Below, piece by piece: positions 1-64,000 of a stretch of DNA of 64,000 nucleotides. Every line of letters begins with the position of its first letter. Positions within the stretch are counted from its first letter, which is position 1. Source of the stretch: Acetobacter cerevisiae (GTDB lineage Bacteria; Pseudomonadota; Alphaproteobacteria; Acetobacterales; Acetobacteraceae); assembly GCF_001580535.1 (NCBI RefSeq), contig NZ_LHZA01000155.1:1-64000 (forward strand). The letters are read 5' to 3'. The position numbers were made by a program, and so were the translations under genes. The notes below the pieces were generated by a model, which did not search any database, was not told the origin of the DNA, and saw only the letters and a list, made by a program, of their open reading frames with translations.

Positions 1-360
1 CGCCAGTTTTCAACGGGATAGCCGCAAAATTAACGGCTTGGGGGCTCCCCAATCAGCTAAAACCCCACTTTTGGGCCCCAAGAAGGCTTAGGAATCATGG
101 AAGCCAACAGGGCTCCGCCCTTCCTCTTTATATAAGAGAGACCGTTCTATGCCGCGCCCCTCTCCGTGCTCACGACTGTTCACGAAAAACGCGCCGCCTC
201 GTCCCTGCCCCGCTTGAGGCGACCTTGACTATATGGAGCGTGCCACGATTTGTGCATGTGTGCAGGTTACACTGCCGCACAGTAACAGGTTGATGAGGCA
301 CCCGATGACGCAAGCAGAAATGACGGATCATGCCTCAATACAAGAGGTGTTATTTCACTG
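1..360. other. Left-edge intergenic region, no convincing gene
   Basis: No minus-strand frame stays open to the window edge. One plus frame is open from position 2 to a TAG at 89-91 and could be the last 29 codons of a truncated upstream gene, but I do not recognise the residues. A short inverted repeat (TTGGGG, 3-base loop, CCCCAA) lies near 39-53 and has no T-run. A weak promoter-like pair, TTGACT at 225-230 and ATTTGT at 248-253 with 17 bases between, could drive the operon starting at 361. This is a guess because the -10 is poor. Confidence 0.4.
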
Positions 361-361
361 A
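305..361 (+). other. Possible 18-residue leader ORF overlapping the next gene
   Basis: An ATG at 305 follows a good ribosome binding site (GAGG, about 7 bases upstream). It opens an 18-codon frame whose TGA (359-361) shares its last base with the ATG of the glycerophosphotransferase-like gene. That gene's own nearest purine-rich stretch (AGAGG) lies about 13 bases from its ATG, which is far. The arrangement would suit translational coupling. I do not recognise the peptide and it may be chance. Confidence 0.25.
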
Positions 362-1491
362 TGCGCGTTCTTTTCCCTTATATCGCACAGCCGCACCAAA
401 CCTTGCATTCTCTGCCGATTGCAATGGAAATCGCTAGCAGACACCCTGAAACAGAAGTCCATATTGCCTGCGCCACGCAAGCCCATCTGGATTATGCGCA
501 ATCCCTTGCGTCCTATTATCCGGAATCGAGAGCGAGCTTCGAACTTTTGCACCTCCCGAACCTGATCCGGGAGCGTGTTGAACGGCATGGGCACACCGTT
601 TTTTCCCGGTTTGCGAGCCTTTTCTTCAACAAGAAATATTTCTCTACGTTTCAGGGCATCGTCGTGCCTGAACGCACATCGCTCTATTTAAGGAAGCTTG
701 GTGTGCGCCAGCCCCGCCTGATCTGGACCCGTCATGGGGCGGGTGATCGGGCCATTGGCTTTGCCCGCGACGTCAAGAACTTCGACTATGTTCTTATGGC
801 TGGCAAAAAGGTCGAACAGCGGCTTCTTGCTCAGGGGGCCATCCGCCCCGGCCACTATCATACTGGCGTTTATGCCAAGTTTGACATGGTGCGCCGGATG
901 CGAAGCACGAGCTCCCGCCTGTTCAACAACAACCGTCCGACCATTCTTTATAATCCGCACTTCAATGCGCGCCTGTCCTCCTGGCCCAAAATGGGACTGA
1001 ATATTCTCAGCCATTTTGCCAATCAGGATCGTTACAACCTCATTTTTGCCCCGCATTACCGGCTGTTCGATAATCGCCGGACCGAGGCAGCGCAGCTCAA
1101 GCGGGCTTTTGGCGGCCACTCTCATGTGATTGTGGATACGGGCAGTACCCGCAGCATTGATATGACCTATACCTCTGCGGCTGACCTGTATCTGGGGGAT
1201 GCCAGTTCCCAGATTGCTGAGTTCCTTATCCATCCCCGCCCCTGCGTTTTCCTGAATGCTCACGACGTTGCCTGGCAGGGTGATGAGAACTACCGCTTCT
1301 GGACTCTTGGGCCCGTCCTGAACCAGCTGGAAACCTTCTCTGAGGACATTGAAGGCGCATTTTCTTCACATGATGCTTTCGTAAATCTCCAAAAAGACTA
1401 TATACGCGACACGTTCGATCTCACGGGAGACGAACCAACCGCGCCGGTAGGGGCCGACGCTATTGTTGATTTTCTTCGAATGGCCAGCTGA
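361..1491 (+). CDS. CDP-glycerol glycerophosphotransferase-like protein
   Basis: The 376-residue protein resembles the GT-B-fold TagB/TagF family, which transfers glycerol phosphate from CDP-glycerol. Seen in the sequence: an RHGAGDR motif around 124-130, a LYNPHFNARLSSW stretch (about 196-208) where relatives have their 'Y-x-P-T-x-R' motif, FAPHYR near 229-234, and GDASSQIAEF at 279-288, matching the family's 'DYSS-x-x-x-D' donor-binding loop. There is no signal peptide and no membrane segment, so it is probably cytoplasmic or membrane-peripheral. It is first in an operon with a fatty acyl-AMP ligase, an ACP and serine palmitoyltransferase; its stop shares one base with the next start. Inference: it adds a polyol-phosphate-type head group to a sphingolipid. 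A general surface-polysaccharide role is the alternative. Family call is fairly sure, substrate unknown. Confidence 0.7.
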   Translation: MRVLFPYIAQPHQTLHSLPIAMEIASRHPETEVHIACATQAHLDYAQSLASYYPESRASFELLHLPNLIRERVERHGHTVFSRFASLFFNKKYFSTFQGIVVPERTSLYLRKLGVRQPRLIWTRHGAGDRAIGFARDVKNFDYVLMAGKKVEQRLLAQGAIRPGHYHTGVYAKFDMVRRMRSTSSRLFNNNRPTILYNPHFNARLSSWPKMGLNILSHFANQDRYNLIFAPHYRLFDNRRTEAAQLKRAFGGHSHVIVDTGSTRSIDMTYTSAADLYLGDASSQIAEFLIHPRPCVFLNAHDVAWQGDENYRFWTLGPVLNQLETFSEDIEGAFSSHDAFVNLQKDYIRDTFDLTGDEPTAPVGADAIVDFLRMAS

Positions 1492-3266
1492 TGAACGTTA
1501 TAAATCCTGCATCTTCACCTTCTAACGAAGAGGCCCTGCAGCCGGTTCCCACCGGTTCTGGTCAGCAGCGCCGTTATGGAGATTTTGCAACATTCCCCGA
1601 AGCGCTTGATTACGCTGCGCAGGGTGAAGCTGGCTTTAATATCTATTCCGGCCGAGGCGTTCTGCTGGAAGCGCTGCCGTATCGCAAACTGCGTGAGCAG
1701 GCGATTGAAACCGGCCTGCGCCTTTTGGGAATGGGCCTCCAGCCGGGTGACCGGGTTGCGATTGTCGCCGAAAGCGATGGCGATTTTGCACGCATTTTCT
1801 TCGGCTGCCAGTATGCTGGTCTGGTGGCGGCTCCCCTCCCCCTGCCCGTCGCTTTTGCCGGGAAAGAAACCTACCTGACCACGCTGCGCGGTATGATTAC
1901 CAGCGCCGGGGCCAGTGCGGTGGTTATCCCGCAGATTATTGAAGGCTGGACCGACGATATCGTCAGCGGCATGGGACTGGCCTTTGCAGGCTCCCCCGCT
2001 GAACTGATGGAACGGCCTGTGCCGGACATGGCACTGCCGAACATTCACCCGGAAGCCCTGTCTTATCTTCAGTTCTCCTCAGGCAGCACCCGCTCCCCGA
2101 TGGGTGTGTGTGTCAGCCAGCGTTCCGGCATGGCCAATGTGGCCCCCATTGCGCATGATGGCCTGTGTGTGCGGGAAACCGGCGACCGCTGTGTGTCCTG
2201 GCTGCCGCTTTATCATGACATGGGATTGGTCGGCTTCTTTCTGACCCCCATGACGTGCCAGCTGACGGTTGATCTGCTGCCGACACGCGAATTTGCACGA
2301 CGTCCGCATGTCTGGCTGGATCTGATTAGCCGCAACCGTGGGACCATCGCCTACAGCCCGTCTTTTGGTTACGAGCTCTGCGCACGCCGTCCCGCCTCTG
2401 CTGAGTTGGATCTGTCCTGCTGGCGCGTTGCCGGGATTGGCGGCGATATGATCCGTCCGCACATTCTGAAAGAATTTGCCGAGCGGTTTGAAGCGGTTGG
2501 CTTCAACGCGAAAGCCTTTGTCGCCAGTTACGGTATGGCAGAAGCCACGCTTGCCATCAGCTTTGTGCCGCTGAATACCGGGATTGAGACCGATACGATT
2601 GATCTCCCGGCACTGGAAAATGACGGTATTGCCCGTGCGGCAACGGATCCTTCCACCCCGACCAGAACCTTTGTGGTCTGCGGCAAGGTTCTGCCCGGCC
2701 ACGAGCTGGAAGTGCGGGACCCGGAAGGGCATGTGCTGGGTGACCGTCAGACCGGCACCATTTTTGTGCGTGGCCCGAGCCTGATGAACGGTTACTTCCG
2801 CAAGCCTGCCGACACAGCCCAAGTGCTGGATGAGGACGGCTGGCTGAACACGGGTGACCTTGGCTACATGCTGAACGGCCAGATTGTCGTGACCGGCCGC
2901 GCCAAGGATCTGATTATCATCAATGGCCGGAATATCTGGCCGCAGGATCTGGAATGGTCTGCTGAAAGCCATATCCCTGCCCTGCGCAGCCGCGATGTGG
3001 CCGTGTTCTCCATGGAAAAAGGAGAGCATGAGGAAATTGTGGCCCTCATCCAGTGCCGCGTAACCTCCCCGGAAGCGCGTGAAGCGCTGCGTGCAGAGGC
3101 CGCCAGCCTGTTCCGCCGCCTGCATGGCGTAGATGTGTCTGTGGTTCTGGTGCCGCCACATGCTCTGCCGCAGACGTCCTCCGGCAAACTGACACGCGCC
3201 AAAGCCCGCAAGATGTTCCAGACCGGCATGTTTGAACCGCAGCCTGAAGCAGCCTCTGCCTGCTGA
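1491..3266 (+). CDS. Fatty acyl-AMP ligase / acyl-ACP synthetase
   Basis: Adenylate-forming enzyme of 591 residues, expected to activate a fatty acid as acyl-AMP and load it onto the ACP encoded next door. The AMP-binding loop reads SSGSTR at 196-201, where the Arg variant is typical of fatty acyl-AMP ligases rather than acyl-CoA ligases. WLPLYHDMGL lies at 237-246, YGMAEATL at 347-354, the hinge GRAKD at 469-473 and NGRNIWPQDLE at 478-488. The C-terminal catalytic lysine is K566 in SSGKLTR. It overlaps the preceding gene by one base and is followed after 23 bases by the ACP. In Caulobacter an acyl-ACP synthetase and a dedicated ACP feed sphingolipid synthesis (established). The same role here is inferred from the identical neighbours. 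Confidence 0.85.
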   Translation: MNVINPASSPSNEEALQPVPTGSGQQRRYGDFATFPEALDYAAQGEAGFNIYSGRGVLLEALPYRKLREQAIETGLRLLGMGLQPGDRVAIVAESDGDFARIFFGCQYAGLVAAPLPLPVAFAGKETYLTTLRGMITSAGASAVVIPQIIEGWTDDIVSGMGLAFAGSPAELMERPVPDMALPNIHPEALSYLQFSSGSTRSPMGVCVSQRSGMANVAPIAHDGLCVRETGDRCVSWLPLYHDMGLVGFFLTPMTCQLTVDLLPTREFARRPHVWLDLISRNRGTIAYSPSFGYELCARRPASAELDLSCWRVAGIGGDMIRPHILKEFAERFEAVGFNAKAFVASYGMAEATLAISFVPLNTGIETDTIDLPALENDGIARAATDPSTPTRTFVVCGKVLPGHELEVRDPEGHVLGDRQTGTIFVRGPSLMNGYFRKPADTAQVLDEDGWLNTGDLGYMLNGQIVVTGRAKDLIIINGRNIWPQDLEWSAESHIPALRSRDVAVFSMEKGEHEEIVALIQCRVTSPEAREALRAEAASLFRRLHGVDVSVVLVPPHALPQTSSGKLTRAKARKMFQTGMFEPQPEAASAC

Positions 3267-3289
3267 GGCGGGAAAATAAGGATTTTAAA

Positions 3290-3541
3290 ATGAGCGAAAC
3301 CGTTGAAAGCGTGTCTGCGCTGATCATCCAGAAGCTTCTCGCCAATCCGAAAGTGCCGCGCGATATCGACGGCAACTGTAAGATCATGGACGATCTGGCC
3401 TTTGATTCTCTGGCAGTCATGAACTTTGTCATGGAAGTGGAAGACAGCATGGATGTCTCCGTTCCGCTCGACAAACTGGCTGATATCCGGACCATCAATG
3501 ACCTTGCCGCCTGCGTTGTTGATCTGAAAAACAAAGGCTGA
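3290..3541 (+). CDS. Acyl carrier protein, dedicated to the sphingolipid locus
   Basis: Small acidic protein of 83 residues with the ACP phosphopantetheine site FDSLAVMNF. Ser40 in the DSL motif is the expected attachment point. Hydrophobic helix residues and acidic stretches (EVEDSMD) match the usual four-helix ACP. It lies between the acyl-AMP ligase that probably loads it and serine palmitoyltransferase, which is expected to use the acyl thioester; 6 bases separate its stop from the next start. It is not the fatty-acid-synthesis acpP by context. A start at the ATG of MSETVES is supported by an AAGGA-type site (GATTTTAAA spacer) just upstream. Confidence 0.9.
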   Translation: MSETVESVSALIIQKLLANPKVPRDIDGNCKIMDDLAFDSLAVMNFVMEVEDSMDVSVPLDKLADIRTINDLAACVVDLKNKG

Positions 3542-3547
3542 ACACGC

Positions 3548-4756
3548 ATGACGTCTATTTTTTCCAAATTTGACGGCATTGCAGGAGCTCTCGGCTCCCT
3601 GGTGGAAGCTGGCGGACGTAACCCGTTCTCTGTGGTGATCGAAAAGCCCGTCTCTTCCACAGTTGGTATCATTGAAGGCCGCGAGACGCTGCTTTTTGGC
3701 ACTAACAACTATCTGGGCCTGAGCCAGTCCCCCCGCGCGATCAAAGCGGCTCAGGAAGCTGCGGCAACCTGCGGCGTCGGCACAACCGGCTCCCGCATTG
3801 CCAACGGCACGCAGTCTTTGCACCGGCAGCTTGAGCGCCGTATTGCCGATTATTTTGGTCGCCGCGACGCCATGGTGTTCTCCACCGGATATCAGGCCAA
3901 TCTGGGCATGATTTCCACACTGGCGGGAAAAGACGATTATCTGATTCTGGATGCGGATAGCCATGCCAGCATTTATGATGGCAGCCGCCTGAGCCCTGCA
4001 CAGGTGATCCGTTTCCGCCATAACGATGCGGATGACCTGTACAAGCGCCTGAAGCGTCTGGATGGCACCCCCGGTGCAAAGCTGATTGTTGTGGAAGGCA
4101 TTTATTCCATGACCGGCAACGTTCCGCCGATTGCCGAGATGGTCGCCGTCAAGCGTGAAAGCGGCGCTTATCTGCTGGTTGATGAAGCCCACTCCTTTGG
4201 TGTGATGGGCGCACATGGCCGCGGCATTGCTGAACAGGCTGGCGTGGAAGCGGATGTGGACTTTATTGTCGGCACCTTCTCCAAGAGCCTTGGCACGGTT
4301 GGTGGCTACTGTGTGTCCGACCATCCGGAACTGGAACTGGTGCGGCTGAACTGCCGCCCTTACATGTTCACAGCGTCTCTGCCGCCGGAAGTCATTGCTG
4401 CCACCATGGCTGCTTTGGAAGACATGGCGGAACATCCGGAGCTGCGCACGCAGCTGATGGACAATGCTGCCCGTCTGCATGCCGGGTTCCATGGCCTTGG
4501 CCTGAATGCCAGCAAGCAGGTCAGCCCCGTGATTGCCGTCACTCTGGAAGAAATCGGGCAGGCCATTGTGATGTGGAACCGCCTGCTGGACCTCGGGGTT
4601 TACGTCAACCTCAGCTTGCCGCCCGCAACGCCGGACTCTCGCCCGCTGCTGCGTTGCTCTGTGATGGCGACACACACTGCTGAGCAGATCGACAAAGCGA
4701 TTGCGATCTTCAAGCAGGCCGCTCTGGACGCTAACGCTCTTCCGGCAGCCGCCTAA
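3548..4756 (+). CDS. spt: Serine palmitoyltransferase (alpha-oxoamine synthase family)
   Basis: PLP enzyme of 402 residues that should condense L-serine with a C16 acyl thioester to 3-ketosphinganine, the first committed step of sphingolipid synthesis. Seen: NNYLGLS at 53-59, LDADSHAS with His139 at the position that stacks on PLP, DEAHSFG with Asp212 and His215, and TFSKSLG with the Schiff-base lysine K246. KBL, BioF and HemA share this fold. The acyl-AMP ligase plus ACP neighbours make SPT by far the best reading, and the cytoplasmic homodimeric bacterial form fits the absence of a membrane anchor. Its TAA overlaps the stop of the convergent gene (shared bases 4754-4755). Acetic acid bacteria are known sphingolipid producers. 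Confidence 0.85.
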   Translation: MTSIFSKFDGIAGALGSLVEAGGRNPFSVVIEKPVSSTVGIIEGRETLLFGTNNYLGLSQSPRAIKAAQEAAATCGVGTTGSRIANGTQSLHRQLERRIADYFGRRDAMVFSTGYQANLGMISTLAGKDDYLILDADSHASIYDGSRLSPAQVIRFRHNDADDLYKRLKRLDGTPGAKLIVVEGIYSMTGNVPPIAEMVAVKRESGAYLLVDEAHSFGVMGAHGRGIAEQAGVEADVDFIVGTFSKSLGTVGGYCVSDHPELELVRLNCRPYMFTASLPPEVIAATMAALEDMAEHPELRTQLMDNAARLHAGFHGLGLNASKQVSPVIAVTLEEIGQAIVMWNRLLDLGVYVNLSLPPATPDSRPLLRCSVMATHTAEQIDKAIAIFKQAALDANALPAAA

Positions 4757-5739
4757 GAGCGTTTGAAAGCCCCCTTGCGCCAGAGCCGCCAGAGCAACGG
4801 CGGTGCGGCCAGCAAGGGGTGCTTTTCTGCAAAGGGTGTCAGCCGCACCTTGATCCCGCTATGCCGTTCGATTTTCCACGCGGCGTAACGGGCCCCTCCG
4901 GTAAATGTATAAGCTGCCTTCATCAGGCGCAGGATATTCAACGGACGCCCTATGCGGCGCCGGACCTGCCATGCCTGCTCTTCCCGGAATTTCTGGGTGG
5001 GTGAGATCAGCGGTCTGACCTCTTCTCCCACCACTTCGTAAGACAGTCCCGCCACCTGCCAGCACGGCAGCAGCAGATCCCTGTAGCGGTCCTGATAGCT
5101 GGCGACGATCCCGGCCCCACGGCCTGCTTTTTCTACCCGGAGCTCTGTCTGGTAGGTCTGGCGATAGAGAGCGTTCCAGAAATCGTTCCGGCTGCCTTTT
5201 TCCGGACCGAGGAAGGCTGTCCAGCGAGCCGCCGTCAGGGTGGCGCGCATCACGCAGCGGCGTAATGTCTGGGCTGCCGCCGCATCACGCTGCCAGACAA
5301 GCCGCACGGGTTGAGAAAAACGCGCCCAGACCGTCGTATCCAACGCACTAAACCCGGTTAGCCTGCGGAACTGGGCAAGCGTCAGGATGGCGACTTTCGC
5401 GCGCAGAGGGCCCCCCTCAACAGTCAGCTCATGATATTCAACATTGGGAGGCAGGAGCGCGTTGGCCAGACAGGCCAGCCGGCTGCGTGGCCAATCCGAT
5501 TGCTTACGCACGATCACGTAAAAATCGAGCAGCGTGTCCGTCTGAATGCCACCCCGCAGACCAGAACCGTAGAACAGCACGCCCAGTGGTTCGGCTGTGC
5601 CGACCATCTGTTCCACAAAATCCAGCACCGCAGGGCTGACGCGTGTTGTCAGTTCCTGCCGGATCTGGTCATCCAGAAAACGGGCGGCTTTGGCCTGTGT
5701 CGTGACGGTATGCAGTTCAGTTGGCTGCTGTTTTACCAT
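4753..5739 (-). CDS. Tam41-like phosphatidate cytidylyltransferase family protein
   Basis: Protein of 328 residues resembling mitochondrial Tam41, the CTP-dependent CDP-diacylglycerol synthase with a nucleotidyltransferase fold. Seen: FYGSGLRGG at 56-64 followed by TLLDFYVIV at 69-77, matching Tam41's 'YGSG...xxDFxxxV' active-site pattern with Asp72. DTTVWARFSQPVRLVW lies at 134-149, at the place of Tam41's 'nWxxLYxAGRlxKPV' segment. No membrane-spanning helices as in CdsA. The chosen ATG (5737-5739) lies one base after the stop of the lipid kinase, so the two form an operon. A longer upstream extension would run back inside the kinase gene. Inference: it makes a CDP-activated lipid from the kinase product, perhaps from ceramide phosphate. 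The substrate is not visible in the sequence. Confidence 0.65.
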   Translation of the reverse strand: MVKQQPTELHTVTTQAKAARFLDDQIRQELTTRVSPAVLDFVEQMVGTAEPLGVLFYGSGLRGGIQTDTLLDFYVIVRKQSDWPRSRLACLANALLPPNVEYHELTVEGGPLRAKVAILTLAQFRRLTGFSALDTTVWARFSQPVRLVWQRDAAAAQTLRRCVMRATLTAARWTAFLGPEKGSRNDFWNALYRQTYQTELRVEKAGRGAGIVASYQDRYRDLLLPCWQVAGLSYEVVGEEVRPLISPTQKFREEQAWQVRRRIGRPLNILRLMKAAYTFTGGARYAAWKIERHSGIKVRLTPFAEKHPLLAAPPLLWRLWRKGAFKRS

Positions 5740-5740
5740 G

Positions 5741-6718
5741 TCATGCCTGTAGGAAAGAAAGAATCGGTCCTGCGGAAATTTCCAGACTTTGCGCCGGTCC
5801 CGTTTCCAGAACCTCACCATCCAGCACGAATGACTGCTCCGTGTTGAGCAGAACCTGCCGGGCAGAACCGCTTGAATAGGTTGGGTCTGCCCGCAGCCAT
5901 GCAGGGCTACGCCCACGCAACAGGCTCCAGATGGCCCGCATCAGTTTTTTGGGATTTGCGGCCACATCCAGATAGCTGATGCCTTCGTCCGCTCCACCCC
6001 CACGCCAGAACGGCCAGATGCCATGCGGCAGACAATGCAGCCCCGTGCACAGGAACAGGAAACGGTTGTGCGCTTCCAGCTCACCTCCGTTCAGGCCAAG
6101 TCCGACCGGCGTCCCATCCAGCCAGCTTTGCCGCAGGCGCGGCGTGATAATCTGCCGCAAGGTTTCCGCCAGCGTAATGAGCACAGCAGTATCGTGCGCA
6201 TAATTTTTCAGGATGGCGGGCGAATGGGCAATTTCGATTCCACGCGTAAACGCACCCAGGCCGCCAAAAAAGCCCAGAACCGGTGCACGATCCTGCCCCG
6301 GCCAGGAGACAACCAGAGGCTGACGCTGCTTGACGTCTGACACCAGACGGTCTGAGCGGGCTCTGTCCTGAAGTCGCTGCAAAGCTTCCTCACCCCGCAT
6401 GCCAAACCCGACGTCGGCGGCTATCAGATTTGTATTACCGGATGGCAGAACGGCGATCATCGGCAGTCTGTCTTTGGGGTAAGATGAGACGTACAGCGCG
6501 CTCAGCACATTGCCGACCGTACCATCCCCTCCGTCCACTACCAGACACCGCACGTCCTGCCGTGCCATGTCTTCTATGACGTCATGCAGTTCGGTCTGGG
6601 AGTCTGGCGAGAAAAACAGCGGCCCCAGAGTGCGGCGCGCGCAGTCCAGATAACGACTATCCGCCTTGAGATTGCGTCGGCTGCGGGAATTGTGAATCAA
6701 GACGAAACGATCGGGCAC
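5741..6718 (-). CDS. Diacylglycerol/ceramide-kinase family lipid kinase
   Basis: Protein of 325 residues with the DAGK catalytic fold. The nucleotide loop is VVDGGDGTVGNVL (GGDGT at 63-67), PSGNTN lies at 92-97, and a C-terminal VLDGE near 305-310 supplies the usual metal/ATP-contacting Asp. It should phosphorylate a lipid hydroxyl at the inner membrane face. In Caulobacter a kinase of this family within the sphingolipid locus (CpgB) is a ceramide kinase. The same function here is an inference from context, with diacylglycerol or sphingoid base as alternatives. It starts with GTG (MPDRFVLIH) and is followed after one base by the Tam41-like gene. It is divergent from the metallophosphoesterase operon. 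Confidence 0.75.
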   Translation of the reverse strand: MPDRFVLIHNSRSRRNLKADSRYLDCARRTLGPLFFSPDSQTELHDVIEDMARQDVRCLVVDGGDGTVGNVLSALYVSSYPKDRLPMIAVLPSGNTNLIAADVGFGMRGEEALQRLQDRARSDRLVSDVKQRQPLVVSWPGQDRAPVLGFFGGLGAFTRGIEIAHSPAILKNYAHDTAVLITLAETLRQIITPRLRQSWLDGTPVGLGLNGGELEAHNRFLFLCTGLHCLPHGIWPFWRGGGADEGISYLDVAANPKKLMRAIWSLLRGRSPAWLRADPTYSSGSARQVLLNTEQSFVLDGEVLETGPAQSLEISAGPILSFLQA

Positions 6719-6756
6719 TCGGAAACTCTTGCTTTTGCAGATACGGTGCCAGCGCT

Positions 6757-6785
6757 TTTGCTCCGGCTTGTCGCGGTGGTATAAT
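6757..6785 (+). promoter_or_regulatory. Extended -10 promoter for the phosphoesterase-lptFG operon
   Basis: TGGTATAAT (6777-6785) is a perfect extended -10 element, with a loose -35 (TTGCTC, 6758-6763) 16 bases upstream. Transcription would start near 6792. This leaves almost no leader before a TTG at 6800 but about 56 bases before the TTG at 6848, supporting the later start of the phosphoesterase. Confidence 0.5.
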
Positions 6786-6847
6786 TAGAGTCCGCCCGCT
6801 TGTCACATACTGTCCTGTCAGGCCCCCTGCGCCGGAGACCTTCTTTC

Positions 6848-7747
6848 TTGCCTTCTTTTCAGATTGCGCACCTGTCCGACCCCCATCTTCCGCTGGCGGA
6901 ATTCCCGGCTCTGGATGAAATTCGCTTCAAGCGTATCCTCAGCCTGCTGTCCTGGACATTAAAACGCCGCCATCTGCATAAAGCCGCCCCGCTGGCACGG
7001 GTGATGGACGATATCCGGCACTTTCAACCCGAACTGGTGGCGTTGACAGGCGATCTGACCAACCTTGGCCTTCGCTCCGAATTTCGCCACGCCCGCCGCT
7101 GGCTGGAAGAGCAGGCTTTGCCGCCTACCCTGCTGGTGCCGGGGAATCATGATGCGCTGATCCGCCAGAATGCTACCGGAAAAGCAGCTCTGTGGGCGGA
7201 ATGGCTGAAAACGGACGCCAGCTTTCCTTCCCTGCTGGTGAAAGACCATATCGCCCTGATTGGGGTGAACACCGCGGTGCCAACCCGTCCATTTTTGGCC
7301 TCGGGCAAAATGGGAGCCGCGCAGGCTGAGCGCCTCCGTGCCGTCCTTCACAAAACCGGGCAAGAGGGACTGTGCCGGGTCGTGCTGATCCATCACCCGC
7401 CCGTGGCAAAGCTGGTCAGCCGCCGGAAGGGGCTGGATGATCTGGCACTGTTCCAGTCCATTCTGCGCGAGGCCGGGGCCGAGTTGGTGCTGCATGGCCA
7501 CTCGCACCGCGCGACTCTCGCCTTCATTCCACACACGGATATTCCAGTTGTCGGCACGACGTCCGCCTCGCATAGTGCGGACAGCCCGGCCACCGCAGCC
7601 GGATGGAACGCCATTGCCGTCCATCCGCAGGCCGGACACTGGTCAATAACCGTGCGGCGGCGGGAACTTGGAACGGATGGCATCATGCGCGATGGTTTAA
7701 CGCAAGTGTTCACGCCCCATCGCCTTTCCCCGTCAATCCGGCTATGA
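6848..7747 (+). CDS. Calcineurin-like metallophosphoesterase
   Basis: Dinuclear-metal phosphoesterase of 299 residues. All five signature blocks are present: HLSDPHL (Asp11, His13), TGDLTN (Asp69), PGNHD at 98-102, IHHPP (His182-183) and HGHSH at 216-220. The layout resembles class III cyclic-nucleotide phosphodiesterases (CpdA-like), but relatives act on many phosphoesters. I chose the TTG at 6848, which gives a protein that begins right before the first motif and has a GGAGA site 9 bases upstream. A TTG at 6800 would add 16 residues. It heads an operon with lptF and lptG, and its TGA overlaps the lptF ATG. Inference: it may act on a phosphorylated lipid or nucleotide-lipid intermediate of this locus. 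LpxH-type function is possible but not indicated. Confidence 0.8.
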   Translation: MPSFQIAHLSDPHLPLAEFPALDEIRFKRILSLLSWTLKRRHLHKAAPLARVMDDIRHFQPELVALTGDLTNLGLRSEFRHARRWLEEQALPPTLLVPGNHDALIRQNATGKAALWAEWLKTDASFPSLLVKDHIALIGVNTAVPTRPFLASGKMGAAQAERLRAVLHKTGQEGLCRVVLIHHPPVAKLVSRRKGLDDLALFQSILREAGAELVLHGHSHRATLAFIPHTDIPVVGTTSASHSADSPATAAGWNAIAVHPQAGHWSITVRRRELGTDGIMRDGLTQVFTPHRLSPSIRL

Positions 7748-8961
7748 CACCCCCCATGCCGAACCCGCCCCTGTTGCGCCGACTGCAAGCGTTCTTCACT
7801 CCAGGCACTCTGGATCGCTATCTGATTGCGCAGGTCATTCCGCCTTTTCTGGTCGCCCTCTCAGTCGTGATGGCCGCCCTGCTGCTTGAGCGGCTGCTGG
7901 TGCTGTTCAACCTGCTGGCCGCAGGCAACAACCATCTTGGCGTTTTTGTTGAGCTGCTGACCACTCTGCTGCCGCATTATCTGGGGCTGGCCATTCCGGC
8001 GGCGCTCTGCGTAGGCGTGTTCTCCATTATCCGGCGCATGAGCCAGAATGAAGAGATTGACGCCATTACCAGCAGTGGCATTTCTCTGGTTCGCATTACC
8101 CGACCCTATATTCTGATGGGGGCGTTACTGAGCTTTCTCGCCTTCCTGCTGTATGGTTTTGTGCAGCCGCATGCGCGGTATGACTTCCGGGCGACGTTCT
8201 ACATGGCCAGCCACACCGGCTGGGCGCCCCGGCTGCAATCCAACATGTTTGCCAGCCCCTCGCCTACGCTGACCATTGTGGCAGATAACGTCACACAGGG
8301 TGGGTCCGATCTGCATGGCGTGTTTATCCGCGATACGTCTGACAATCAGGAACGCGATATTACCGCCCGGCACGGCCATATCCGGCTGGCTTCAGACAGT
8401 TCCGCCGTAGAAATTGATCTGGAAGACGGCACAATCCTGACAGACAACCATAAGAGCGTGCCGACCCTTACGACCTTTGACCATGCCACACGCCTGCTGA
8501 CCCGCGCGAACCATATCACCCCCTTCCGTGAACGAGGCGAGGATGAGCGCGAGCTGACCTCTCCCGAGCTGGTCAGCCGGCTGATCCATCGGGATCCGTC
8601 GATCTCCCGCCCGCATATGCGCTCGGAAGTGCATTTCCGACTGGCGCGCAGCCTGACCATTCCGTTTATTCCGGCACTGGCGGCTGCCCTAGCCATCATG
8701 CGCAAGCGGCAGCGGAGCAGTGCCGGGCTGGTGCTGGCCTTTATCATCATGGTGGGGTTCGACCATATGCTCCAGTTCGGGCACAGCATGGTTGCCACAA
8801 AAAAAGCCTCTCTGCTGATTATCTGGGGGCCAGCCCTTTTCTTTGTCGCAATGAGTTCTCTGCTGCTTCTGTATAAGTCCGGCACATTTCAGACTCTCAA
8901 AGCCCGGTGGACGAGCAAACGACGCGCTGGGGCGAAAAACAGCCAGAAAGCCCTGCCTTGA
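7744..8961 (+). CDS. lptF: LptF-like permease (YjgP/YjgQ family)
   Basis: Inner-membrane protein of 405 residues with the LptF/LptG layout: three N-terminal membrane helices (about 31-53, 70-95, 121-143), a periplasmic beta-rich domain (about 145-310), then three more helices to about 390 and a basic cytoplasmic tail. The conserved coupling-helix segment SQNEEIDAITSSGIS lies at 100-114. LptF pairs with LptG and the ATPase LptB to extract lipopolysaccharide from the inner membrane. The ATG (7744) overlaps the previous stop in an ATGA. Placing the pair between a phosphoesterase and a lipid hydroxylase is unusual. It could be the cell's sole LPS exporter or a set specialised for another lipid, and the window cannot tell which. 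Confidence 0.85.
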   Translation: MTPPMPNPPLLRRLQAFFTPGTLDRYLIAQVIPPFLVALSVVMAALLLERLLVLFNLLAAGNNHLGVFVELLTTLLPHYLGLAIPAALCVGVFSIIRRMSQNEEIDAITSSGISLVRITRPYILMGALLSFLAFLLYGFVQPHARYDFRATFYMASHTGWAPRLQSNMFASPSPTLTIVADNVTQGGSDLHGVFIRDTSDNQERDITARHGHIRLASDSSAVEIDLEDGTILTDNHKSVPTLTTFDHATRLLTRANHITPFRERGEDERELTSPELVSRLIHRDPSISRPHMRSEVHFRLARSLTIPFIPALAAALAIMRKRQRSSAGLVLAFIIMVGFDHMLQFGHSMVATKKASLLIIWGPALFFVAMSSLLLLYKSGTFQTLKARWTSKRRAGAKNSQKALP

Positions 8962-10052
8962 AAACGCAGTCTCCCGCTCCGACCCACGTTCTCCTACGCT
9001 ACCTGTCTGGCGTACTGTTCAGCCGTGTCATGTTCAGTTGCGCCATTCTGGTGGGCCTGATGGAAATTCTGGCTCTGCTGGAACAGACCACCCCTATTCT
9101 GCAGCGGCATCTGGGCGTTGCCGGTATTCTGACCTATGCGGGGATGCGGCTGCCGTTTCTGATGGCGGGAGCCCTCCCGCTTGGGGTGTTGATTGGTGCG
9201 CTGATCATGCTCACGCAGATGACCCTCGCCAGCGAGATGGCCATTCTGCAAGCCTCCGGGCTTTCCATGTGGGGCCTCTACAAGCGGCTCATTCCCGCCA
9301 CGCTGATTATTGGCGTGATGGGCGTGGTGCTGGACGACCAGGTTACCCCCCGCTCCGAACAGGCTCTGGCCGCATGGTGGAACCGTACAGACCCTCACCC
9401 GGAAAATGGCCACGCCTTCTGGTTCCACGAAGGTGGGCGGATAGGCCGCGTGCACTATGTTGCGGATGGCGGCAACATGCTTTCCGGCCTTGATCTGTAC
9501 ACACGCACACCAAATGGCCTTTTGCATAAAGCCATGCATGCGGAACGTGCGGATTATACCCACGCGCATGGCTGGCAGCTGCATGCCATCACAGGCATTG
9601 AAGTCGATGGGAATAAAACGGCCAGACTGCCGGTCGAGGCCGACGCCGCCTGGCAGACAACACTGCATCCGTGGGACTTTATCCGCCTTTCGGCTGAAAA
9701 TCCGCCCCTGTCTTCCGGCACCATTATCGGCATGTTGCGGGGGCGGCTGCCCTCCGATTCCAGCCCCGGCTTCCTGCAGGCGGGCCTGCTGGAACGCTTT
9801 CTACGCCCGGCGGCCATGATGGTATTGTTGTTGCTTGCCATGCCGGTAATCTATATTCCACCCCGAACAGGCACACGCAGTTGGGTCCCGGTCTGGTGTC
9901 TGGGGGCCGGTCTGCTCTTTATTATCGCGCAAGGGCTGTTACGGGCCATGGGCAATGCCGGACTTCTGCCCCCACCCGTTGCGACCATCCCCGGGTTGAT
10001 CATTTTCACCCTGGGAGCGGCCACGGCGCTCCTGAGGAACGAGGCAAAATGA
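8958..10052 (+). CDS. lptG: LptG-like permease (YjgP/YjgQ family)
   Basis: The partner of LptF, 364 residues from a TTG at 8958 that overlaps the lptF TGA (TTGA). An ATG at 8907 in the same frame would add 17 residues inside lptF and is less likely. Helices are visible near the start (SRVMFSCAILVGLMEIL), around the PFLMAGALPLGVLIG stretch and in the AMMVLLLLAMPVI region near the C-terminus, with a periplasmic domain between. TLASEMAILQASGLSMWGL is the coupling-helix segment that contacts LptB. Known role of the family: lipid extraction from the inner membrane toward the Lpt bridge. lptA, lptB, lptC and lptD are not in the window. It ends in ATGA overlap with the hydroxylase gene, so expression is tightly coupled. 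Confidence 0.85.
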   Translation: MKTQSPAPTHVLLRYLSGVLFSRVMFSCAILVGLMEILALLEQTTPILQRHLGVAGILTYAGMRLPFLMAGALPLGVLIGALIMLTQMTLASEMAILQASGLSMWGLYKRLIPATLIIGVMGVVLDDQVTPRSEQALAAWWNRTDPHPENGHAFWFHEGGRIGRVHYVADGGNMLSGLDLYTRTPNGLLHKAMHAERADYTHAHGWQLHAITGIEVDGNKTARLPVEADAAWQTTLHPWDFIRLSAENPPLSSGTIIGMLRGRLPSDSSPGFLQAGLLERFLRPAAMMVLLLLAMPVIYIPPRTGTRSWVPVWCLGAGLLFIIAQGLLRAMGNAGLLPPPVATIPGLIIFTLGAATALLRNEAK

Positions 10053-10852
10053 GCGGTACTCTGAATAATGCGACAATCCGCACAGGCCGGAGTTTTGATC
10101 TTGGCAAGATGAACCTCCGCCAGCTGTGGGTCGCCTATCTGACTTACCCGACCATCCTGCTGTATTTCGCACTGGTTATTGCCAGTGCTGCCCTGGCTAC
10201 ATGGTTTTTTGCCGGATGGGGCCCGACACTGATTTCCATTGTCGCGGTTATTCTGGTCTACCCGGTGGTGTGGTATCTGCTGCATCGCTACGTCCTGCAT
10301 GGACGCACGCTTTATAAGATGAAATGGACGGCCGCCCTGTGGAAGCGCATTCATTTTGACCACCATCAGGACCCGCATCTGCTGGACGTGTTGTTTGGCG
10401 CACCTGTCACCACGCTGCCGACAATTGGTGTGATCACCCTTCCCATCGGTTATCTGATTGGGGGATGGGGGGCTGCTGCCACCGCCTTCGGCACCGGTGT
10501 GGCCATTACCTGCATCTATGAATTCTTTCACTGCATCCAGCATCTGAACTACAAGCCCCGTGCCGCATGGATCCAGCGGATGAAGGCGCGCCACGTGCTG
10601 CACCACTTCCATGATGAAGACGGCAATTTCGGCATCACCAGTTTTGTGGTCGACCGCGTCTTTGGCAGCTACTATCTGGACGCCAAGGCTCGCCCGCGTA
10701 GCCCAACGGTGTTCAATCTGGGCTACGACGTGAAGGAAGCGAAGCGCTTCCCGTGGGTGATGGACCTGACCGGGTCTCCCCCGCGTGACCGGCCCGACGG
10801 TGCCCGCCCGGAAGCCAAACTAATGCGCGACAACACCAGACACGCTGCATGA
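10049..10852 (+). CDS. Fatty acid/sphingolipid hydroxylase (sterol desaturase superfamily)
   Basis: Integral-membrane di-iron oxygenase of 267 residues. Four histidine boxes are present and correctly ordered: HRYVLH (79-84), HFDHH (102-106), HCIQH (161-165) and HVLHH (182-186). Hydrophobic helices lie at about 33-55, 58-78 and 113-160. The layout matches fatty acid 2-hydroxylases and related C4 sphinganine hydroxylases rather than desaturases. 2-Hydroxyacyl dihydroceramides are reported from Acetobacter, so a 2-hydroxylase acting on the N-acyl chain of ceramide is the natural inference. A carotenoid or hopanoid substrate is less likely given the locus. It overlaps lptG (ATGA) and the next gene by four bases. 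Confidence 0.8.
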   Translation: MSGTLNNATIRTGRSFDLGKMNLRQLWVAYLTYPTILLYFALVIASAALATWFFAGWGPTLISIVAVILVYPVVWYLLHRYVLHGRTLYKMKWTAALWKRIHFDHHQDPHLLDVLFGAPVTTLPTIGVITLPIGYLIGGWGAAATAFGTGVAITCIYEFFHCIQHLNYKPRAAWIQRMKARHVLHHFHDEDGNFGITSFVVDRVFGSYYLDAKARPRSPTVFNLGYDVKEAKRFPWVMDLTGSPPRDRPDGARPEAKLMRDNTRHAA

Positions 10853-11637
10853 ACACGACTCACGGGGCGCTGTCCGCCCTTATTCTGGCGGGCACACGCC
10901 CCGGTGCGCCGGACCCCATGGCGCAGGCTTGTGGCGTTTCCCACAAAGCGATTTTGCCCGTAGCCGGCACCCCTATGGTGCTGCGTGTCATCCACGCCTT
11001 GCAGGCAACACCGGGCATTGGGCGGATTGCCGTTTGTATCGACAATCCCGCCGTGCTGGATGGCTTACTCCCCTCTGATATTGAGATTGTTCCTTCCAGC
11101 CCGAATGGCCCCAGTGCCAGTGTGCTGGCCGGGCTGACGCAGATGGGCACACCCCTGCTCGTCACGACTGCGGACAATGCCTTGCTGCGTCCGGAATGGA
11201 TTAGTGAATTTCTGGCTAAATGCAGCCCGCAAACGGATGTTGCCGCTGCTGTTGCACCGGAAGCCGTCGTGCTGCGCGATGTGCCCGGCACGCGACGCAC
11301 CTTTATCCGGCTGGCTGATATGGCATTTTCCGGCTGCAACCTGTTCCTGTTCCGCACCCCGGCCTCCCTACAGGTGGCAGCACTTTGGCAGCGTGTTGAA
11401 AAAAACCGGAAGCATCCGCTGCGGATTGCCTGGCTGCTTGGCCCCGGCATTCTTCTGCGCGCAGTATGCAGGAAACTGACACGCGCCGCTCTGTGCAAGC
11501 GTATTGGCACGTTGAGCGGCACAACGGCGGAACTGGTACCGCTCTCAGATGGGCGGGCAGCCGTTGATGTCGATAAACCGGCTGATCTGGAACTGACGGA
11601 AAAGCTGATTGCTGCCGACGCCGCAGCGAACGCCTGA
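10849..11637 (+). CDS. MobA-like nucleotidyltransferase family protein
   Basis: Protein of 262 residues with a nucleotide-diphospho-sugar transferase (Rossmann-like) fold. LSALILAG at 9-16 begins the NTP-binding loop, and SHKAILPVAGTPMVLRVI (31-48) supplies the conserved Lys33 and the 'P-v-x-g-x-P-m' block. VTTADN with Asp109 is the metal-binding position. The loop reads LAGTRPGAPDP instead of the usual G-G-x-G-x-R-M, so the signature is degenerate and nucleotide choice cannot be read. It could make a CDP- or other NDP-activated head-group precursor for the glycosyltransferase encoded next, or for the CDP-glycerol-transferase-like protein at 361. It overlaps the hydroxylase gene in ATGA. Molybdenum cofactor synthesis (MobA) is unlikely by context. 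Confidence 0.6.
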   Translation: MNTTHGALSALILAGTRPGAPDPMAQACGVSHKAILPVAGTPMVLRVIHALQATPGIGRIAVCIDNPAVLDGLLPSDIEIVPSSPNGPSASVLAGLTQMGTPLLVTTADNALLRPEWISEFLAKCSPQTDVAAAVAPEAVVLRDVPGTRRTFIRLADMAFSGCNLFLFRTPASLQVAALWQRVEKNRKHPLRIAWLLGPGILLRAVCRKLTRAALCKRIGTLSGTTAELVPLSDGRAAVDVDKPADLELTEKLIAADAAANA

Positions 11638-11644
11638 TCCTGTC

Positions 11645-12730
11645 ATGCGCATTGCCTACATTATCAATTCCACAGAAGGCGGCGGCGCGGCGTTCCCTGT
11701 GCCTGCCATTACCAGCGTGTTTCGCAACGCCGGGCATGAGGTTGCTGTCTTTGCACTGACGCGGCGTGATGGCCGGGCCATCAAACCCATGCGGGACGCG
11801 GGGCTGGATGTGCGGGTTCGGGACGGTGGTCGAAAAGATCATCTTGCCGCCCTGCTCTGGCTAAAACGCCAGATGGAGTTGTGGCAACCCACTCATCTAT
11901 GGACGTCCCTGACCCGCGCGACTCTGCTCGGGCAGATTGTCGGCCAGAGGCGGGGCATTCCCATTGCCAGCTGGCAGCACTCCGCCCGGCTACGCCCCCC
12001 GAACGGCACTTTGCTACGCCTGCGGCGGAATGCCTCCTGTCTGTGGGTGGGAGATTCGCAATACGTCACGGATATCACCCGGCAGCAACTCCATATCCCG
12101 GTGGACCGCCTGCTCTGCTGGCCGATTTTCCATGCGCGGGCCAATGCCCCGCAATCCCGGCCATGGCAGCATGGGGAGCCAGTGCGCCTCGGCTCTCTGG
12201 GGCGGCTGCATCCCGTTAAAGGGTTTGATACGCTTTGCCTCGCACTGGCCCGGCTTCAGCAGGCCCAGCGCATTCCTCCTTTCCATCTGACACTCGCAGG
12301 AGAAGGGGAAGAGCGTCCGGCGCTGGAAGCCCTCATTCGGGAAAACGGACTGCAGGAGCATGTCTCCCTACCCGGCTTTTGTGAGAATACTGGCCAGTTT
12401 CTGGCCGACCAGCATCTCTATCTTCAGCCATCGCATTGGGAAGGCTTCTGCATGGCGGCGCATGAGGCCATGCAGGCAGGCCTGCCGGTGATTGCCTCCG
12501 CCGTTGGAGAGCTCACCCATTCCATCCGTAATGGGGAAACCGGCTGGACCGTGCCGCCTAAAAACCCCGACGCACTGGCCACAGCCCTCGCAACAGCCCT
12601 CGCCCAGCCGGAACAACTGGCCGGTATGGGTCAGGCAGGACGTCATTATGTCCTGACCCATTTCAGTGAAGAGGCCTTTACCCATGCGGGTGAGGTAGCC
12701 CTGCATAAACTTGCAGCGCTGACGACCTGA
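11645..12730 (+). CDS. Glycosyltransferase family 4 protein
   Basis: GT-B retaining glycosyltransferase of 361 residues. The N-terminal acceptor domain starts MRIAYIINS-TEGGGA. The C-terminal donor domain has LGSLGRLHPVKGFDTL, with the basic residues that bind the sugar-nucleotide phosphates, and the E-x7-E motif EGFCMAAHE followed by AGLPVIAS. The start at 11645 puts the protein at the usual beginning of the family; the upstream in-frame ATG at 11609 lies inside the previous gene. It is last in the phosphoesterase-lptFG-hydroxylase operon. The likely acceptor is a membrane lipid or lipopolysaccharide core, and ceramide glycosylation is an attractive but unproven reading. Sugar specificity cannot be read. 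Confidence 0.8.
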   Translation: MRIAYIINSTEGGGAAFPVPAITSVFRNAGHEVAVFALTRRDGRAIKPMRDAGLDVRVRDGGRKDHLAALLWLKRQMELWQPTHLWTSLTRATLLGQIVGQRRGIPIASWQHSARLRPPNGTLLRLRRNASCLWVGDSQYVTDITRQQLHIPVDRLLCWPIFHARANAPQSRPWQHGEPVRLGSLGRLHPVKGFDTLCLALARLQQAQRIPPFHLTLAGEGEERPALEALIRENGLQEHVSLPGFCENTGQFLADQHLYLQPSHWEGFCMAAHEAMQAGLPVIASAVGELTHSIRNGETGWTVPPKNPDALATALATALAQPEQLAGMGQAGRHYVLTHFSEEAFTHAGEVALHKLAALTT

Positions 12731-12759
12731 TAAGTCGGACGCAGCCAGAGCGCGACCCG

Positions 12760-13431
12760 TTACCCCAGCAAGGCCGCAGCTTTTTCCGGAACATCCGCCA
12801 TACGTGCAGCACTGCCGTTTGCCTCTTTGGCAAAAGCCGGATTTCCATACCCCCACGCCGCAAACAGGGATCGTGCGCTGGCGCCTTTTGCCGCCAGCAG
12901 ATCCGGCATCATATCCCCAATCATCACAGTGGAGGCCGGATGCCCTCCGGCCTGCTCAATCGTGCCCAGCAAGTGCGCGGGGTTGGGCTTTCGGACAGGA
13001 AAGCTGTCCCCGCCCCCTATGCTGGCAAAGAGAGAGGTCAGTCCAAAATGATCGAGAATATGCCGTGCCGCGGCTTCGGGCTTGTTGGTACAAACCGCCA
13101 GCTGCCAGCCCTGCGCCCGTAACGTCTCTAACGCGTCCTCCGTGCCGGGAAACAGGCAGGAGAGCCGCGTTGCACGAGGCATATAAAGACCCAGAAACTG
13201 CTGAACGGTCTGATCCGGATTGATCCCGATCTGCCCGTGTGGATCCGCCGTGCGAATCAGGCTCTCCACCAGCGCCTGAACGCCATTGCCAATCATCCCG
13301 CGCACAACGGGATCCGAGACGGGCGGCAGACCATGCGAGGCCAGAATTTCCCGCACGCAATCGGCAACGTCCGGCAGGGAGTCCAGCAAGGTGCCGTCCA
13401 TATCAAACACGGCCAGTCCTGACTGCGTCAT
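12760..13431 (-). CDS. gph: Phosphoglycolate phosphatase (HAD family)
   Basis: HAD-superfamily hydrolase of 223 residues. Motif I is FDMDGTLLDS with the nucleophile Asp10 and acid Asp12, followed by a helical cap (about 16-95). Motif II is CTNKPE, motif III the RKPNP region, and motif IV MIGDMMPDL. The family removes phosphate from 2-phosphoglycolate, a by-product of oxidative DNA damage repair. Substrate by family is likely but other small phosphates are possible. An AAGGA site precedes the ATG. It is convergent with the GT4 gene (29 bases between stops) and divergent from glmU. Confidence 0.8.
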   Translation of the reverse strand: MTQSGLAVFDMDGTLLDSLPDVADCVREILASHGLPPVSDPVVRGMIGNGVQALVESLIRTADPHGQIGINPDQTVQQFLGLYMPRATRLSCLFPGTEDALETLRAQGWQLAVCTNKPEAAARHILDHFGLTSLFASIGGGDSFPVRKPNPAHLLGTIEQAGGHPASTVMIGDMMPDLLAAKGASARSLFAAWGYGNPAFAKEANGSAARMADVPEKAAALLG

Positions 13432-13541
13432 ACGCTGTTATCCTTCTGTAAATTTTGGAAAAGTTTTATGATACACATATAACGTCTTTCCCCGGCCAGA
13501 CGTTTGACACTTCCTTGAGCTTGGCTTACCGCAAGTGGATC

Positions 13542-14888
13542 ATGACGTCTTCTCCCGCATCCCGTCCCGCCACTGCCGTCCTGCTTGCTGCCGGGCTTGG
13601 CACCCGTATGAAATCCTCCCGCCCCAAGGCCATGCAGCGTCTGGCAGGCAGGCCCATGCTGGCCCATCTGATCGCCAGCGCGGCAGAAGTGTTTGACCGG
13701 CTGGTTGTCGTTATCGGCCCGGAAATGGGCGATGTGGCCGAGCTGGCTGCGCCCTACCCCGTCGTCATCCAGCATGAGCGGCTGGGCACAGCGCACGCCG
13801 CGTTGCAGGCGGAAGCCTATTTTGGAGAGGGCGACGTTGCCGTTCTCTATGCCGATAATCCCCTGATTTCCGCAGATACGCTCAGCCGCCTGCTGGAAGC
13901 CCGGCATGCGCCGGATGTGGGACTGGCTCTTCTGGCCATGCGCCCTGCTGAGCCGGGCCGCTATGGCCGCGTAATTGCGCAGGACGGGCTTGTAGAACGG
14001 ATTGTGGAATGGGCCGATGCCACGCCGGAAGAGCGGGCTGTTGATCTGTGCAATGCCGGCGTGCTGTGCGCGGATGCCACCACCTTCCGCCGCTGGCTGC
14101 ACAGCGTGAAGAATGATAACGCCAAGGGTGAATTCTACCTGACAGATGTGGTCGATTGTGCCGTGGCCGATGGTGTGCGCGTCCATGCTGTGGAAGCCGC
14201 AGAAGACGAACTGCGCGGCATCAATTCCCGTATGGAGCTGGCGGAAGCCGAAGCCGCCCTGCAAGATCGCCTCCGGCAGAAAGCCATGGAAAATGGCGTA
14301 ACGCTGGTTGCTCCAGAGACGGTATTCTTCTGCGCCGACACCACACTGGCCCCGGATGTACTGGTAGAGCCGCATGTGGTGTTTGGCCCCGGTGTGACGG
14401 TTGAAAGCGGCGCTGAAATCCGGGCTTTCAGCCATCTGGAAGGCTGCACCGTGCAGGCAGATGCCATTATCGGCCCGTATGCACGCCTGCGCCCCGGCAC
14501 CACCATCGGCACGGCGGCACGCGTGGGCAATTTTGTGGAAGTGAAAAACACCACCCTGGGTGATGGCGCAAAAGCCAACCATCTGACCTATCTGGGGGAT
14601 GCGTCCGTTGGCACCGGCTCGAATGTTGGGGCAGGCACGATTACCTGCAATTATGACGGGTTCTTCAAACACAAAACGACTATTGGGGACCGGGTTTTTG
14701 TCGGCTCCAATTCTATTCTGGTGGCCCCGGTCAGCATTGGCACCAATGCGCTGATTGCCGCAGGCAGTGTGATTACCAAAGACGTGCCGGAAGACGCCAT
14801 GGCCTTTGGCCGCCCCCGGCAGGAAAACAAGCCCGAACTGGGCAAACGTTTTAAGGAAACCCTCAAAGCCCGAAAGGAAAACGGCTGA
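13542..14888 (+). CDS. glmU: Bifunctional GlcNAc-1-P uridyltransferase / GlcN-1-P acetyltransferase
   Basis: Makes UDP-GlcNAc for peptidoglycan and lipid A in the cytoplasm. The 448-residue protein has the uridyltransferase loop LAAGLGTRMKSSRPK at 15-29. Its C-terminal half (from about 250) is a left-handed beta-helix of hexapeptide repeats with the acetyltransferase segment NFVEVKNTTLG and CNYDGFFKHKT. The ATG at 13542 is chosen over an in-frame ATG at 13455, whose extra 29 residues do not look conserved. The ribosome binding site is weak (GTGGA). Its stop shares one base with the glmS ATG, so the two consecutive pathway enzymes are coupled. The 110-base space to divergent gph carries a TATGAT box near 13467 and a 6-base inverted repeat at 13482-13503. 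Confidence 0.95.
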   Translation: MTSSPASRPATAVLLAAGLGTRMKSSRPKAMQRLAGRPMLAHLIASAAEVFDRLVVVIGPEMGDVAELAAPYPVVIQHERLGTAHAALQAEAYFGEGDVAVLYADNPLISADTLSRLLEARHAPDVGLALLAMRPAEPGRYGRVIAQDGLVERIVEWADATPEERAVDLCNAGVLCADATTFRRWLHSVKNDNAKGEFYLTDVVDCAVADGVRVHAVEAAEDELRGINSRMELAEAEAALQDRLRQKAMENGVTLVAPETVFFCADTTLAPDVLVEPHVVFGPGVTVESGAEIRAFSHLEGCTVQADAIIGPYARLRPGTTIGTAARVGNFVEVKNTTLGDGAKANHLTYLGDASVGTGSNVGAGTITCNYDGFFKHKTTIGDRVFVGSNSILVAPVSIGTNALIAAGSVITKDVPEDAMAFGRPRQENKPELGKRFKETLKARKENG

Positions 14889-16711
14889 TGTGTGGCATAT
14901 GCGGCGTTGTCGGCCTGCGACACGCCACCCCGATTGTCTTTGAAGGTCTGCGCCGGCTGGAATATCGCGGTTATGACTCCGCAGGTATTGCAACGCTGGT
15001 CGATGGGCGGGTTGAACGCCGTCGGGCGGCGGGAAAACTGGATAATCTCGGTCGTCTTCTGGAAGAAAGCCCACTGGGTGGCACCACAGGCATTGGCCAC
15101 ACACGCTGGGCCACGCATGGTGCGCCTACCGCCTGCAATGCACACCCGCATGGCACGGAACGTGTGGCGATTGTCCATAACGGCATTATTGAAAACTTTG
15201 AGACGCTGCGCCGGGAACTGGAAGCCGTCGGACAGGTTTTCCAGACGGAAACGGACAGCGAAACCATCGCCCTGATGGTGGATTACTATCTGACGCAGGG
15301 TCTTGCCCCGAAAGAGGCCGCTCTTAAAACCCTGAACCGTCTTGAAGGCGCTTACGCCGTCGCCATGATCTTTGCTGGTCATGAAGGCCTGATGATCGGC
15401 GCCTGCCACAGCGCGCCTCTGGCTGTTGGCTATGGTGACGGGGAAATGTTCCTGGGGTCTGATTCCCTCGCCCTCGCCCCGCTGACCCGCCGCATTACAT
15501 ACATGGAAGATGGCGACTGCGTGGTGATTACCCCGGCAGGGGCGGACTTCATGCGGTTTGATGGCACGCCTGTTACGCGCAAGGAGCAGACAACAGCTCT
15601 CGCCGCAGGCTCCATCGGCAAGGATGGCTACCGCCATTACATGGAAAAAGAGCTGCACGAGCATCCGCTGGTTATCGGCCAGACGCTGCAGCGCATGGTG
15701 GACCCGGCCAGCCGCCGCGTGATGCTGCCGGAGATGCCGTTTGATCTGGCTTCCGTGCCACGTGCGGTTATTACCGCCTGTGGCTCAGCCTTTTATGCCG
15801 GCATGATTGGTCGTTACTGGCTGGAAGATATTGCCCGCCTGCCGGTGGATATCGATGTCGCCAGTGAGATGCGGTATCGCAACCCGCCCCTCACAGCCGG
15901 CTCTCTTGGTCTGCTCATTTCTCAGTCCGGTGAGACAGCCGACACGCTGGCGGCTCTGCGCAGCCTGCGGGAAAAAGCCGTTCATATCCTCTCCGTGCTC
16001 AATGTGGAGCACAGCACCATGGCGCGTGAGAGTGATGTTGTGCTGGGCACCGTGGCCGGTCCGGAAATTTCCGTGGCCTCCACCAAAGCCTTTACCGCGC
16101 AGCTAACGGTTCTGGCCTGCCTGACCATTGCTACCGCCCGCGCCCGTGGCACGCTGGAGGCTCTGGGTGAGGAAGAACTGGTCTCCGCCCTGCTTGATCT
16201 GCCCAGCCGTGCGGCGGAAGTCTTCACGCAGGGTGATGCGGTCCGCCGTATGGCGCAGGTCGTGGCGGAGGCGCGGGATGTGCTCTATCTGGGCCGGGGC
16301 AGCATGTTCCCCGTCGCCATGGAAGGCGCGCTGAAGCTCAAGGAAATCACTTACATCCACGCGGAAGCCTATGCCGCGGGCGAGATGAAACACGGGCCGA
16401 TTTCCCTGATCGACCGGACTGTGCCGATTGTTGCCAGCGCGCCCTACACCCCGCTGTTTGATAAGACGCTCTCTAACCTGCAGGAAGCAAAGGCTCGTGG
16501 CGGTCGCCTGCTGGTCTTTACGGATACCAAAGGAGCTGAGCGCGTCTCCGCCATAGCGGAAGATATGGTTGTGCTGCCACATGTGCATGATTTTGTGGCC
16601 CCCATCCTGCAAACCATTCCGGTGCAGATGCTGGCCTATGAGGTTGCTGTGCTGAAAGGCACGGATGTGGACCAGCCGCGCAACCTCGCAAAGTCCGTAA
16701 CGGTCGAATAA
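14888..16711 (+). CDS. glmS: Glutamine-fructose-6-phosphate aminotransferase (isomerizing)
   Basis: Converts fructose-6-phosphate and glutamine to glucosamine-6-phosphate, the entry step for UDP-GlcNAc. The 607-residue protein begins MCGICGVVG, with Cys2 as the glutaminase nucleophile after Met removal. HTRWATHG and the NGIIENF segment belong to the class II amidotransferase domain. Two SIS sugar-isomerase domains follow, with ISQSGETADTLAALR in the first and YLGRGSMFPVAMEGALKLKE in the second. It ends LAKSVTVE, the conserved C-terminal tail that carries the catalytic lysine region. Translation is coupled to glmU by a one-base overlap, and a strong terminator follows. Confidence 0.97.
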   Translation: MCGICGVVGLRHATPIVFEGLRRLEYRGYDSAGIATLVDGRVERRRAAGKLDNLGRLLEESPLGGTTGIGHTRWATHGAPTACNAHPHGTERVAIVHNGIIENFETLRRELEAVGQVFQTETDSETIALMVDYYLTQGLAPKEAALKTLNRLEGAYAVAMIFAGHEGLMIGACHSAPLAVGYGDGEMFLGSDSLALAPLTRRITYMEDGDCVVITPAGADFMRFDGTPVTRKEQTTALAAGSIGKDGYRHYMEKELHEHPLVIGQTLQRMVDPASRRVMLPEMPFDLASVPRAVITACGSAFYAGMIGRYWLEDIARLPVDIDVASEMRYRNPPLTAGSLGLLISQSGETADTLAALRSLREKAVHILSVLNVEHSTMARESDVVLGTVAGPEISVASTKAFTAQLTVLACLTIATARARGTLEALGEEELVSALLDLPSRAAEVFTQGDAVRRMAQVVAEARDVLYLGRGSMFPVAMEGALKLKEITYIHAEAYAAGEMKHGPISLIDRTVPIVASAPYTPLFDKTLSNLQEAKARGGRLLVFTDTKGAERVSAIAEDMVVLPHVHDFVAPILQTIPVQMLAYEVAVLKGTDVDQPRNLAKSVTVE

Positions 16712-16744
16712 GCCGACGTTCACACAGTTTTAGACGAGGCTGAC

Positions 16745-16808
16745 AAAACGTGCGGCGCGCTGTGTCCTGAGAAAACTCTCAGACCTGCGCACCGCACGTT
16801 TTTGTTTT
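16745..16808 (+). terminator. Intrinsic terminator after glmS
   Basis: The left arm ACGTGCGG-CGCGC (16748-16760) pairs with GCGC-ACCGCACGT (about 16787-16799). A smaller internal hairpin (CTGAG/CTCAG) lies in the loop, and the stem is followed by a T-rich run. On the other strand the stem is followed by TTTTG, so it may also serve the convergent DUF3108 gene. Confidence 0.75.
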
Positions 16809-16809
16809 T

Positions 16810-17646
16810 TCAGGTCGCCTGCTTCGGCGTCCCGTCCAGAAGAATGGTAATGCGGCCAAGTTTGGGGTGATCGATCTCAACCCGCACCGCTACAAAACCG
16901 GCTTCTCCTATTTTTTCAAACCACGCCCGGCCCGGCTGCGGGTTCCGCAACTTGCTCTTCTCGCTGTTGAACTTGAAGCCTTCGGTCTGCTGCGCCACAA
17001 AATCACACCGCAGCGCATCTTCACCCCATTCCAGCGGACCGCCGGAAGGAAGGCGTTGTAAGCCCACCGGGTGCATGGAGAGTGTGCTCAGACGCATGCC
17101 ATCAAAAACTTTCGCCTGCCCGCTACAGCTCTGGGTGGTGCGGACCTGATGCAGCAAATTCATCAACGCAGCGAGGGTATCAATGGCCCCTTTTTTGTCG
17201 GCGTCGGGCACAACTTCCCGGTCCGTCTCGGCCGGGTCAAGCTGGGTGACCACAGGCATCTGATCCCGATAGGCCAGAGAGACATGGCGGTTCCGGCCAC
17301 GAGACCAGCCCACGCTATCATACGCGGCAGGCTCTGCGGTCTGGCCTGCAAACTGCCCCTGCGCACTGGTCTGCAAATTCGTTTTCATGAACAGGCCGAA
17401 AAACCCGCCTGTCCTGATATGGGCGGCAACCCCATATTGCGTCTCGCTCAGCCGATAGGACGCCTGAATATCCATGACGTTGAAGCCATGCGCATAGACA
17501 CGATAGTTCACGACAGTCTGAGCCAACGCGGCATCAGCGCGCGCGACAGAGCCACACCCGCTCACCAGTAAAAGTCCGGCACACAGGCCCGGCACAAGAG
17601 ACCTCAAAAGAGCGGCCCCACCGGACAGCAAACGTAAACGCGGCAT
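16810..17646 (-). CDS. DUF3108 domain envelope protein
   Basis: Protein of 278 residues with an N-terminal signal: basic start, a hydrophobic stretch and a lipobox-like LVSGC (cysteine about residue 31 from this ATG). A Sec type I cleavage after ARADA is the alternative. The remainder is beta-rich and fits the DUF3108 family of exported proteins, whose function is unknown. The ATG at 17646 has an AAGGA site five bases upstream. An in-frame TTG five codons earlier is less likely. It is co-directional with and follows the IclR regulator by 21 bases, so they may be co-transcribed. I cannot assign a role. An outer-membrane or periplasmic location is inferred. Confidence 0.7.
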   Translation of the reverse strand: MPRLRLLSGGAALLRSLVPGLCAGLLLVSGCGSVARADAALAQTVVNYRVYAHGFNVMDIQASYRLSETQYGVAAHIRTGGFFGLFMKTNLQTSAQGQFAGQTAEPAAYDSVGWSRGRNRHVSLAYRDQMPVVTQLDPAETDREVVPDADKKGAIDTLAALMNLLHQVRTTQSCSGQAKVFDGMRLSTLSMHPVGLQRLPSGGPLEWGEDALRCDFVAQQTEGFKFNSEKSKLRNPQPGRAWFEKIGEAGFVAVRVEIDHPKLGRITILLDGTPKQAT

Positions 17647-17667
17647 AGCATTCCTTTTCAAACGGCC

Positions 17668-18465
17668 TCAGACAGACTCGGCCTGCACAGGACGATACCC
17701 CAACCGGCGGGAAAGCGCCTGCGCCAGAGCCCCAGCCATGCGCCCAAGCTGGCTGACATCATAACGACCAAGCTCAGTTTGCGGCAGGCTCAGTCCTACC
17801 CCCGCCACCATGCGCCCGGAATGATCCTTCACCCCGGCGCCGAAGCACCAAAGGCCATCATGGATCTGTTCATCATCCACGGCGTAACCACGTTCTCTGA
17901 TTTCCGCGATTTCCCGCACCAGAGTCGTGACTGAGCGGATACCGTTGGGCGTCAGCGGTTCCGGCCATGTTGAAGCTGGATGCAGGGTCAGCCACTCCCG
18001 GAAGGCGTTATCGTCCATCTCGGCCAGCATGGCATTGCCTGTGGCCGTAAATATGGCAGGCAGACGCATGCCGACGCGGAAGGACGCGCCCAGCACCGTC
18101 GCACTGTTCCGGCAGGCCATGTAGACCACCTCCGTATCTTCCAGCACCGTGAGTGTGACCGTGAAGGCCGCGAGGTCCGAGAAGCTTTCCAGAGTCTGGT
18201 AAAATTCCGTCACCAGATCCCGCCGTTCCGTCACCCCTCCGGCCCAGTCCAGCAGGCGCGCGCCCAGCCGATAGCCTTGTGTGACGGTTTTTTCCAGCAG
18301 CCCCAGTTCCACCATAACCGCCACCAGCCCGTGGACTGTGCTGCGGGGCAGTTCAAGCTGGCGGGCGATATCAGCCGCAAGCGGCGGGCGCTCTGTGCTT
18401 TTCACCAGATCCAGAATGCGCACAGCCCGGCGCAGGGCGGGCACAGAGTCATGAGATTTGGACAT
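17668..18465 (-). CDS. IclR-family transcriptional regulator
   Basis: Protein of 265 residues. The winged helix-turn-helix lies near the N-terminus (about 10-65, containing ADIARQLELPRSTVHGLVA). A C-terminal effector-binding GAF-like domain includes the family's HDGLWCFGAGVKD and VAGVGLSLP segments. IclR regulators usually respond to small organic or aromatic acids and bind short palindromes. The ATG at 18465 is preferred to a TTG at 18492. A nested palindrome about 60-100 bases upstream is a good candidate operator for autoregulation. The gene is divergent from glutathione peroxidase and followed by the DUF3108 gene. Effector and targets cannot be read. Confidence 0.85.
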   Translation of the reverse strand: MSKSHDSVPALRRAVRILDLVKSTERPPLAADIARQLELPRSTVHGLVAVMVELGLLEKTVTQGYRLGARLLDWAGGVTERRDLVTEFYQTLESFSDLAAFTVTLTVLEDTEVVYMACRNSATVLGASFRVGMRLPAIFTATGNAMLAEMDDNAFREWLTLHPASTWPEPLTPNGIRSVTTLVREIAEIRERGYAVDDEQIHDGLWCFGAGVKDHSGRMVAGVGLSLPQTELGRYDVSQLGRMAGALAQALSRRLGYRPVQAESV

Positions 18466-18524
18466 GCCGTTTCTTATTTTCCTTGTTGACAAAGAGGGGC
18501 CTTACCCTCATTATTCCAAATACG

Positions 18525-18569
18525 GGATCGAGTTCAATATAATGAACAATAAAAATCAGAACTCGATCC
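18525..18569. promoter_or_regulatory. Nested palindrome, candidate IclR-family operator
   Basis: An 11-base inverted repeat (GGATCGAGTTC at 18525-18535, GAACTCGATCC at 18559-18569) encloses a second palindrome, GTTCA-ATATAA-TGAAC at 18532-18547. The GTTC/GAAC half-sites are shared by both arms, giving three appropriately oriented half-sites. It lies in the 278-base space between the divergent IclR-type regulator and glutathione peroxidase genes. AT-centred palindromes of about 15 bases are typical IclR-family targets. Binding is inferred. Confidence 0.5.
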
Positions 18570-18743
18570 TCCCGCAGACTATTCTGGTGGAAGCCTGACA
18601 AGAACCCGGAACAGGGCAGCAGGCTTCCCCCCGGACTTTTCTGATCTGACACATCTCCCCCTCCACACTCGCTCCTTTGGTTCTCTTACGCTAAACAGGA
18701 CAGACGCAAGTCCCGTCAATGTCGTAAAGATGAGTGCCTGACC

Positions 18744-19229
18744 GTGACCACACTCTATGATTTTACCCTCCCCGCCCTTGAAGGTGGTGAGATCAATCTG
18801 GCTGATTACCGTGGCCGGCCCGTTCTGATTGTGAACACGGCCTCCAAATGCGGCTTTACCCCGCAATATGAAGGGCTTCAGGCCCTGTGGTACCAGTTCC
18901 GCAGCATGGGGCTGGTTGTTATCGGGATTCCCAGCAACGATTTTGGGGCGCAGGAGCCGGGAACGGCCTCCGATATTGCCTCTTTCTGCCATCGGAACTA
19001 CGGCGTGAGCTTTCCTATGGCGGCTCGCTCCCCGGTAAAAGGCCCCCACACCATTCCGCTGTTCCGCTGGCTGGACAAGGAGTGCGGTTTTCTGGCCCGC
19101 CCCCGCTGGAACTTCTACAAATATCTGACCAACCGAAAGGGTAAACCTGTCGACTGGTTTTCCAGTATTACGCCGCCCACCTCCGCCCGTGTGACCAAAG
19201 CGGTGGAACGTGTGATCCTGAACCCCTGA
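18744..19229 (+). CDS. Glutathione peroxidase family protein (Cys type)
   Basis: Peroxidase of 161 residues that reduces hydrogen or lipid hydroperoxides, using glutathione or thioredoxin. NTASKCGFTPQY carries the peroxidatic Cys36. The catalytic tetrad partners are Gln70 in SNDFGAQEPG, and Trp122-Asn123 in RWNFYKY. The block SNDFGGQEPG of most relatives has one Gly changed to Ala. Start is GTG at 18744. There is no signal peptide, so it is cytoplasmic. It is transcribed divergently from the IclR regulator, which could control it through the palindrome between them, though that is unproven. Confidence 0.85.
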   Translation: MTTLYDFTLPALEGGEINLADYRGRPVLIVNTASKCGFTPQYEGLQALWYQFRSMGLVVIGIPSNDFGAQEPGTASDIASFCHRNYGVSFPMAARSPVKGPHTIPLFRWLDKECGFLARPRWNFYKYLTNRKGKPVDWFSSITPPTSARVTKAVERVILNP

Positions 19230-19243
19230 GCCGGGTTTAGTGT

Positions 19244-19927
19244 TTAACGAGGAACGATCAGCCCATCCCGCAGCGTGACCACCCGGTCCATGCGGGTCAG
19301 GAGTTCTTCATTATGGGTGGCGACCAGAGCCGCCAGCCCCTGCCCGCGCACAGCCGCCATCAGTTCCGAGAACACGGCATCTGCTGTGCGCACATCCAGA
19401 TTGCCAGTCGGTTCATCCGCCAGCAACAAAGCGGGGTTATTTGCCAGCGCGCGGGCAATCGCCACGCGCTGCTGCTCACCGCCGGACAGCTTGCCCGGCA
19501 GGTGGCTCACGCGGTGCGCCAGACCAAACATGTCCAGCAGCTTTTCCGCTTTCTGACGCGCCTCGGCCTTGCGCACGCCAGCAATCATCTGCGGCAGCAT
19601 GACGTTCTCACGCGCTGTGAACTCCGCCAGCAGGTGGTGGAACTGATAAACGAAGCCAATCTGGTCACGCCGCAACGCCGTGCGCCCCACCTCCGGCAAG
19701 CCATGCGTCCGCTGGCCGCATATCTCAATCTCGCCTTCGTCTGGCGTATCCAGCAGGCCAGCCAGATGGAGCAGCGTAGATTTCCCGGTACCCGAGGGAG
19801 CCACAAGCGCGACAATCTCACCCGCATGCAGGGTGAAGTCCACGCCCTGCAAAACAGGCAGCGTGCCGTCTTCCCCGCTTTTATAGGTCTTCTTCACGCC
19901 GCGCAGGCTGAGGGCGACATTACTCAT
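19244..19927 (-). CDS. lolD: Lipoprotein-releasing ABC transporter, ATP-binding subunit
   Basis: ABC ATPase of 227 residues that powers release of outer-membrane-bound lipoproteins from the inner membrane to LolA. Walker A is APSGTGKS at 44-51 (Ala and Pro replace the more usual Gly-Ser), the signature is [15 protein letters not shown] and Walker [13 protein letters not shown]. The ATG at 19927 is the start that gives the usual length; it overlaps the lolC stop by eight bases (ATGAGTAA). Together with the adjacent permease it makes a LolC2D2-type complex. MacB-type ATPases are similar, but the neighbour settles it. Confidence 0.9.
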
Positions 19928-21170
19928 GGCGCAATGCCTCCACAGGATCAGTTTTTGCCGCACGCCATGAGGGATACAGCGTGGCGAGCAGAGAGAGGGT
20001 CAGAGCCATGGCAATCACCTCGCCCACCTGCCCCCAGACCAGCTTGGCCGGAAGGTGTTCGAGGTAATAAACCTCCGGGTTAAACAGATTCGTGCCGGTC
20101 AACTTCTGCAGCGCCTGACGAATCCGCTCGATATTCTCACAGAACACCACGCCCAGCAGCGTTCCGGCCACGGTGCCGGTGACACCAACAGAAGCCCCGC
20201 ACATCAGGAAGATGCGCATAATGGCCCCTCGGCTGGCCCCAATGGTGCGCAGCACGGCAATATCGCCCGTCTTGTCCTTCACCATCATGATCAGGGAAGA
20301 AATGACGTTAAAGGCTGCGACCAGAATGATCAGCGTCAGGATCAGGAACATGACGTTCTGTTCCACCTGCACCGCGCCAAACAGAGCATTGTTGGCATTG
20401 GTCCAGTCCAGCACCCGCAGGCCGGGTTCTCCGATGGCATTCACAATCCGCATCGTCACCGGGCGAATGTTCTGCTCATCCTTCGCCATGACCTGAATCT
20501 GGGTCACCTTGTCAGGCATCTGGAAATAGACCTGCGCGGCGTGCATCGGCAGGAAGACGTAGCTGGAATTGTAGTCGTTCACGCCCGCATCAAAAATGGC
20601 CACCACATGATAGGCCCGCACGCGAGGTACGGTGCCAAACGCCGTGGCCGCGCCATCGGGCGAAACCAGCGTGATGCGTGAGCCAATGGACAGCCCCGCA
20701 CGATCCGCCAGCGTCACGCCGATGGCGATGGAATCGTCACTGCCGAAATCATCCAGCGTGCCCGCCACCAGCGAGGAACTGACGCCTTTCAGGTCCAGCA
20801 AGCCCTGCCGGGTCATGCCATGCACCACCCCGCCGGAATTGTAAGACCCCGCACTAAGCAGCACCTGTCCTTCAATGAGTGGGGTTGCGCTGATAACGCC
20901 CGGCACTTTCCGCACCCGAGCCGCAACATCCTCATACTGAGAAATGGTGCGGCCCGCGCCGTAAATGCTCAGATCCCCATTCAGGCCGAGAATACGGCCC
21001 ATCAGGTCAGCCTGAAAGCCGTTCATCACCGCCATGACGATGATGAGCGTGGCGACCCCGAGGGCAATCCCCACAAGCGAGAAAATGGCAATGACGGAAA
21101 CAAAGCGTTCCCCGCGCCGTGCCCGAAGGTAGCGGCCTGCCACGGCCCGCTCGAAGGGACCAAACATCAT
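19920..21170 (-). CDS. lolC: Lipoprotein-releasing ABC transporter, permease subunit
   Basis: Inner-membrane permease of 416 residues with the LolC/LolE layout: one N-terminal helix (about 22-45, near [21 protein letters not shown]), a large periplasmic domain (about 46-270), and three C-terminal helices. It begins with the [18 protein letters not shown] segment typical of the family. Alphaproteobacteria generally have a single LolC/E-type permease that homodimerises, and only one gene is present here. Its start and the proS stop share one base, and its stop overlaps lolD, giving a proS-lolC-lolD operon. Confidence 0.92.
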
Positions 21171-22486
21171 CAGTCTGCCAGCACCAGAGCGAGAGCGTCT
21201 TCCACACTGACTTCCTTGCGCTCACCCGTTGCGCGGCGCTTGAGCTCCACGCGGCCTTCCTTGGCGCTACGCGGGCCGACGACGATCTGCCAGGGGTGGC
21301 CCATCAGATCCGCATCCGCGAATTTCGCACCGGCACGGTCCGTGCGGTCGTCATAGAGGAAGGCTTCGATATTGGTGTTGTAGATCTGCTCACACATGGC
21401 GTCACAGGTTTCATCACCCACCTTCAGGTTGATGATTACTGCACGGAACGGTGCGACCGCATCCGGCCAGATAATGCCGGCATCATCATGGCTGGCTTCA
21501 ATAATGGCCCCCGCCAGACGGGAGACGCCAATACCGTAAGACCCCATTTCCGGATAGACCGGTGTGCCTTCCGGCCCGCTGACCGTCACATCCATGGATT
21601 GGGTATATTTGGTACCAAAGTGGAAAATATGCCCCACTTCCACGCCACGCCCTTCCCGACGGCGGTCTTCCGGCACGGCATCCCATGCGGCGGTATCGTG
21701 CATTTCATCGGTTGCGGCATAGGGTGTGGTCACGCGCTTGTAGAAGACTTCCAGCGCTTTGGGGTCTTCCACATTCACCGGCTCATCCAGCCAGTCCTGC
21801 TCTTCCAGAGCGGCATCATAGAACACGCCACTTTCCCCTGTCGGGGCGAGGATCAGGAATTCGTGGCTCAGCTCACCACCAATCGGCCCGGTATCGGCAC
21901 GCATCGGCACGGCCCGCACACCCAGACGCTGGAACGTGCGCAGGTAAGCCAGCAGCATGCGGCGATAGGTGGCGACAGCAGAGTCGTAATCCAGATCAAA
22001 GCTGTAGGCATCTTTCATCAGGAATTCGCGGCCGCGCATCACGCCAAAACGCGGACGCACTTCATCACGGAATTTCCACTGGATATGATACAGCATCTGC
22101 GGAAGGTCCTTGTAGGACTTCACAGCCTGCCCGAACAGATCGGTGATCATTTCCTCATTGGTCGGCCCGTAAAGCAGTTCGCGTTTATGGCGGTCCTGAA
22201 TGCGCAGCATTTCCGGGCCATACGCGTCATACCGGCCGGAACGCTTCCACAAATCAGCGGACTGAAGAGTGGGCATCAGCACTTCCTGCGCGCCAATCCG
22301 GTCCTGCTCTTCCCGCACGATCTGGCTGATATTGCGCAGAACCTTCAGGCCTGCGGGGAGCCAGGCATAAATGCCGGAGGCCGTCTGCCGGATCAGGCCG
22401 GCCCGTAGCATGAGCCGATGCGAGACGATCTGCGCCTCTGCCGGGTTTTCCTTAAGCGTGGGAAGAAAACTACGCGAAAGACGCAT
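21170..22486 (-). CDS. proS: Prolyl-tRNA synthetase (short, alphaproteobacterial type)
   Basis: Class II aminoacyl-tRNA synthetase that charges tRNA-Pro, 438 residues. The sequence shows the motif 1 region ([20 protein letters not shown]), motif 2 ([20 protein letters not shown]) and motif 3 ([13 protein letters not shown]), followed by an anticodon-binding domain from about residue 345. The large editing insertion of the 570-residue bacterial form is absent, which is the normal short form in Alphaproteobacteria and not a truncation. It heads the operon with lolC and lolD and has its own upstream space of 167 bases after rnj. Confidence 0.95.
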
Positions 22487-22569
22487 GATGCACTCAGCCT
22501 TGTCTGGCAGGTGAGACCACAGGCGGCCTCACTCTGAAATTTTACTCTGTAATCTGCTCTAAAACAGTG

Positions 22570-22621
22570 CGGCGACAAAGAAAACCCGCCTGATGCAGGT
22601 CTTCTTTTAGCCGCCGTTTTT
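22570..22621. terminator. Hairpin between rnj and proS, possible terminator
   Basis: AAGAAAACC (22578-22586) pairs with GGTCTTCTT (22598-22606, one G-U), with an outer CGGCG/CGCCG stem (22570-22574, 22612-22616). On the plus strand TTTTT follows directly. On the minus strand, where rnj ends, only a short GTTTTAG follows after a few bases. It may end rnj transcription before proS, but the better T-run is on the other strand. Confidence 0.45.
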
Positions 22622-22653
22622 ACCCTGCTCTGCGCAAGGTAAGGGTCCGCGCG

Positions 22654-24300
22654 TCAGACGCGCAGAACGTGAACATCCACCAGCGGACGCTTCTGAAGTT
22701 TGCGGCCAAGTGCGCGACGCAGCGCAGTTTTGGCGGCATCCCGGAAGGACTGGTCATCGCTCCGCAGTTCATCAGGAATCACATCAATCGCGTTGGCGAA
22801 CTCTTCGCGCACGCGCACGCTTTCCAGATCATCCGGGTCCAGCAGACCGGGGGCGCTGACTTTCGGCTCACCGATAACGAAGCCTTCGTCATCCACCGCA
22901 AAGCTGGCAATCACCACACCATTGAACAGCATCTTGCGGCGAGCCGCCAGCACGCCACCGTTCATGGGCAGCAGACGCCCGGCATCCAGAGCCAGACGGC
23001 CAGACGGTGCGGTATCGACCACTTCCACCTTGCCGGGGGCGAGACGCAGGATGTCACCATCTTCCAGCAGGATCGGCGCGATGTCCTTTTCCTGAGCCAG
23101 AGCGGCATGGGCCGTCAGATGGCGCCATTCGCCATGCACCGGCACGGCATATTTCGGCCGGACCAGATCATACATGGTGCGCACATCATCGCCCGTCGCG
23201 TGACCGGACACATGCACAAAGGCTTCCTTGTCCGTAATCACGCGCACGCCGCGGCGGGAAAGGTTATCCTGCACCGCCATGATGGCGCGCTCGTTGCCCG
23301 GAATCATACGGCTGGAATAAATCACCGTATCGCCCTCACCGAGGGACACATTCGGGTGCATATCCAGAGAGATGCGGGACAGAGCGGAGCGCGGCTCCCC
23401 CTGACTGCCGGTGATGATCATGACGATCTGATCATCCGGCACGTCATTCACGTCCTGCTCCGTCAGGAACGGCAGCACACCGGACAGATAGCCGCACTCA
23501 CGCGCCGCCACATCCAGATTGCGCAGAGACCGGCCAACCAGCACCACCGTGCGGCCAGCAGCCTGAGCGGCCATGGCGATGGTTTCCACACGCGCCACGT
23601 TGGAAGCAAAGCAGGTGACGGCAATGCGTCCCTTCAGCCCACTGATGAGGTCCGTCATGCTGCGACGCACTTCGGATTCCGAACGGGAGGGACCGGAACT
23701 CATCACGTTGGTGCTGTCACACACCAGCGCCAGAACGCCTTCGTCCCCCACTTCCTTCAGACGCTTGACGTCTGTCGGCGGGCCAACCAGCGGATCGGGG
23801 TCCAGCTTCCAGTCACCCGTATGTACGATCACGCCATCAGGCGTGCGCAGCACAACAGCCTGTGCTTCCGGCACAGAGTGGGTGACGGGGATGAATTCCA
23901 GATCAAACGGACCGACCTTGAACTCACCGCCACAGGGAATGACGTGAATAGGCACCTGCTGGAGCAGACGTGCTTCACCCAGCTTGCGGCGCAGCACGGC
24001 ACCTGCAAACGGCGTCACATAAACAGGGCACTGCAGCAGCGGCCACACATGCGCGACAGCGCCAATGTGATCTTCATGCGCATGGGTGATGACCAGACCG
24101 GCCAGCTTATCCTTGCGTTCCGCAATAAAGGTGGGGTCCGGCACCAGAATTTCTGCTTCCGGGGTGTCATTCCCGCTAAAGCCGATGCCGCAATCTATCG
24201 CCAGCCAGGTTTCCCCAAGGCGATAGAGATTCAGATTCATGCCAATCTCGCCCGTTCCGCCCAGGGGCAGAAAGACGAGATCGCCGTTCTGTTCTGTCAT
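22654..24300 (-). CDS. rnj: Ribonuclease J
   Basis: Metallo-beta-lactamase/beta-CASP ribonuclease of 548 residues acting in RNA maturation and decay (endonuclease and 5'-3' exonuclease). The metal-binding motif THAHEDHIGA has HAHEDH at 73-78. GDWKLDP supplies the metal-bridging Asp, a CFASNVARVE segment belongs to beta-CASP, and HVSGHA is the beta-CASP motif C region. It is last in the nuo operon readthrough group nuoN-birA-coaX-rnj, an order seen across Alphaproteobacteria, with eight bases after the coaX stop. Confidence 0.93.
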   Translation of the reverse strand: MTEQNGDLVFLPLGGTGEIGMNLNLYRLGETWLAIDCGIGFSGNDTPEAEILVPDPTFIAERKDKLAGLVITHAHEDHIGAVAHVWPLLQCPVYVTPFAGAVLRRKLGEARLLQQVPIHVIPCGGEFKVGPFDLEFIPVTHSVPEAQAVVLRTPDGVIVHTGDWKLDPDPLVGPPTDVKRLKEVGDEGVLALVCDSTNVMSSGPSRSESEVRRSMTDLISGLKGRIAVTCFASNVARVETIAMAAQAAGRTVVLVGRSLRNLDVAARECGYLSGVLPFLTEQDVNDVPDDQIVMIITGSQGEPRSALSRISLDMHPNVSLGEGDTVIYSSRMIPGNERAIMAVQDNLSRRGVRVITDKEAFVHVSGHATGDDVRTMYDLVRPKYAVPVHGEWRHLTAHAALAQEKDIAPILLEDGDILRLAPGKVEVVDTAPSGRLALDAGRLLPMNGGVLAARRKMLFNGVVIASFAVDDEGFVIGEPKVSAPGLLDPDDLESVRVREEFANAIDVIPDELRSDDQSFRDAAKTALRRALGRKLQKRPLVDVHVLRV

Positions 24301-24308
24301 AAGTAGTA

Positions 24309-25121
24309 CTACCCTTCTGTCAAAAAGTCTTTTTCGATTGTGAGACGCGGCAAGGGATTCCGCCCCGCCAATATCCGCAGCCCGTTAAGGGTCAGCATTG
24401 AATCCACGTGATCAAACACCGTTGTGCCTTCCGAGAAGAGCGGAGCCAGACCGCCAGTTGCGAGCACCTTCATGTTTTGCCCGACTTCCTGCCTGATCCT
24501 CTCGACGATCCCCTCGATCAAACCCACGTAACCCCAGAACACGCCTGACCGCATAGCGGCCACTGTATTACGCCCAATGACGGAATCCACCGCCGGGCGT
24601 CCAATTCCTATTCTCGGCAACCGTGCGGCTGCCTGATGCAGAGCCTCAACCGAAAGGTTGATGCCCGGTGCAATTACACCCCCGCAATAGCTGCCCTCTG
24701 CATCCACCACATCAAAGGTTGTGGCGGTGCCAAAATCAATCACCGTCAACGGACCACCGTACAGATGGTGTGCCGCAAGCCCGTTTAAAAGCCGGTCCAC
24801 GCCAACTTCGTCCGGATTATCCATTTTGATGGAAAATCCCCAGTCCAGCCGGGCGGACGCCAGCAGCGGCTCCACCGCAAACCACTGGCGACACAGGGTG
24901 CGCAGATGGTAGAGTGCTGCGGGCACCACCGTGCCAATCACAGCGCCTTCAATATCATCCGCTGCAATCCCCTGCATCTTCAGCAGGGCCAGCAGCCAGA
25001 CCGCGTACTCATCAGACGTGCGCTGGGCCTGCATGGTAATGCGCCAGACACCCCGCCATTTTTCGCCATCATGCACGGCAAACACGACATTCGTGTTGCC
25101 AGCATCAATGACGAGAAGCAA
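24309..25121 (-). CDS. coaX: Type III pantothenate kinase
   Basis: First enzyme of coenzyme A synthesis, 270 residues, ASKHA fold. The N-terminal phosphate loop is IDAGNTN (Asp6), with [11 protein letters not shown] as the second conserved block and TGGLAP as the third nucleotide-contacting block. Type III enzymes use a monovalent cation and are not feedback inhibited by CoA. The only start that preserves the beta-strand LLVIDAG is a TTG at 25121, and this overlaps the birA 3' end by 17 bases in another frame, so translation is probably coupled. Confidence 0.93.
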
Positions 25122-25869
25122 CGTCAGCCCCCTGTTCTGCCAGCAGGATATCCCCTGTTGCGATCGTTTTCATGCCCTGTTCCGTCTCAAGCAGAAGCCG
25201 TCCATCAGCGGCAAGCCCTGCAAACTGGCCCTTTTCATAAGTAGTCCCGCCGCTTACGACAAGGGGCGTGCCCACAGGATGTGCACGTTTCCGCCATTCC
25301 GCACACAAAACGGCAAAGCCATCCTGCTGCCAGACAGCACACCAGTGCGCCAGCTGCGCGAGAATGGCGCGGGCCACATCAGCAGGCGGCGGGACCGGGC
25401 CACACTGCCCTAAAGAGGCCGCTCTCCGGCCAATCTGCGCTTCCTCCGGCGGCTGCACGAGGTTGGCCCCCATACCGATAACCAGCATCGGCCCTTCCCG
25501 CTCAATCAGGATGCCACCGAGCTTCTGGCCGTCCAGCAGAATATCATTCGGCCATTTGATCATCAGCCGGTCTCGCGCCGCGGGAACGCTGGTCGCCAGC
25601 CCTTCAAAAAACGCCAGAGACGCCACAAAGGGCCAGCCCCCCAGTGCGTCCAGCCCCGCCTGCCCCGCATCCAGCAGAACAGAAAAGGCAAGACTTTGCC
25701 CGGCATTGGCCCAGTTGCGCCCCCGGCTACCGCGCCCTTTTGTCTGGCGCAATGCCAGAAGCGCCAGCCCCGGTGCTTCTCCGGTGCGGGCGCGTTCCAG
25801 ACAGACATCGGAGGTGGACGTCAGTTCCTCATAACATTCCAGCCGCCAGGCTGCCGTCGGCTCACTCAT
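25105..25869 (-). CDS. birA: Biotin-[acetyl-CoA-carboxylase] ligase
   Basis: Class I biotin protein ligase of 254 residues. It activates biotin as biotinyl-AMP and transfers it to the carrier lysine of acetyl-CoA carboxylase. The biotin/ATP-binding loop [10 protein letters not shown] lies at 44-53, KWPND at 105-109 and KLGGILIE at 116-123. It has no N-terminal helix-turn-helix, so it does not act as a repressor, unlike E. coli BirA. The ATG overlaps the nuoN stop (ATGA) and the 3' end overlaps coaX. Confidence 0.93.
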
Positions 25870-27308
25870 CCGCCAAGGGCCAGAGCAGCCTGTCGGGCCA
25901 TAGCCATCAGCGGGCCAAGAGCGAGAATAAAGAATACTGTCGCCAGCCCCATGCTACCCGAGACAAACAAGAGGCTGCGTGCTGGCCGGTCCAGCCCCTC
26001 CGCAGAGGCATCAAAATACATCACCTTCACCACCCGCAGATAATAATACGCACCAATAACGCTTGAGACTGCCCCGATCGCCACCAGAACGTAAAGGCCG
26101 GATTGCCATGCAGCGGCAAAAACCATCAGTTTCCCGAAAAAACCTGCCAGCGGCGGCGCGCCGACCATGCTGAACATGAACACCGCCAGCGCAGCCGCCA
26201 GTCCGGGGTCTGTCCGGCCCAGACCGGCCAGGTCAGAAATGGAGGTCACTTCATGCCCTCTGCGACGCATGGCCGTAATCACGGCGAATACCCCGGCATT
26301 CATGACCAGATAGGCCGCCAGGTAGACCAGCGTGGCCCGCACGCCGTTGGTGGATGCCGCCGCTAACCCCATGAGCGCGTAGCCCATATGGCCGATAGAG
26401 GAATAGGCCATCAGCCGTTTGATGTTGGTCTGCGGAATGGCAGCAAATGCACCGTAGACCATAGAGAGGATAGACAGCGTTTCAATCAGGATCTGCCAGC
26501 GCGGAGCCATAGACCCAAACGGGCCGCTCATCACGCGCAGGAACAGCGCAAAGGCCGCAAATTTGGGAGCGCCTGCCATATAGGCAGTGATGGGCGTGGG
26601 CGCCCCCTGATACACATCCGGCGTCCACATATGGAATGGCACAACCGAGAGCTTGAAGCTCAGCCCCACAACAAGGAACACAAGGCCGACCATCAGCCCC
26701 GTGGGCAGCGTAGCTGTTTGCTGAATGGCGGCAATCAGCCCGGTATAGGCCATGGTCCCCGCATACCCATAGATCAGAGACATGCCATACAACAGCAGAC
26801 CGGACGCCAGAGACCCAAGAACGAAATATTTCAGCCCGGCCTCGGAGGACGTGACATCGTCCCGCTCCAGCGCGCACAGGATGTAAATGGAGAGCGAGGA
26901 CAGCTCCAGCCCGACAAACAGCGTCATCAGATTGGCGGAGGACGCCATGATCAGCGCGCCGAGGGTTGAAAACAGGATCAGCACGCCCGTTTCAAACGGA
27001 AGCGGCGTGCGCTCTTCCGTGCGGTAGCTGAGGGTCAGCACCAGCGCTACCAGCCCGCCAAGCAGGGCCAGCATTTTCATGAAGCGGGCAAAGCCGTCAT
27101 TCACAAAGGTACCTGCATAGGCCATGCCATCGGGCGAGAGGGCCACCAGCACACCACAGCCGACAAACGCCGCGACCGTCAGCAGGGTGCAGGACACAAT
27201 GCCCTTCCCTTCCCGCTGCAAGACGCCAAACACAAGAATAACCAGCCCCGCCAGTGCGAGCGCGATTTCCGGCAGAGCCAGCGTCCAGTTAACCGATGCA
27301 GCACTCAT
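25866..27308 (-). CDS. nuoN: NADH-quinone oxidoreductase subunit N
   Basis: Antiporter-like proton-pumping subunit of complex I, 480 residues with about 14 membrane helices. The family signature FVGLELSSLSIYILCAL contains the key Glu on helix 5, VGLSFKLSVVPFHMWTPDVYQGAPTP carries the helix 7 Lys, and MAYSSIGHMGYAL the helix 9-10 area. It is complete. Its ATG overlaps the stop of an 18-codon remnant ORF rather than a nuoM gene. nuoN normally follows nuoM, so its neighbour here is abnormal. Confidence 0.96.
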   Translation of the reverse strand: MSAASVNWTLALPEIALALAGLVILVFGVLQREGKGIVSCTLLTVAAFVGCGVLVALSPDGMAYAGTFVNDGFARFMKMLALLGGLVALVLTLSYRTEERTPLPFETGVLILFSTLGALIMASSANLMTLFVGLELSSLSIYILCALERDDVTSSEAGLKYFVLGSLASGLLLYGMSLIYGYAGTMAYTGLIAAIQQTATLPTGLMVGLVFLVVGLSFKLSVVPFHMWTPDVYQGAPTPITAYMAGAPKFAAFALFLRVMSGPFGSMAPRWQILIETLSILSMVYGAFAAIPQTNIKRLMAYSSIGHMGYALMGLAAASTNGVRATLVYLAAYLVMNAGVFAVITAMRRRGHEVTSISDLAGLGRTDPGLAAALAVFMFSMVGAPPLAGFFGKLMVFAAAWQSGLYVLVAIGAVSSVIGAYYYLRVVKVMYFDASAEGLDRPARSLLFVSGSMGLATVFFILALGPLMAMARQAALALGG

Positions 27309-27361
27309 GGCTCGGCACTCCGTTCAGAGCAGGAGAAAACAGGAAAGACAGCGTGGGTCAT
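27305..27361 (-). pseudogene. nuoM: Remnant of nuoM: 18-codon in-frame relic
   Basis: Between nuoL and nuoN, where nuoM (about 500 codons) belongs, only 63 bases remain. On the minus strand they hold GGAGA, 5 bases, then an ATG opening 18 codons (MTHAVFPVFS-CSERSAEP) that end at a TGA overlapping the nuoN ATG. The first ten residues look like an antiporter-subunit N-terminus ('FPxxS'). The simplest reading is an internal deletion that kept frame, ribosome binding site and coupling to nuoN. The identity as nuoM is inferred from position. Misassembly across paralogous nuoL/M/N sequence is an alternative. Confidence 0.6.
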
Positions 27362-27371
27362 TTCAGTCTCC

Positions 27372-29324
27372 TCACCCGCAGAGGGCTACGGTCAGTACCA
27401 CGACCAACCCCGCCAGCATGGTGAACGCATAGAACGCGATAGACCCGGTTTGCAGACGGATAGCGTCAGACGCGCCATTGGCCGTCGCCTGCACCAGATC
27501 ACGCGGGAGGCCTTCAACCGCCCCTTCCTCGCCGTCTTTCCAGAGAATACGGGCGAGGGCGGTATAAGGCCGGACAAAAATGCGGTCATACAGCTCATCA
27601 AAATACCATTTGTTGAGCAGGAACCGATAAAGAGGGCCACAGGAGCGAGCCAGCGCTCCCGGCAGATCCGGTCTGGCAATATAGAACACATACGCTACAG
27701 CAATACCCGCCAGCCCGACCAAAGAAGGCAGAAGCGCCACCAGTCCCGGCACATGCTCAAAGATTTCCATGATGCTGTTATCCGGCGCATTGAAGATGCT
27801 GCCTTGCCAGAACGCGGCCTGCTGCGTGCCAATATAATACGGAGCCAGCACAATCCCGCTCACCACAGAGCCGATTGCCAGCAGCACCAGCGGAATAGTC
27901 ATGGAAAGCGGGCTTTCATGCGCGGCGTCCCGCATTTGTGCATCCGCTGGCGCACCGTGGAATACCAGAAAGATCAGACGCCAGCTGTAGAAGGCTGTCA
28001 GGAAGGCCGTGATGACGCCCAGCGTCCACGCATAATGGCTCATGCCGCTATCCGCCGCCCAAAGCGTGTTGAGGATGGCGTCTTTGGACCAGTAGCCGGC
28101 AAAGGGGAACACGCCGGCCAGCGCCAGACTACCAATCCACATCACCGCATACGTCAGCGGCAGTTTTTTCCACAGCCCGCCCATGCGGAACATGTTCTGT
28201 TCATCATGCATGGCATGGATCACGGAACCGGCTCCCAGGAACAGCAGCGCTTTGAAAAAGGCATGTGTTGTCAGGTGAAAAACGGACGCCTGATACGCTC
28301 CCACGCCGACAGCCGCGAACATATACCCCAGCTGGGAGCAGGTGGAATAGGCAATGCTCCGCTTGATATCCGGCTGCACCATGCCGACCGTGGCGGCAAA
28401 AAAACAGGTTGTGGCACCAATAAATATCACGAACAGGCGGGTGTTCGGTGCAACCTCCAGCAAGGGCGACATCCGCGCCATCAGGAAGACGCCAGCCGTC
28501 ACCATGGTGGCTGCGTGGATTAGCGCCGAGACAGGGGTTGGGCCTTCCATGGCGTCGGGCAGCCATGTGTGCAGAAAGAGCTGTGCTGATTTCCCCATGG
28601 CCCCGACAAACAGCAGGAAGCTGATGACTTCCACCATACGGAAAGACTGCCCGAACAGCGTGTACGGTGCCCCGGCAACCTGCGGCACAGCGGCGAAAAT
28701 GTCCTCATACCGCACGGACTGGAACTGGACATAAATCAGGCCAATCCCGACGAGGAAAAACAAGTCTGCCACGCGGTTGACCACAAAAGCCTTGATGGCC
28801 GCAGCCGTGGCGGCCGGACGGTCATACCAATAGCCAATGAGCAGATAACTGGCGAGGCCGACCCCTTCCCACCCGAAAAACAGCTGAATGAGGTCCGAGG
28901 ACGACACCAGCATGAGCATGGCGAAGGTAAACAGCGAGAGATACGCAAAAAACCGATAAACCGGCATGCTCTCATGGCTCATATAGCCAAGGCTGTAGCA
29001 GTGAACCAGCAGCGAGATGCACAGCACCATGGCCGTCATGGTCACGGAAAGCGTATCGAACCGCAGGGTCCATGTGGCGTGAAAGCCGCCCGCATTGATC
29101 CAGTCCGCCAGCGGCACGGCAGAGGGGCCAAAGCCGGAGGTCCAGCCGCCATACAGCGCTCCCACCCCGCACAGGGTGGCCATGCCCATGCACAGCAATG
29201 TCACGATTTTGGCCGCAGTGTCGCCCATCAGGCGGCCACCGAGCCCTGCCACAACGGCACCCGCCAGAGGCAGAGTCACGGCTGCGGCAAACAGGTGAAG
29301 ATCGGTCTGCATGAGTCCGCTCAT
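27372..29324 (-). CDS. nuoL: NADH-quinone oxidoreductase subunit L
   Basis: Largest antiporter-like subunit of complex I, 650 residues with about 15-16 helices and the long lateral helix near the C-terminus that braces the membrane arm. Seen: [22 protein letters not shown] (helix 5 Glu), [23 protein letters not shown] (helix 7-8 Lys/His region) and [13 protein letters not shown]. It is full length. The ATG overlaps the nuoK stop in ATGA. The lateral helix normally runs over NuoM and NuoN, so absence of NuoM would disturb its packing. Confidence 0.96.
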
Positions 29325-29644
29325 CCCTTCATCATCGTGACGTCTTCGACCTGGATCGAGCCACGGTTACGGAAATACACCGTGACAATCGCCAGCCCGA
29401 TGGCGGCTTCCGCTGCGGCAATGGTGAGCACAAACAGCACCATCACCTGCCCGGAGAGATCTCCATGCGCGGAGGAAAACGCCACAAAATTCAGATTGGC
29501 CGCCAGAAGAATGAGCTCCATGGACATCAGGATGATGATGATATTCTTCCGGTTAAGAAAAATACCCAGCACCCCCAGCACCAGCAGCGCCGCACTGACC
29601 ACAAGATAAGGCCCAAGCCCGATAGGAGCGATTGCCGGTGTCAT
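29321..29644 (-). CDS. nuoK: NADH-quinone oxidoreductase subunit K
   Basis: Small three-helix membrane subunit of complex I, 107 residues (the usual size is about 100). The two conserved membrane glutamates are in [12 protein letters not shown] (second helix) and [11 protein letters not shown] (third helix); they form part of the E-channel linking quinone reduction to proton movement. [11 protein letters not shown] is the usual short C-terminal tail. Both ends overlap the neighbouring nuo genes by four bases. Confidence 0.96.
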
Positions 29645-30357
29645 GCGCCAGTCTCCTCTTTTTCCGCCTCTTTGCGCTGCTCATCAGAACCGTAAGAGCC
29701 GGGAGCAGCAATTTCGTAATACGAGGTTCGGGGGCGCAGAAAACCACCCTGCTCCAACACGTTTTCGCCAAGTGGCAGTTGCACAAGCTCCAGCGTCTCT
29801 TCACGTGTGCGTGCATGCTGTTTTTCGATATTCTGCCGACGCCCGCTACCGGTTTGACGGAGGGTGAGCACAATAGCCCCGATCATGGCGACGAGAAGCA
29901 CCAGCCCGCAGGCCTGAAACAGCAACACGTAGTGGGTATAGATCAGCGTGCCCAAAGCCGCCGTGTTGGTCAGGCCGGGAGCCGCCTGCACTGCTCCCCC
30001 CGCACTGGCCGGAGCCATGCTCCAGTTGCTCATAGCCATAACGAGCTCGGCAAACAGGATGCCCCCAACACACGCCCCGATAGGCGCGTTACGCTGCAAG
30101 CCTTCCCGCAGTTGCGTGAAATCAACATCCAGCATCATGACGACAAACAGGAACAGGACCGCCACCGCGCCGACATAGACAATGACCAGCAGCATCGCCA
30201 GGAACTCGGCTCCAGCGATGAGAAACAGTCCGGATGCATTGAAAAACGCCAGAATAAGAAACAGCACTGCATGCACCGGGTTGCGCACACTAATGACCAT
30301 ACCCGCAGACATCAGCAACACGGCGGCAAAAACGTAAAAAACAACCTGCGCCAACAT
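29641..30357 (-). CDS. nuoJ: NADH-quinone oxidoreductase subunit J
   Basis: Membrane subunit of complex I, 238 residues, five helices in the first 175 residues. The third helix ([20 protein letters not shown]) carries the pi-bulge Tyr/Gly region conserved in the family. The last 60 or so residues form a charged soluble tail (from about [13 protein letters not shown] to the end) longer than in E. coli, while alphaproteobacterial NuoJ proteins are often extended here. The gene lies 36 bases after nuoI, the widest gap in the operon apart from the nuoM scar. Confidence 0.94.
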
Positions 30358-30393
30358 CAGCCGGCCTCCTGCCCCAGCCGGGGCTGCACGGGG

Positions 30394-30882
30394 TTAACGA
30401 TACGGGGCATCGTATTCCAGCCGACGGGCTAGCAAGGCTTCCCACCGGTCTCCATTTTCAAGGAGCTTATCCTTGTCGTAGAGCAACTCTTCCCGTGTTT
30501 CTGTAGCGAATTCGTAATTGGGCCCTTCGACAATGGCATCCACCGGGCAGGCTTCCTCGCACAGACCGCAATAGATGCATTTTGTCATGTCGATATCGTA
30601 ACGCGTGGTGCGGCGGGAGCCATCATCGCGCTCTTCCGCCTCAATCGTAATAGCTTCCGCCGGACACGTAGCTTCGCAAAGCTTGCAGGCAATGCAGCGC
30701 TCTTCCCCATTCGGGTAACGCCGCAGGGCGTGTTCCCCGCGAAAGCGCGGCGAAAGCGGCCCTTTTTCATACGGGTAGTTCAGCGTCACCTTCGGCTGGA
30801 ACATCATTTTGAATGTTGAAGCCATCCCACCGACAAGTTCTGTCAGCAGGAACGAGCGGAACGTGCGTGTTAAAGCGCCCAT
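30394..30882 (-). CDS. nuoI: NADH-quinone oxidoreductase subunit I (two 4Fe-4S clusters)
   Basis: TYKY-type electron carrier of the complex I connecting arm, 162 residues. Two ferredoxin motifs are intact: C63-x2-C66-x2-C69-x3-C73 and C102-x2-C105-x2-C108-x3-C112, binding clusters N6a and N6b that relay electrons to NuoB. An amphipathic N-terminal helix precedes them. It has the normal alphaproteobacterial length. Its ATG shares one base with the nuoH stop. Confidence 0.97.
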
Positions 30883-31910
30883 CAGTTTACGCCTCCTACC
30901 TGTGGCAACAGGCCTGTGGCCATCAGGAAACCAGCCGTTGCAATCATCCAGACCAGTGACAGCGGCAGGAAGACTTTCCAGCCAAGACGCATCAGCTGGT
31001 CATACCGGAAGCGGGGAAATGTTGCCCGGATCCAGATAAACACAAAGAGGCAAAACAAGATTTTAAAAATCAGCCACAGCGGTCCGGGTACCCATGTAAA
31101 GGGCGCCAGCCCTAGCGGTGGCAGCCAGCCTCCCAGAAACAGAATGCTAATCATGCCTGACATCAGGATCATGTTTGCATATTCACCAAGAAAAAAGAGA
31201 CCGAAGGCCAGTGACGAATATTCCACAAAGAACCCGGCCACGAGTTCACTCTCGCCTTCCGGCAGGTCAAACGGCGCACGATTGGTTTCCGCGAGCGCCG
31301 AAATGAAGAAGACGATAAACATCGGGAACATTGGCACACAGAACCAGATATGGCGCTGGGCCAGCACAATATCATTCAGGTTCAGGCTGCCTACGGCCAG
31401 CAGGACCGAGACAATGACCAGCCCAATGGACACTTCATATGAGACCATCTGCGCGGCAGACCGCAGCCCACCCAGAAAGGCATAGCGGGAATTGGATGCC
31501 CACCCGGCAATCAGGATGCCGTAAACCCCCAACGAGGAAATGGCGAGCAGATACAAAATGCCAACATTGATATCCGCCACGGCCAGACCGTTTCCGGTTG
31601 GAATAACTGCCCAGGCCAGCATGGCGAGAGAAAAGGTGAGAAACGGTGCAAAGAGAAACAGCGCCCGGTTTGCCCCGGCGGGAATAACCGTTTCCTTCAT
31701 AATCATCTTGATGGCATCGGCAAATGCCTGAAACATCCCGAACGGGCCGTTCACATTCGGCCCGCGCCGACGCTGCATGGCCGCCATCACCTTGCGCTCC
31801 ATAAGCGTCAGATACGCCACGGCAATCAGCAACGGCACCAGAACGGCCAGTGTTTCCAGCAGCATCAGAATAATCTGGCCTGCGAGCGTATGATAAAAAA
31901 ACTGCGCCAT
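30882..31910 (-). CDS. nuoH: NADH-quinone oxidoreductase subunit H
   Basis: Membrane subunit that forms the quinone chamber with NuoB and NuoD, 342 residues with eight or nine helices. The characteristic [23 protein letters not shown] segment is present around residues 36-58, as is the acidic loop [20 protein letters not shown] that lines the quinone site, and [17 protein letters not shown] near the C-terminus. It is full length, six bases after nuoG. Confidence 0.97.
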
Positions 31911-31916
31911 TCGCCC

Positions 31917-34016
31917 TTACTCCGCCGCTACTGCACGCACAGGCCCGTAAACACGGGAACAGTCCGCCATGGTGGGGCTGGCCCGGCTGATGGGGTTGGT
32001 CTGGTAGTAATCCTGCATCACCGGTCTGAAAGCGCTTGCAGCAAGCCCCTCCTCCTGCGCGGCGGAAACCGCCGGCACACTCGGTGCGGACACGCCCTGC
32101 CCTTCAATCTGCGTAATCGGCTGAGCAACAGCCCCGATCTGCCGGAAGATCGGATTGACCTCTGCCATCCTGTCCCGCAGAGCATCCAGCGTGTCATAGG
32201 GCAGTGTTTTGCCGATCACTTCAGAAAAAGCGCGAAGAATACGCCAGTCTTCCCGCGCCTCACCCGGCGGGAAAACAGCCCGGAAGCTCCGCTGCACGCG
32301 GCCTTCCGTGTTGACATACGTGCCCGGTTTTTCCGTATAGGCCGCACCCGGCAGGATGATATCGGCGCGGGCCGCGGCAGCATCGCCATGGTGGCCCTGA
32401 TAGACCACGAACGTGTCAGCCTCGATTTTATCAACCGGGAATTCATCAGCACCCAGCAGCCAGAGAACATCAACGTCCCCCCGCAGCATGCCGCTGGCGT
32501 TGCGCCCGCGCGTGCCGGGCAGGAAGCCGAGGTCCAGCGCGCCAACGCGTGAGGCCGCAGTGTGCAGGACGTTAAGCCCGTTCCAGCCCTCTGCAATCGC
32601 GCCGGTCTGAATGGCCAGTTTTTTACAGGCGTCATAAATAGCTGATGCATCAGGGCGGGTCAGCGCGCCATGACCGATGATAATCATGGGCCGCTTTGCG
32701 GTTTGCAGAGTTTCGGCAAAAGGATGACTACCATCAAGAAGCTTTTCCAGAACCTCTGGCCCATCCCCAAGCAACTCAGCCGGATAGGTTGGGTCCGTCA
32801 GCGGGTGTCCGATCATGGCAATCGGGAAGCGACCGCGCCCGGAATCCAGAAAGCGTTTACGGATACGGGCATTCAGCACCGGAGCCTCATGCCGAGGATG
32901 CGTCCCCACCAGCAGAAGGGCATCGGCCTCCTCTATGCCGAGAATGCCGCTGTTAAACAGATAGCCTTCCCGCGCACTGAGGTCATACCAGGCGTTATCC
33001 TGACGACAGTCGAGATTGGGCGAGCCCAGAGACGTCATCAGGTCTTTCAGAGCACACAGGCTTTCCGCGTCACATAGATCCCCCGCAATAGCACCGATCT
33101 GATAGCCAGAAACCCCATCCAGACGCCGTGCGAGAGATACAAAAGCCTCCTGCCAGGACGCCTGCATCAGTTTGCCATGCACCCGCACCCACGGGCGATC
33201 CAACCGCCTGCGCTTGAGGCCATCAACTGAAAAACGCCCTTTGTCAGACAGCCATTCTTCATTCACCTCATCATTCACGCGCGGCACAATCCGCATGACC
33301 TCACCGCCACGCGCCTGAATCTGGATGTTGGTGCCAACAGCATCCATCACATCAATGCTGTCCGTCTTTTTGTATTCCCAGGAACGGGCATGAAAGGCGG
33401 AGGGCTTGGCCGTCAGCGCGCCCACCGGGCAGATATCAATCAGGTTGCCAGATAGTTCTGACGTCAGCGCCTTTTCTACATAGGTGGTGATTTCCGCATT
33501 TTCGCCACGGGAGACCATCCCCAGTTCCGGCGTTCCTGCCACTTCCGTGGTGAAGCGCACACAGCGTGTGCACTGAATGCACCGCGTCATCACGGTTTTG
33601 ACCAGCGGACCGAGGTCTTTATCCGTTACCGCCCGCTTGGGTTCGTGATAGCGAGACACCCCGGTGCCATACCCGTAGGCCTGATCCTGCAAATCACACT
33701 CACCACCCTGATCGCAGATCGGGCAATCCAGCGGGTGATTAATCAGCAAAAACTCCATCACCGCACGGCGGGCACGACGCACCATCTCAGTGTCCGTCAG
33801 GATTTCCATCCCCTCCGAAACCGGGAAGCCACAGGAGGCAACTGGCTTAGGCGCACGCACCACCTGCACAAGGCACATCCTGCAGTTACCGGCTACGGAA
33901 AGCCGTTCATGATAGCAAAAGCGGGGAATTTCCTTGCCCGCAGCCTCACAGGCCTGCAAGGCGCTGAAACCGGCTGGCACATCAACAGGAGTGCCATCAA
34001 CAATCACCCTCACCAT
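31917..34016 (-). CDS. nuoG: NADH-quinone oxidoreductase subunit G
   Basis: Large iron-sulfur subunit of the peripheral arm, 699 residues. The N-terminal 2Fe-2S ferredoxin domain is visible (CYHERLSVAGNCRMCLVQ), then the His/Cys N5 cluster region (HPLDCPICDQGGECDLQD) and a 4Fe-4S motif (CIQCTRCVRF), followed by a molybdopterin-oxidoreductase-like domain that binds no cofactor in this family. Alphaproteobacterial NuoG is typically about 690 residues, so this is full length. It is five bases from nuoF. Confidence 0.96.
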   Translation of the reverse strand: MVRVIVDGTPVDVPAGFSALQACEAAGKEIPRFCYHERLSVAGNCRMCLVQVVRAPKPVASCGFPVSEGMEILTDTEMVRRARRAVMEFLLINHPLDCPICDQGGECDLQDQAYGYGTGVSRYHEPKRAVTDKDLGPLVKTVMTRCIQCTRCVRFTTEVAGTPELGMVSRGENAEITTYVEKALTSELSGNLIDICPVGALTAKPSAFHARSWEYKKTDSIDVMDAVGTNIQIQARGGEVMRIVPRVNDEVNEEWLSDKGRFSVDGLKRRRLDRPWVRVHGKLMQASWQEAFVSLARRLDGVSGYQIGAIAGDLCDAESLCALKDLMTSLGSPNLDCRQDNAWYDLSAREGYLFNSGILGIEEADALLLVGTHPRHEAPVLNARIRKRFLDSGRGRFPIAMIGHPLTDPTYPAELLGDGPEVLEKLLDGSHPFAETLQTAKRPMIIIGHGALTRPDASAIYDACKKLAIQTGAIAEGWNGLNVLHTAASRVGALDLGFLPGTRGRNASGMLRGDVDVLWLLGADEFPVDKIEADTFVVYQGHHGDAAAARADIILPGAAYTEKPGTYVNTEGRVQRSFRAVFPPGEAREDWRILRAFSEVIGKTLPYDTLDALRDRMAEVNPIFRQIGAVAQPITQIEGQGVSAPSVPAVSAAQEEGLAASAFRPVMQDYYQTNPISRASPTMADCSRVYGPVRAVAAE

Positions 34017-34021
34017 AGCGT

Positions 34022-35350
34022 TTACTCCGCAGCCACTGGCACGCCGGAGGCTGGCACCTGCACCAGCCCCGTGCCGCCATGTGCTGCCTTATACTGGCGG
34101 ATGCGTTCTTCCATTTCCGGCCGGAAATGGCGGATAAGACCCTGAATTGGCCAGGCGGCGGCATCACCCAGCGCGCAAATGGTGTGGCCTTCTACCTGAC
34201 GGGTCACCTGCTCCAGCAGGTCAATTTCATCCAGTTCCGCCCGGCCCTGAACCATCCGATCCATCATGCGCATCATCCAGCCGGTTCCTTCCCGGCACGG
34301 GGTGCACTGCCCGCAGCTTTCATGTTTGAAAAAGCGTGAGAACCGGGCAATGGCTTCAATAATGTCGGTCGATTTGTCCATGACAATCATGCAGCCCGTG
34401 CCCAGACCGGAACGCTCTGCGCGCAGACTGTCATAATCCATCAGCACAGTTTCACACACGGATTTTGGCAAAACCGGAACCGAGCATCCGCCCGGGATGA
34501 CGGCCAGAAGATTATCCCAGCCACCCCGAACGCCACCGCCATGTTTTTCGATAATTTCTTTCAGCGGCACCCCAAGTTCTTCTTCAAAAACACATGGCGT
34601 ATTCACATGGCCGGAAATGGCCATCAACTTGCTACCCGCATTGTTAGGCCGCCCCAGCCCGACGAACCATGCCGCCCCCCGCCGCAGAATGGTGGAGGTC
34701 ACGGCAATGCTCTCCACGTTATTCACGGTGGTCGGGCACCCATAAAGCCCAGCCCCGGCGGGGAATGGGGGCTTCATCCGTGGCTGGCCTTTTTTGCCTT
34801 CCAGACTTTCCAGCAGGGCCGTTTCTTCCCCACAGATATACGCTCCGGCACCGCGATGAATGAAGAAATCAAAATCCCAACCGGATCCAGAGGCATTTTT
34901 GCCAATCAGTCCGGCAGCATAGGCTTCATCCACCGCAGTCTGAAGATGGACGGCTTCATTAAAAAACTCGCCACGCACATAGATATAGGCGGCATGCGCG
35001 CCCATGGCGAAAGAGGCAATCAGTGCGCTTTCAATCAGCTTATGCGGTTCATGCCTGAGAACTTCACGATCTTTACAGGTTCCCGGCTCTGACTCATCGC
35101 CATTGATCACCAGGTAATGCGGCCGGCCATCGGACTTTTTGGGCATGAAGGACCATTTCAGCCCGGTCGGGAACCCGGCTCCGCCGCGACCGCGCAGGCC
35201 GGATGCCTTCATTTCCGCAACAATGGCATCCCGCCCTTTTGCCAGAATCTCCGCTGTATTCTGCCAGTCTCCCCGCTTACGCGCGCCCTCTAACCGCCAG
35301 TCATCCTGGCCGTAGAGATTTGTGAAGATCCGGTCCTTGTCCTGCAACAT
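34022..35350 (-). CDS. nuoF: NADH-quinone oxidoreductase subunit F (NADH/FMN site)
   Basis: Site of NADH oxidation by FMN, 442 residues. The glycine-rich NADH loop [16 protein letters not shown] lies at 51-66, the FMN-binding [13 protein letters not shown] region follows, then the cluster N3 motif [11 protein letters not shown] and its fourth cysteine further on (HTICALGDA). With NuoE and NuoG it makes the dehydrogenase module. The start is an ATG with GGGCATG context 11 bases after the nuoE stop. Confidence 0.97.
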
Positions 35351-35361
35351 GCCCGTCTCTC

Positions 35362-36003
35362 CTACTTGTTTTCAGAAATCGAATGGACAGAATCCATCAG
35401 CGTCTTACGGCCGCCTTCCGGAGCAGAGCCGCAACGGTTGATTGTCGGGCCGGCAGGCGGACGTTCCCCTTTGCGCAGCGCGTCAATCAGCGCCACAGTG
35501 CGCGGGCCGTCCATGTCTTCATAAAAATCATCATCAACCTGCAGGATAGGCGCATTGGAACACGCGCCGAGACACTCCACCTGTGTCAGGGTGAACTGCC
35601 CGTCTGCGCTGGTCTCGCCAAAACCCGCAATGCCGGTCGCACGCTTGCAGGCTGCCACAACATCATCTGAACCCCGCAGCCAGCATGGCGTTGTGGTGCA
35701 AACCTGCAAATGGTAGCGGCCCACAGGCTTTGTGTTGAACATGGTGTAGAAAGACGCCACCTCATAAACCCGGATGGCGGCCATTTCCAGCCGACGCGCA
35801 ATCTCATCCATAGCTGCCACAGGCACCCATGCACTTCCGGTTTCCCGCCCCATTTGCCGCTGAGCAATATAGAGCAGCGGCATAACCGCACTGGCTTTGC
35901 GCTCTTCAGGATATTTGGCGAGCACAGTCACAATTTCCGCCTCGGACGCACTATCGAAAGCAAAGCTATCAGGCTGTTCCTGCGGTGTCCGGTGTGTATT
36001 CAT
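35362..36003 (-). CDS. nuoE: NADH-quinone oxidoreductase subunit E (2Fe-2S)
   Basis: Thioredoxin-like subunit carrying cluster N1a, 213 residues. The four ligands are Cys102 and Cys107 in VCTTTPCW and Cys144 and Cys148 in [11 protein letters not shown]. The N-terminal helical domain contains [15 protein letters not shown]-terminal tail rich in Gly and Pro follows the core. ATGA overlap with nuoD. NuoE and NuoF together oxidise NADH. Confidence 0.96.
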
Positions 36004-37283
36004 CGGTCAACCTCCCCGAAAACCAGATCGAGCGAGCCAAGAACCGCCACCATATCGGCCAGCATGGAGCGGCGGGACAGTTCATCCAGAGCCTGCAAAT
36101 GCGCAAAACCTGTCGGGCGGATTTTGCAGCGATATGGCTTGTTGCTGCCATCAGCCACCAGATACACCCCGAACTCACCTTTCGGGCTTTCCACGGCGGT
36201 ATACGTGGCCCCCGGCGGCACATGATATCCTTCACTAAACAGCTTGAAGTGATGAATGAGCGCTTCCATGGAGCGCTTCATTTCCGCACGGGGTGGCGGA
36301 CTGAATTTTGGGTCCTGCACTTTGACGTCCCCGGGGCGGATCTGATTCAGACATTGCTCAATAATGCTGACGCTCTCGCGCATTTCCGCAACACGAACGA
36401 GATAGCGATCATAGCAATCCCCATGACGGGCCACCGGCACGTTGAATTCCACCTTATGGTAGTTGTCATACGGCTGCGTGCGGCGCAGGTCCCACGGCAC
36501 GCCGGAGGCCCGCAGGCAGGGGCCACTAAATCCCCAGGCCAGTGCCTGCTCGGCTGTGAAAACGCCAATCCCGACCGTGCGCTGTTTCCAGATTCGGTTT
36601 TCCGTCAGCAGGCCTTCCAGCTGATCAATCCATGCCGGGAATTCTTTGGCCCATGCGCCAATTTTATCTTCCAGCCCCGCAGGAAGATCCTGTGCCACAC
36701 CACCGGGGCGGAAATAATTGGCATGGAAGCGCGCGCCGGAAGCTGCCTCGTAAAACTCCAGCAGCTTTTCACGCTCTTCATACCCCCACAGAGCAGGCGT
36801 CACCGCGCCACAATCCAGACCAAGCGCTGTGATATTCAAAATGTGGTTTAGAACACGGGTGATTTCCGCAAACATCACCCGCAACCAGCGGGCACGTTCG
36901 GGAATTTCAATCCCCAGAAGCTTTTCCGTCGCCAGCGCAAACGCCTGCTCTTCACACATGGGAGAGACGTAATCCAGCCGGTCAAAATAGGGCAGCGCTT
37001 TCTGATAGGTTTTGTATTCTATCAGTTTCTCCGTGCCACGATGCAGAAGCCCGATATGCGGCACCGTGCGCGCCACAAGCTCACCTTCCATTTCCAGCAC
37101 AAGGCGTAACACGCCATGTGCGGAAGGATGCTGCGGCCCGAAATTCAGCGCATGGGAATCAATCTCCAGCGTCTTGCGTTCCCGCGCTTCCACCTGCTGC
37201 TCCGGCAGCAGGCTTTCCGGAATATCCGTCCGCAGAATAGCGTCTGCGTCATTCAGCAGGATGCCTTTGTCCGCGTCTGTCAT
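36000..37283 (-). CDS. nuoD: NADH-quinone oxidoreductase subunit D
   Basis: 49-kDa-type subunit forming the quinone-binding pocket with NuoB, 427 residues. The N-terminal [13 protein letters not shown] loop (about 48-60) contains the conserved His that contacts the quinone head group. [18 protein letters not shown] and the C-terminal ARGE-like [22 protein letters not shown] segment are typical. nuoC and nuoD are separate genes as in other Alphaproteobacteria, unlike the E. coli fusion. It overlaps both neighbours by four bases. Confidence 0.97.
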
Positions 37284-37945
37284 CCGCGTGACCTCCTGAT
37301 ATGTTGCCGGACCTCGTGCGCTTTCTCATCCCCCGGCAAGGTCAGCATGCCTTCCCATGGGGAAACAAAATCAAAATTACGGAAATCCTGCGCAAGCGAG
37401 ACAGGCTCCTTCACCACCTGCCGGCTTGCCACGTCGTAGCGCACTTCCTCATAGCCGGTCAGCGGGAAATCCTTGCGCAGCGGGTAGCCTTCAAACCCGT
37501 CATCCGTCAGGATACGCCGCATGTCCGGGTTGCCGGAAAACTGCACGCCGAACAGATCGTAGCATTCCCGCTCCCACCAGCACGCACACGGCCAAAGGCC
37601 TGAAACGGATGCTACCGGCGCAACTTCATCCGTGGTGATAATCACGCGGATGCGCTGGTTAAGCGTGACGGAAAGCAGGTTATAGACCACGTCAAACCGC
37701 TCGGCCCGGCTGGGATAGTCCACCCCGCACAAATCCATCATCTGCTCAAACCGGCACTGTGGATCGTCCCGCAGGAAGGTCATGAGCGGCACAAGCTGAT
37801 CCCGGGTCGTGCGGACCACCAGTTCACCCTTCTCCAGCGCAGCGGATGAAACGTTTGGCCAGGCTGTGGAGAAGGTGAAGGCCAGAGCCCCGAGGCGCCC
37901 CTGAAGGCTGACCTGCTGCGGAGAGGAAAGACGCGCATCAACCAC
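37280..37945 (-). CDS. nuoC: NADH-quinone oxidoreductase subunit C
   Basis: 30-kDa-type subunit of the connecting arm, 221 residues, no cofactor. The family signature [22 protein letters not shown] is present near 127-148 with [13 protein letters not shown] after it. The N-terminal 50 residues are more variable, so the exact start is less sure; the given ATG overlaps the end of nuoB by eight bases. Confidence 0.95.
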
Positions 37946-38501
37946 GGAGAATGGTCCCGGTGCGGCGAATTTTCTTCTGAAGCAGCATGATGCCGTAAAT
38001 CAGCGCTTCTGCCGTAGGTGGGCAGCCGGGCACATAGACGTCCACCGGCACAATCCGGTCACACCCACGCACCACGGAATAGGAGTAGTGGTAATACCCT
38101 CCCCCGTTAGCGCAGGAGCCCATGGAAATGACCCAGCGCGGCTCTGCCATCTGCTCATAGAGCCGACGCAGCACCGGGGCCATCTTGTTGGTCAGCGTGC
38201 CCGCAACGATCATCACGTCCGACTGCCGGGGCGAACCGCGCGGGATAATGCCCATGCGGTCCAGATCGTACCGGGGCATATAGGCGTGGATCATCTCTAC
38301 AGCGCAGCACGCCAACCCGAAGGACATGGGCCACAGACTGCCTGTGCGCCCCCAGTTGACCAGCTTGTCCAGATTGGCAACCACAAAGCCCTTCTCGGCA
38401 ATGGCGCCCGTAATGCCTCGCACCACGGCATCCTGCTCCGGTCCGGGTGGAAGGGCTTCACGATTCCACAGAATGGTTTCGTCTTGCGGATTTGCAGACA
38501 T
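37938..38501 (-). CDS. nuoB: NADH-quinone oxidoreductase subunit B (cluster N2)
   Basis: PSST-type subunit holding the terminal cluster N2 that reduces quinone, 187 residues. Ligands are the tandem Cys65-Cys66 in [10 protein letters not shown], Cys130 in [10 protein letters not shown] and Cys160 in [12 protein letters not shown] start at the ATG of MSANPQDE, 11 bases after the nuoA stop and preceded by GGGAG. An earlier in-frame ATG would overlap nuoA by 30 bases. Confidence 0.96.
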
Positions 38502-38512
38502 CGGCGGCTCCC

Positions 38513-38878
38513 TCAATCCCAGTCCAGCGCGCCTTTGCGCCATTCATACAGAAAGCCGATCCCCAGCACGCTCAGGAACCCCAGCATGGACAAGAAGCCA
38601 AACAGCCCTATGCGAGACAGGCTGACAGCCCAGGGGAACAGAAACGCGACCTCGAGGTCGAAAATAATGAAAAGGATCGCGACCAGATAAAACCGCACAT
38701 CAAAACGACGGCGCGTATCATCAAAGGCCTCAAATCCGCACTCATAGGCCGTTACTTTTTCAGGATAAGGTTTTTGATGGCCGCATAGCAGCGCCATACC
38801 CAGCATTGCAGCCGCAATAACTACTGAAATAGCACCGAATACCAAAACAGGGGCGTAATCACCAAGAACAGACTGCAT
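38513..38878 (-). CDS. nuoA: NADH-quinone oxidoreductase subunit A
   Basis: Three-helix membrane subunit of complex I, 121 residues from the ATG of [11 protein letters not shown], which has AAGGA six bases upstream. Three in-frame ATGs upstream (up to 38914) are less well placed. The conserved [23 protein letters not shown] loop (conformationally mobile Cys loop next to the quinone site) and [15 protein letters not shown] are clear. First gene of the nuo operon, with 249 bases between it and tRNA-Val. Confidence 0.96.
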
Positions 38879-39062
38879 CTGTATTCCTTGCATGAGAGAG
38901 ATCATGAAGATCAAACGTCATGCAGAGGATCCTAGACCTAAGTCTTTACAACAGCCATGCCCTGACACCAGTCATAACGGGCACGTTCCCGTGACTACTT
39001 AGAGGGACCACGTGAAACTGCCGTGAATATGGCGGAAAACTACAGATTTTGGGGGATATTCA
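38879..39062 (-). promoter_or_regulatory. nuo operon leader region
   Basis: This space must hold the nuo promoter. On the minus strand I see no strong sigma-70 pair. A CGGG-CACGTT-CCCG inverted repeat lies near 38978-38991, and an AGAC/GTCT repeat (38934-38945) is closer to the gene. Either could be a regulator site. Nothing more can be supported. Confidence 0.3.
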
Positions 39063-39095
39063 TAAAAACGAGAGCATCTCACATTTTGGTGCTCT
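39063..39095 (-). terminator. Terminator after tRNA-Val
   Basis: On the minus strand AGAGCA and TGCTCT (39090-39095 and 39071-39076) form a six-base stem followed by CG and a run of five T. It lies about 35 bases past the tRNA 3' end. Confidence 0.6.
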
Positions 39096-39127
39096 GCGCG
39101 GAAACCATGATGCCTTGAGAGAAATCA

Positions 39128-39202
39128 TGGTGGGCGATGACGGGGTCGAACCGCCGGCCCTCTCGGTGTAAACGAGACGCTCTACCTCTGAGCTAATCGC
39201 CC
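39128..39202 (-). tRNA. tRNA-Val (anticodon UAC)
   Basis: The reverse complement folds as a tRNA. The acceptor GGGCGAT pairs with ATCGCCC, the D arm is GCTC-AGAGGTA-GAGC, the anticodon stem TCTCG/CGAGA encloses TTTACAC (anticodon TAC), and the T arm contains GGTTCGACC. Discriminator A and an encoded CCA follow (39128-39130). It is separate from the nuo operon, with its own terminator downstream. Confidence 0.95.
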
Positions 39203-39230
39203 GCTGGATGCGTATGTGTCACAAACAGAA

Positions 39231-39268
39231 GCGGCCGGCAACCCTTCCTGTGGAAGTTTTACCGGCCG
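39231..39268. repeat. Bipartite stem-loop between hup and tRNA-Val
   Basis: GGCCGG and CCGGCC form an outer stem, with an inner CTTCC/GGAAG stem and short asymmetric spacers. It follows the hup terminator on the minus strand and may be a back-up terminator or processing site. It has no T-run. Confidence 0.35.
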
Positions 39269-39273
39269 AAACC

Positions 39274-39297
39274 AAAAAACTATCAGTCTGAGAGACT
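39274..39297 (-). terminator. Terminator after hup
   Basis: On the minus strand AGTCT-CTC-AGACT (39285-39297) is followed by GATAG and six T (39274-39279). It starts directly at the hup stop codon. Confidence 0.6.
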
Positions 39298-39298
39298 T

Positions 39299-39583
39299 TT
39301 AGCTTACGGCATCCTTCAGAGCCTTACCCGGCTTAAAGCGCACGGACGTAGAGGCCGGAATATCAATTTCCTCACCTGTACGCGGGTTGCGCCCTTTAGC
39401 AGCCTTGCGTGAGGCTGTAACGAACGTGCCGAAACCAACCAGACGAACTTCCTGCTTTTTGGAAAGCGCCTTTTCGATTGCACCGAATACGGCGTCAACC
39501 ACTTCTCCAGCCTTCGCCTTGGGCAGAGCAGCCTCGTCGGCCACTGCCGCTACGAGTTCCTGCTTGTTAAGCGGCTTCTCCAT
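39299..39583 (-). CDS. hup: DNA-binding protein HU
   Basis: Nucleoid protein of 94 residues that bends DNA as a dimer. The N-terminal helical dimerisation part (KQELVAAVADEA) is followed by the beta-saddle VRLVGFGTFVTASRKAAKGRNPRTGEEI. The Pro that intercalates into DNA is in RNPRTG. HU rather than IHF by its motif and by its place right after lon, the usual gammaproteobacterial and alphaproteobacterial order. An own promoter is likely upstream at 39658-39686. Confidence 0.95.
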   Translation of the reverse strand: MEKPLNKQELVAAVADEAALPKAKAGEVVDAVFGAIEKALSKKQEVRLVGFGTFVTASRKAAKGRNPRTGEEIDIPASTSVRFKPGKALKDAVS

Positions 39584-39657
39584 ATTACGCCTCTCTCTGT
39601 GTTTATCGTGACTGGAGCGGCGGGCGGCTTTACGTCCGCCTCTCCGCTTCCCGCTCG

Positions 39658-39686
39658 CACTATGCAGCCGTTTTACGCCACGTCAA
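39658..39686 (-). promoter_or_regulatory. Candidate sigma-70 promoter of hup
   Basis: On the minus strand TTGACG (39681-39686) is followed by 16-17 bases and CATAGT/ATAGTG (about 39658-39664). The leader to hup contains a GGCGG/CCGCC hairpin at 39623-39640. The -35 is good and the -10 moderate. Confidence 0.4.
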
Positions 39687-39727
39687 CCGAGCAACGGTAA
39701 ACTTCGGCCACATAGTAAATTTTTCCC

Positions 39728-42259
39728 TCAGTGCGGCAGCACGGGTGCCGCACCAGCTCCTTCCGGGGTCGGAACAGCTTCCGAAACCTCATCCCAATGG
39801 ATGGCCTGAGGCTTACGCACCAGCGCCCGGGCAATCACTTCATCCACGTGGGATACGGGGATGATTTCGAGATTGTTCTTTACGGAGTCAGGGATTTCCG
39901 CGAGATCTTTCTCGTTCTCCTTAGGCAGGAATACAGTCTTGATGCCTGCGCGCAGAGCCGCCAGCAGCTTCTCTTTCAAACCACCAATCGGCAGCACGCG
40001 TCCCCGCAACGTGATCTCGCCAGTCATGGCAACATCACGCCGAACCGGGATGCCCGTCATGACGCTAACCAGCGCTGTTGCCATGGCAATACCGGCTGAA
40101 GGCCCGTCTTTAGGAGTCGCACCTTCAGGCACATGCACGTGGAAACTCCGCTTTTCAAACAGAGTCGGCAGGATACCGAATGTGGTCGAACGGCTGCGCA
40201 CGTAGGAATACGCCGCAGAGACGCTCTCCTTCATGACATCGCCCAGCTTGCCGGTTTCCACCACGGCGCCTTTACCGGGCACCATAACGCTCTCAATCGT
40301 CAGGATTTCCCCACCGACCTCTGTCCAGGCCAGACCGGTGACAATACCCACCATGTCTTCCGCCTCGGTCTCGCCGTAACGGAAGCGCTTCACACCGGCC
40401 AGCTTTTCAAGATTGCGCACGGTGATGGCAACTTTCTTTGCCTTCCCCGTCACAAGCTCTTTCACGACCTTACGCGCCAGATTCGCAATTTCGCGCTCAA
40501 GATTACGCACCCCGGCTTCACGCGTGTAATAGCGAATCAGATCCCGCAGAGCGTCATCACTGATCGACCACTCGCTCGGCTTGAGGTTATGAGCCTCGGC
40601 CTGCTTGGAGATCAGATGGCGACGGGCAATCTCAACCTTTTCGTCTTCCGTGTAGCCAGACAGACGGATGATTTCCATACGATCCAGCAGCGGCTGGGGC
40701 ATGTTGAGGCTGTTTGCCGTGGTGACGAACATGACGTCCGACAGATCATAATCCACTTCCAGATAATGATCCGCAAACGTGCTGTTCTGTTCCGGATCCA
40801 GCACTTCCAGCAGAGCTGAAGCCGGATCGCCCCGCCAGTCCGCACCCAGCTTGTCAATTTCATCCAGCAGGAAAAGCGGGTTCGAGACCTTCGCCTTCTT
40901 CATCCCCTGAATGATCTTGCCCGGCATGGAGCCGATATAGGTGCGACGATGCCCACGGATTTCAGCTTCATCCCGCACGCCGCCCAGAGACATGCGCACG
41001 TAATGGCGGCCGGTTGCCTTGGCGATGGAGCGTGCCAGCGAGGTTTTACCCACACCCGGCGGCCCCACAAGGCAGAGAATCGGCCCCTTCAGCTTCTGGG
41101 AGCGGCTCTGGACTGCCAGATATTCCAGAATACGCTCTTTCACCTTTTCCAGAGCGTAGTGATCGGAATCCAGCACGGCTTCAGCGGCGTCCAGATCATT
41201 TTTGACCTTGGTGCGCTTCTTCCACGGAATACCGAGCAGCCAGTCCAGATAGTTCCGGACAACCGTTGATTCGGCAGACATGGCGCTCATGCCACGCAGC
41301 TTCTTGAGCTCGGCAACTGCCTTTTCCCGCGCTTCCTTGGAAAGCTTGGTTTTGGCAATCCGCTCTTCAATCTCGGTGGTTTCGTCCTTGCCGTCTTCGC
41401 CTTCACCCAGTTCTTTCTGAATGGCTTTCAGCTGCTCGTTCAGATAGTACTCGCGCTGGGTTTTCTCCATCTGGCGCTTCACGCGGTTGCGAATTTTCTT
41501 CTCAACCTGCAGCACGCCGATTTCCGCTTCAATGTGTGCGAAAACCTTTTCCAGCTGCAATGTGACAGACGGCGCCTCCAGAATTTCCTGCTTTTCGGAA
41601 ATTTTGAGGTTCAGGTGGCTGGCAACAGTATCGACCAGCTTGGACAGATCGCTGATCTGGTTAAGAGAGACCAGAACTTCAGACGCAATTTTTTTATTGA
41701 GCTTAATATACTGCTCAAACTGAGAGACGATGGAACGGCCCAGCGCTTCGGCTTCCGCCCCTACCGCTGGCTCTTCAACCACATCCTCAATTTCTGCTTC
41801 AAAATGCCCGTCAATATCATGCAGGGCCTTCACCCGTGCGCGACGCACACCTTCCACCAGTACCTTGACGGTGCCGTCCGGCAGCTTGAGCAGCTGCAGG
41901 ATGGTGGACACGGTGCCAAAGCGGTACACATCATCCACACCCGGATCGTCCTGAGCCGCATCTTTCTGCGCAATCAGCAGGATCTGCCGATCTTCCCGCG
42001 TGACGGACTCCAACGCCTTGACGGACTTTTCACGGCCGACAAACAGCGGGACAATCATGTGGGGAAACACGACAATATCGCGCAAGGGCAGAACGGCAAT
42101 ACGACCGTTACCCTGCTCTACCTTCTTATCGGGGGCTGTGTTGTCCGCAGCGACGACGGCTGCATTTTCGGTCGGTGTGACCGTTGCTGGCGTCTTAGCC
42201 GGCGTTTTTGCGGGTGATTTACGCTTACGTTTTACTGCTGGTTTTTCATTATCAGCCAT
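39728..42259 (-). CDS. lon: ATP-dependent protease Lon
   Basis: Cytoplasmic AAA+ serine protease degrading misfolded and regulatory proteins, 843 residues. The N-terminal substrate-recognition domain starts near [15 protein letters not shown], after a Lys/Ala/Pro-rich leader of about 50 residues. Walker A is [11 protein letters not shown], Walker [11 protein letters not shown], and the proteolytic Ser lies in [12 protein letters not shown] with its Lys partner about 43 residues later. The ATG at 42259 has AAGGAGG eight bases upstream; two in-frame ATGs just before it sit too close to that site. It follows clpX with 188 bases containing a terminator and a palindrome. Confidence 0.97.
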
Positions 42260-42371
42260 AACCATGACCTCCTTCAAGGACGATCCAGATCGGGCACCCG
42301 TAATGTGGCGTACCCAGACCCGCGAGAACCTGCCAACAGGCTCCCACCATCTACCATGTCGTTACGAACGC

Positions 42372-42387
42372 CCCATTCTACAATGGG
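42372..42387. promoter_or_regulatory. CCCATT palindrome upstream of lon
   Basis: CCCATT-CTAC-AATGGG is a perfect six-base inverted repeat with a four-base centre, lying 112 bases before the lon ATG and just past the clpX terminator. It could be an operator, or the CCCAT could be part of a heat-shock -10, but no CTTGAA is found at the right distance upstream. Confidence 0.3.
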
Positions 42388-42393
42388 TTAACC

Positions 42394-42430
42394 AGAAAAC
42401 CCGGCCAGCAGGGCATTTCTTCCCTGCTGG
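42394..42430 (-). terminator. Terminator after clpX
   Basis: On the minus strand CCAGCAGGG (42422-42430) pairs perfectly with CCCTGCTGG (42405-42413) around an eight-base loop. CCGGG and TTTT (42396-42399) follow. Confidence 0.65.
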
Positions 42431-42447
42431 CAGTTGTTTTGCAGTTC

Positions 42448-43716
<1,269 letters not shown>

Positions 43717-43836
43717 CAGCCCACTCCCTTGAACGTCCCGGACCTCAGAAAACCAGGAACCGAGTTACCAACTCTATCTGCCTTACTGCGGGCAGACCAC
43801 CCCTGACATTGAACAGGAGATTTAGCGTACACCAGA

Positions 43837-44499
43837 TTAAGGATGGCTTTTATCCTTCTTTCCAGCTTCTGTGGCCTTATGATGGCTGATTACCTTGTCA
43901 ACAATCCCGAAAGACTTTGCTTCCTCGGCTGACATATAGGTATCGCGCTCCAGCTTCTGCTCAATATCTTCAAGCGTCTGGCCGGTATGCTCACGATAGA
44001 TCTCGTTCAGGCGCTGCCGGATAATAAGGATTTCCTTGGCCTGAATCTCAATATCGCTTGCCTGCCCCTGCGCGCCGCCAGACGGCTGATGCACCATCAC
44101 GCGGGCATTTGGCAGAGCGAAACGACGCCCGGCTTCCCCACCCGCCAGCAGCAGAGAACCCATGGAGGCTGCCTGACCGATACAGACGGTGCTGACCGGG
44201 CTGCGGATGTACTGCATCGTGTCGTAGATTGCGAGACCTGCGGACACAACGCCACCCGGGCTGTTAATGTAGAAAGAAATTTCTTTCGTCGGGTTCACGC
44301 TTTCCAGATAAAGGAGCTGTGCGGAGATCACAGACGCAACCTGGTCATAGACCGGGCCGGTCAGAAAGATGATCCGTTCCTGAAGCAGGCGGGAATAGAT
44401 ATCAAATGCCCGCTCGCCCCGGGAGGTCTGCTCGACCACCATCGGCACCAAAGCGTTGCTGAAAACCTCAACGGGATCACGATCCCTCATGTCAGTCAT
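43837..44499 (-). CDS. clpP: ATP-dependent Clp protease proteolytic subunit
   Basis: Tetradecameric serine protease, 220 residues from the ATG of [10 protein letters not shown]. An in-frame ATG 17 codons earlier adds residues unlike the family. The catalytic triad is Ser112 in [10 protein letters not shown], His137 in [10 protein letters not shown] and Asp in [11 protein letters not shown] (about 186). The N-terminal axial loop ([13 protein letters not shown]) is intact. It sits between tig and clpX as in most Proteobacteria. Confidence 0.96.
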
Positions 44500-44548
44500 T
44501 CCCGTAAAAAACCTGCACCATCCTTCCCCCATTTCCGTCCGAAGACGC

Positions 44549-44575
44549 AAATCGGTTCAGGCACTCTCAATCAAG
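44549..44575 (-). promoter_or_regulatory. Possible heat-shock-type promoter of clpP
   Basis: On the minus strand CTTG (44572-44575) is followed 17 bases later by CGATTT (44549-44554), loosely like the alphaproteobacterial RpoH pattern (CTTG, 17-18 bases, CYTATNT). The -10 is a poor match. clpP is usually heat-inducible, but this site is only a candidate. Confidence 0.25.
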
Positions 44576-44623
44576 ATAGAGATAAAGTAGCAAGATGCTA
44601 CCCCGGAAAAGAAAATCTGCCCT

Positions 44624-44660
44624 GAAAAAGAGTGTCCCGCCGGTTCACACCGGCGGGACA
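44624..44660 (-). terminator. Strong terminator after tig
   Basis: A perfect 12-base stem (44633-44644 with 44649-44660; TGTCCCGCCGGT arms, four-base loop) is followed on the minus strand by CTCTTTTTC. It begins nine bases past the tig stop and is the clearest intrinsic terminator in the window. Confidence 0.85.
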
Positions 44661-44668
44661 CAATTTTC

Positions 44669-46003
44669 TCAGATATCAGCCGGAGGAATATCCGATAACT
44701 CTTCCGGAGTAACTTCCTTGTCCTCCACTTTCGCGAGTTCAATCAGATAATCGACAACTTTGTTCTCGAAGATCGGACCGCGAAGGGATTCAATGGCCTG
44801 CGGGTTGTTCTGGAAGAAAGTAAAGACTTCCTTCTCCTGCCCCGGATAACGCATGGCTTCTGCGCGCATGGCGCGGCCCAGTTCGTCCTGCGTAACCGTA
44901 ATAGCATTCTTGCGGCCAATTTCAGCCAGAAGAAGACCTAGCTTCACGCGGCGTTCGGCAATCTTGCGATAGTCGGCGCGCAGCGTGTCTTCGTCTTTAT
45001 CTTTGTCTTCGTCGTCAAGCTGACCAGCTTTGCGGTCGGCTTCAACGCGCTGCCAGATCTGCTGGAATTCCGCATCAACCATGCCCTGAGGAGCCTGGAA
45101 GTCGGTTTTCGTAGCCAGAGCGTCCAGCAGGTCGCGCTTGATGCGCAGACGGGACAGCTGATCGTATTCGCCTTCAACCTGCTTGCGGACGAGGTCACGC
45201 AGCTGTTCCAGCGTTTCAAAGCCCAGCTGTTTAGCCAGCTCATCATCAATCGGCGCGTCAACCGGCTTCTTCAGCTCTTTGACGGTGATGTCAAAGGTTG
45301 CTTCCTTGCCAGCCAGTTCTTCGGCCCCGTAGTTTTCGGGGAACGTCACGGTGATCTGTTTTTCTTCACCGGGCTTCATGCCTTCAATCTGCTCGGCAAA
45401 GCCGGGGATGAAGCCTTCGCCACCGATTTCAACATTGACGTCCTGCGCCGTGCCACCGTCAAACGGCACACCATCGCGTTTACCAACGAAGTCAACGGAG
45501 ACAACGTCACCCTTCGCAGCCGGGCGAACTTCTTCGATCGTCTCGAAGGAGCGCTGGCGCTTGGCAACATCGGCCAGAATTTTGTCGACAGCTTCATCGC
45601 TGGCAACCGCCTTCAGGCGGGTCAGGGAGAGGTCGGACAGATCCGGCACGGTGATTTCTGGCAGGATTTCGGTTTCAACCTTGAATTCAAGATCCTTGCC
45701 GTCGTCTTCCTGACCGCTCACCAGCTCAACCTGCGGCTGACCAGCAGGGCGGAGGCCGCGTTCTTCAAGCGCAGAGCGCAGGGATTCGGACACTGCCTGC
45801 TCCAGCACTTCAGCACGCACGGCTTCGCCATGACGCTGGCGCGCCAGAGAAACAGGCACCTTACCCGGGCGGAAACCAGGAAGAGTCAGGTTGGCAGCAA
45901 CTTCTTTCAGACGCGCATCGCGCTTTTCTGCAAGCTCTGCTGCCGGAATGGTAATGGTGAAACCACGCTTCAGCCCTTCATTGAGGGTGTCAGTAACCTG
46001 CAT
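44669..46003 (-). CDS. tig: Trigger factor (ribosome-associated chaperone)
   Basis: Ribosome-bound folding helper with peptidyl-prolyl isomerase activity, 444 residues. The N-terminal ribosome-binding signature GFRPGKVP is at about 44-51 (LTLPGFRPGKVPVSLARQRHG region). The FKBP-type PPIase domain is around 160-245 (GDVVSVDFVGKRDGVPFDGG), and the C-terminal helical chaperone arms follow with an acidic insertion (DDEDKDKDEDTL). It ends in an acidic tail. Upstream is tRNA-Leu, downstream clpP. Confidence 0.96.
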   Translation of the reverse strand: MQVTDTLNEGLKRGFTITIPAAELAEKRDARLKEVAANLTLPGFRPGKVPVSLARQRHGEAVRAEVLEQAVSESLRSALEERGLRPAGQPQVELVSGQEDDGKDLEFKVETEILPEITVPDLSDLSLTRLKAVASDEAVDKILADVAKRQRSFETIEEVRPAAKGDVVSVDFVGKRDGVPFDGGTAQDVNVEIGGEGFIPGFAEQIEGMKPGEEKQITVTFPENYGAEELAGKEATFDITVKELKKPVDAPIDDELAKQLGFETLEQLRDLVRKQVEGEYDQLSRLRIKRDLLDALATKTDFQAPQGMVDAEFQQIWQRVEADRKAGQLDDEDKDKDEDTLRADYRKIAERRVKLGLLLAEIGRKNAITVTQDELGRAMRAEAMRYPGQEKEVFTFFQNNPQAIESLRGPIFENKVVDYLIELAKVEDKEVTPEELSDIPPADI

Positions 46004-46094
46004 CGGCCAGGCCTTCCTTTCGGTACAAACTCAAATTTCCCGCTGCAATGCGCCGAAAGGCTGCCGCGGAACAGGACGGGAGCACCATGAAAAA

Positions 46095-46179
<85 letters not shown>

Positions 46180-46210
46180 ACGGTAAAACCCCGTCGCAAG
46201 TTGCGAGGAC

Positions 46211-47692
46211 TTAGCCCAGAGCGCGGCTCCCGGCAAGAGACCCTCTGCACATCTCTCCATATTCATGCTGCATTCGGGTCGCTTTTTCACGCGCAGGACC
46301 CAGATAACGGTCCAGATCCTCCGCAATTAGCCATGCACCAGCCTGAATCCCGGCCTCGCCATGCAGCCATACACCCGCACAGGCGGCATCCCACGCGGGC
46401 ATATCTGCCGCCAGCAACGCCGCAATCACACCGGACAGCGTATCGCCAGAGCCGGCGGTACCCAGAGCAGGACTCGCATGATCATTGATCGCCAGTCGTC
46501 CATCCGGGGCTGCGATCAGCGTGGATGCTCCCTTGAGCACCACAACAGCATTGATCTGCGCCGCCGCCTTCCGCACGGAGTCTGGCGGGTTTGCGCCCGG
46601 TGCCCCAAACAATTTGGTGAACTCCCCAATATGAGGCGTGATGACAGCCACACCGCGCAGTTTTTCCGGATGCCCCGCAGCAGCAGAAAGAGCGCCTGCA
46701 TCGGCAAGCACGCATTTTTGCGCCTTAAGCAACGCCGGGAGCGTTTGCGTCACCTCACCTTCTGTCAGGCCCGGGCCGCATACCCAAACGACACGCCGTT
46801 TATCAGCAAGCAGACTGTCCAGCGGGCCTTCATCAATCACCAGCCCCGGCGCCCCCAGCCTGTAAGCGGGAGCATCTTTTCCGGCGGCAATCCGCACCAG
46901 CCCCGCCCCGGCGGCCCGTGCCCCGCCTGCGCACAGGCGCGCAGCCCCTGGCATAGACTGCCCGGCACACAGACTGACGACACCCCGCGTATATTTATGA
47001 CTCTCAGGCCCTGGCTCGGGTAGACGCCACAAGCCCGGAGCATTTTGCCAGACCTGCGGCGGAACCTGTTCCAGTGCCACCTGCGGCATTCCGATATCCG
47101 CCAGCACCAGCCGCCCCATGAAACTCCGCCCCGGATAGAGCAGGTGGCCCGGCTTGAAGCGACAAAATGTGACCGTCATGGCAGCGTGGGGCGCGCTGCC
47201 GCGCACCTGTCCTGTCGCGCCATCAATCCCGGACGGGATATCAATCGCCACAACCTTGCGGCCTGCCCGCAGCAGATCAGCGGGCAGGCCCGTTACATCC
47301 CGGCTCAGCCCGGCCCCGAACACGGCATCAATCACCAGATCGGCACGCTCCACTTCTGCCAGAGCAAATGGCACGCGGACGCCTTGAAAACGCGCCGAGG
47401 CTTCTGCTGCGGCCGACCCAGCACGCGGTGAAGCCATTTCCGCCACAGCAACCGGCCAGCCAGCCTCCGCCAGATAACGTGCCGCGACAAATCCATCGCC
47501 GCCATTGTTCCCCGGACCGCAGAGCACCAGAACCCGGCAGGGGCGCATGTAACGGCGCACCGCACGGGCAACGGCGCGCCCGGCGTTATCCATAAGTGTG
47601 GCAACCGGCACTGAGGCCGAGGCAAGTTGATCCACACGCCCCATTTCTTCTGGTGTATAAAGACTGAGGTCTGAAAGTGGGAAGACGGGCAT
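46211..47692 (-). CDS. nnr: Bifunctional NAD(P)HX epimerase / dehydratase
   Basis: Repairs hydrated NADH and NADPH. The 493-residue protein is the usual fusion. The N-terminal YjeF-type epimerase domain has GPGNNGGDGF near 60-69 and AVFGAGLSRDV. The C-terminal ADP/ATP-dependent dehydratase domain has TPHIGEFTKLFG, VVLKGASTLIAAPDG and the catalytic NDHASPALGTAGSGDTLSG. The ATG at 47692 has AGGAGG six bases upstream; the frame is open another 130 codons upstream, but those residues are antisense to the divergent membrane-protein gene and not conserved. Confidence 0.93.
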   Translation of the reverse strand: MPVFPLSDLSLYTPEEMGRVDQLASASVPVATLMDNAGRAVARAVRRYMRPCRVLVLCGPGNNGGDGFVAARYLAEAGWPVAVAEMASPRAGSAAAEASARFQGVRVPFALAEVERADLVIDAVFGAGLSRDVTGLPADLLRAGRKVVAIDIPSGIDGATGQVRGSAPHAAMTVTFCRFKPGHLLYPGRSFMGRLVLADIGMPQVALEQVPPQVWQNAPGLWRLPEPGPESHKYTRGVVSLCAGQSMPGAARLCAGGARAAGAGLVRIAAGKDAPAYRLGAPGLVIDEGPLDSLLADKRRVVWVCGPGLTEGEVTQTLPALLKAQKCVLADAGALSAAAGHPEKLRGVAVITPHIGEFTKLFGAPGANPPDSVRKAAAQINAVVVLKGASTLIAAPDGRLAINDHASPALGTAGSGDTLSGVIAALLAADMPAWDAACAGVWLHGEAGIQAGAWLIAEDLDRYLGPAREKATRMQHEYGEMCRGSLAGSRALG

Positions 47693-47854
47693 GGAAATCC
47701 TCCTGATACGGGAAACCGGAACAGTGCCTGAAGAATACTGACTTGCACCCAAGGCGTCCCCTTGGCAATCAGACACCCTGTATCGCGCGGAGTGGCGACC
47801 TCCCGCCGCTGGCGTGCCAGTTTTTGAATTCAGTTTTTTACGAGCGGAGTCTGC

Positions 47855-48310
47855 ATGCCTCATTCCATTCTCTGGAGCGTCATCCTCGCTCTCCATCTCA
47901 TCAGCATCATGTTCTGGCTGGGCGGTACCGCCTATGCCGCCATCATCATGCGCCAGAGCCTCTCTCTGCTGGACCCGACGCAGCGCAATTCCGTGCAACT
48001 GCAATCGCTGGGCCGCTTTTTCCGGGTGCTGATGCACGTCATCCCCACAGCGCTGATTACCGGCTGGCTGATGATTCTCCATGAAGGCGGCTTTGCGCAG
48101 GCGCCGTGGACCACCAACCTCATGCAGCTACTCGGTATCGTCATGGCTGTCCTGTATGTACGTGTGCTCACAGGGCCGTTCCAGAAGGCTCGCCGGGCCC
48201 TGCGCCCGCAACCAGCCCTGTTCGACTCGATCCGTAACCAGATTCTGGTGATCATGGCGCTCGGTCTGATTGCTGTTCTGGCCGCCTCGCTGGGCCATCC
48301 GTTCCTGTAA
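47855..48310 (+). CDS. Four-helix inner-membrane protein, CopD/HemJ-like
   Basis: Small membrane protein of 151 residues with four predicted helices (about 5-32, 52-74, 84-106 and 128-148). The first helix reads LALHLISIMFWLGGTAYA, a pattern shared by CopD-domain and HemJ-type proteins, with His14 and a second in-membrane His in VLMHVIPTAL. In those families such histidines can bind heme or metal. HemJ would be protoporphyrinogen oxidase, but its other conserved positions are not evident, so I leave the function open. A CGGAG site precedes the ATG. It is divergent from nnr and stands alone. Confidence 0.55.
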   Translation: MPHSILWSVILALHLISIMFWLGGTAYAAIIMRQSLSLLDPTQRNSVQLQSLGRFFRVLMHVIPTALITGWLMILHEGGFAQAPWTTNLMQLLGIVMAVLYVRVLTGPFQKARRALRPQPALFDSIRNQILVIMALGLIAVLAASLGHPFL

Positions 48311-48476
48311 AATAGACCGCAAGGATGGGGAAAGCTTGATTCTGCCGGGAAATGCCTTTATCGCAGCAAGCGCCTGACCGGCTTCAGCTTCTCTCCCTCC
48401 TCCGACCTTCGGGGCATGGAAAATTCAGGGCCTGTCGGTCCATGCTTATAACGACTGAAGTATCTCCGAGAGCATA

Positions 48477-50486
48477 TTGATAGCCAAAACGCCCACCCGT
48501 CCCCGCAAGACCACGACGCGCAGCCGCACAAAAACGGCTGCCACGGCTGTAGACGCAGCCGCAACGGAAAAGGGTGCGGAAGCGCTTGAGGCTGCCCCTG
48601 CCGAAAAGGCAGAGGCGCCCAAAAAACCTGTACGCCGCAGACGGAAAGCCGCTGAACCGGCTGCTGTGGCTCCCGAAGCTACGGAACAGCCCGCGGCCCA
48701 GCCTGTGGAAGAGGCACCGGTTGCTGAAGAAGCACCTAAGCCCAAACGCCCCCGGCGCCGTGCGACCCCTGCAAAAAAAGCCACGACGAAAGCTGCCGCT
48801 GAGTCTGCCCCTGAGCAGCCTGCGACTGAAGACTCCGTAAGCATTCCGGTTCCGACTGCAGACGCAGCCGCCCCCGAGAAAGCGCCTGAGCCTGAAAAAA
48901 TTGTGGCTGCACCGGCTGCAGAAGCTCCCGCTGAGCCCGTGACAGCAGAGAGCCCTGAAGCGAAAGCGGAACCTGAAAAGGCCGCCGAGCCCAAGACAAC
49001 GTTTGCCGATCTGGAACTGTCTGCACCCATTCTCCGCGCTGTAACGGAAATGGGCTACACCCACCCCACTCCCATTCAGGAACAGGCTATTCCGGCCATT
49101 CTGATGGCGAAGGATGTGCTGGGCGTGGCGCAGACCGGGACCGGGAAAACAGCATCCTTTACGCTGCCCATGCTGGAAATTCTGTCCGGCTCACGGGCCA
49201 GAGCGCGCATGCCGCGCTCCCTGATTCTGGAACCCACGCGGGAACTGGCACTTCAGGTTGCAGAAAACTTTGTGAATTACGGCAAGCACCTCAAGCTGAC
49301 CCATGCGCTGCTGATTGGCGGCGAGAGCATGGCCGACCAGAAAGAAGTGCTGAACCGCGGCGTGGACGTGCTGATTGCCACACCGGGCCGTCTGCTGGAC
49401 CTGTTTGAACGCGGTGGTCTGCTGCTCAACCAGACACGTATTCTGGTGATTGATGAAGCCGACCGTATGCTGGATATGGGCTTCATCCCTGACATTGAGA
49501 AAATTGTCAGCTTGTTGCCTGCCAACCGTCAGACGCTGTTCTTCTCTGCCACCATGGCTCCGGCCATCCGGCAACTGGCGGATGCGTTCCTGCAGTCTCC
49601 CAAGGAAATCACGGTTAGTCGTGCCTCTTCCGTCGCCACCACCATTACCGCTGGTCTGGTGATTGTGGATGAGCACAACAAACGCGACACGCTGCGCAAG
49701 TTGCTGCGCGACCCCACGATGCAGAACGCCATTGTGTTCTGTAACCGCAAGCGTGACGTGGACGTGCTGATGCAGTCCCTGCAGAAACACGGTTTTTCCG
49801 TGGGTGCCCTGCATGGTGACCTGCCGCAGTCAGTCCGGTTTTCCACCCTTGAAAAATTCAAGAATGGTGAGCTGAAAATTCTGGTCTGCTCTGATGTGGC
49901 AGCCCGTGGGATTGATATTGGCGGGCTCTCGCACGTCTTTAACTTCGACCTGCCGTTCCATGCCGAAGATTATGTCCACCGGATTGGCCGCACAGGCCGC
50001 GCCGGGAAGGAAGGCCACGCCTACAGCCTGGCCACCCCGTATGACAAAAATCTGGCCGAAGCCATTGAGACCCTGACCGGGAACAAAATTCCGCGTCTGA
50101 CGATTGATGGTATTGAGCAGCTTGACTGGTCGGATGAAAAACGTCCGCCGCAGGGCCGCCGCAGAGAAAAACCGGGCTCTAAAAGCCAGCACGGGACTCG
50201 GGGCGAGAAAACGACCAACGCTCCGCAGCAGCCTAAGGCCGCAACGCCGAAACCTACCCCCGCAGCAGCTACCCCGCAGCCCGCGCAGGAAAGCCGTCGG
50301 TCTACTGGCCGCCTGCCACGCCGGGATGAAGCACCGCCGATGCCTGCGGGTGATGTGGTTGGTTTTGGCCACACCATTCCAGCCTTTATGCAACTGCCGC
50401 GCCGTACGACTATTCTGGCAGACCTCCCTGCCCCGACTGCAGACGTTTCTGTATCTGAAGAAGAGGCCGCAAAGCACTCAAGGTGA
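48477..50486 (+). CDS. DEAD-box RNA helicase with long low-complexity N-terminus
   Basis: ATP-dependent RNA helicase of RhlE type, 669 residues. The core runs from about 176 (Q motif FADLELSAPILRAV...PIQEQAIP) through Walker A AQTGTGKT near 218, PTRELALQ, DEADRMLDMGF near 326, SATM, and HRIGRTGR near 501. The first 175 residues are almost only Ala, Pro, Lys and Glu, and the tail after about 560 is basic and Gln/Pro-rich. Both look disordered and probably bind RNA or a degradosome partner. It starts at TTG 48477. A 12-codon ORF (ATG 48442) ends in a TGA overlapping that TTG, hinting at coupling. Confidence 0.85.
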   Translation: MIAKTPTRPRKTTTRSRTKTAATAVDAAATEKGAEALEAAPAEKAEAPKKPVRRRRKAAEPAAVAPEATEQPAAQPVEEAPVAEEAPKPKRPRRRATPAKKATTKAAAESAPEQPATEDSVSIPVPTADAAAPEKAPEPEKIVAAPAAEAPAEPVTAESPEAKAEPEKAAEPKTTFADLELSAPILRAVTEMGYTHPTPIQEQAIPAILMAKDVLGVAQTGTGKTASFTLPMLEILSGSRARARMPRSLILEPTRELALQVAENFVNYGKHLKLTHALLIGGESMADQKEVLNRGVDVLIATPGRLLDLFERGGLLLNQTRILVIDEADRMLDMGFIPDIEKIVSLLPANRQTLFFSATMAPAIRQLADAFLQSPKEITVSRASSVATTITAGLVIVDEHNKRDTLRKLLRDPTMQNAIVFCNRKRDVDVLMQSLQKHGFSVGALHGDLPQSVRFSTLEKFKNGELKILVCSDVAARGIDIGGLSHVFNFDLPFHAEDYVHRIGRTGRAGKEGHAYSLATPYDKNLAEAIETLTGNKIPRLTIDGIEQLDWSDEKRPPQGRRREKPGSKSQHGTRGEKTTNAPQQPKAATPKPTPAAATPQPAQESRRSTGRLPRRDEAPPMPAGDVVGFGHTIPAFMQLPRRTTILADLPAPTADVSVSEEEAAKHSR

Positions 50487-51811
50487 CAGCTCACACACCG
50501 GAGCAACACGCTTCAGACATTCGCGACGTAACCATTACCTATCTTGGCGCACAGGGTGACGGCGCCGCAGTTCTGGCTGACGGCCAGACCCTGCATGTGC
50601 CCTACACCCTGCCGGGTGAGCAGGTGCGGATAGAACGCACCGCATCCGGCAAATGGGCTACCACGGAAATTCTTGTTCCCTCCCCAGAGAGAACCGAGCC
50701 GCCCTGCCCCTTGTTTGGCGAATGCGGCGGCTGCACGCTCCAGCACATGGACCGTGCCGCACTGCTGGTCTGGAAAACAGACCGGGTGATGGCAGCCCTC
50801 AAAAAAGCGGGTTTTTCTGATCTGCCTGAGCCGAAGGCGTTTCAGGTACAGCCCCATAGTCGCCGCCGGGCAGATCTGGCCGTGCGCAGAGAGGGCAAAG
50901 AGGTTCTGCTTGGTCTGCATACCCGTGGCAGCACGGACGTGATTGACCTGACAACCTGCGCCGTTCTCCATCCTGCCATTATGGACTGCCTGCCGGCCCT
51001 CCGTCAGACGCTCAGAAGTCTGGAAGGGCTGTATCGGGCGGGGGATGTGCGGATTAATCTGCTCGAGTCGGGACTGGATATTCTTCTGGTCACTGATGGC
51101 CCCCTTTCCACCGTGGACCGCACGCGACTCGCAACCTTATCGGCTGAACAGGGCATTCCGCGCATCTGCTGGCGGCGGCAGGGCGATCAGGGTCTGCCGG
51201 AAACAGCCGCTCAAACGCGCCCGGTGCAGCATACGCTGGCGGGTTCTACCGTCAGTCCGCCGACCGGTGCGTTTTTTCAGGCAACAGCAGAAAGTGAGAC
51301 GCTGATCCAACAGGCCGTGCTGGACGCTCTGCCCAAGCTGAACAAGCGTGATGTGGTGATTGAGCTGTATGCGGGCTGTGGCACGCTCAGCTTCCCGCTG
51401 GCCAGCCGTGTGCGTGTGCAGGCTTATGAGGGCTATCCGCCTGCCGCAGCAGCCCTGAAGAACGCTGCTGGCGGCACGCGGCTGGAAGTCGCCTGTCGGG
51501 ATTTAAACCGCCAGCCCATTATGGCCAAGGAACTGGCTCAGGCAGGCTGTGTGGTGCTGGACCCGCCGCATGCCGGGGCCAAGCTGCAAATGAAGCAGAT
51601 GATTATGGGCAAGCCCCGCAGCCTGATTTATGTGAGCTGTAATCCTGCCGCGCTGACCAACGATGCCGCAGCCCTGCAGGCTGCAGGCTATCGCCTGACC
51701 AGCGTGACAGTCATTGACCAGTTCCTGTGGTCAGCCGAGGTTGAAGCCGTTTGCGGCTTCAAACATGAAAGCTCTCGCCGCAGCCGCACCGGCCTTTCTC
51801 ATTCGGGTTGA
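50483..51811 (+). CDS. RNA 5-methyluridine methyltransferase (TrmA/RlmD family)
   Basis: SAM-dependent methyltransferase of 442 residues. An N-terminal TRAM domain (about 12-65) is followed by iron-sulfur ligands Cys75, Cys81 and Cys84 (CPLFGECGGC) and Cys159. The Rossmann domain has ELYAGCGTLSFPLA (SAM loop), VLDPPHAGAKLQ and YVSCNPAAL with the catalytic Cys386. The target is probably a uridine in 23S rRNA, but which one cannot be read. It starts at GTG overlapping the helicase TGA (GTGA), so both RNA-acting genes form an operon. Its last 18 codons overlap the convergent sufA-like gene by 53 bases. Confidence 0.88.
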   Translation: MTAHTPEQHASDIRDVTITYLGAQGDGAAVLADGQTLHVPYTLPGEQVRIERTASGKWATTEILVPSPERTEPPCPLFGECGGCTLQHMDRAALLVWKTDRVMAALKKAGFSDLPEPKAFQVQPHSRRRADLAVRREGKEVLLGLHTRGSTDVIDLTTCAVLHPAIMDCLPALRQTLRSLEGLYRAGDVRINLLESGLDILLVTDGPLSTVDRTRLATLSAEQGIPRICWRRQGDQGLPETAAQTRPVQHTLAGSTVSPPTGAFFQATAESETLIQQAVLDALPKLNKRDVVIELYAGCGTLSFPLASRVRVQAYEGYPPAAAALKNAAGGTRLEVACRDLNRQPIMAKELAQAGCVVLDPPHAGAKLQMKQMIMGKPRSLIYVSCNPAALTNDAAALQAAGYRLTSVTVIDQFLWSAEVEAVCGFKHESSRRSRTGLSHSG

Positions 51812-52127
51812 TGAAGACAAACCCTTCCTCAAGTTCCGTCTCGTGGTAGTCCATCTGCGTGCCGATCAGAAACAGGGTGGCCTTGCGGTCTACCAGCAGG
51901 GTCAGGCCTTTGTCTGACACGACCTCATCCCCTTCTGTCGGGGCTTCTACAAACTGCATGTCATAGGCTTTGCCGGAGCAGCCTTTGGTGGTGACGCTGA
52001 TACGCAGCAACTGTCCGGCATGGGCCGTTTTATACAAATGCCGGAGGCGTTCCGCCGCTGCGTCGGACAGACGCATTAACGGCGGCAGGGCTCTTTTGAC
52101 GGGCGGCGCAACACTGGTCTGAGACAT
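51759..52127 (-). CDS. sufA: Fe-S cluster A-type carrier protein (SufA/ErpA-like)
   Basis: A-type carrier of 122 residues that receives clusters from the SufBCD scaffold and passes them to target enzymes. The three ligand cysteines are present: Cys50 in TTKGCSGKAYD and Cys114 and Cys116 in GRCGCGESF. The chain ends two residues after the motif, as usual. AAAGGACGG precedes the ATG. It is the last gene of the suf operon, 16 bases after sufT, and its 3' end is antisense to the end of the RNA methyltransferase gene. SufA versus ErpA cannot be told from sequence; the name follows the operon. Confidence 0.85.
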   Translation of the reverse strand: MSQTSVAPPVKRALPPLMRLSDAAAERLRHLYKTAHAGQLLRISVTTKGCSGKAYDMQFVEAPTEGDEVVSDKGLTLLVDRKATLFLIGTQMDYHETELEEGFVFINPNEKGRCGCGESFHV

Positions 52128-52143
52128 CGGTCCGTCCTTTCGA

Positions 52144-52731
52144 TTAAAACATATTCAGGGCAAGGCGGGCTTCATCGCTCATGCGGGACATATCCCACGG
52201 CGGATCCCACACCACTTCGACCTGAGCCGAAGCGACGCCCGGCACTTTCTCCACAGCGTCCTTCACCTGCACCGGCAGTTCCTGCGCACTCGGGCAGTTG
52301 GGGGCCGTGAGAGTCATTTCGATTTTCACGCGGCCATCATCATACAGATCAATCGCATAAATCAGCCCCAGTTCGTAAATATTGACTGGAATTTCCGGGT
52401 CATGAACCGTGGCAATGGCTTCAATCACTGCGTCTTCAGAAGCCGGACCGGTCGCGTCTCCGGTGCCCTCTGTTGCAGGACTGTTGGCCGCCGTCTCCCC
52501 ATCTGCAGGAACTTCCTCAACTCCCTCCGCCGAAGCACTGGCACTGGCACTGGCACTGGCACTGGCACTGGCAGGCGCAGCATCGGCGTTATCCGGCGTC
52601 CAGCTTTCGACCCGTGCTGTCTTTGCACCAGCCTCCGGCGCATCAGCGTGCAGAACATCCGTGGTAGCAATCTGCGTCATTGTGTCCTGCTCCTGCAGTT
52701 CAGGAGCATGCACCTTTTCAGACATCGACAT
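52144..52731 (-). CDS. sufT: SUF assembly protein SufT (DUF59/MIP18 domain) with Ala-Ser repeat linker
   Basis: Protein of 195 residues. The C-terminal 100 residues are a DUF59/MIP18 domain (VIEAIATVHDPEIPVNIYELGLIY, TAPNCPSAQELP with the conserved Cys), which assists Fe-S cluster maturation. The first 95 residues are low-complexity (Ala, Ser, Glu, Pro) and contain an alternating Ala-Ser run encoded by six perfect hexanucleotide repeats. Most SufT proteins are shorter by this leader. Start ATG overlaps the sufU end by 14 bases. A start further in (MTQIATTD) is possible. The function of the leader is unknown. Confidence 0.85.
   Translation of the reverse strand: MSMSEKVHAPELQEQDTMTQIATTDVLHADAPEAGAKTARVESWTPDNADAAPASASASASASASASAEGVEEVPADGETAANSPATEGTGDATGPASEDAVIEAIATVHDPEIPVNIYELGLIYAIDLYDDGRVKIEMTLTAPNCPSAQELPVQVKDAVEKVPGVASAQVEVVWDPPWDMSRMSDEARLALNMF
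52535..52570. repeat. Hexanucleotide tandem repeat, six copies, inside sufT
   Basis: Six perfect copies of GCACTG on the plus strand (GCC-AGT codons on the coding strand). Being a multiple of three, copy changes keep the frame and only lengthen or shorten the Ala-Ser linker. Confidence 0.9.
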
Positions 52732-53176
52732 GAGAAAGCGCCTCCTTCAAAGCAACCCAGGGCAATTCTGCACAGCGGATTCGGGCCCGATGTGCGCGCA
52801 GCGGGGCAAATGCTTCCAGAGGCCCCAGTGCTGGTGTATTCGTATTCGTATCCGGTGTGCTGGCAGGTTCATTCACCAGCATGGCGGAAAAGCGTCGGCT
52901 GAGATCCTGCGCCTGCGGGACAGTCAAACCGGTCACGCGTTCAGCCATCAAATCCGCTGCGGCAAGGCAAATCGCGCAGCCGCGCGTCTGATGTCTGATC
53001 TGACTGATATGGGTATCAGCCATCTGAACGTCCACCCGGGTCTTATCCCCGCAGAGCGGGTTTTTCCCCTCTCCCTGCGCATCAGCCTGTTCCAGCCGCC
53101 CTGCATGAAGAGGGGTACGGGCACGATCGACAATCAGCCGATCATACAACGCACCGCTATCCGTCAGGCTGTTCAC
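52718..53176 (-). CDS. sufU: Fe-S cluster assembly protein SufU (IscU-like)
   Basis: Protein of 152 residues related to IscU. It is either a scaffold or a sulfur-transfer partner of the SufS desulfurase. Conserved ligands are Cys42 in NPLCGD, Cys67 in RGCAICLAA and Cys135 in RIRCAELPW, with Asp44. A variable loop (ASTPDTNTNTPALGP, about 105-119) holds a short Thr-Asn repeat at the site of the SufU-specific insertion. Start GTG overlaps the sufS stop (GTGA). Confidence 0.88.
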   Translation of the reverse strand: MNSLTDSGALYDRLIVDRARTPLHAGRLEQADAQGEGKNPLCGDKTRVDVQMADTHISQIRHQTRGCAICLAAADLMAERVTGLTVPQAQDLSRRFSAMLVNEPASTPDTNTNTPALGPLEAFAPLRAHRARIRCAELPWVALKEALSHVDV

Positions 53177-54426
53177 ACAAAGAAGTTCCGAATGCGCACC
53201 AGCGTATCCGCCAGTGTGTCGATTTCTTCCGGCAGGGTGTAAATGCCAAAGCTAGCGCGCGCTGTAGCCGTCAGGCCAAGGCGACGCATGAGCGGCTCCG
53301 CACAATGATGACCAGCACGCACAGCAATGCCGTTCCGGTCCAGCAGAGTCGCAATATCGTGCGGGTGGACATCGTCCATGGTGAAGGAAATCACCCCGCC
53401 GCGCTCTTTGGGCTGGCCTACTATTTTGAGGCCCGGTACGTCCGCCAGGCGGGTCAGTGCATGTACTGTCAAAGCGGCCTCATGCGCCCCAATAGCCTCA
53501 AACCCGATAGCCTCTACCCAGGAGATGGCCGCACCAAGACCAATGGTCTCGATAATGGCCGGGGTGCCTGCCTCGAATTTATGCGGGACATTGGCCCATG
53601 TGGATTTTTCAAAGGTCACGGTGGAGATCATGTCCCCCCCACCCATGAACGGCGGCATGGCTTCCAGCAGTTCTTTGCGCGCCCACAGCACGCCAATCCC
53701 TGTGGGACCATAAAGCTTGTGGCCGGTGAAGGTGTAGAAATCCGCACCCAGAGCCTGCACATCTGTCTTGCGATGCACCACGGACTGGCTGCCATCAAAC
53801 AGTACCTGCGCACCGGCGGCATGCGCCATATCCGCAATAGTCTTGGCCGGCGTCACAGTACCGAGCACGTTAGACATATGGGTCATGGCAACCAGCGCCA
53901 CCTTCCCATCTGCCAGCAGGCCTTGCAGCGCATCGAGGTCGATATCCCCGGCGTCCGTAATGGGGGCAACACGCAGCTCAATCCCGGCGCGGTCCCGCAG
54001 CATCTGCCAGGGGATCAGGTTGGCGTGGTGTTCCATTTCGGAAATAACCACCGCCTGCCCCGGCTTGAGCAGAGCGCCGAACGAATGGGCCACCAGATTG
54101 ATGGCTTCCGTGCTGTTGCGCGTGAACACAATTTCTTCACGGGAGTGCGCATTCAGAAAGCGTGCGACCTGATCGCGCACGGCTTCATACGCTTCCGTGG
54201 TGCGCTCACTCATCCAGTAGAGGCCACGATGAATATTGGCATACTGGCAGCGCATGGTGTGCGCCATCGCCTCAATCACCGCTTCCGGCTTTTGAGCGGA
54301 GGCCGCGCTATCCAGAAAGACCAGTGGGCGGTCATGCACTTTTTGCGACAGGATGGGGAATTGCTGGCGGATTGCCGCCACATCCAGATCCTGCCGGACT
54401 TTATCCTGTGTGGATGCCATGCTCAT
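53173..54426 (-). CDS. sufS: Cysteine desulfurase SufS
   Basis: PLP enzyme of 417 residues that takes sulfur from L-cysteine for cluster building. The Schiff-base lysine is Lys237 in FTGHKLYGPTG and the persulfide-forming Cys375 in RAGHHCAEPLM, the group II (SufS/CsdA) arrangement. HHANLIPWQ and GSQSVVH contribute to the PLP site. The ATG at 54426 overlaps the sufD stop (ATGA); in-frame residues upstream are antisense to nothing conserved and are excluded. Confidence 0.95.
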   Translation of the reverse strand: MSMASTQDKVRQDLDVAAIRQQFPILSQKVHDRPLVFLDSAASAQKPEAVIEAMAHTMRCQYANIHRGLYWMSERTTEAYEAVRDQVARFLNAHSREEIVFTRNSTEAINLVAHSFGALLKPGQAVVISEMEHHANLIPWQMLRDRAGIELRVAPITDAGDIDLDALQGLLADGKVALVAMTHMSNVLGTVTPAKTIADMAHAAGAQVLFDGSQSVVHRKTDVQALGADFYTFTGHKLYGPTGIGVLWARKELLEAMPPFMGGGDMISTVTFEKSTWANVPHKFEAGTPAIIETIGLGAAISWVEAIGFEAIGAHEAALTVHALTRLADVPGLKIVGQPKERGGVISFTMDDVHPHDIATLLDRNGIAVRAGHHCAEPLMRRLGLTATARASFGIYTLPEEIDTLADTLVRIRNFFV

Positions 54427-55700
54427 GCACTTTCTCCTGCAACCGGGAAAGACCGGGCCAGCATCTGCGTGCAAAGTGTGCGGGCCGTCTCGTCTTCAAT
54501 CAGACCCAGTGCTTCATCCATAAACGCATGGATAAGGATCTGCCGCGCTTCCGCATCCGGCACGCCCCGGCTGCGCAGATAGAAAAGCTGATCGTCATCC
54601 AGCGCACCAACCGTCGCGCCGTGGCTGCACTTCACATCATCCGCGTAGATTTCAAGCTCAGGCTTGGCATCAATTTCCGCGTTTTCAGACAGCAGCAGCG
54701 CCTGATTCATCTGGTAGCCGTCCGTCTTCTGGGCCACCCGATCCACAAACACCTTGCCCTGAAACACGCCGCGGGCATGACCATCCAGCACGTTCCGCAC
54801 GGTCTGGCGGGAAATGCAATCGGGTGCAGCGTGCGTGATGACACTGGTCACATCGCCAATCTGCTTACCACCCAGCATCTGCGCCCCGTTCACATGAACA
54901 GTCGCAAACGGGGCCGCCAGACGGGCGTGAATTTCCTGACGGGACAAGGCTGCGCCCAGACCCAGCACGAAGCTGTCATACGTGCCGCGCTCTGCAACCT
55001 GTGCGTAGGTCGTGGCCAGACACGCCGCATCCTGCCCTTCGGTCTGAAGAGTGACATGCTTGAGGTTGGCTTCCGCCGCCACGCTGATTTCCAGCACCGG
55101 GTTATGCAGATAACGCCCCTGCCCCGCCTGAATGCTGATCAGGGTGAGCTGTGCGCCCTCGTCCAGCGTGACAGAATGCCGCGGATGAAAAGATACCGGC
55201 GTATCCGTCTGGCCCAGAGAGACCAGCAGCACGTCACCGCCATTCTTGCCAGCCGACACGTGCAACTGGGCACCGTCAGACGCCAGAGCAGCGTTCAGCG
55301 CCGTCAGCGGGTCACGATCCGGAGCAGACAGCGCACCGAAAGTCTGGGTCTTGGCAAAGAAAGAGACCTCAACCTCAGCAGGCAACACAGAAAACGGCTC
55401 GGCATAACGACCGTTGACGAACACCAGACGCGGCAGTTCCGCCAACGTGCCACTGTTCAGCCCGAGGTTTTCAAGCTGCGCCTGAACCTGCCCGGCGTCA
55501 TACACCTCAGCCGGAGCCGCTAGCGGCGTTTCCGTCAGAAAACGGAGGCTGGTATAGCGCCATTCTTCAACACGGCGGTCAGGCAGCCCACTTCTGTGCA
55601 AAGCGCCTATCGCTGCCTTGCGCACCGGGTCTGTCACCCCGTCCAGACGTGTGCCGAACGGGGCCAGCGTGTCTGACCGATCTTTTGTGATTGCGTTCAC
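54423..55700 (-). CDS. sufD: SUF scaffold subunit SufD
   Basis: Beta-helix scaffold subunit, 425 residues, that pairs with SufB in the SufBC2D complex. The C-terminal signature is visible (AEIDAKPELEIYADDVKCSHGATVGALDDDQLFYLRSRG in parts: KPELEIYADDVKCSHG followed by LFYLRSRGV). SufB and SufD share this end, and the first half diverges. It starts with GTG overlapping the sufC stop (GTGA). SufD is known to be needed for iron acquisition in the complex. Confidence 0.93.
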   Translation of the reverse strand: MNAITKDRSDTLAPFGTRLDGVTDPVRKAAIGALHRSGLPDRRVEEWRYTSLRFLTETPLAAPAEVYDAGQVQAQLENLGLNSGTLAELPRLVFVNGRYAEPFSVLPAEVEVSFFAKTQTFGALSAPDRDPLTALNAALASDGAQLHVSAGKNGGDVLLVSLGQTDTPVSFHPRHSVTLDEGAQLTLISIQAGQGRYLHNPVLEISVAAEANLKHVTLQTEGQDAACLATTYAQVAERGTYDSFVLGLGAALSRQEIHARLAAPFATVHVNGAQMLGGKQIGDVTSVITHAAPDCISRQTVRNVLDGHARGVFQGKVFVDRVAQKTDGYQMNQALLLSENAEIDAKPELEIYADDVKCSHGATVGALDDDQLFYLRSRGVPDAEARQILIHAFMDEALGLIEDETARTLCTQMLARSFPVAGESA

Positions 55701-56473
55701 GCCGCCTCAGCCTCCGCCAGGAACCGGGTGTAGCCTTCACGGTCGATCTGCTGCGCCAGTTCCGGCCCACCAGAATGGATAATCCGGCCTTTAGCCATCA
55801 CATGGATACGGTCCGGCACCAGATAATCCAGCAGACGCTGATGATGGGTAATGACCAGCGCGGAGAAGCTAGGGGAACGCAGACGATTAACGCCCTCCGC
55901 CACAATACGCAGAGCATCCACATCCAGCCCGCTATCCGTTTCATCCAGAATAGCGAAGGACGGCTGAAGGAGTGTCATCTGCAGCACTTCGTTGCGCTTC
56001 TTCTCACCCCCGGAGAAGCCGACATTCACGTTCCGCTTCAGCATGTCCGGCGCCATGGAAAGTTCCTTGGCGGCAGCACGGGCTGTTTTCAGGAAGGTGA
56101 CGGCATCCAGCTCGTCTTTCCCACGGGCACGACGCACTGCGTTCACAGCCGTGCGCAGGAAGTTGGCGTTGTTCACGCCCGGCAGCTCGATGGGGGACTG
56201 GAACGCCAGAAAGAGGCCCGCCGCAGCGCGCTCTTCCGGTTCCATCTCCAGCAGGTCCTTGCCCTGAAAGTTTACGGTGCCTGCCGTTACTTCATAATCT
56301 TCACGCCCGGCCAGCACGTAGGACAGGGTGGATTTCCCTGACCCGTTCGGCCCCATGATGGCGTGAACCTCACCCGGCGGGATGCTGAGATCCACACCTT
56401 TGAGGATTTCCTTTTCCTGCCCGTCAGCATCAATCCGGGCGCACAGACCGGAAATATCCAAAAACTGGGTCAT
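55697..56473 (-). CDS. sufC: SUF ABC-type ATPase SufC
   Basis: ATPase of 258 residues that drives conformational change of the SufBCD scaffold. Walker A is GPNGSGKSTL, signature GFSGGEKKRNEVLQM, Walker B FAILDETDSGLD. The ATG at 56473 has GGGAG eight bases upstream; a GTG three codons earlier is less well placed. It is 13 bases after sufB and overlaps sufD. Confidence 0.96.
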   Translation of the reverse strand: MTQFLDISGLCARIDADGQEKEILKGVDLSIPPGEVHAIMGPNGSGKSTLSYVLAGREDYEVTAGTVNFQGKDLLEMEPEERAAAGLFLAFQSPIELPGVNNANFLRTAVNAVRRARGKDELDAVTFLKTARAAAKELSMAPDMLKRNVNVGFSGGEKKRNEVLQMTLLQPSFAILDETDSGLDVDALRIVAEGVNRLRSPSFSALVITHHQRLLDYLVPDRIHVMAKGRIIHSGGPELAQQIDREGYTRFLAEAEAA

Positions 56474-56486
56474 GTCATGCACTCCC

Positions 56487-57977
56487 TTACCCTACGCTGC
56501 CTTCGAGGCTGATCTGCAACAATTTCTGAGCTTCCACGGCAAACTCCATGGGCAGCTCTTTCAGAACGTCACGGCAGAAGCCGTTGACGATAAGCCCCAC
56601 CGCATCCTCTTCAGAAAGCCCACGCTGACGGCAGTAGAACAGCTGGTCTTCCGAGATTTTGGAGGTAGTCGCTTCATGTTCAATGCGTGCGCCCATATTG
56701 CGATTTTCAATATAGGGCACGGTATGCGCGCCACACTGATCACCGATCAGCAGGCTATCGCACTGTGTAAAGTTTCGCGCACCGGAGGCCTTCGGCAGCA
56801 CACGCACCAGACCGCGATATGTGCTGTCCGAATGCCCGGCACTGATGGTCTTGGCAATGATGGTCGAGCGGGTATTCCGCCCGATATGGATCATCTTGGT
56901 ACCGGTATCGGCCTGCTGGTGATTGTTGGTCACCGCCACGGAATAGAATTCCCCCACGGAGCCTTCACCCTGCAGAATGCAGGACGGGTATTTCCATGTG
57001 ATGGCCGAGCCGGTTTCCACCTGCGTCCAGGAAATCTTGGAGCGTGCGCCACGGCATGCGCCGCGCTTGGTCACGAAGTTATAGATCCCGCCCCGGCCAT
57101 TTTCATCACCCGGATACCAGTTCTGCACCGTGGAATATTTGATGGAGGCATCTTCCATCGCCACCAGTTCCACCACGGCTGCGTGCAGCTGGTTTTCGTC
57201 CCGCATGGGGGCCGTGCAGCCTTCAAGGTAAGAAACGGAAGCACCGTCTTCCACCACGATCAGCGTCCGTTCAAACTGCCCGGTATTTTTGGCATTGATA
57301 CGGAAATAGGTGGAGAGCTCCATCGGGCAGCGCACGCCTTTGGGCACGAACACAAAGGAGCCATCGGTAAACACAGCGGAGTTGAGCGCGGCGTAGAAAT
57401 TATCGCCTGCCGGCACCACACTGCCCAGATACTTGCGGACCAGATCCGGATAATCCCGCACCGCTTCAGAAATCGGGCAGAAGATCACGCCCGCTTCTTC
57501 CAGCGTCTTGCGGAAGGTGGTGACAACGGAAACACTATCAAACACGGCATCAACGGCCACGGGCGGACGGGCGGTTTCGCCTTCCGGCAGCTCCACACCG
57601 GCCAGCATCGCCTGCTCATGCAGCGGAATGCCCAGCTTTTCGTAGGTGCGCAGCAGTTCGGGGTCCACTTCTTCAAGGGACTTGGGGCCGGGCTTTTTCC
57701 TGGGCGCTGCGTAGTAATGCAGATCCTGATAATCAATCGGCGGGTAGGACACCTTGGCCCATTTGGGCTCTTCGGTCTTAAGCCAGGCGCGATAGGCCGC
57801 CAGCCGCCATTCCAGAAGCCATTCCGGCTCCTCTTTTCTGGCGGAAATCAGGCGAATGGTATCTTCGTTCAGCCCCTTGGGCGCGACGTCCATATCAATG
57901 TCCGTCTCGAAGCCCCATTTATAGGAAGACTGACCGAGTTTTTCGACTGCTTCACGCGTTTCGGTGACTGCTGGCAT
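56487..57977 (-). CDS. sufB: SUF scaffold subunit SufB
   Basis: Core scaffold of the SUF system, 496 residues. The conserved [18 protein letters not shown] and [23 protein letters not shown] blocks are present, with the Cys of EGCTAP that accepts sulfur. The C-terminal [18 protein letters not shown] includes the ligand Cys and the Glu of the SufB-type SEDQ. Length is typical for the long SufB form. It is three bases downstream of the Rrf2 regulator gene. Confidence 0.97.
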
Positions 57978-57980
57978 TGT

Positions 57981-58445
57981 TCAAGCCCCTTCGCGTCTCG
58001 TGCTGGCGCTCATCAGCGCGTTTCTCTTCGTCATGACTGCACCGCATGCGCTCTTCTGGCGCATGATCTCCAGAGAAATACCTTCCAACGTGTCCCGAAT
58101 GGCTTTGTTGATGGTATCCCAGCTGCCGCACATGCCGCAGGACACGCCGGTATCACACTCTCCACCATCCACACAGGCTGTCAGCGCAATCTTGCCATCC
58201 ACTGCCGTAATAACGCTGGCCACCGAGATATCAGCCAGCGGGCGGGCCAGCCGGTAGCCGCCTTTGGCACCCCGCTGGGACAGCACAAACTTGTGAGCGG
58301 ACAAAACCTTGAGGATTTTCGCGACAGTCGGTTCCGGCACACCGGTCTCGGCAGCAAGGGCGGGTGATGTCACCACGCCATCCTGCTCGCCAAGATTGAC
58401 AAGTATGACAACCGCATAGTCCGCCAGACGGGAAAGTTTCAGCAT
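57981..58445 (-). CDS. Rrf2-family regulator of the suf operon
   Basis: Winged-helix regulator of 154 residues. LADYAVVILVNL is the first helix, PEPTVAKILKVLSAHKFVLSQRGAKGGYRLARP the DNA-binding part (about 38-69). Cysteines 91, 97, 103 and 106 are positioned to bind an Fe-S cluster, so it probably senses cluster status and represses suf when clusters are plentiful, as IscR does. The ATG at 58445 begins MLKLSRLADY as in relatives. It is first in the suf operon, which argues for autoregulation. Confidence 0.88.
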   Translation of the reverse strand: MLKLSRLADYAVVILVNLGEQDGVVTSPALAAETGVPEPTVAKILKVLSAHKFVLSQRGAKGGYRLARPLADISVASVITAVDGKIALTACVDGGECDTGVSCGMCGSWDTINKAIRDTLEGISLEIMRQKSACGAVMTKRNALMSASTRREGA

Positions 58446-58465
58446 TATCCTGCCATCAGGTGATT

Positions 58466-58520
58466 GGAGACCAGTCAGGTCCTGTTTCAGACACATGGGG
58501 CGAAGCGGGCCAAAGGTCAA
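58466..58520 (-). promoter_or_regulatory. Candidate suf promoter and operator
   Basis: On the minus strand TTGACC (58515-58520) could be a -35. The -10, 17 bases on, is weak. Just past the presumed start lies an imperfect dyad, GGACC-TGACT-GGTCTCC (58466-58482), which could be the binding site of the Rrf2-family regulator encoded next. It does not match the E. coli IscR boxes closely. Confidence 0.3.
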
Positions 58521-58550
58521 CCCAAAAGCAGCATAGCTGCCCCGGCGGTC

Positions 58551-59849
58551 TTACTGGGCGTTCAACCCAAACAGCAGCCGCAGGACAGCAAACAGCAACG
58601 CCCCTACGCCAAAGCCAACCAGTGTACCGTTGAAGCGGACATATTGCAGGTCCTTGCCCACGCGCAGTTCCAGCTTTTCCGCAATCTGCACAGCGTCCCA
58701 TCCCGCCACCACGCGGGCAATGAAATCCGCCATCCGCTCCCGCACAAACGGCAGAGCCTTGACGGTGGCCTTGTCTACGCTGGCCATAATCCGCTGCCGC
58801 ATAACCGGGTCTTCCCGCAACTGCGCGGTAATATGCGTCAGCCCCTCCTGCACCAGAGAAGCAATGCGACCATCCGGGTCTTCCACATCCGCTTCCACCA
58901 GACGCCGGAAGCGCTGCCAGATATCCGCCCACCAGCTCACGACACTTTCATGTGAGAGCACGCCCATAATGGCCTGAGAGATATCGCTGCCGCGTTCGGG
59001 GTCCGTCTCAATGCGGTCAATCTGGGACCGCACCCAGGTTGTAAAGCCTTCGCGCAGGGTGGAATTCTGCGGGTCCACCCGCTCCAGTTCCTTACTGGCC
59101 GCCAGCAGCACCCGCGTTGCAATCGAACCGCCTATAGCCCAGCCGAGTAAACGGCCTCCCTGCTCACGCACACGCTCCTCAATCATGGTGCGCAGCGCGC
59201 CTTCTCTGGCCTGCAAACCATCCTTGATCTGGCTGAGTAGAAAGGACAGCACTTCCTGATGGCGGTCATCATCCACAAGGCTACGCAGAGCGCGCGCCAC
59301 AATGGGAGCCAGATTGCTGTTGCCCAGCAGACGGGGGAAAATCTTGCCAATGGCCCCGCTGGCCCGCCCGTCTTCCAGCCGGTCCAGCATTTTGGGCATG
59401 GAAGCGAGAACGGAGCGCGTCAGCGTCTCCCGCGTTGCCGGGTCATCCAGCATGTTGGCCAGAAAGGTGGGGATATCCACCTGCTCCAGCACGCGGGCAA
59501 TTTCTTTTTCCGTAAAGACCTGCCCGGACACAAAACGCCCCAGCGCGCGGCCCAGCCGTTCCTTCTGGGCTGGCAGAATAGCCGTGTGGGGAATCGGCAA
59601 ACCCATGGGGTGACGGAACAGGGCAACGACGGCAAACCAGTCCGCCAGACCGCCCACAACGCCAGCGCGCGCCCCGGCCCGCAGCATTTCCAGCCAGAAG
59701 CCATCCTTCACCCATCCGGCAGCGGGGGCCGCGTAGCCCGCAACAGTCAGCCCTCCCATGCCCACCAGCAGGCCGGTTGCAGCGCGCTGGTAGCGTTTGA
59801 GGGTCTTCCGGGCGGCGAGATCGCCGTCACTTTCAGGGTATGACGTCAT
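58551..59849 (-). CDS. DUF445 family membrane protein
   Basis: Protein of 432 residues: a helix near the start (about 27-45), a FWLEMLRAGARAGVVGGLADWFAVVALFRHPMGLPIPHTAILP segment typical of DUF445 (parts seen at about 55-95), a long helical middle and a C-terminal membrane helix (VGFGVGALLFAVLRLLFGL). The function of the family is unknown; it is inner-membrane anchored. The ATG at 59849 begins MTSYPESDG. The frame stays open for 52 further codons upstream, but these run into the space shared with ppc and are not conserved. It is divergent from ppc. Confidence 0.8.
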   Translation of the reverse strand: MTSYPESDGDLAARKTLKRYQRAATGLLVGMGGLTVAGYAAPAAGWVKDGFWLEMLRAGARAGVVGGLADWFAVVALFRHPMGLPIPHTAILPAQKERLGRALGRFVSGQVFTEKEIARVLEQVDIPTFLANMLDDPATRETLTRSVLASMPKMLDRLEDGRASGAIGKIFPRLLGNSNLAPIVARALRSLVDDDRHQEVLSFLLSQIKDGLQAREGALRTMIEERVREQGGRLLGWAIGGSIATRVLLAASKELERVDPQNSTLREGFTTWVRSQIDRIETDPERGSDISQAIMGVLSHESVVSWWADIWQRFRRLVEADVEDPDGRIASLVQEGLTHITAQLREDPVMRQRIMASVDKATVKALPFVRERMADFIARVVAGWDAVQIAEKLELRVGKDLQYVRFNGTLVGFGVGALLFAVLRLLFGLNAQ

Positions 59850-59979
59850 AGTATCTGAATAGCACTCCCACTCTCGCCCCCCAAGTGTGCGTGAGTGTGT
59901 TGCAGCGAAAGAGCAGACATGAAACTGTAACGCCTCCCCCTTCCCCCGCCGTACTGCGAACCCTGAGCGAGGTGCAATA

Positions 59980-62769
59980 ATGGATTTTTCTACTCTTCCG
60001 CCCAAACTTCAGACCATTTTTGCACCGATCCTGCAGGACAAAGACGCCCTGCTCCCGGTGGAAGGGGTGAATCCGGTTCTCTGTACCGCCCGCCAGCTGG
60101 AAGATGCGCTGGAAGACGGCGATCTGTCTCTCTCGGATGTGACCGCTCTGGTGCAGACCCTTCGGGATTCCGCCTTTCTGCGTCGCGCCAGACGCCTGCA
60201 TCGTTACGTAGGGGGCGCGGAGGCCACCACCACCGCCAAACGGCTGTCTGCCGTTGCTCAGCGCGTCATAGCCTCCCTGCCCGTTCCCACGCCCGAGGCT
60301 TTCCAAGCCGCCGTCAGCCCCGTGCGTTTTGCCGCTGTTTTTACAGCGCACCCTACATTTGCCCTCAGCAACCCGGTCTATGCGGCGCTGGCCGACTGTG
60401 CCTCCGAGGATGTTTTACCGGACGAGGCTCCGTTTTTTGAAACGCATCGGCGGGACGGACCGCCTACGCTGGAAGAAGAATTTACCCTCGCCACACAGGC
60501 CATCATCCGGGCGCGAGACGCCATGGACCAGCTGAATGGCGCGCTTTTAGAAACCGCCCAACAACACTGGCCAGAGTCATGGGCCTCCATCATCCCCCGC
60601 CCGGTCATCGCTACAAGCTGGGTGGGGTATGATACGGATGGACGCACGGATATCGGCTGGTGGGACACGCTGCGACTGCGCCTGCGCATGAAGCTGTTCC
60701 AGCTGGAACGCCTTGATCAGCAGATAAGCGCGACTGGTGTTTCTGCCCCGGCTCTGACGGACCGGCTGCACAAGGCCATTGCCTGCGTCAAAACGCAGAT
60801 AAGCGCCACGCCGACCGGCCCGGATGCCGAAGCCGTCGCCAAATTTGCAGACGCGCTGGTGAACGAACACGCGACAGCCCTGCTCAATGTGGATGATCTG
60901 GCAGAAGAGCTGGACGCTGCCGTAAAAGCCGCGCCGGCTGCTGCGCAGCTACCACTGGCCGTGGCGCGTGCGGGCTTCATGGCGCATGGTCTGGCACTGG
61001 CCCACACACATGTGCGGCTGAACGCCACACAAATTCATAATTTTGTTCGCCAGAAGCTCGATATTCCGGATGACCCGGCCAATCCGGCCCACCGGCGCGC
61101 GCTCCTCAACCGCCTGAATGAAGCTCTGGAAAGCGTGCAGCCTGTGCCGGTTGATTTCGGCGCGCTGATGAGTGACCCATCTACGGCAGGCCGCCTGATG
61201 ATGACGGTCGCCCAGATAACCAAACACATTGATAATCAAACGCCCGTCCGCTTTCTGATTGCTGAAACGGAAACGGGTTACACCCTGTTGGCAGCCCTTT
61301 GGGCGGCGCTGCATTTCGGCGTGGCGGACAAGGTGGAAATTTCCCCCCTGTTTGAAACAGAAGACGCGCTGAGCAACGGGGATCGCATTGTGGAAGAAGC
61401 CCTGCGCTCCCCCACATGGCGGGCCTATGTGCAGCGCACCGGGCGTATCAGCTTCCAGTTCGGCTATTCCGATTCCGGCCGCTATGTCGGCCAGCTGGCT
61501 GCCACCTATCTTATTGAGCGCCTGCGCCTGAAAATTCATGACCTACTGGTCCGCTGGAACCTGCAGAACGTGACGGTCATTTTCTTTGATACGCATGGCG
61601 AGAGCATTGGACGCGGCGCGCATCCTTTCCGGATGGCCGGACGGCTGAGCTATCTCTCCCCTACCCATGTGCGGACCGAATTTGCCAAAACCGGCATTGC
61701 CTGCCGGGAGGAAACGGCCTTTCAGGGCGGCGATGGCTATCTGCTGTTCGGCACCCCGCATCTGGCGGGCGCGACACTCGCGACCATTGCGGAAAACCTG
61801 TTCAATCCGCTGCATCAGGAAGGCGACCCGGTTTATGAGCAGCCGGTCTTTTCGGCTGATTTCTTCTCCAGCATTTCCGAAGGCATGCAGGCTCTGGTGG
61901 AAGACCCCGGTTACGCCGCCCTGCTGGGGGCATTTGGCCCGGCGCTGATTGACCGCACCGGCTCCCGTCCCCCGGCCCGCCAGAGTGCGGAAGCCGCCAC
62001 CAGCACCCGCCTGACGCATCCGGGCCAGCTGCGCGCCATTCCCAACAATGCGATTCTCCAGCAGCTCGGCTGGTGCGCCAACACGCTGCAAGGACTGGGA
62101 GCTGCCGCGCGCCGACACCCGGAAACGTTTGAAAGTTTCAACACCTCCAGCCCGCGCTTCCACCGCGCTCTGGATTTTGCGCGGCATGCCTTAACCAGTT
62201 CGGATGACCGGGTTCTGCAATCCGTCATCAATCTGCTGGACCCCAGCTACTGGCTGGACCGCGCCACGGCAGAACCCAAAGCCCCACGCCGGGCGGCTTT
62301 TCTCACCGTGATGCAGGATCTGGAAAAACTGAACCTTTCAGCAGACCTGCGCACCATGTTCCGCCGCATTCAGGCAGACCATCTGGCCCTTCGGGAAGCG
62401 TGGGAGGATGCCCCGCATGGCGCACCGCTCAACCGCGCCTTGCATGCCATTCGGGTGGCGTTGATTGAGCGCATCTGGATTCTGGCCTGCCGCATTCCCT
62501 TCTTCATGCCGCGCGGGGGCTTTAACCGCGATGTCATGATGCAGCAGATCCTGCGTCTGGAAATTCCGGCTGTGCTTAAGGAAATGGTGCATATTTTCCC
62601 ATCCGGCACCGTCGCCTCCAACCTTGATTTCTATGAACCCCGCGGCCCGCGGGAGCAGGGCATCTATGAACGCGAGCATCGGGAAATTTTTCTGCCCATG
62701 CAGCAGATGTTCGCCCTACTCCGTGAGATCAGCGTTGGCGTCATGCATGACATTGGCGCATTTGGCTAA
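59980..62769 (+). CDS. ppc: Phosphoenolpyruvate carboxylase family protein, divergent active site
   Basis: The 929-residue protein aligns end to end with bacterial PEP carboxylase, which makes oxaloacetate from PEP and bicarbonate. The catalytic His is kept (His124 in FTAHPT), as are HVRLNATQ (Arg396 region of E. coli), ISPLFET, LRAIP and GRG Arg545 (Arg587). Others differ: GYSDSGRYVG has Arg501 where E. coli has Lys546, FDTHGESIGRG has His539 in place of Arg581, and the C-terminus ends HDIGAFG rather than the usual RNTG. GAGG eight bases upstream supports the ATG. It may be a slow, altered or repurposed enzyme. The name is by family, and activity is uncertain. Confidence 0.75.
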   Translation: MDFSTLPPKLQTIFAPILQDKDALLPVEGVNPVLCTARQLEDALEDGDLSLSDVTALVQTLRDSAFLRRARRLHRYVGGAEATTTAKRLSAVAQRVIASLPVPTPEAFQAAVSPVRFAAVFTAHPTFALSNPVYAALADCASEDVLPDEAPFFETHRRDGPPTLEEEFTLATQAIIRARDAMDQLNGALLETAQQHWPESWASIIPRPVIATSWVGYDTDGRTDIGWWDTLRLRLRMKLFQLERLDQQISATGVSAPALTDRLHKAIACVKTQISATPTGPDAEAVAKFADALVNEHATALLNVDDLAEELDAAVKAAPAAAQLPLAVARAGFMAHGLALAHTHVRLNATQIHNFVRQKLDIPDDPANPAHRRALLNRLNEALESVQPVPVDFGALMSDPSTAGRLMMTVAQITKHIDNQTPVRFLIAETETGYTLLAALWAALHFGVADKVEISPLFETEDALSNGDRIVEEALRSPTWRAYVQRTGRISFQFGYSDSGRYVGQLAATYLIERLRLKIHDLLVRWNLQNVTVIFFDTHGESIGRGAHPFRMAGRLSYLSPTHVRTEFAKTGIACREETAFQGGDGYLLFGTPHLAGATLATIAENLFNPLHQEGDPVYEQPVFSADFFSSISEGMQALVEDPGYAALLGAFGPALIDRTGSRPPARQSAEAATSTRLTHPGQLRAIPNNAILQQLGWCANTLQGLGAAARRHPETFESFNTSSPRFHRALDFARHALTSSDDRVLQSVINLLDPSYWLDRATAEPKAPRRAAFLTVMQDLEKLNLSADLRTMFRRIQADHLALREAWEDAPHGAPLNRALHAIRVALIERIWILACRIPFFMPRGGFNRDVMMQQILRLEIPAVLKEMVHIFPSGTVASNLDFYEPRGPREQGIYEREHREIFLPMQQMFALLREISVGVMHDIGAFG

Positions 62770-62910
62770 ACAGGGGCACAACCCCACCATGAATGCTTAG
62801 CCCGGAACCAAACTCTTCGGGCTGACGTTCAGGCTTGCAGGGCTGACACAGGCTGCGAAGCGTTTTATGCCCCGATTTTTACTGAACCCAGAACAACGGA
62901 GTGTGTCCTC

Positions 62911-64000
62911 ATGACCACCACGACCCCGGACACACAACGAGCCAGGCATCCCGTCCTGAAAATTCTCGGGGGCATCGCGCTCGCACTCCTGCTTCTGATT
63001 CTCTTCTGGTCGTGGGACTGGTTTGTGCCTCTGGTCAATTCCAAAGCCACAGCCCTGCTGCACCGCAAAACCACCATTGCGCATCTGCATGTGCATCTTG
63101 GCCGTGTCACCACAATCAAGGTGGATGACCTGCGGATTGAACAGCCAAAAACCTTCGAAAAAGAAAAAGAGCAGTTTGCGCAGGCCAAAAGCGTGACGGT
63201 TTCGGTCGATGCCTGGTCCTACCTCTGGCACCGTACGCTGCACCTGCCGCTTATTGCACTAGAGCAGCCCACGGCAGACATTATCGCGCTGAAAAACAGC
63301 CTGAACAATTACACTTTTACCGAGGATGGTAAGCCGGCGAAGACACCCACAAAGCAGGATGCTTCCTCCTCAACCAGCCTGCCGGACATCGGGGAGCTGC
63401 GGATTACCGATGGCAACCTGCATGTAAAGTATGACCCGCTGCAGGCCGATATGCAGGTCGCTGTGCAGACCACGCCACCCCAGGGGAATGATCGCGGCAC
63501 TCTACATCTGCAAGCCAAGGGCCGTTACGCGCAGCAGCCTATTACTGCCCGCTTTATTGGCGGAGCCCTGCTGTCCTTTGTTGCCGACAAAGAGCCTTAC
63601 CCTGTTGACCTCACCGTGCAGAACGGCCCCACCACTGCCACGCTGAAAGGCGATGTGGTTCACCCGATGAGCTTTGCAGGGGCGCATCTGAAGCTGCATT
63701 TTGCCGGGCCGGATATGTCCCTGCTCTACCCGCTGACCGGCGTGCCCATTCCGCGCACCCCGGCCTACACCATTACCGGCAATCTGGATTACAGCCAGAA
63801 CCACATCCTCTTTAAAGAGTTTGAGGGCAAAATGGGCACCAGTGACATTGGTGGCACCATTGAACTGGACCCGCATCAGAAGCCCATGAACGTTCAGGCC
63901 GATCTCCATTCCCGTCAGGTTAATCTGGTGGATCTGGGGGGCTTTATTGGTGCCAAGCCAACCGAGACAGCGGCTGAGAAAAAGCAGGATGCCAAAAGCA
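62911..64000 (+). CDS. AsmA-family protein, 3' end beyond window
   Basis: The first 363 residues of an AsmA/YhjG-like protein. A cytoplasmic start is followed by a membrane helix (about 17-37, ILGGIALALLLLILFWSW) and then a beta-rich periplasmic domain with repeats such as LRITDGNLHVKYD and TSDIGGTIELDPHQKPM. AsmA-like proteins form long hydrophobic grooves thought to carry phospholipids between membranes. The ATG at 62911 is the first in frame, 141 bases after the ppc stop. The gene runs off the right edge in frame, so its length is unknown. Confidence 0.8.
   Translation, partial: MTTTTPDTQRARHPVLKILGGIALALLLLILFWSWDWFVPLVNSKATALLHRKTTIAHLHVHLGRVTTIKVDDLRIEQPKTFEKEKEQFAQAKSVTVSVDAWSYLWHRTLHLPLIALEQPTADIIALKNSLNNYTFTEDGKPAKTPTKQDASSSTSLPDIGELRITDGNLHVKYDPLQADMQVAVQTTPPQGNDRGTLHLQAKGRYAQQPITARFIGGALLSFVADKEPYPVDLTVQNGPTTATLKGDVVHPMSFAGAHLKLHFAGPDMSLLYPLTGVPIPRTPAYTITGNLDYSQNHILFKEFEGKMGTSDIGGTIELDPHQKPMNVQADLHSRQVNLVDLGGFIGAKPTETAAEKKQDAKS

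Follow-up and report, generated by a model that had tools for sequence, protein, structure and literature searches.

nuoM lies outside the nuo operon of Acetobacter cerevisiae, downstream of mutL, and very probably completes complex I from there

Acetobacter cerevisiae very probably encodes a complete complex I, since its nuoM gene has not been lost but only occupies a distant genomic site, as in close relatives; the detached gene, located downstream of mutL, would provide NuoM in trans. The DNA analysed here, referred to as the window, is a stretch of 64,000 nucleotides (positions 1 to 64,000 of contig NZ_LHZA01000155.1 in assembly GCF_001580535.1) that contains a nuo operon without nuoM. A previous sequence-only reading of the window interpreted the gap as an internal deletion that left an in-frame scar between nuoL and nuoN and deprived complex I of one antiporter module. 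The absence of nuoM from the operon was correctly recognized. The separation of nuoM from the operon is clade-wide; the arrangement is ordinary for the clade and its evolutionary background is moderately interesting.

The operon is encoded on the minus strand and extends from position 38893 to 25866 in the order nuoA, B, C, D, E, F, G, H, I, J, K, L, N. Its first gene, nuoA (38513-38893; PF00507), is read from the ATG at 38893, and a longer form with a TTG start at 38914 is possible. It is followed by nuoB (37938-38543; PF01058), nuoC (37280-37945; PF00329), nuoD (36000-37283; PF00346), nuoE (35362-36003; PF01257), nuoF (34022-35350; PF01512 and PF10589) and nuoG (31917-34016; 699 aa), the last named from its sequence and position only, without a family scan. 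The distal part consists of nuoH (30882-31910; PF00146), nuoI (30394-30882; Fer4 domains and place within the operon), nuoJ (29641-30357; PF00499), nuoK (29321-29644; PF00420), nuoL (27372-29324; 650 aa), which scores 776.1 bits with TIGR01974 (cut-off 407.5), and nuoN (25866-27308; 480 aa), which scores 575.2 bits with NF004440 (cut-off 519). A tRNA-Val (tac) gene (39128-39202) and an HU-like gene precede nuoA, and a birA-like gene (25105-25869) comes after nuoN; the HU and birA names are readings of the sequences. No second complex I operon was found in the window genome by NuoL and PF00361 searches of the assembly, which yielded single copies.

In the assembly to which the window belongs (3,085,002 bases in 157 contigs, completeness 99.99), PF00361 has three matches: nuoL and nuoN of the window and an intact nuoM on another contig, C81. 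The latter gene (C81:12092-13606) starts with GTG, encodes 505 aa in an uninterrupted frame and is situated in the interior of a 114,558-bp contig. Its product matches TIGR01972 (NDH_I_M) over residues 6-485 with 538.7 bits, well above the cut-off of 263.8, and reaches 548.1 bits, below the cut-off of 585, with the stricter NCBIfam model NF004499. As both scores exceed that of the best Mrp model (174.5 bits), the protein is NuoM and not an antiporter paralogue of the Mrp or hydrogenase type. The closest relative in the PDB is NuoM of Paracoccus (8qby_M, E 6.6e-121), with whose motifs the segments FYEATLIP, GVKLPLFPLH, GVLSKTGAYG and SFVGEVLV align. These Glu/Lys/His motifs contain what we take to be the glutamate of TM5, two lysines and the glutamate of FVGE in the proton path. 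All 14 nuo genes are thus found in the genome, 13 of them in the window and nuoM on C81. The sequence-only reading had itself named a complete nuoM elsewhere in the genome as refuting, and because an intact copy lies inside C81 the implied loss of the gene from the cell falls.

On C81, nuoM is flanked upstream by the 3' end of mutL, with both genes in the same orientation, and on the other side by a gene for an rhtA-like exporter. A consensus sigma-70 promoter was sought at nuoM and not found. In relatives a conserved block, TGCTCTGCGGAACGTGAAC, precedes nuoM, and eight aligned sequences share a well-conserved stretch between mutL and nuoM, TGCTCTGCGGAACGTGAACAG...TTCTCTGGT (in L091 at about 5995-6035). 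In the window, TGCTCTGCGGAACGTGAAC has no match with up to 3 mismatches, and a shorter form of the block has five matches compared with 1.26 expected, none of them at nuoA. A regulatory motif common to nuoM and nuoA was dropped as a candidate, since the block upstream of nuoM has no counterpart before nuoA.

Detachment of nuoM is not peculiar to this strain. A NuoM with 66-98% identity to the C81 protein is present in all 36 other genomes of the genus. In a sample of 299 genomes of the family, 243 had a NuoM match at E <= 1e-100 and 248 a NuoN match at E <= 1e-75. Of 150 nuoM rows among the matches listed, 36 without a paired nuoN row were dropped and the distance between nuoM and nuoN was determined for the rest; NuoMs at least 58% identical to that of C81 were classed as the detached type. 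Among the matches listed, nuoM was far from nuoN in all 40 genomes of the detached type, either on another contig (27) or at a distance of at least 188 kb (13), and in all 68 other rows it lay 0-212 bp from nuoN. Relatives of the operon type have nuoM between nuoL and nuoN. One genus, g124, contains both arrangements: its three genomes (L105-L107, 2.7 Mb) have two nuoM genes, one 98-99 bp from nuoN and the second 613-656 kb away.

The neighbourhood of the detached gene is largely preserved. Among 67 detached-type genomes whose flanks were examined (L004-L060, L092-L101), 59 have mutL upstream of nuoM and in the same orientation, usually with a gap of about 0.1-0.2 kb, which widens to 0.8 to 7.2 kb in five genomes. 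In the other eight (G010, G012, G017, G019, G027, G032, G034, G191) mutL was not found in the fetched flanks, which in G017, G027 and G034 covered only 1.5 kb. The second nuoM of g124 adjoins a gluQ-like gene, and the flanks fetched for it contain no mutL.

An assembly error at the nuoL-nuoN junction, the alternative named by the sequence-only reading itself, is ruled out because the same junction recurs in relatives, at 40 of 40 loci in the family and 38 of 38 in the genus (eight loci belong to both sets), and because both genes are found far apart on one contig in 13 genomes. The same counts argue against a recent deletion.

Several observations were made beside the main line of the analysis. 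Nine genomes of the genus (G003, G007, G008, G014, G017, G024, G026, G027, G034) have a second NuoM-type protein, 35-38% identical, and several of these lie beside further NuoL- or NuoN-like matches; these nine genomes probably contain a second, distinct complex I operon, which the window genome does not have. In the family sample, 56 of the 299 genomes lack a NuoM match at the threshold of E <= 1e-100, and 51 lack one for NuoN at E <= 1e-75. Some of the genomes without NuoM or NuoN matches are small, nearly complete and assembled in a single contig, and complex I of this kind has probably been lost in several genera of the family. Two loci of the genus are irregular. A NuoN-type match in L159 (G009:C214:26282-27097) contains one in-frame TGA, owing to a broken gene or a sequencing error, and in L151 (G029:C170) the nuoL frame seems to end 429 nt before nuoN while NuoL-like sequence goes on, which points to a frameshift or an error in the draft.

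The junction from which nuoM is missing has features of its own. As the sequence-only reading described it, the spacer between nuoL and nuoN is 63 bp long and has on the minus strand GGAG, an ATG at 27361, 18 codons (MTHAVFPVFSCSERSAEP) and a TGA that ends at 27305 and overlaps the nuoN ATG as ATGA. This mini-ORF (27305-27361, minus strand) begins 10 nt past the nuoL stop and is a probable coupling element, possibly built on an old nuoM start. The corresponding junctions were read in 38 of the 40 genomes of the genus (G015 and G034 were left out). In all 38, nuoL and nuoN are adjacent, with spacers of 37-148 nt (that of L151 being unclear), and in 37 an ORF of at least 14 codons that starts with ATG ends on the nuoN start; L152 is the one exception, its ATG-started ORF ending 7 nt ahead of nuoN. 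In nine of the 37 junctions the start of the mini-ORF coincides with the nuoL stop. Of the 27 spacers that measure 58-72 nt, 26 have the mini-ORF inside; 300 shuffles of the spacers, in which the last 14 nt before nuoN were kept, gave 1.4 on average and never more than 5. As the species are related, these counts are not to be read as a probability.

The encoded peptide is not preserved. Differences between the mini-ORFs are spread over codon positions 1, 2 and 3 as 49, 47 and 43, and 25 close pairs differ in 21 synonymous and 86 non-synonymous codons. A conserved small protein was rejected on these grounds, as the peptide drifts without codon bias. That the mini-ORF is kept at the junction while its peptide drifts suggests translational coupling of nuoL and nuoN, in which the mini-ORF of Acetobacter, by ending on the nuoN start, would probably hand ribosomes from one gene to the next.

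The scar proposed by the sequence-only reading is another matter. That the mini-ORF is a trimmed remnant of the start of the operon nuoM, now serving coupling, is plausible, though short of probable. Its position after nuoL is close to that of the nuoM start in family operons, where NuoM begins approximately with MNxAGFPLLS or MNxAGFPVLS at -4 to 13 nt past nuoL (17 family rows), and its own start, MTHAVFPVFS, shares 6 of 10 residues with the operon NuoM start of g124, MNQAGFPVLS. In shuffles of the same peptide this similarity had p values of 2e-4 for the window and 4e-4 for the sister L155, and of the 31 peptides tested the remaining 29 had p above 0.01. Joint shuffling of columns, which preserves relatedness and in which 13 of the 17 operon rows were compared in one register, gave 0.006 for the window clade (six), 0.04 for all 27 genus peptides and 0.17 when the window clade was omitted; the signal is thus weak outside the window clade, although nuoM had separated from the operon long before that clade arose. 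The lack of codon bias in the drifting peptide also weighs against a remnant, as does the comparison with the end of NuoM, where none of the 27 peptides had a similarity equalled in as few as 5 of 100 shuffles. Furthermore, the detached loci outside the genus have shorter spacers, -4 to 34 nt in 32 of 32 with the nuoN start chosen by script, so that any scar would have had to become shorter there. Start position and shared residues therefore keep the scar suggestive, and the spacers outside the genus speak against it.

The origin of the detached gene was examined in a rooted NuoM tree of 57 rows, comprising 23 of 70 detached sequences, 17 operon sequences, five from g124 and 12 class outgroups. 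In this tree the second g124 copy joins the detached NuoMs at 100/100 on a stem of 0.67, and the resulting group is nested inside the family NuoMs at 98/98. The operon NuoM of g124 lies outside the detached group, with no firm place among the operon rows, and of 200 bootstrap trees only 30% recover the detached rows minus g124 as one clade. Those operon rows that come closest to the detached stem are long branches, and long branches may attract in this tree. When the within-group mean was subtracted from the detached-operon distance (10 detached and 11 operon genomes), values of 1.11 for NuoM, 0.59 for NuoN and 0.58 for NuoL were obtained, which means that NuoM has diverged about twice as much as NuoN and NuoL. 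In a rooted NuoL+NuoN tree, g124 joins other genera of the operon type (82/76), and four operon genera are nearer the detached clade (83/90). A smaller NuoL+NuoN tree likewise fails to unite g124 with the detached clade. Forcing the two together gave an AU p of 0.08 and was not rejected. Because neither NuoL+NuoN tree has g124 next to the detached clade, it is less than clear that the second nuoM of this genus is a duplicate that was kept, and the rooted tree weakens the case for g124 as a retained intermediate.

Three histories were weighed against these trees. It is conceivable, if somewhat doubtful, that a second nuoM arose, diverged and took over before the operon copy was lost, with g124 keeping both genes. 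The coexistence in g124 of an operon copy and a copy that joins the detached clade is in favour of such a duplication, as is the excess divergence of NuoM over NuoN and NuoL; the NuoL+NuoN trees oppose it, since they put g124 among the operon genera and other operon genera nearer the detached clade, and a union of g124 with the detached clade, at the AU value given above, requires losses elsewhere. Alternatively, a single nuoM could plausibly have been relocated to the mutL region, g124 having received its detached-type copy later by transfer. The gluQ-like neighbour of that copy in place of mutL and the position of g124 in the NuoL+NuoN tree agree with relocation, as does the finding that 59 of 67 detached genomes have mutL ahead of nuoM in the same orientation, but a move alone does not explain the twofold divergence of NuoM, and the second g124 copy itself sits on a long branch (0.75). 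Acquisition of the detached nuoM from another lineage, perhaps one within the family, with replacement of the native gene, is unlikely: the long stem of the detached clade would fit it, but the detached NuoMs fall within the operon NuoMs of the family and not with the 12 class outgroups, a placement that long branches could have distorted.

The function of nuoM would have passed to the detached copy in an ancestor shared by the acetic acid bacteria, perhaps after a time with two copies, and the operon nuoM between nuoL and nuoN would have been lost; the detached gene very probably supplies NuoM in trans to the subunits encoded by the operon. A combined scenario, in which a paralogous, rapidly diverged NuoM replaced the operon subunit, g124 with both genes could build complex I in two forms, and what was left of the old nuoM start turned, in Acetobacter, into a mini-ORF that couples nuoL and nuoN translation whatever its peptide, is speculative and rather improbable as a whole.

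That complex I operates without NuoM and pumps fewer protons, as the sequence-only reading expected, is extremely improbable. The idea drew on the operon without nuoM and on the 18-codon ORF that bridges nuoL and nuoN. It is refuted, unless the gene is silent, by the intact nuoM elsewhere in the same genome, which keeps the functional motifs, and relatives retain nuoM as well. Moreover, NuoM protein has been measured in A. pasteurianus. In the accessible part of that proteome study nuoM is gene 1610 by the paper's naming and the other nuo genes shown are numbered 3342-3354; the NuoM ratios of 0.62/0.33/2.16/1.78 go in the same directions as those of the operon subunits NuoB (0.39/0.24/2.72/2.05), NuoH (0.29/0.09/2.43/1.85) and NuoN (0.93/0.31/2.22/2.12) (PMC10742644). 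This covariation in a related species speaks for a supply of complex I from the detached gene but is no proof of it.

The result disposes of a false lead, namely that complex I here has no pump module from NuoM, and illustrates that a gap in an operon calls for a search of the entire genome. Together with a genus that has both types of nuoM, the split across the clade offers a natural case of how a single subunit gene can be moved or replaced in a membrane machine whose parts are tightly coupled, and of how expression stays coordinated from two loci.

The split of nuoM from the operon is already in print, as a listing. For A. pasteurianus SKU1108, the accessible part of the paper lists a nuoA-nuoN operon of 13 locus tags, APT_01737-APT_01725, and nuoM apart as APT_00690 (PMC5158111), and for A. 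pasteurianus 386B complex I is given as APA386B_556-567 plus APA386B_2247, one gene apart whose name is not stated there (PMC3751514). The two sets are alike in having one complex I gene apart from the operon; in the accessible parts of both papers the separate gene is listed without comment, and the clade-wide extent, the double copy of g124 and the mini-ORF do not appear. In the portion available of the Gluconacetobacter diazotrophicus genome paper, 13 CDS are called a complete nuoA-nuoN (PMC2765452), and an Asaia paper, as far as its available text goes, compared nuoHIJKLN, without M (PMC4596401). In the literature searched for a displaced nuoM, mostly open-access, no discussion of its extent, of the g124 double copy or of the mini-ORF was found beyond such listings.

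With the canonical alphaproteobacterial operon, in which nuoM sits between nuoL and nuoN and NuoM is of the Paracoccus type (8qby_M), the window genome shares the subunit set, the NuoM family and the motifs, and it differs in that its nuoM lies outside the operon. A 2M complex I, of the Nitrospira type, contains two NuoM subunits. Genus g124 likewise has two NuoM genes, but its second gene is far from the operon, and the window genome has a single NuoM.
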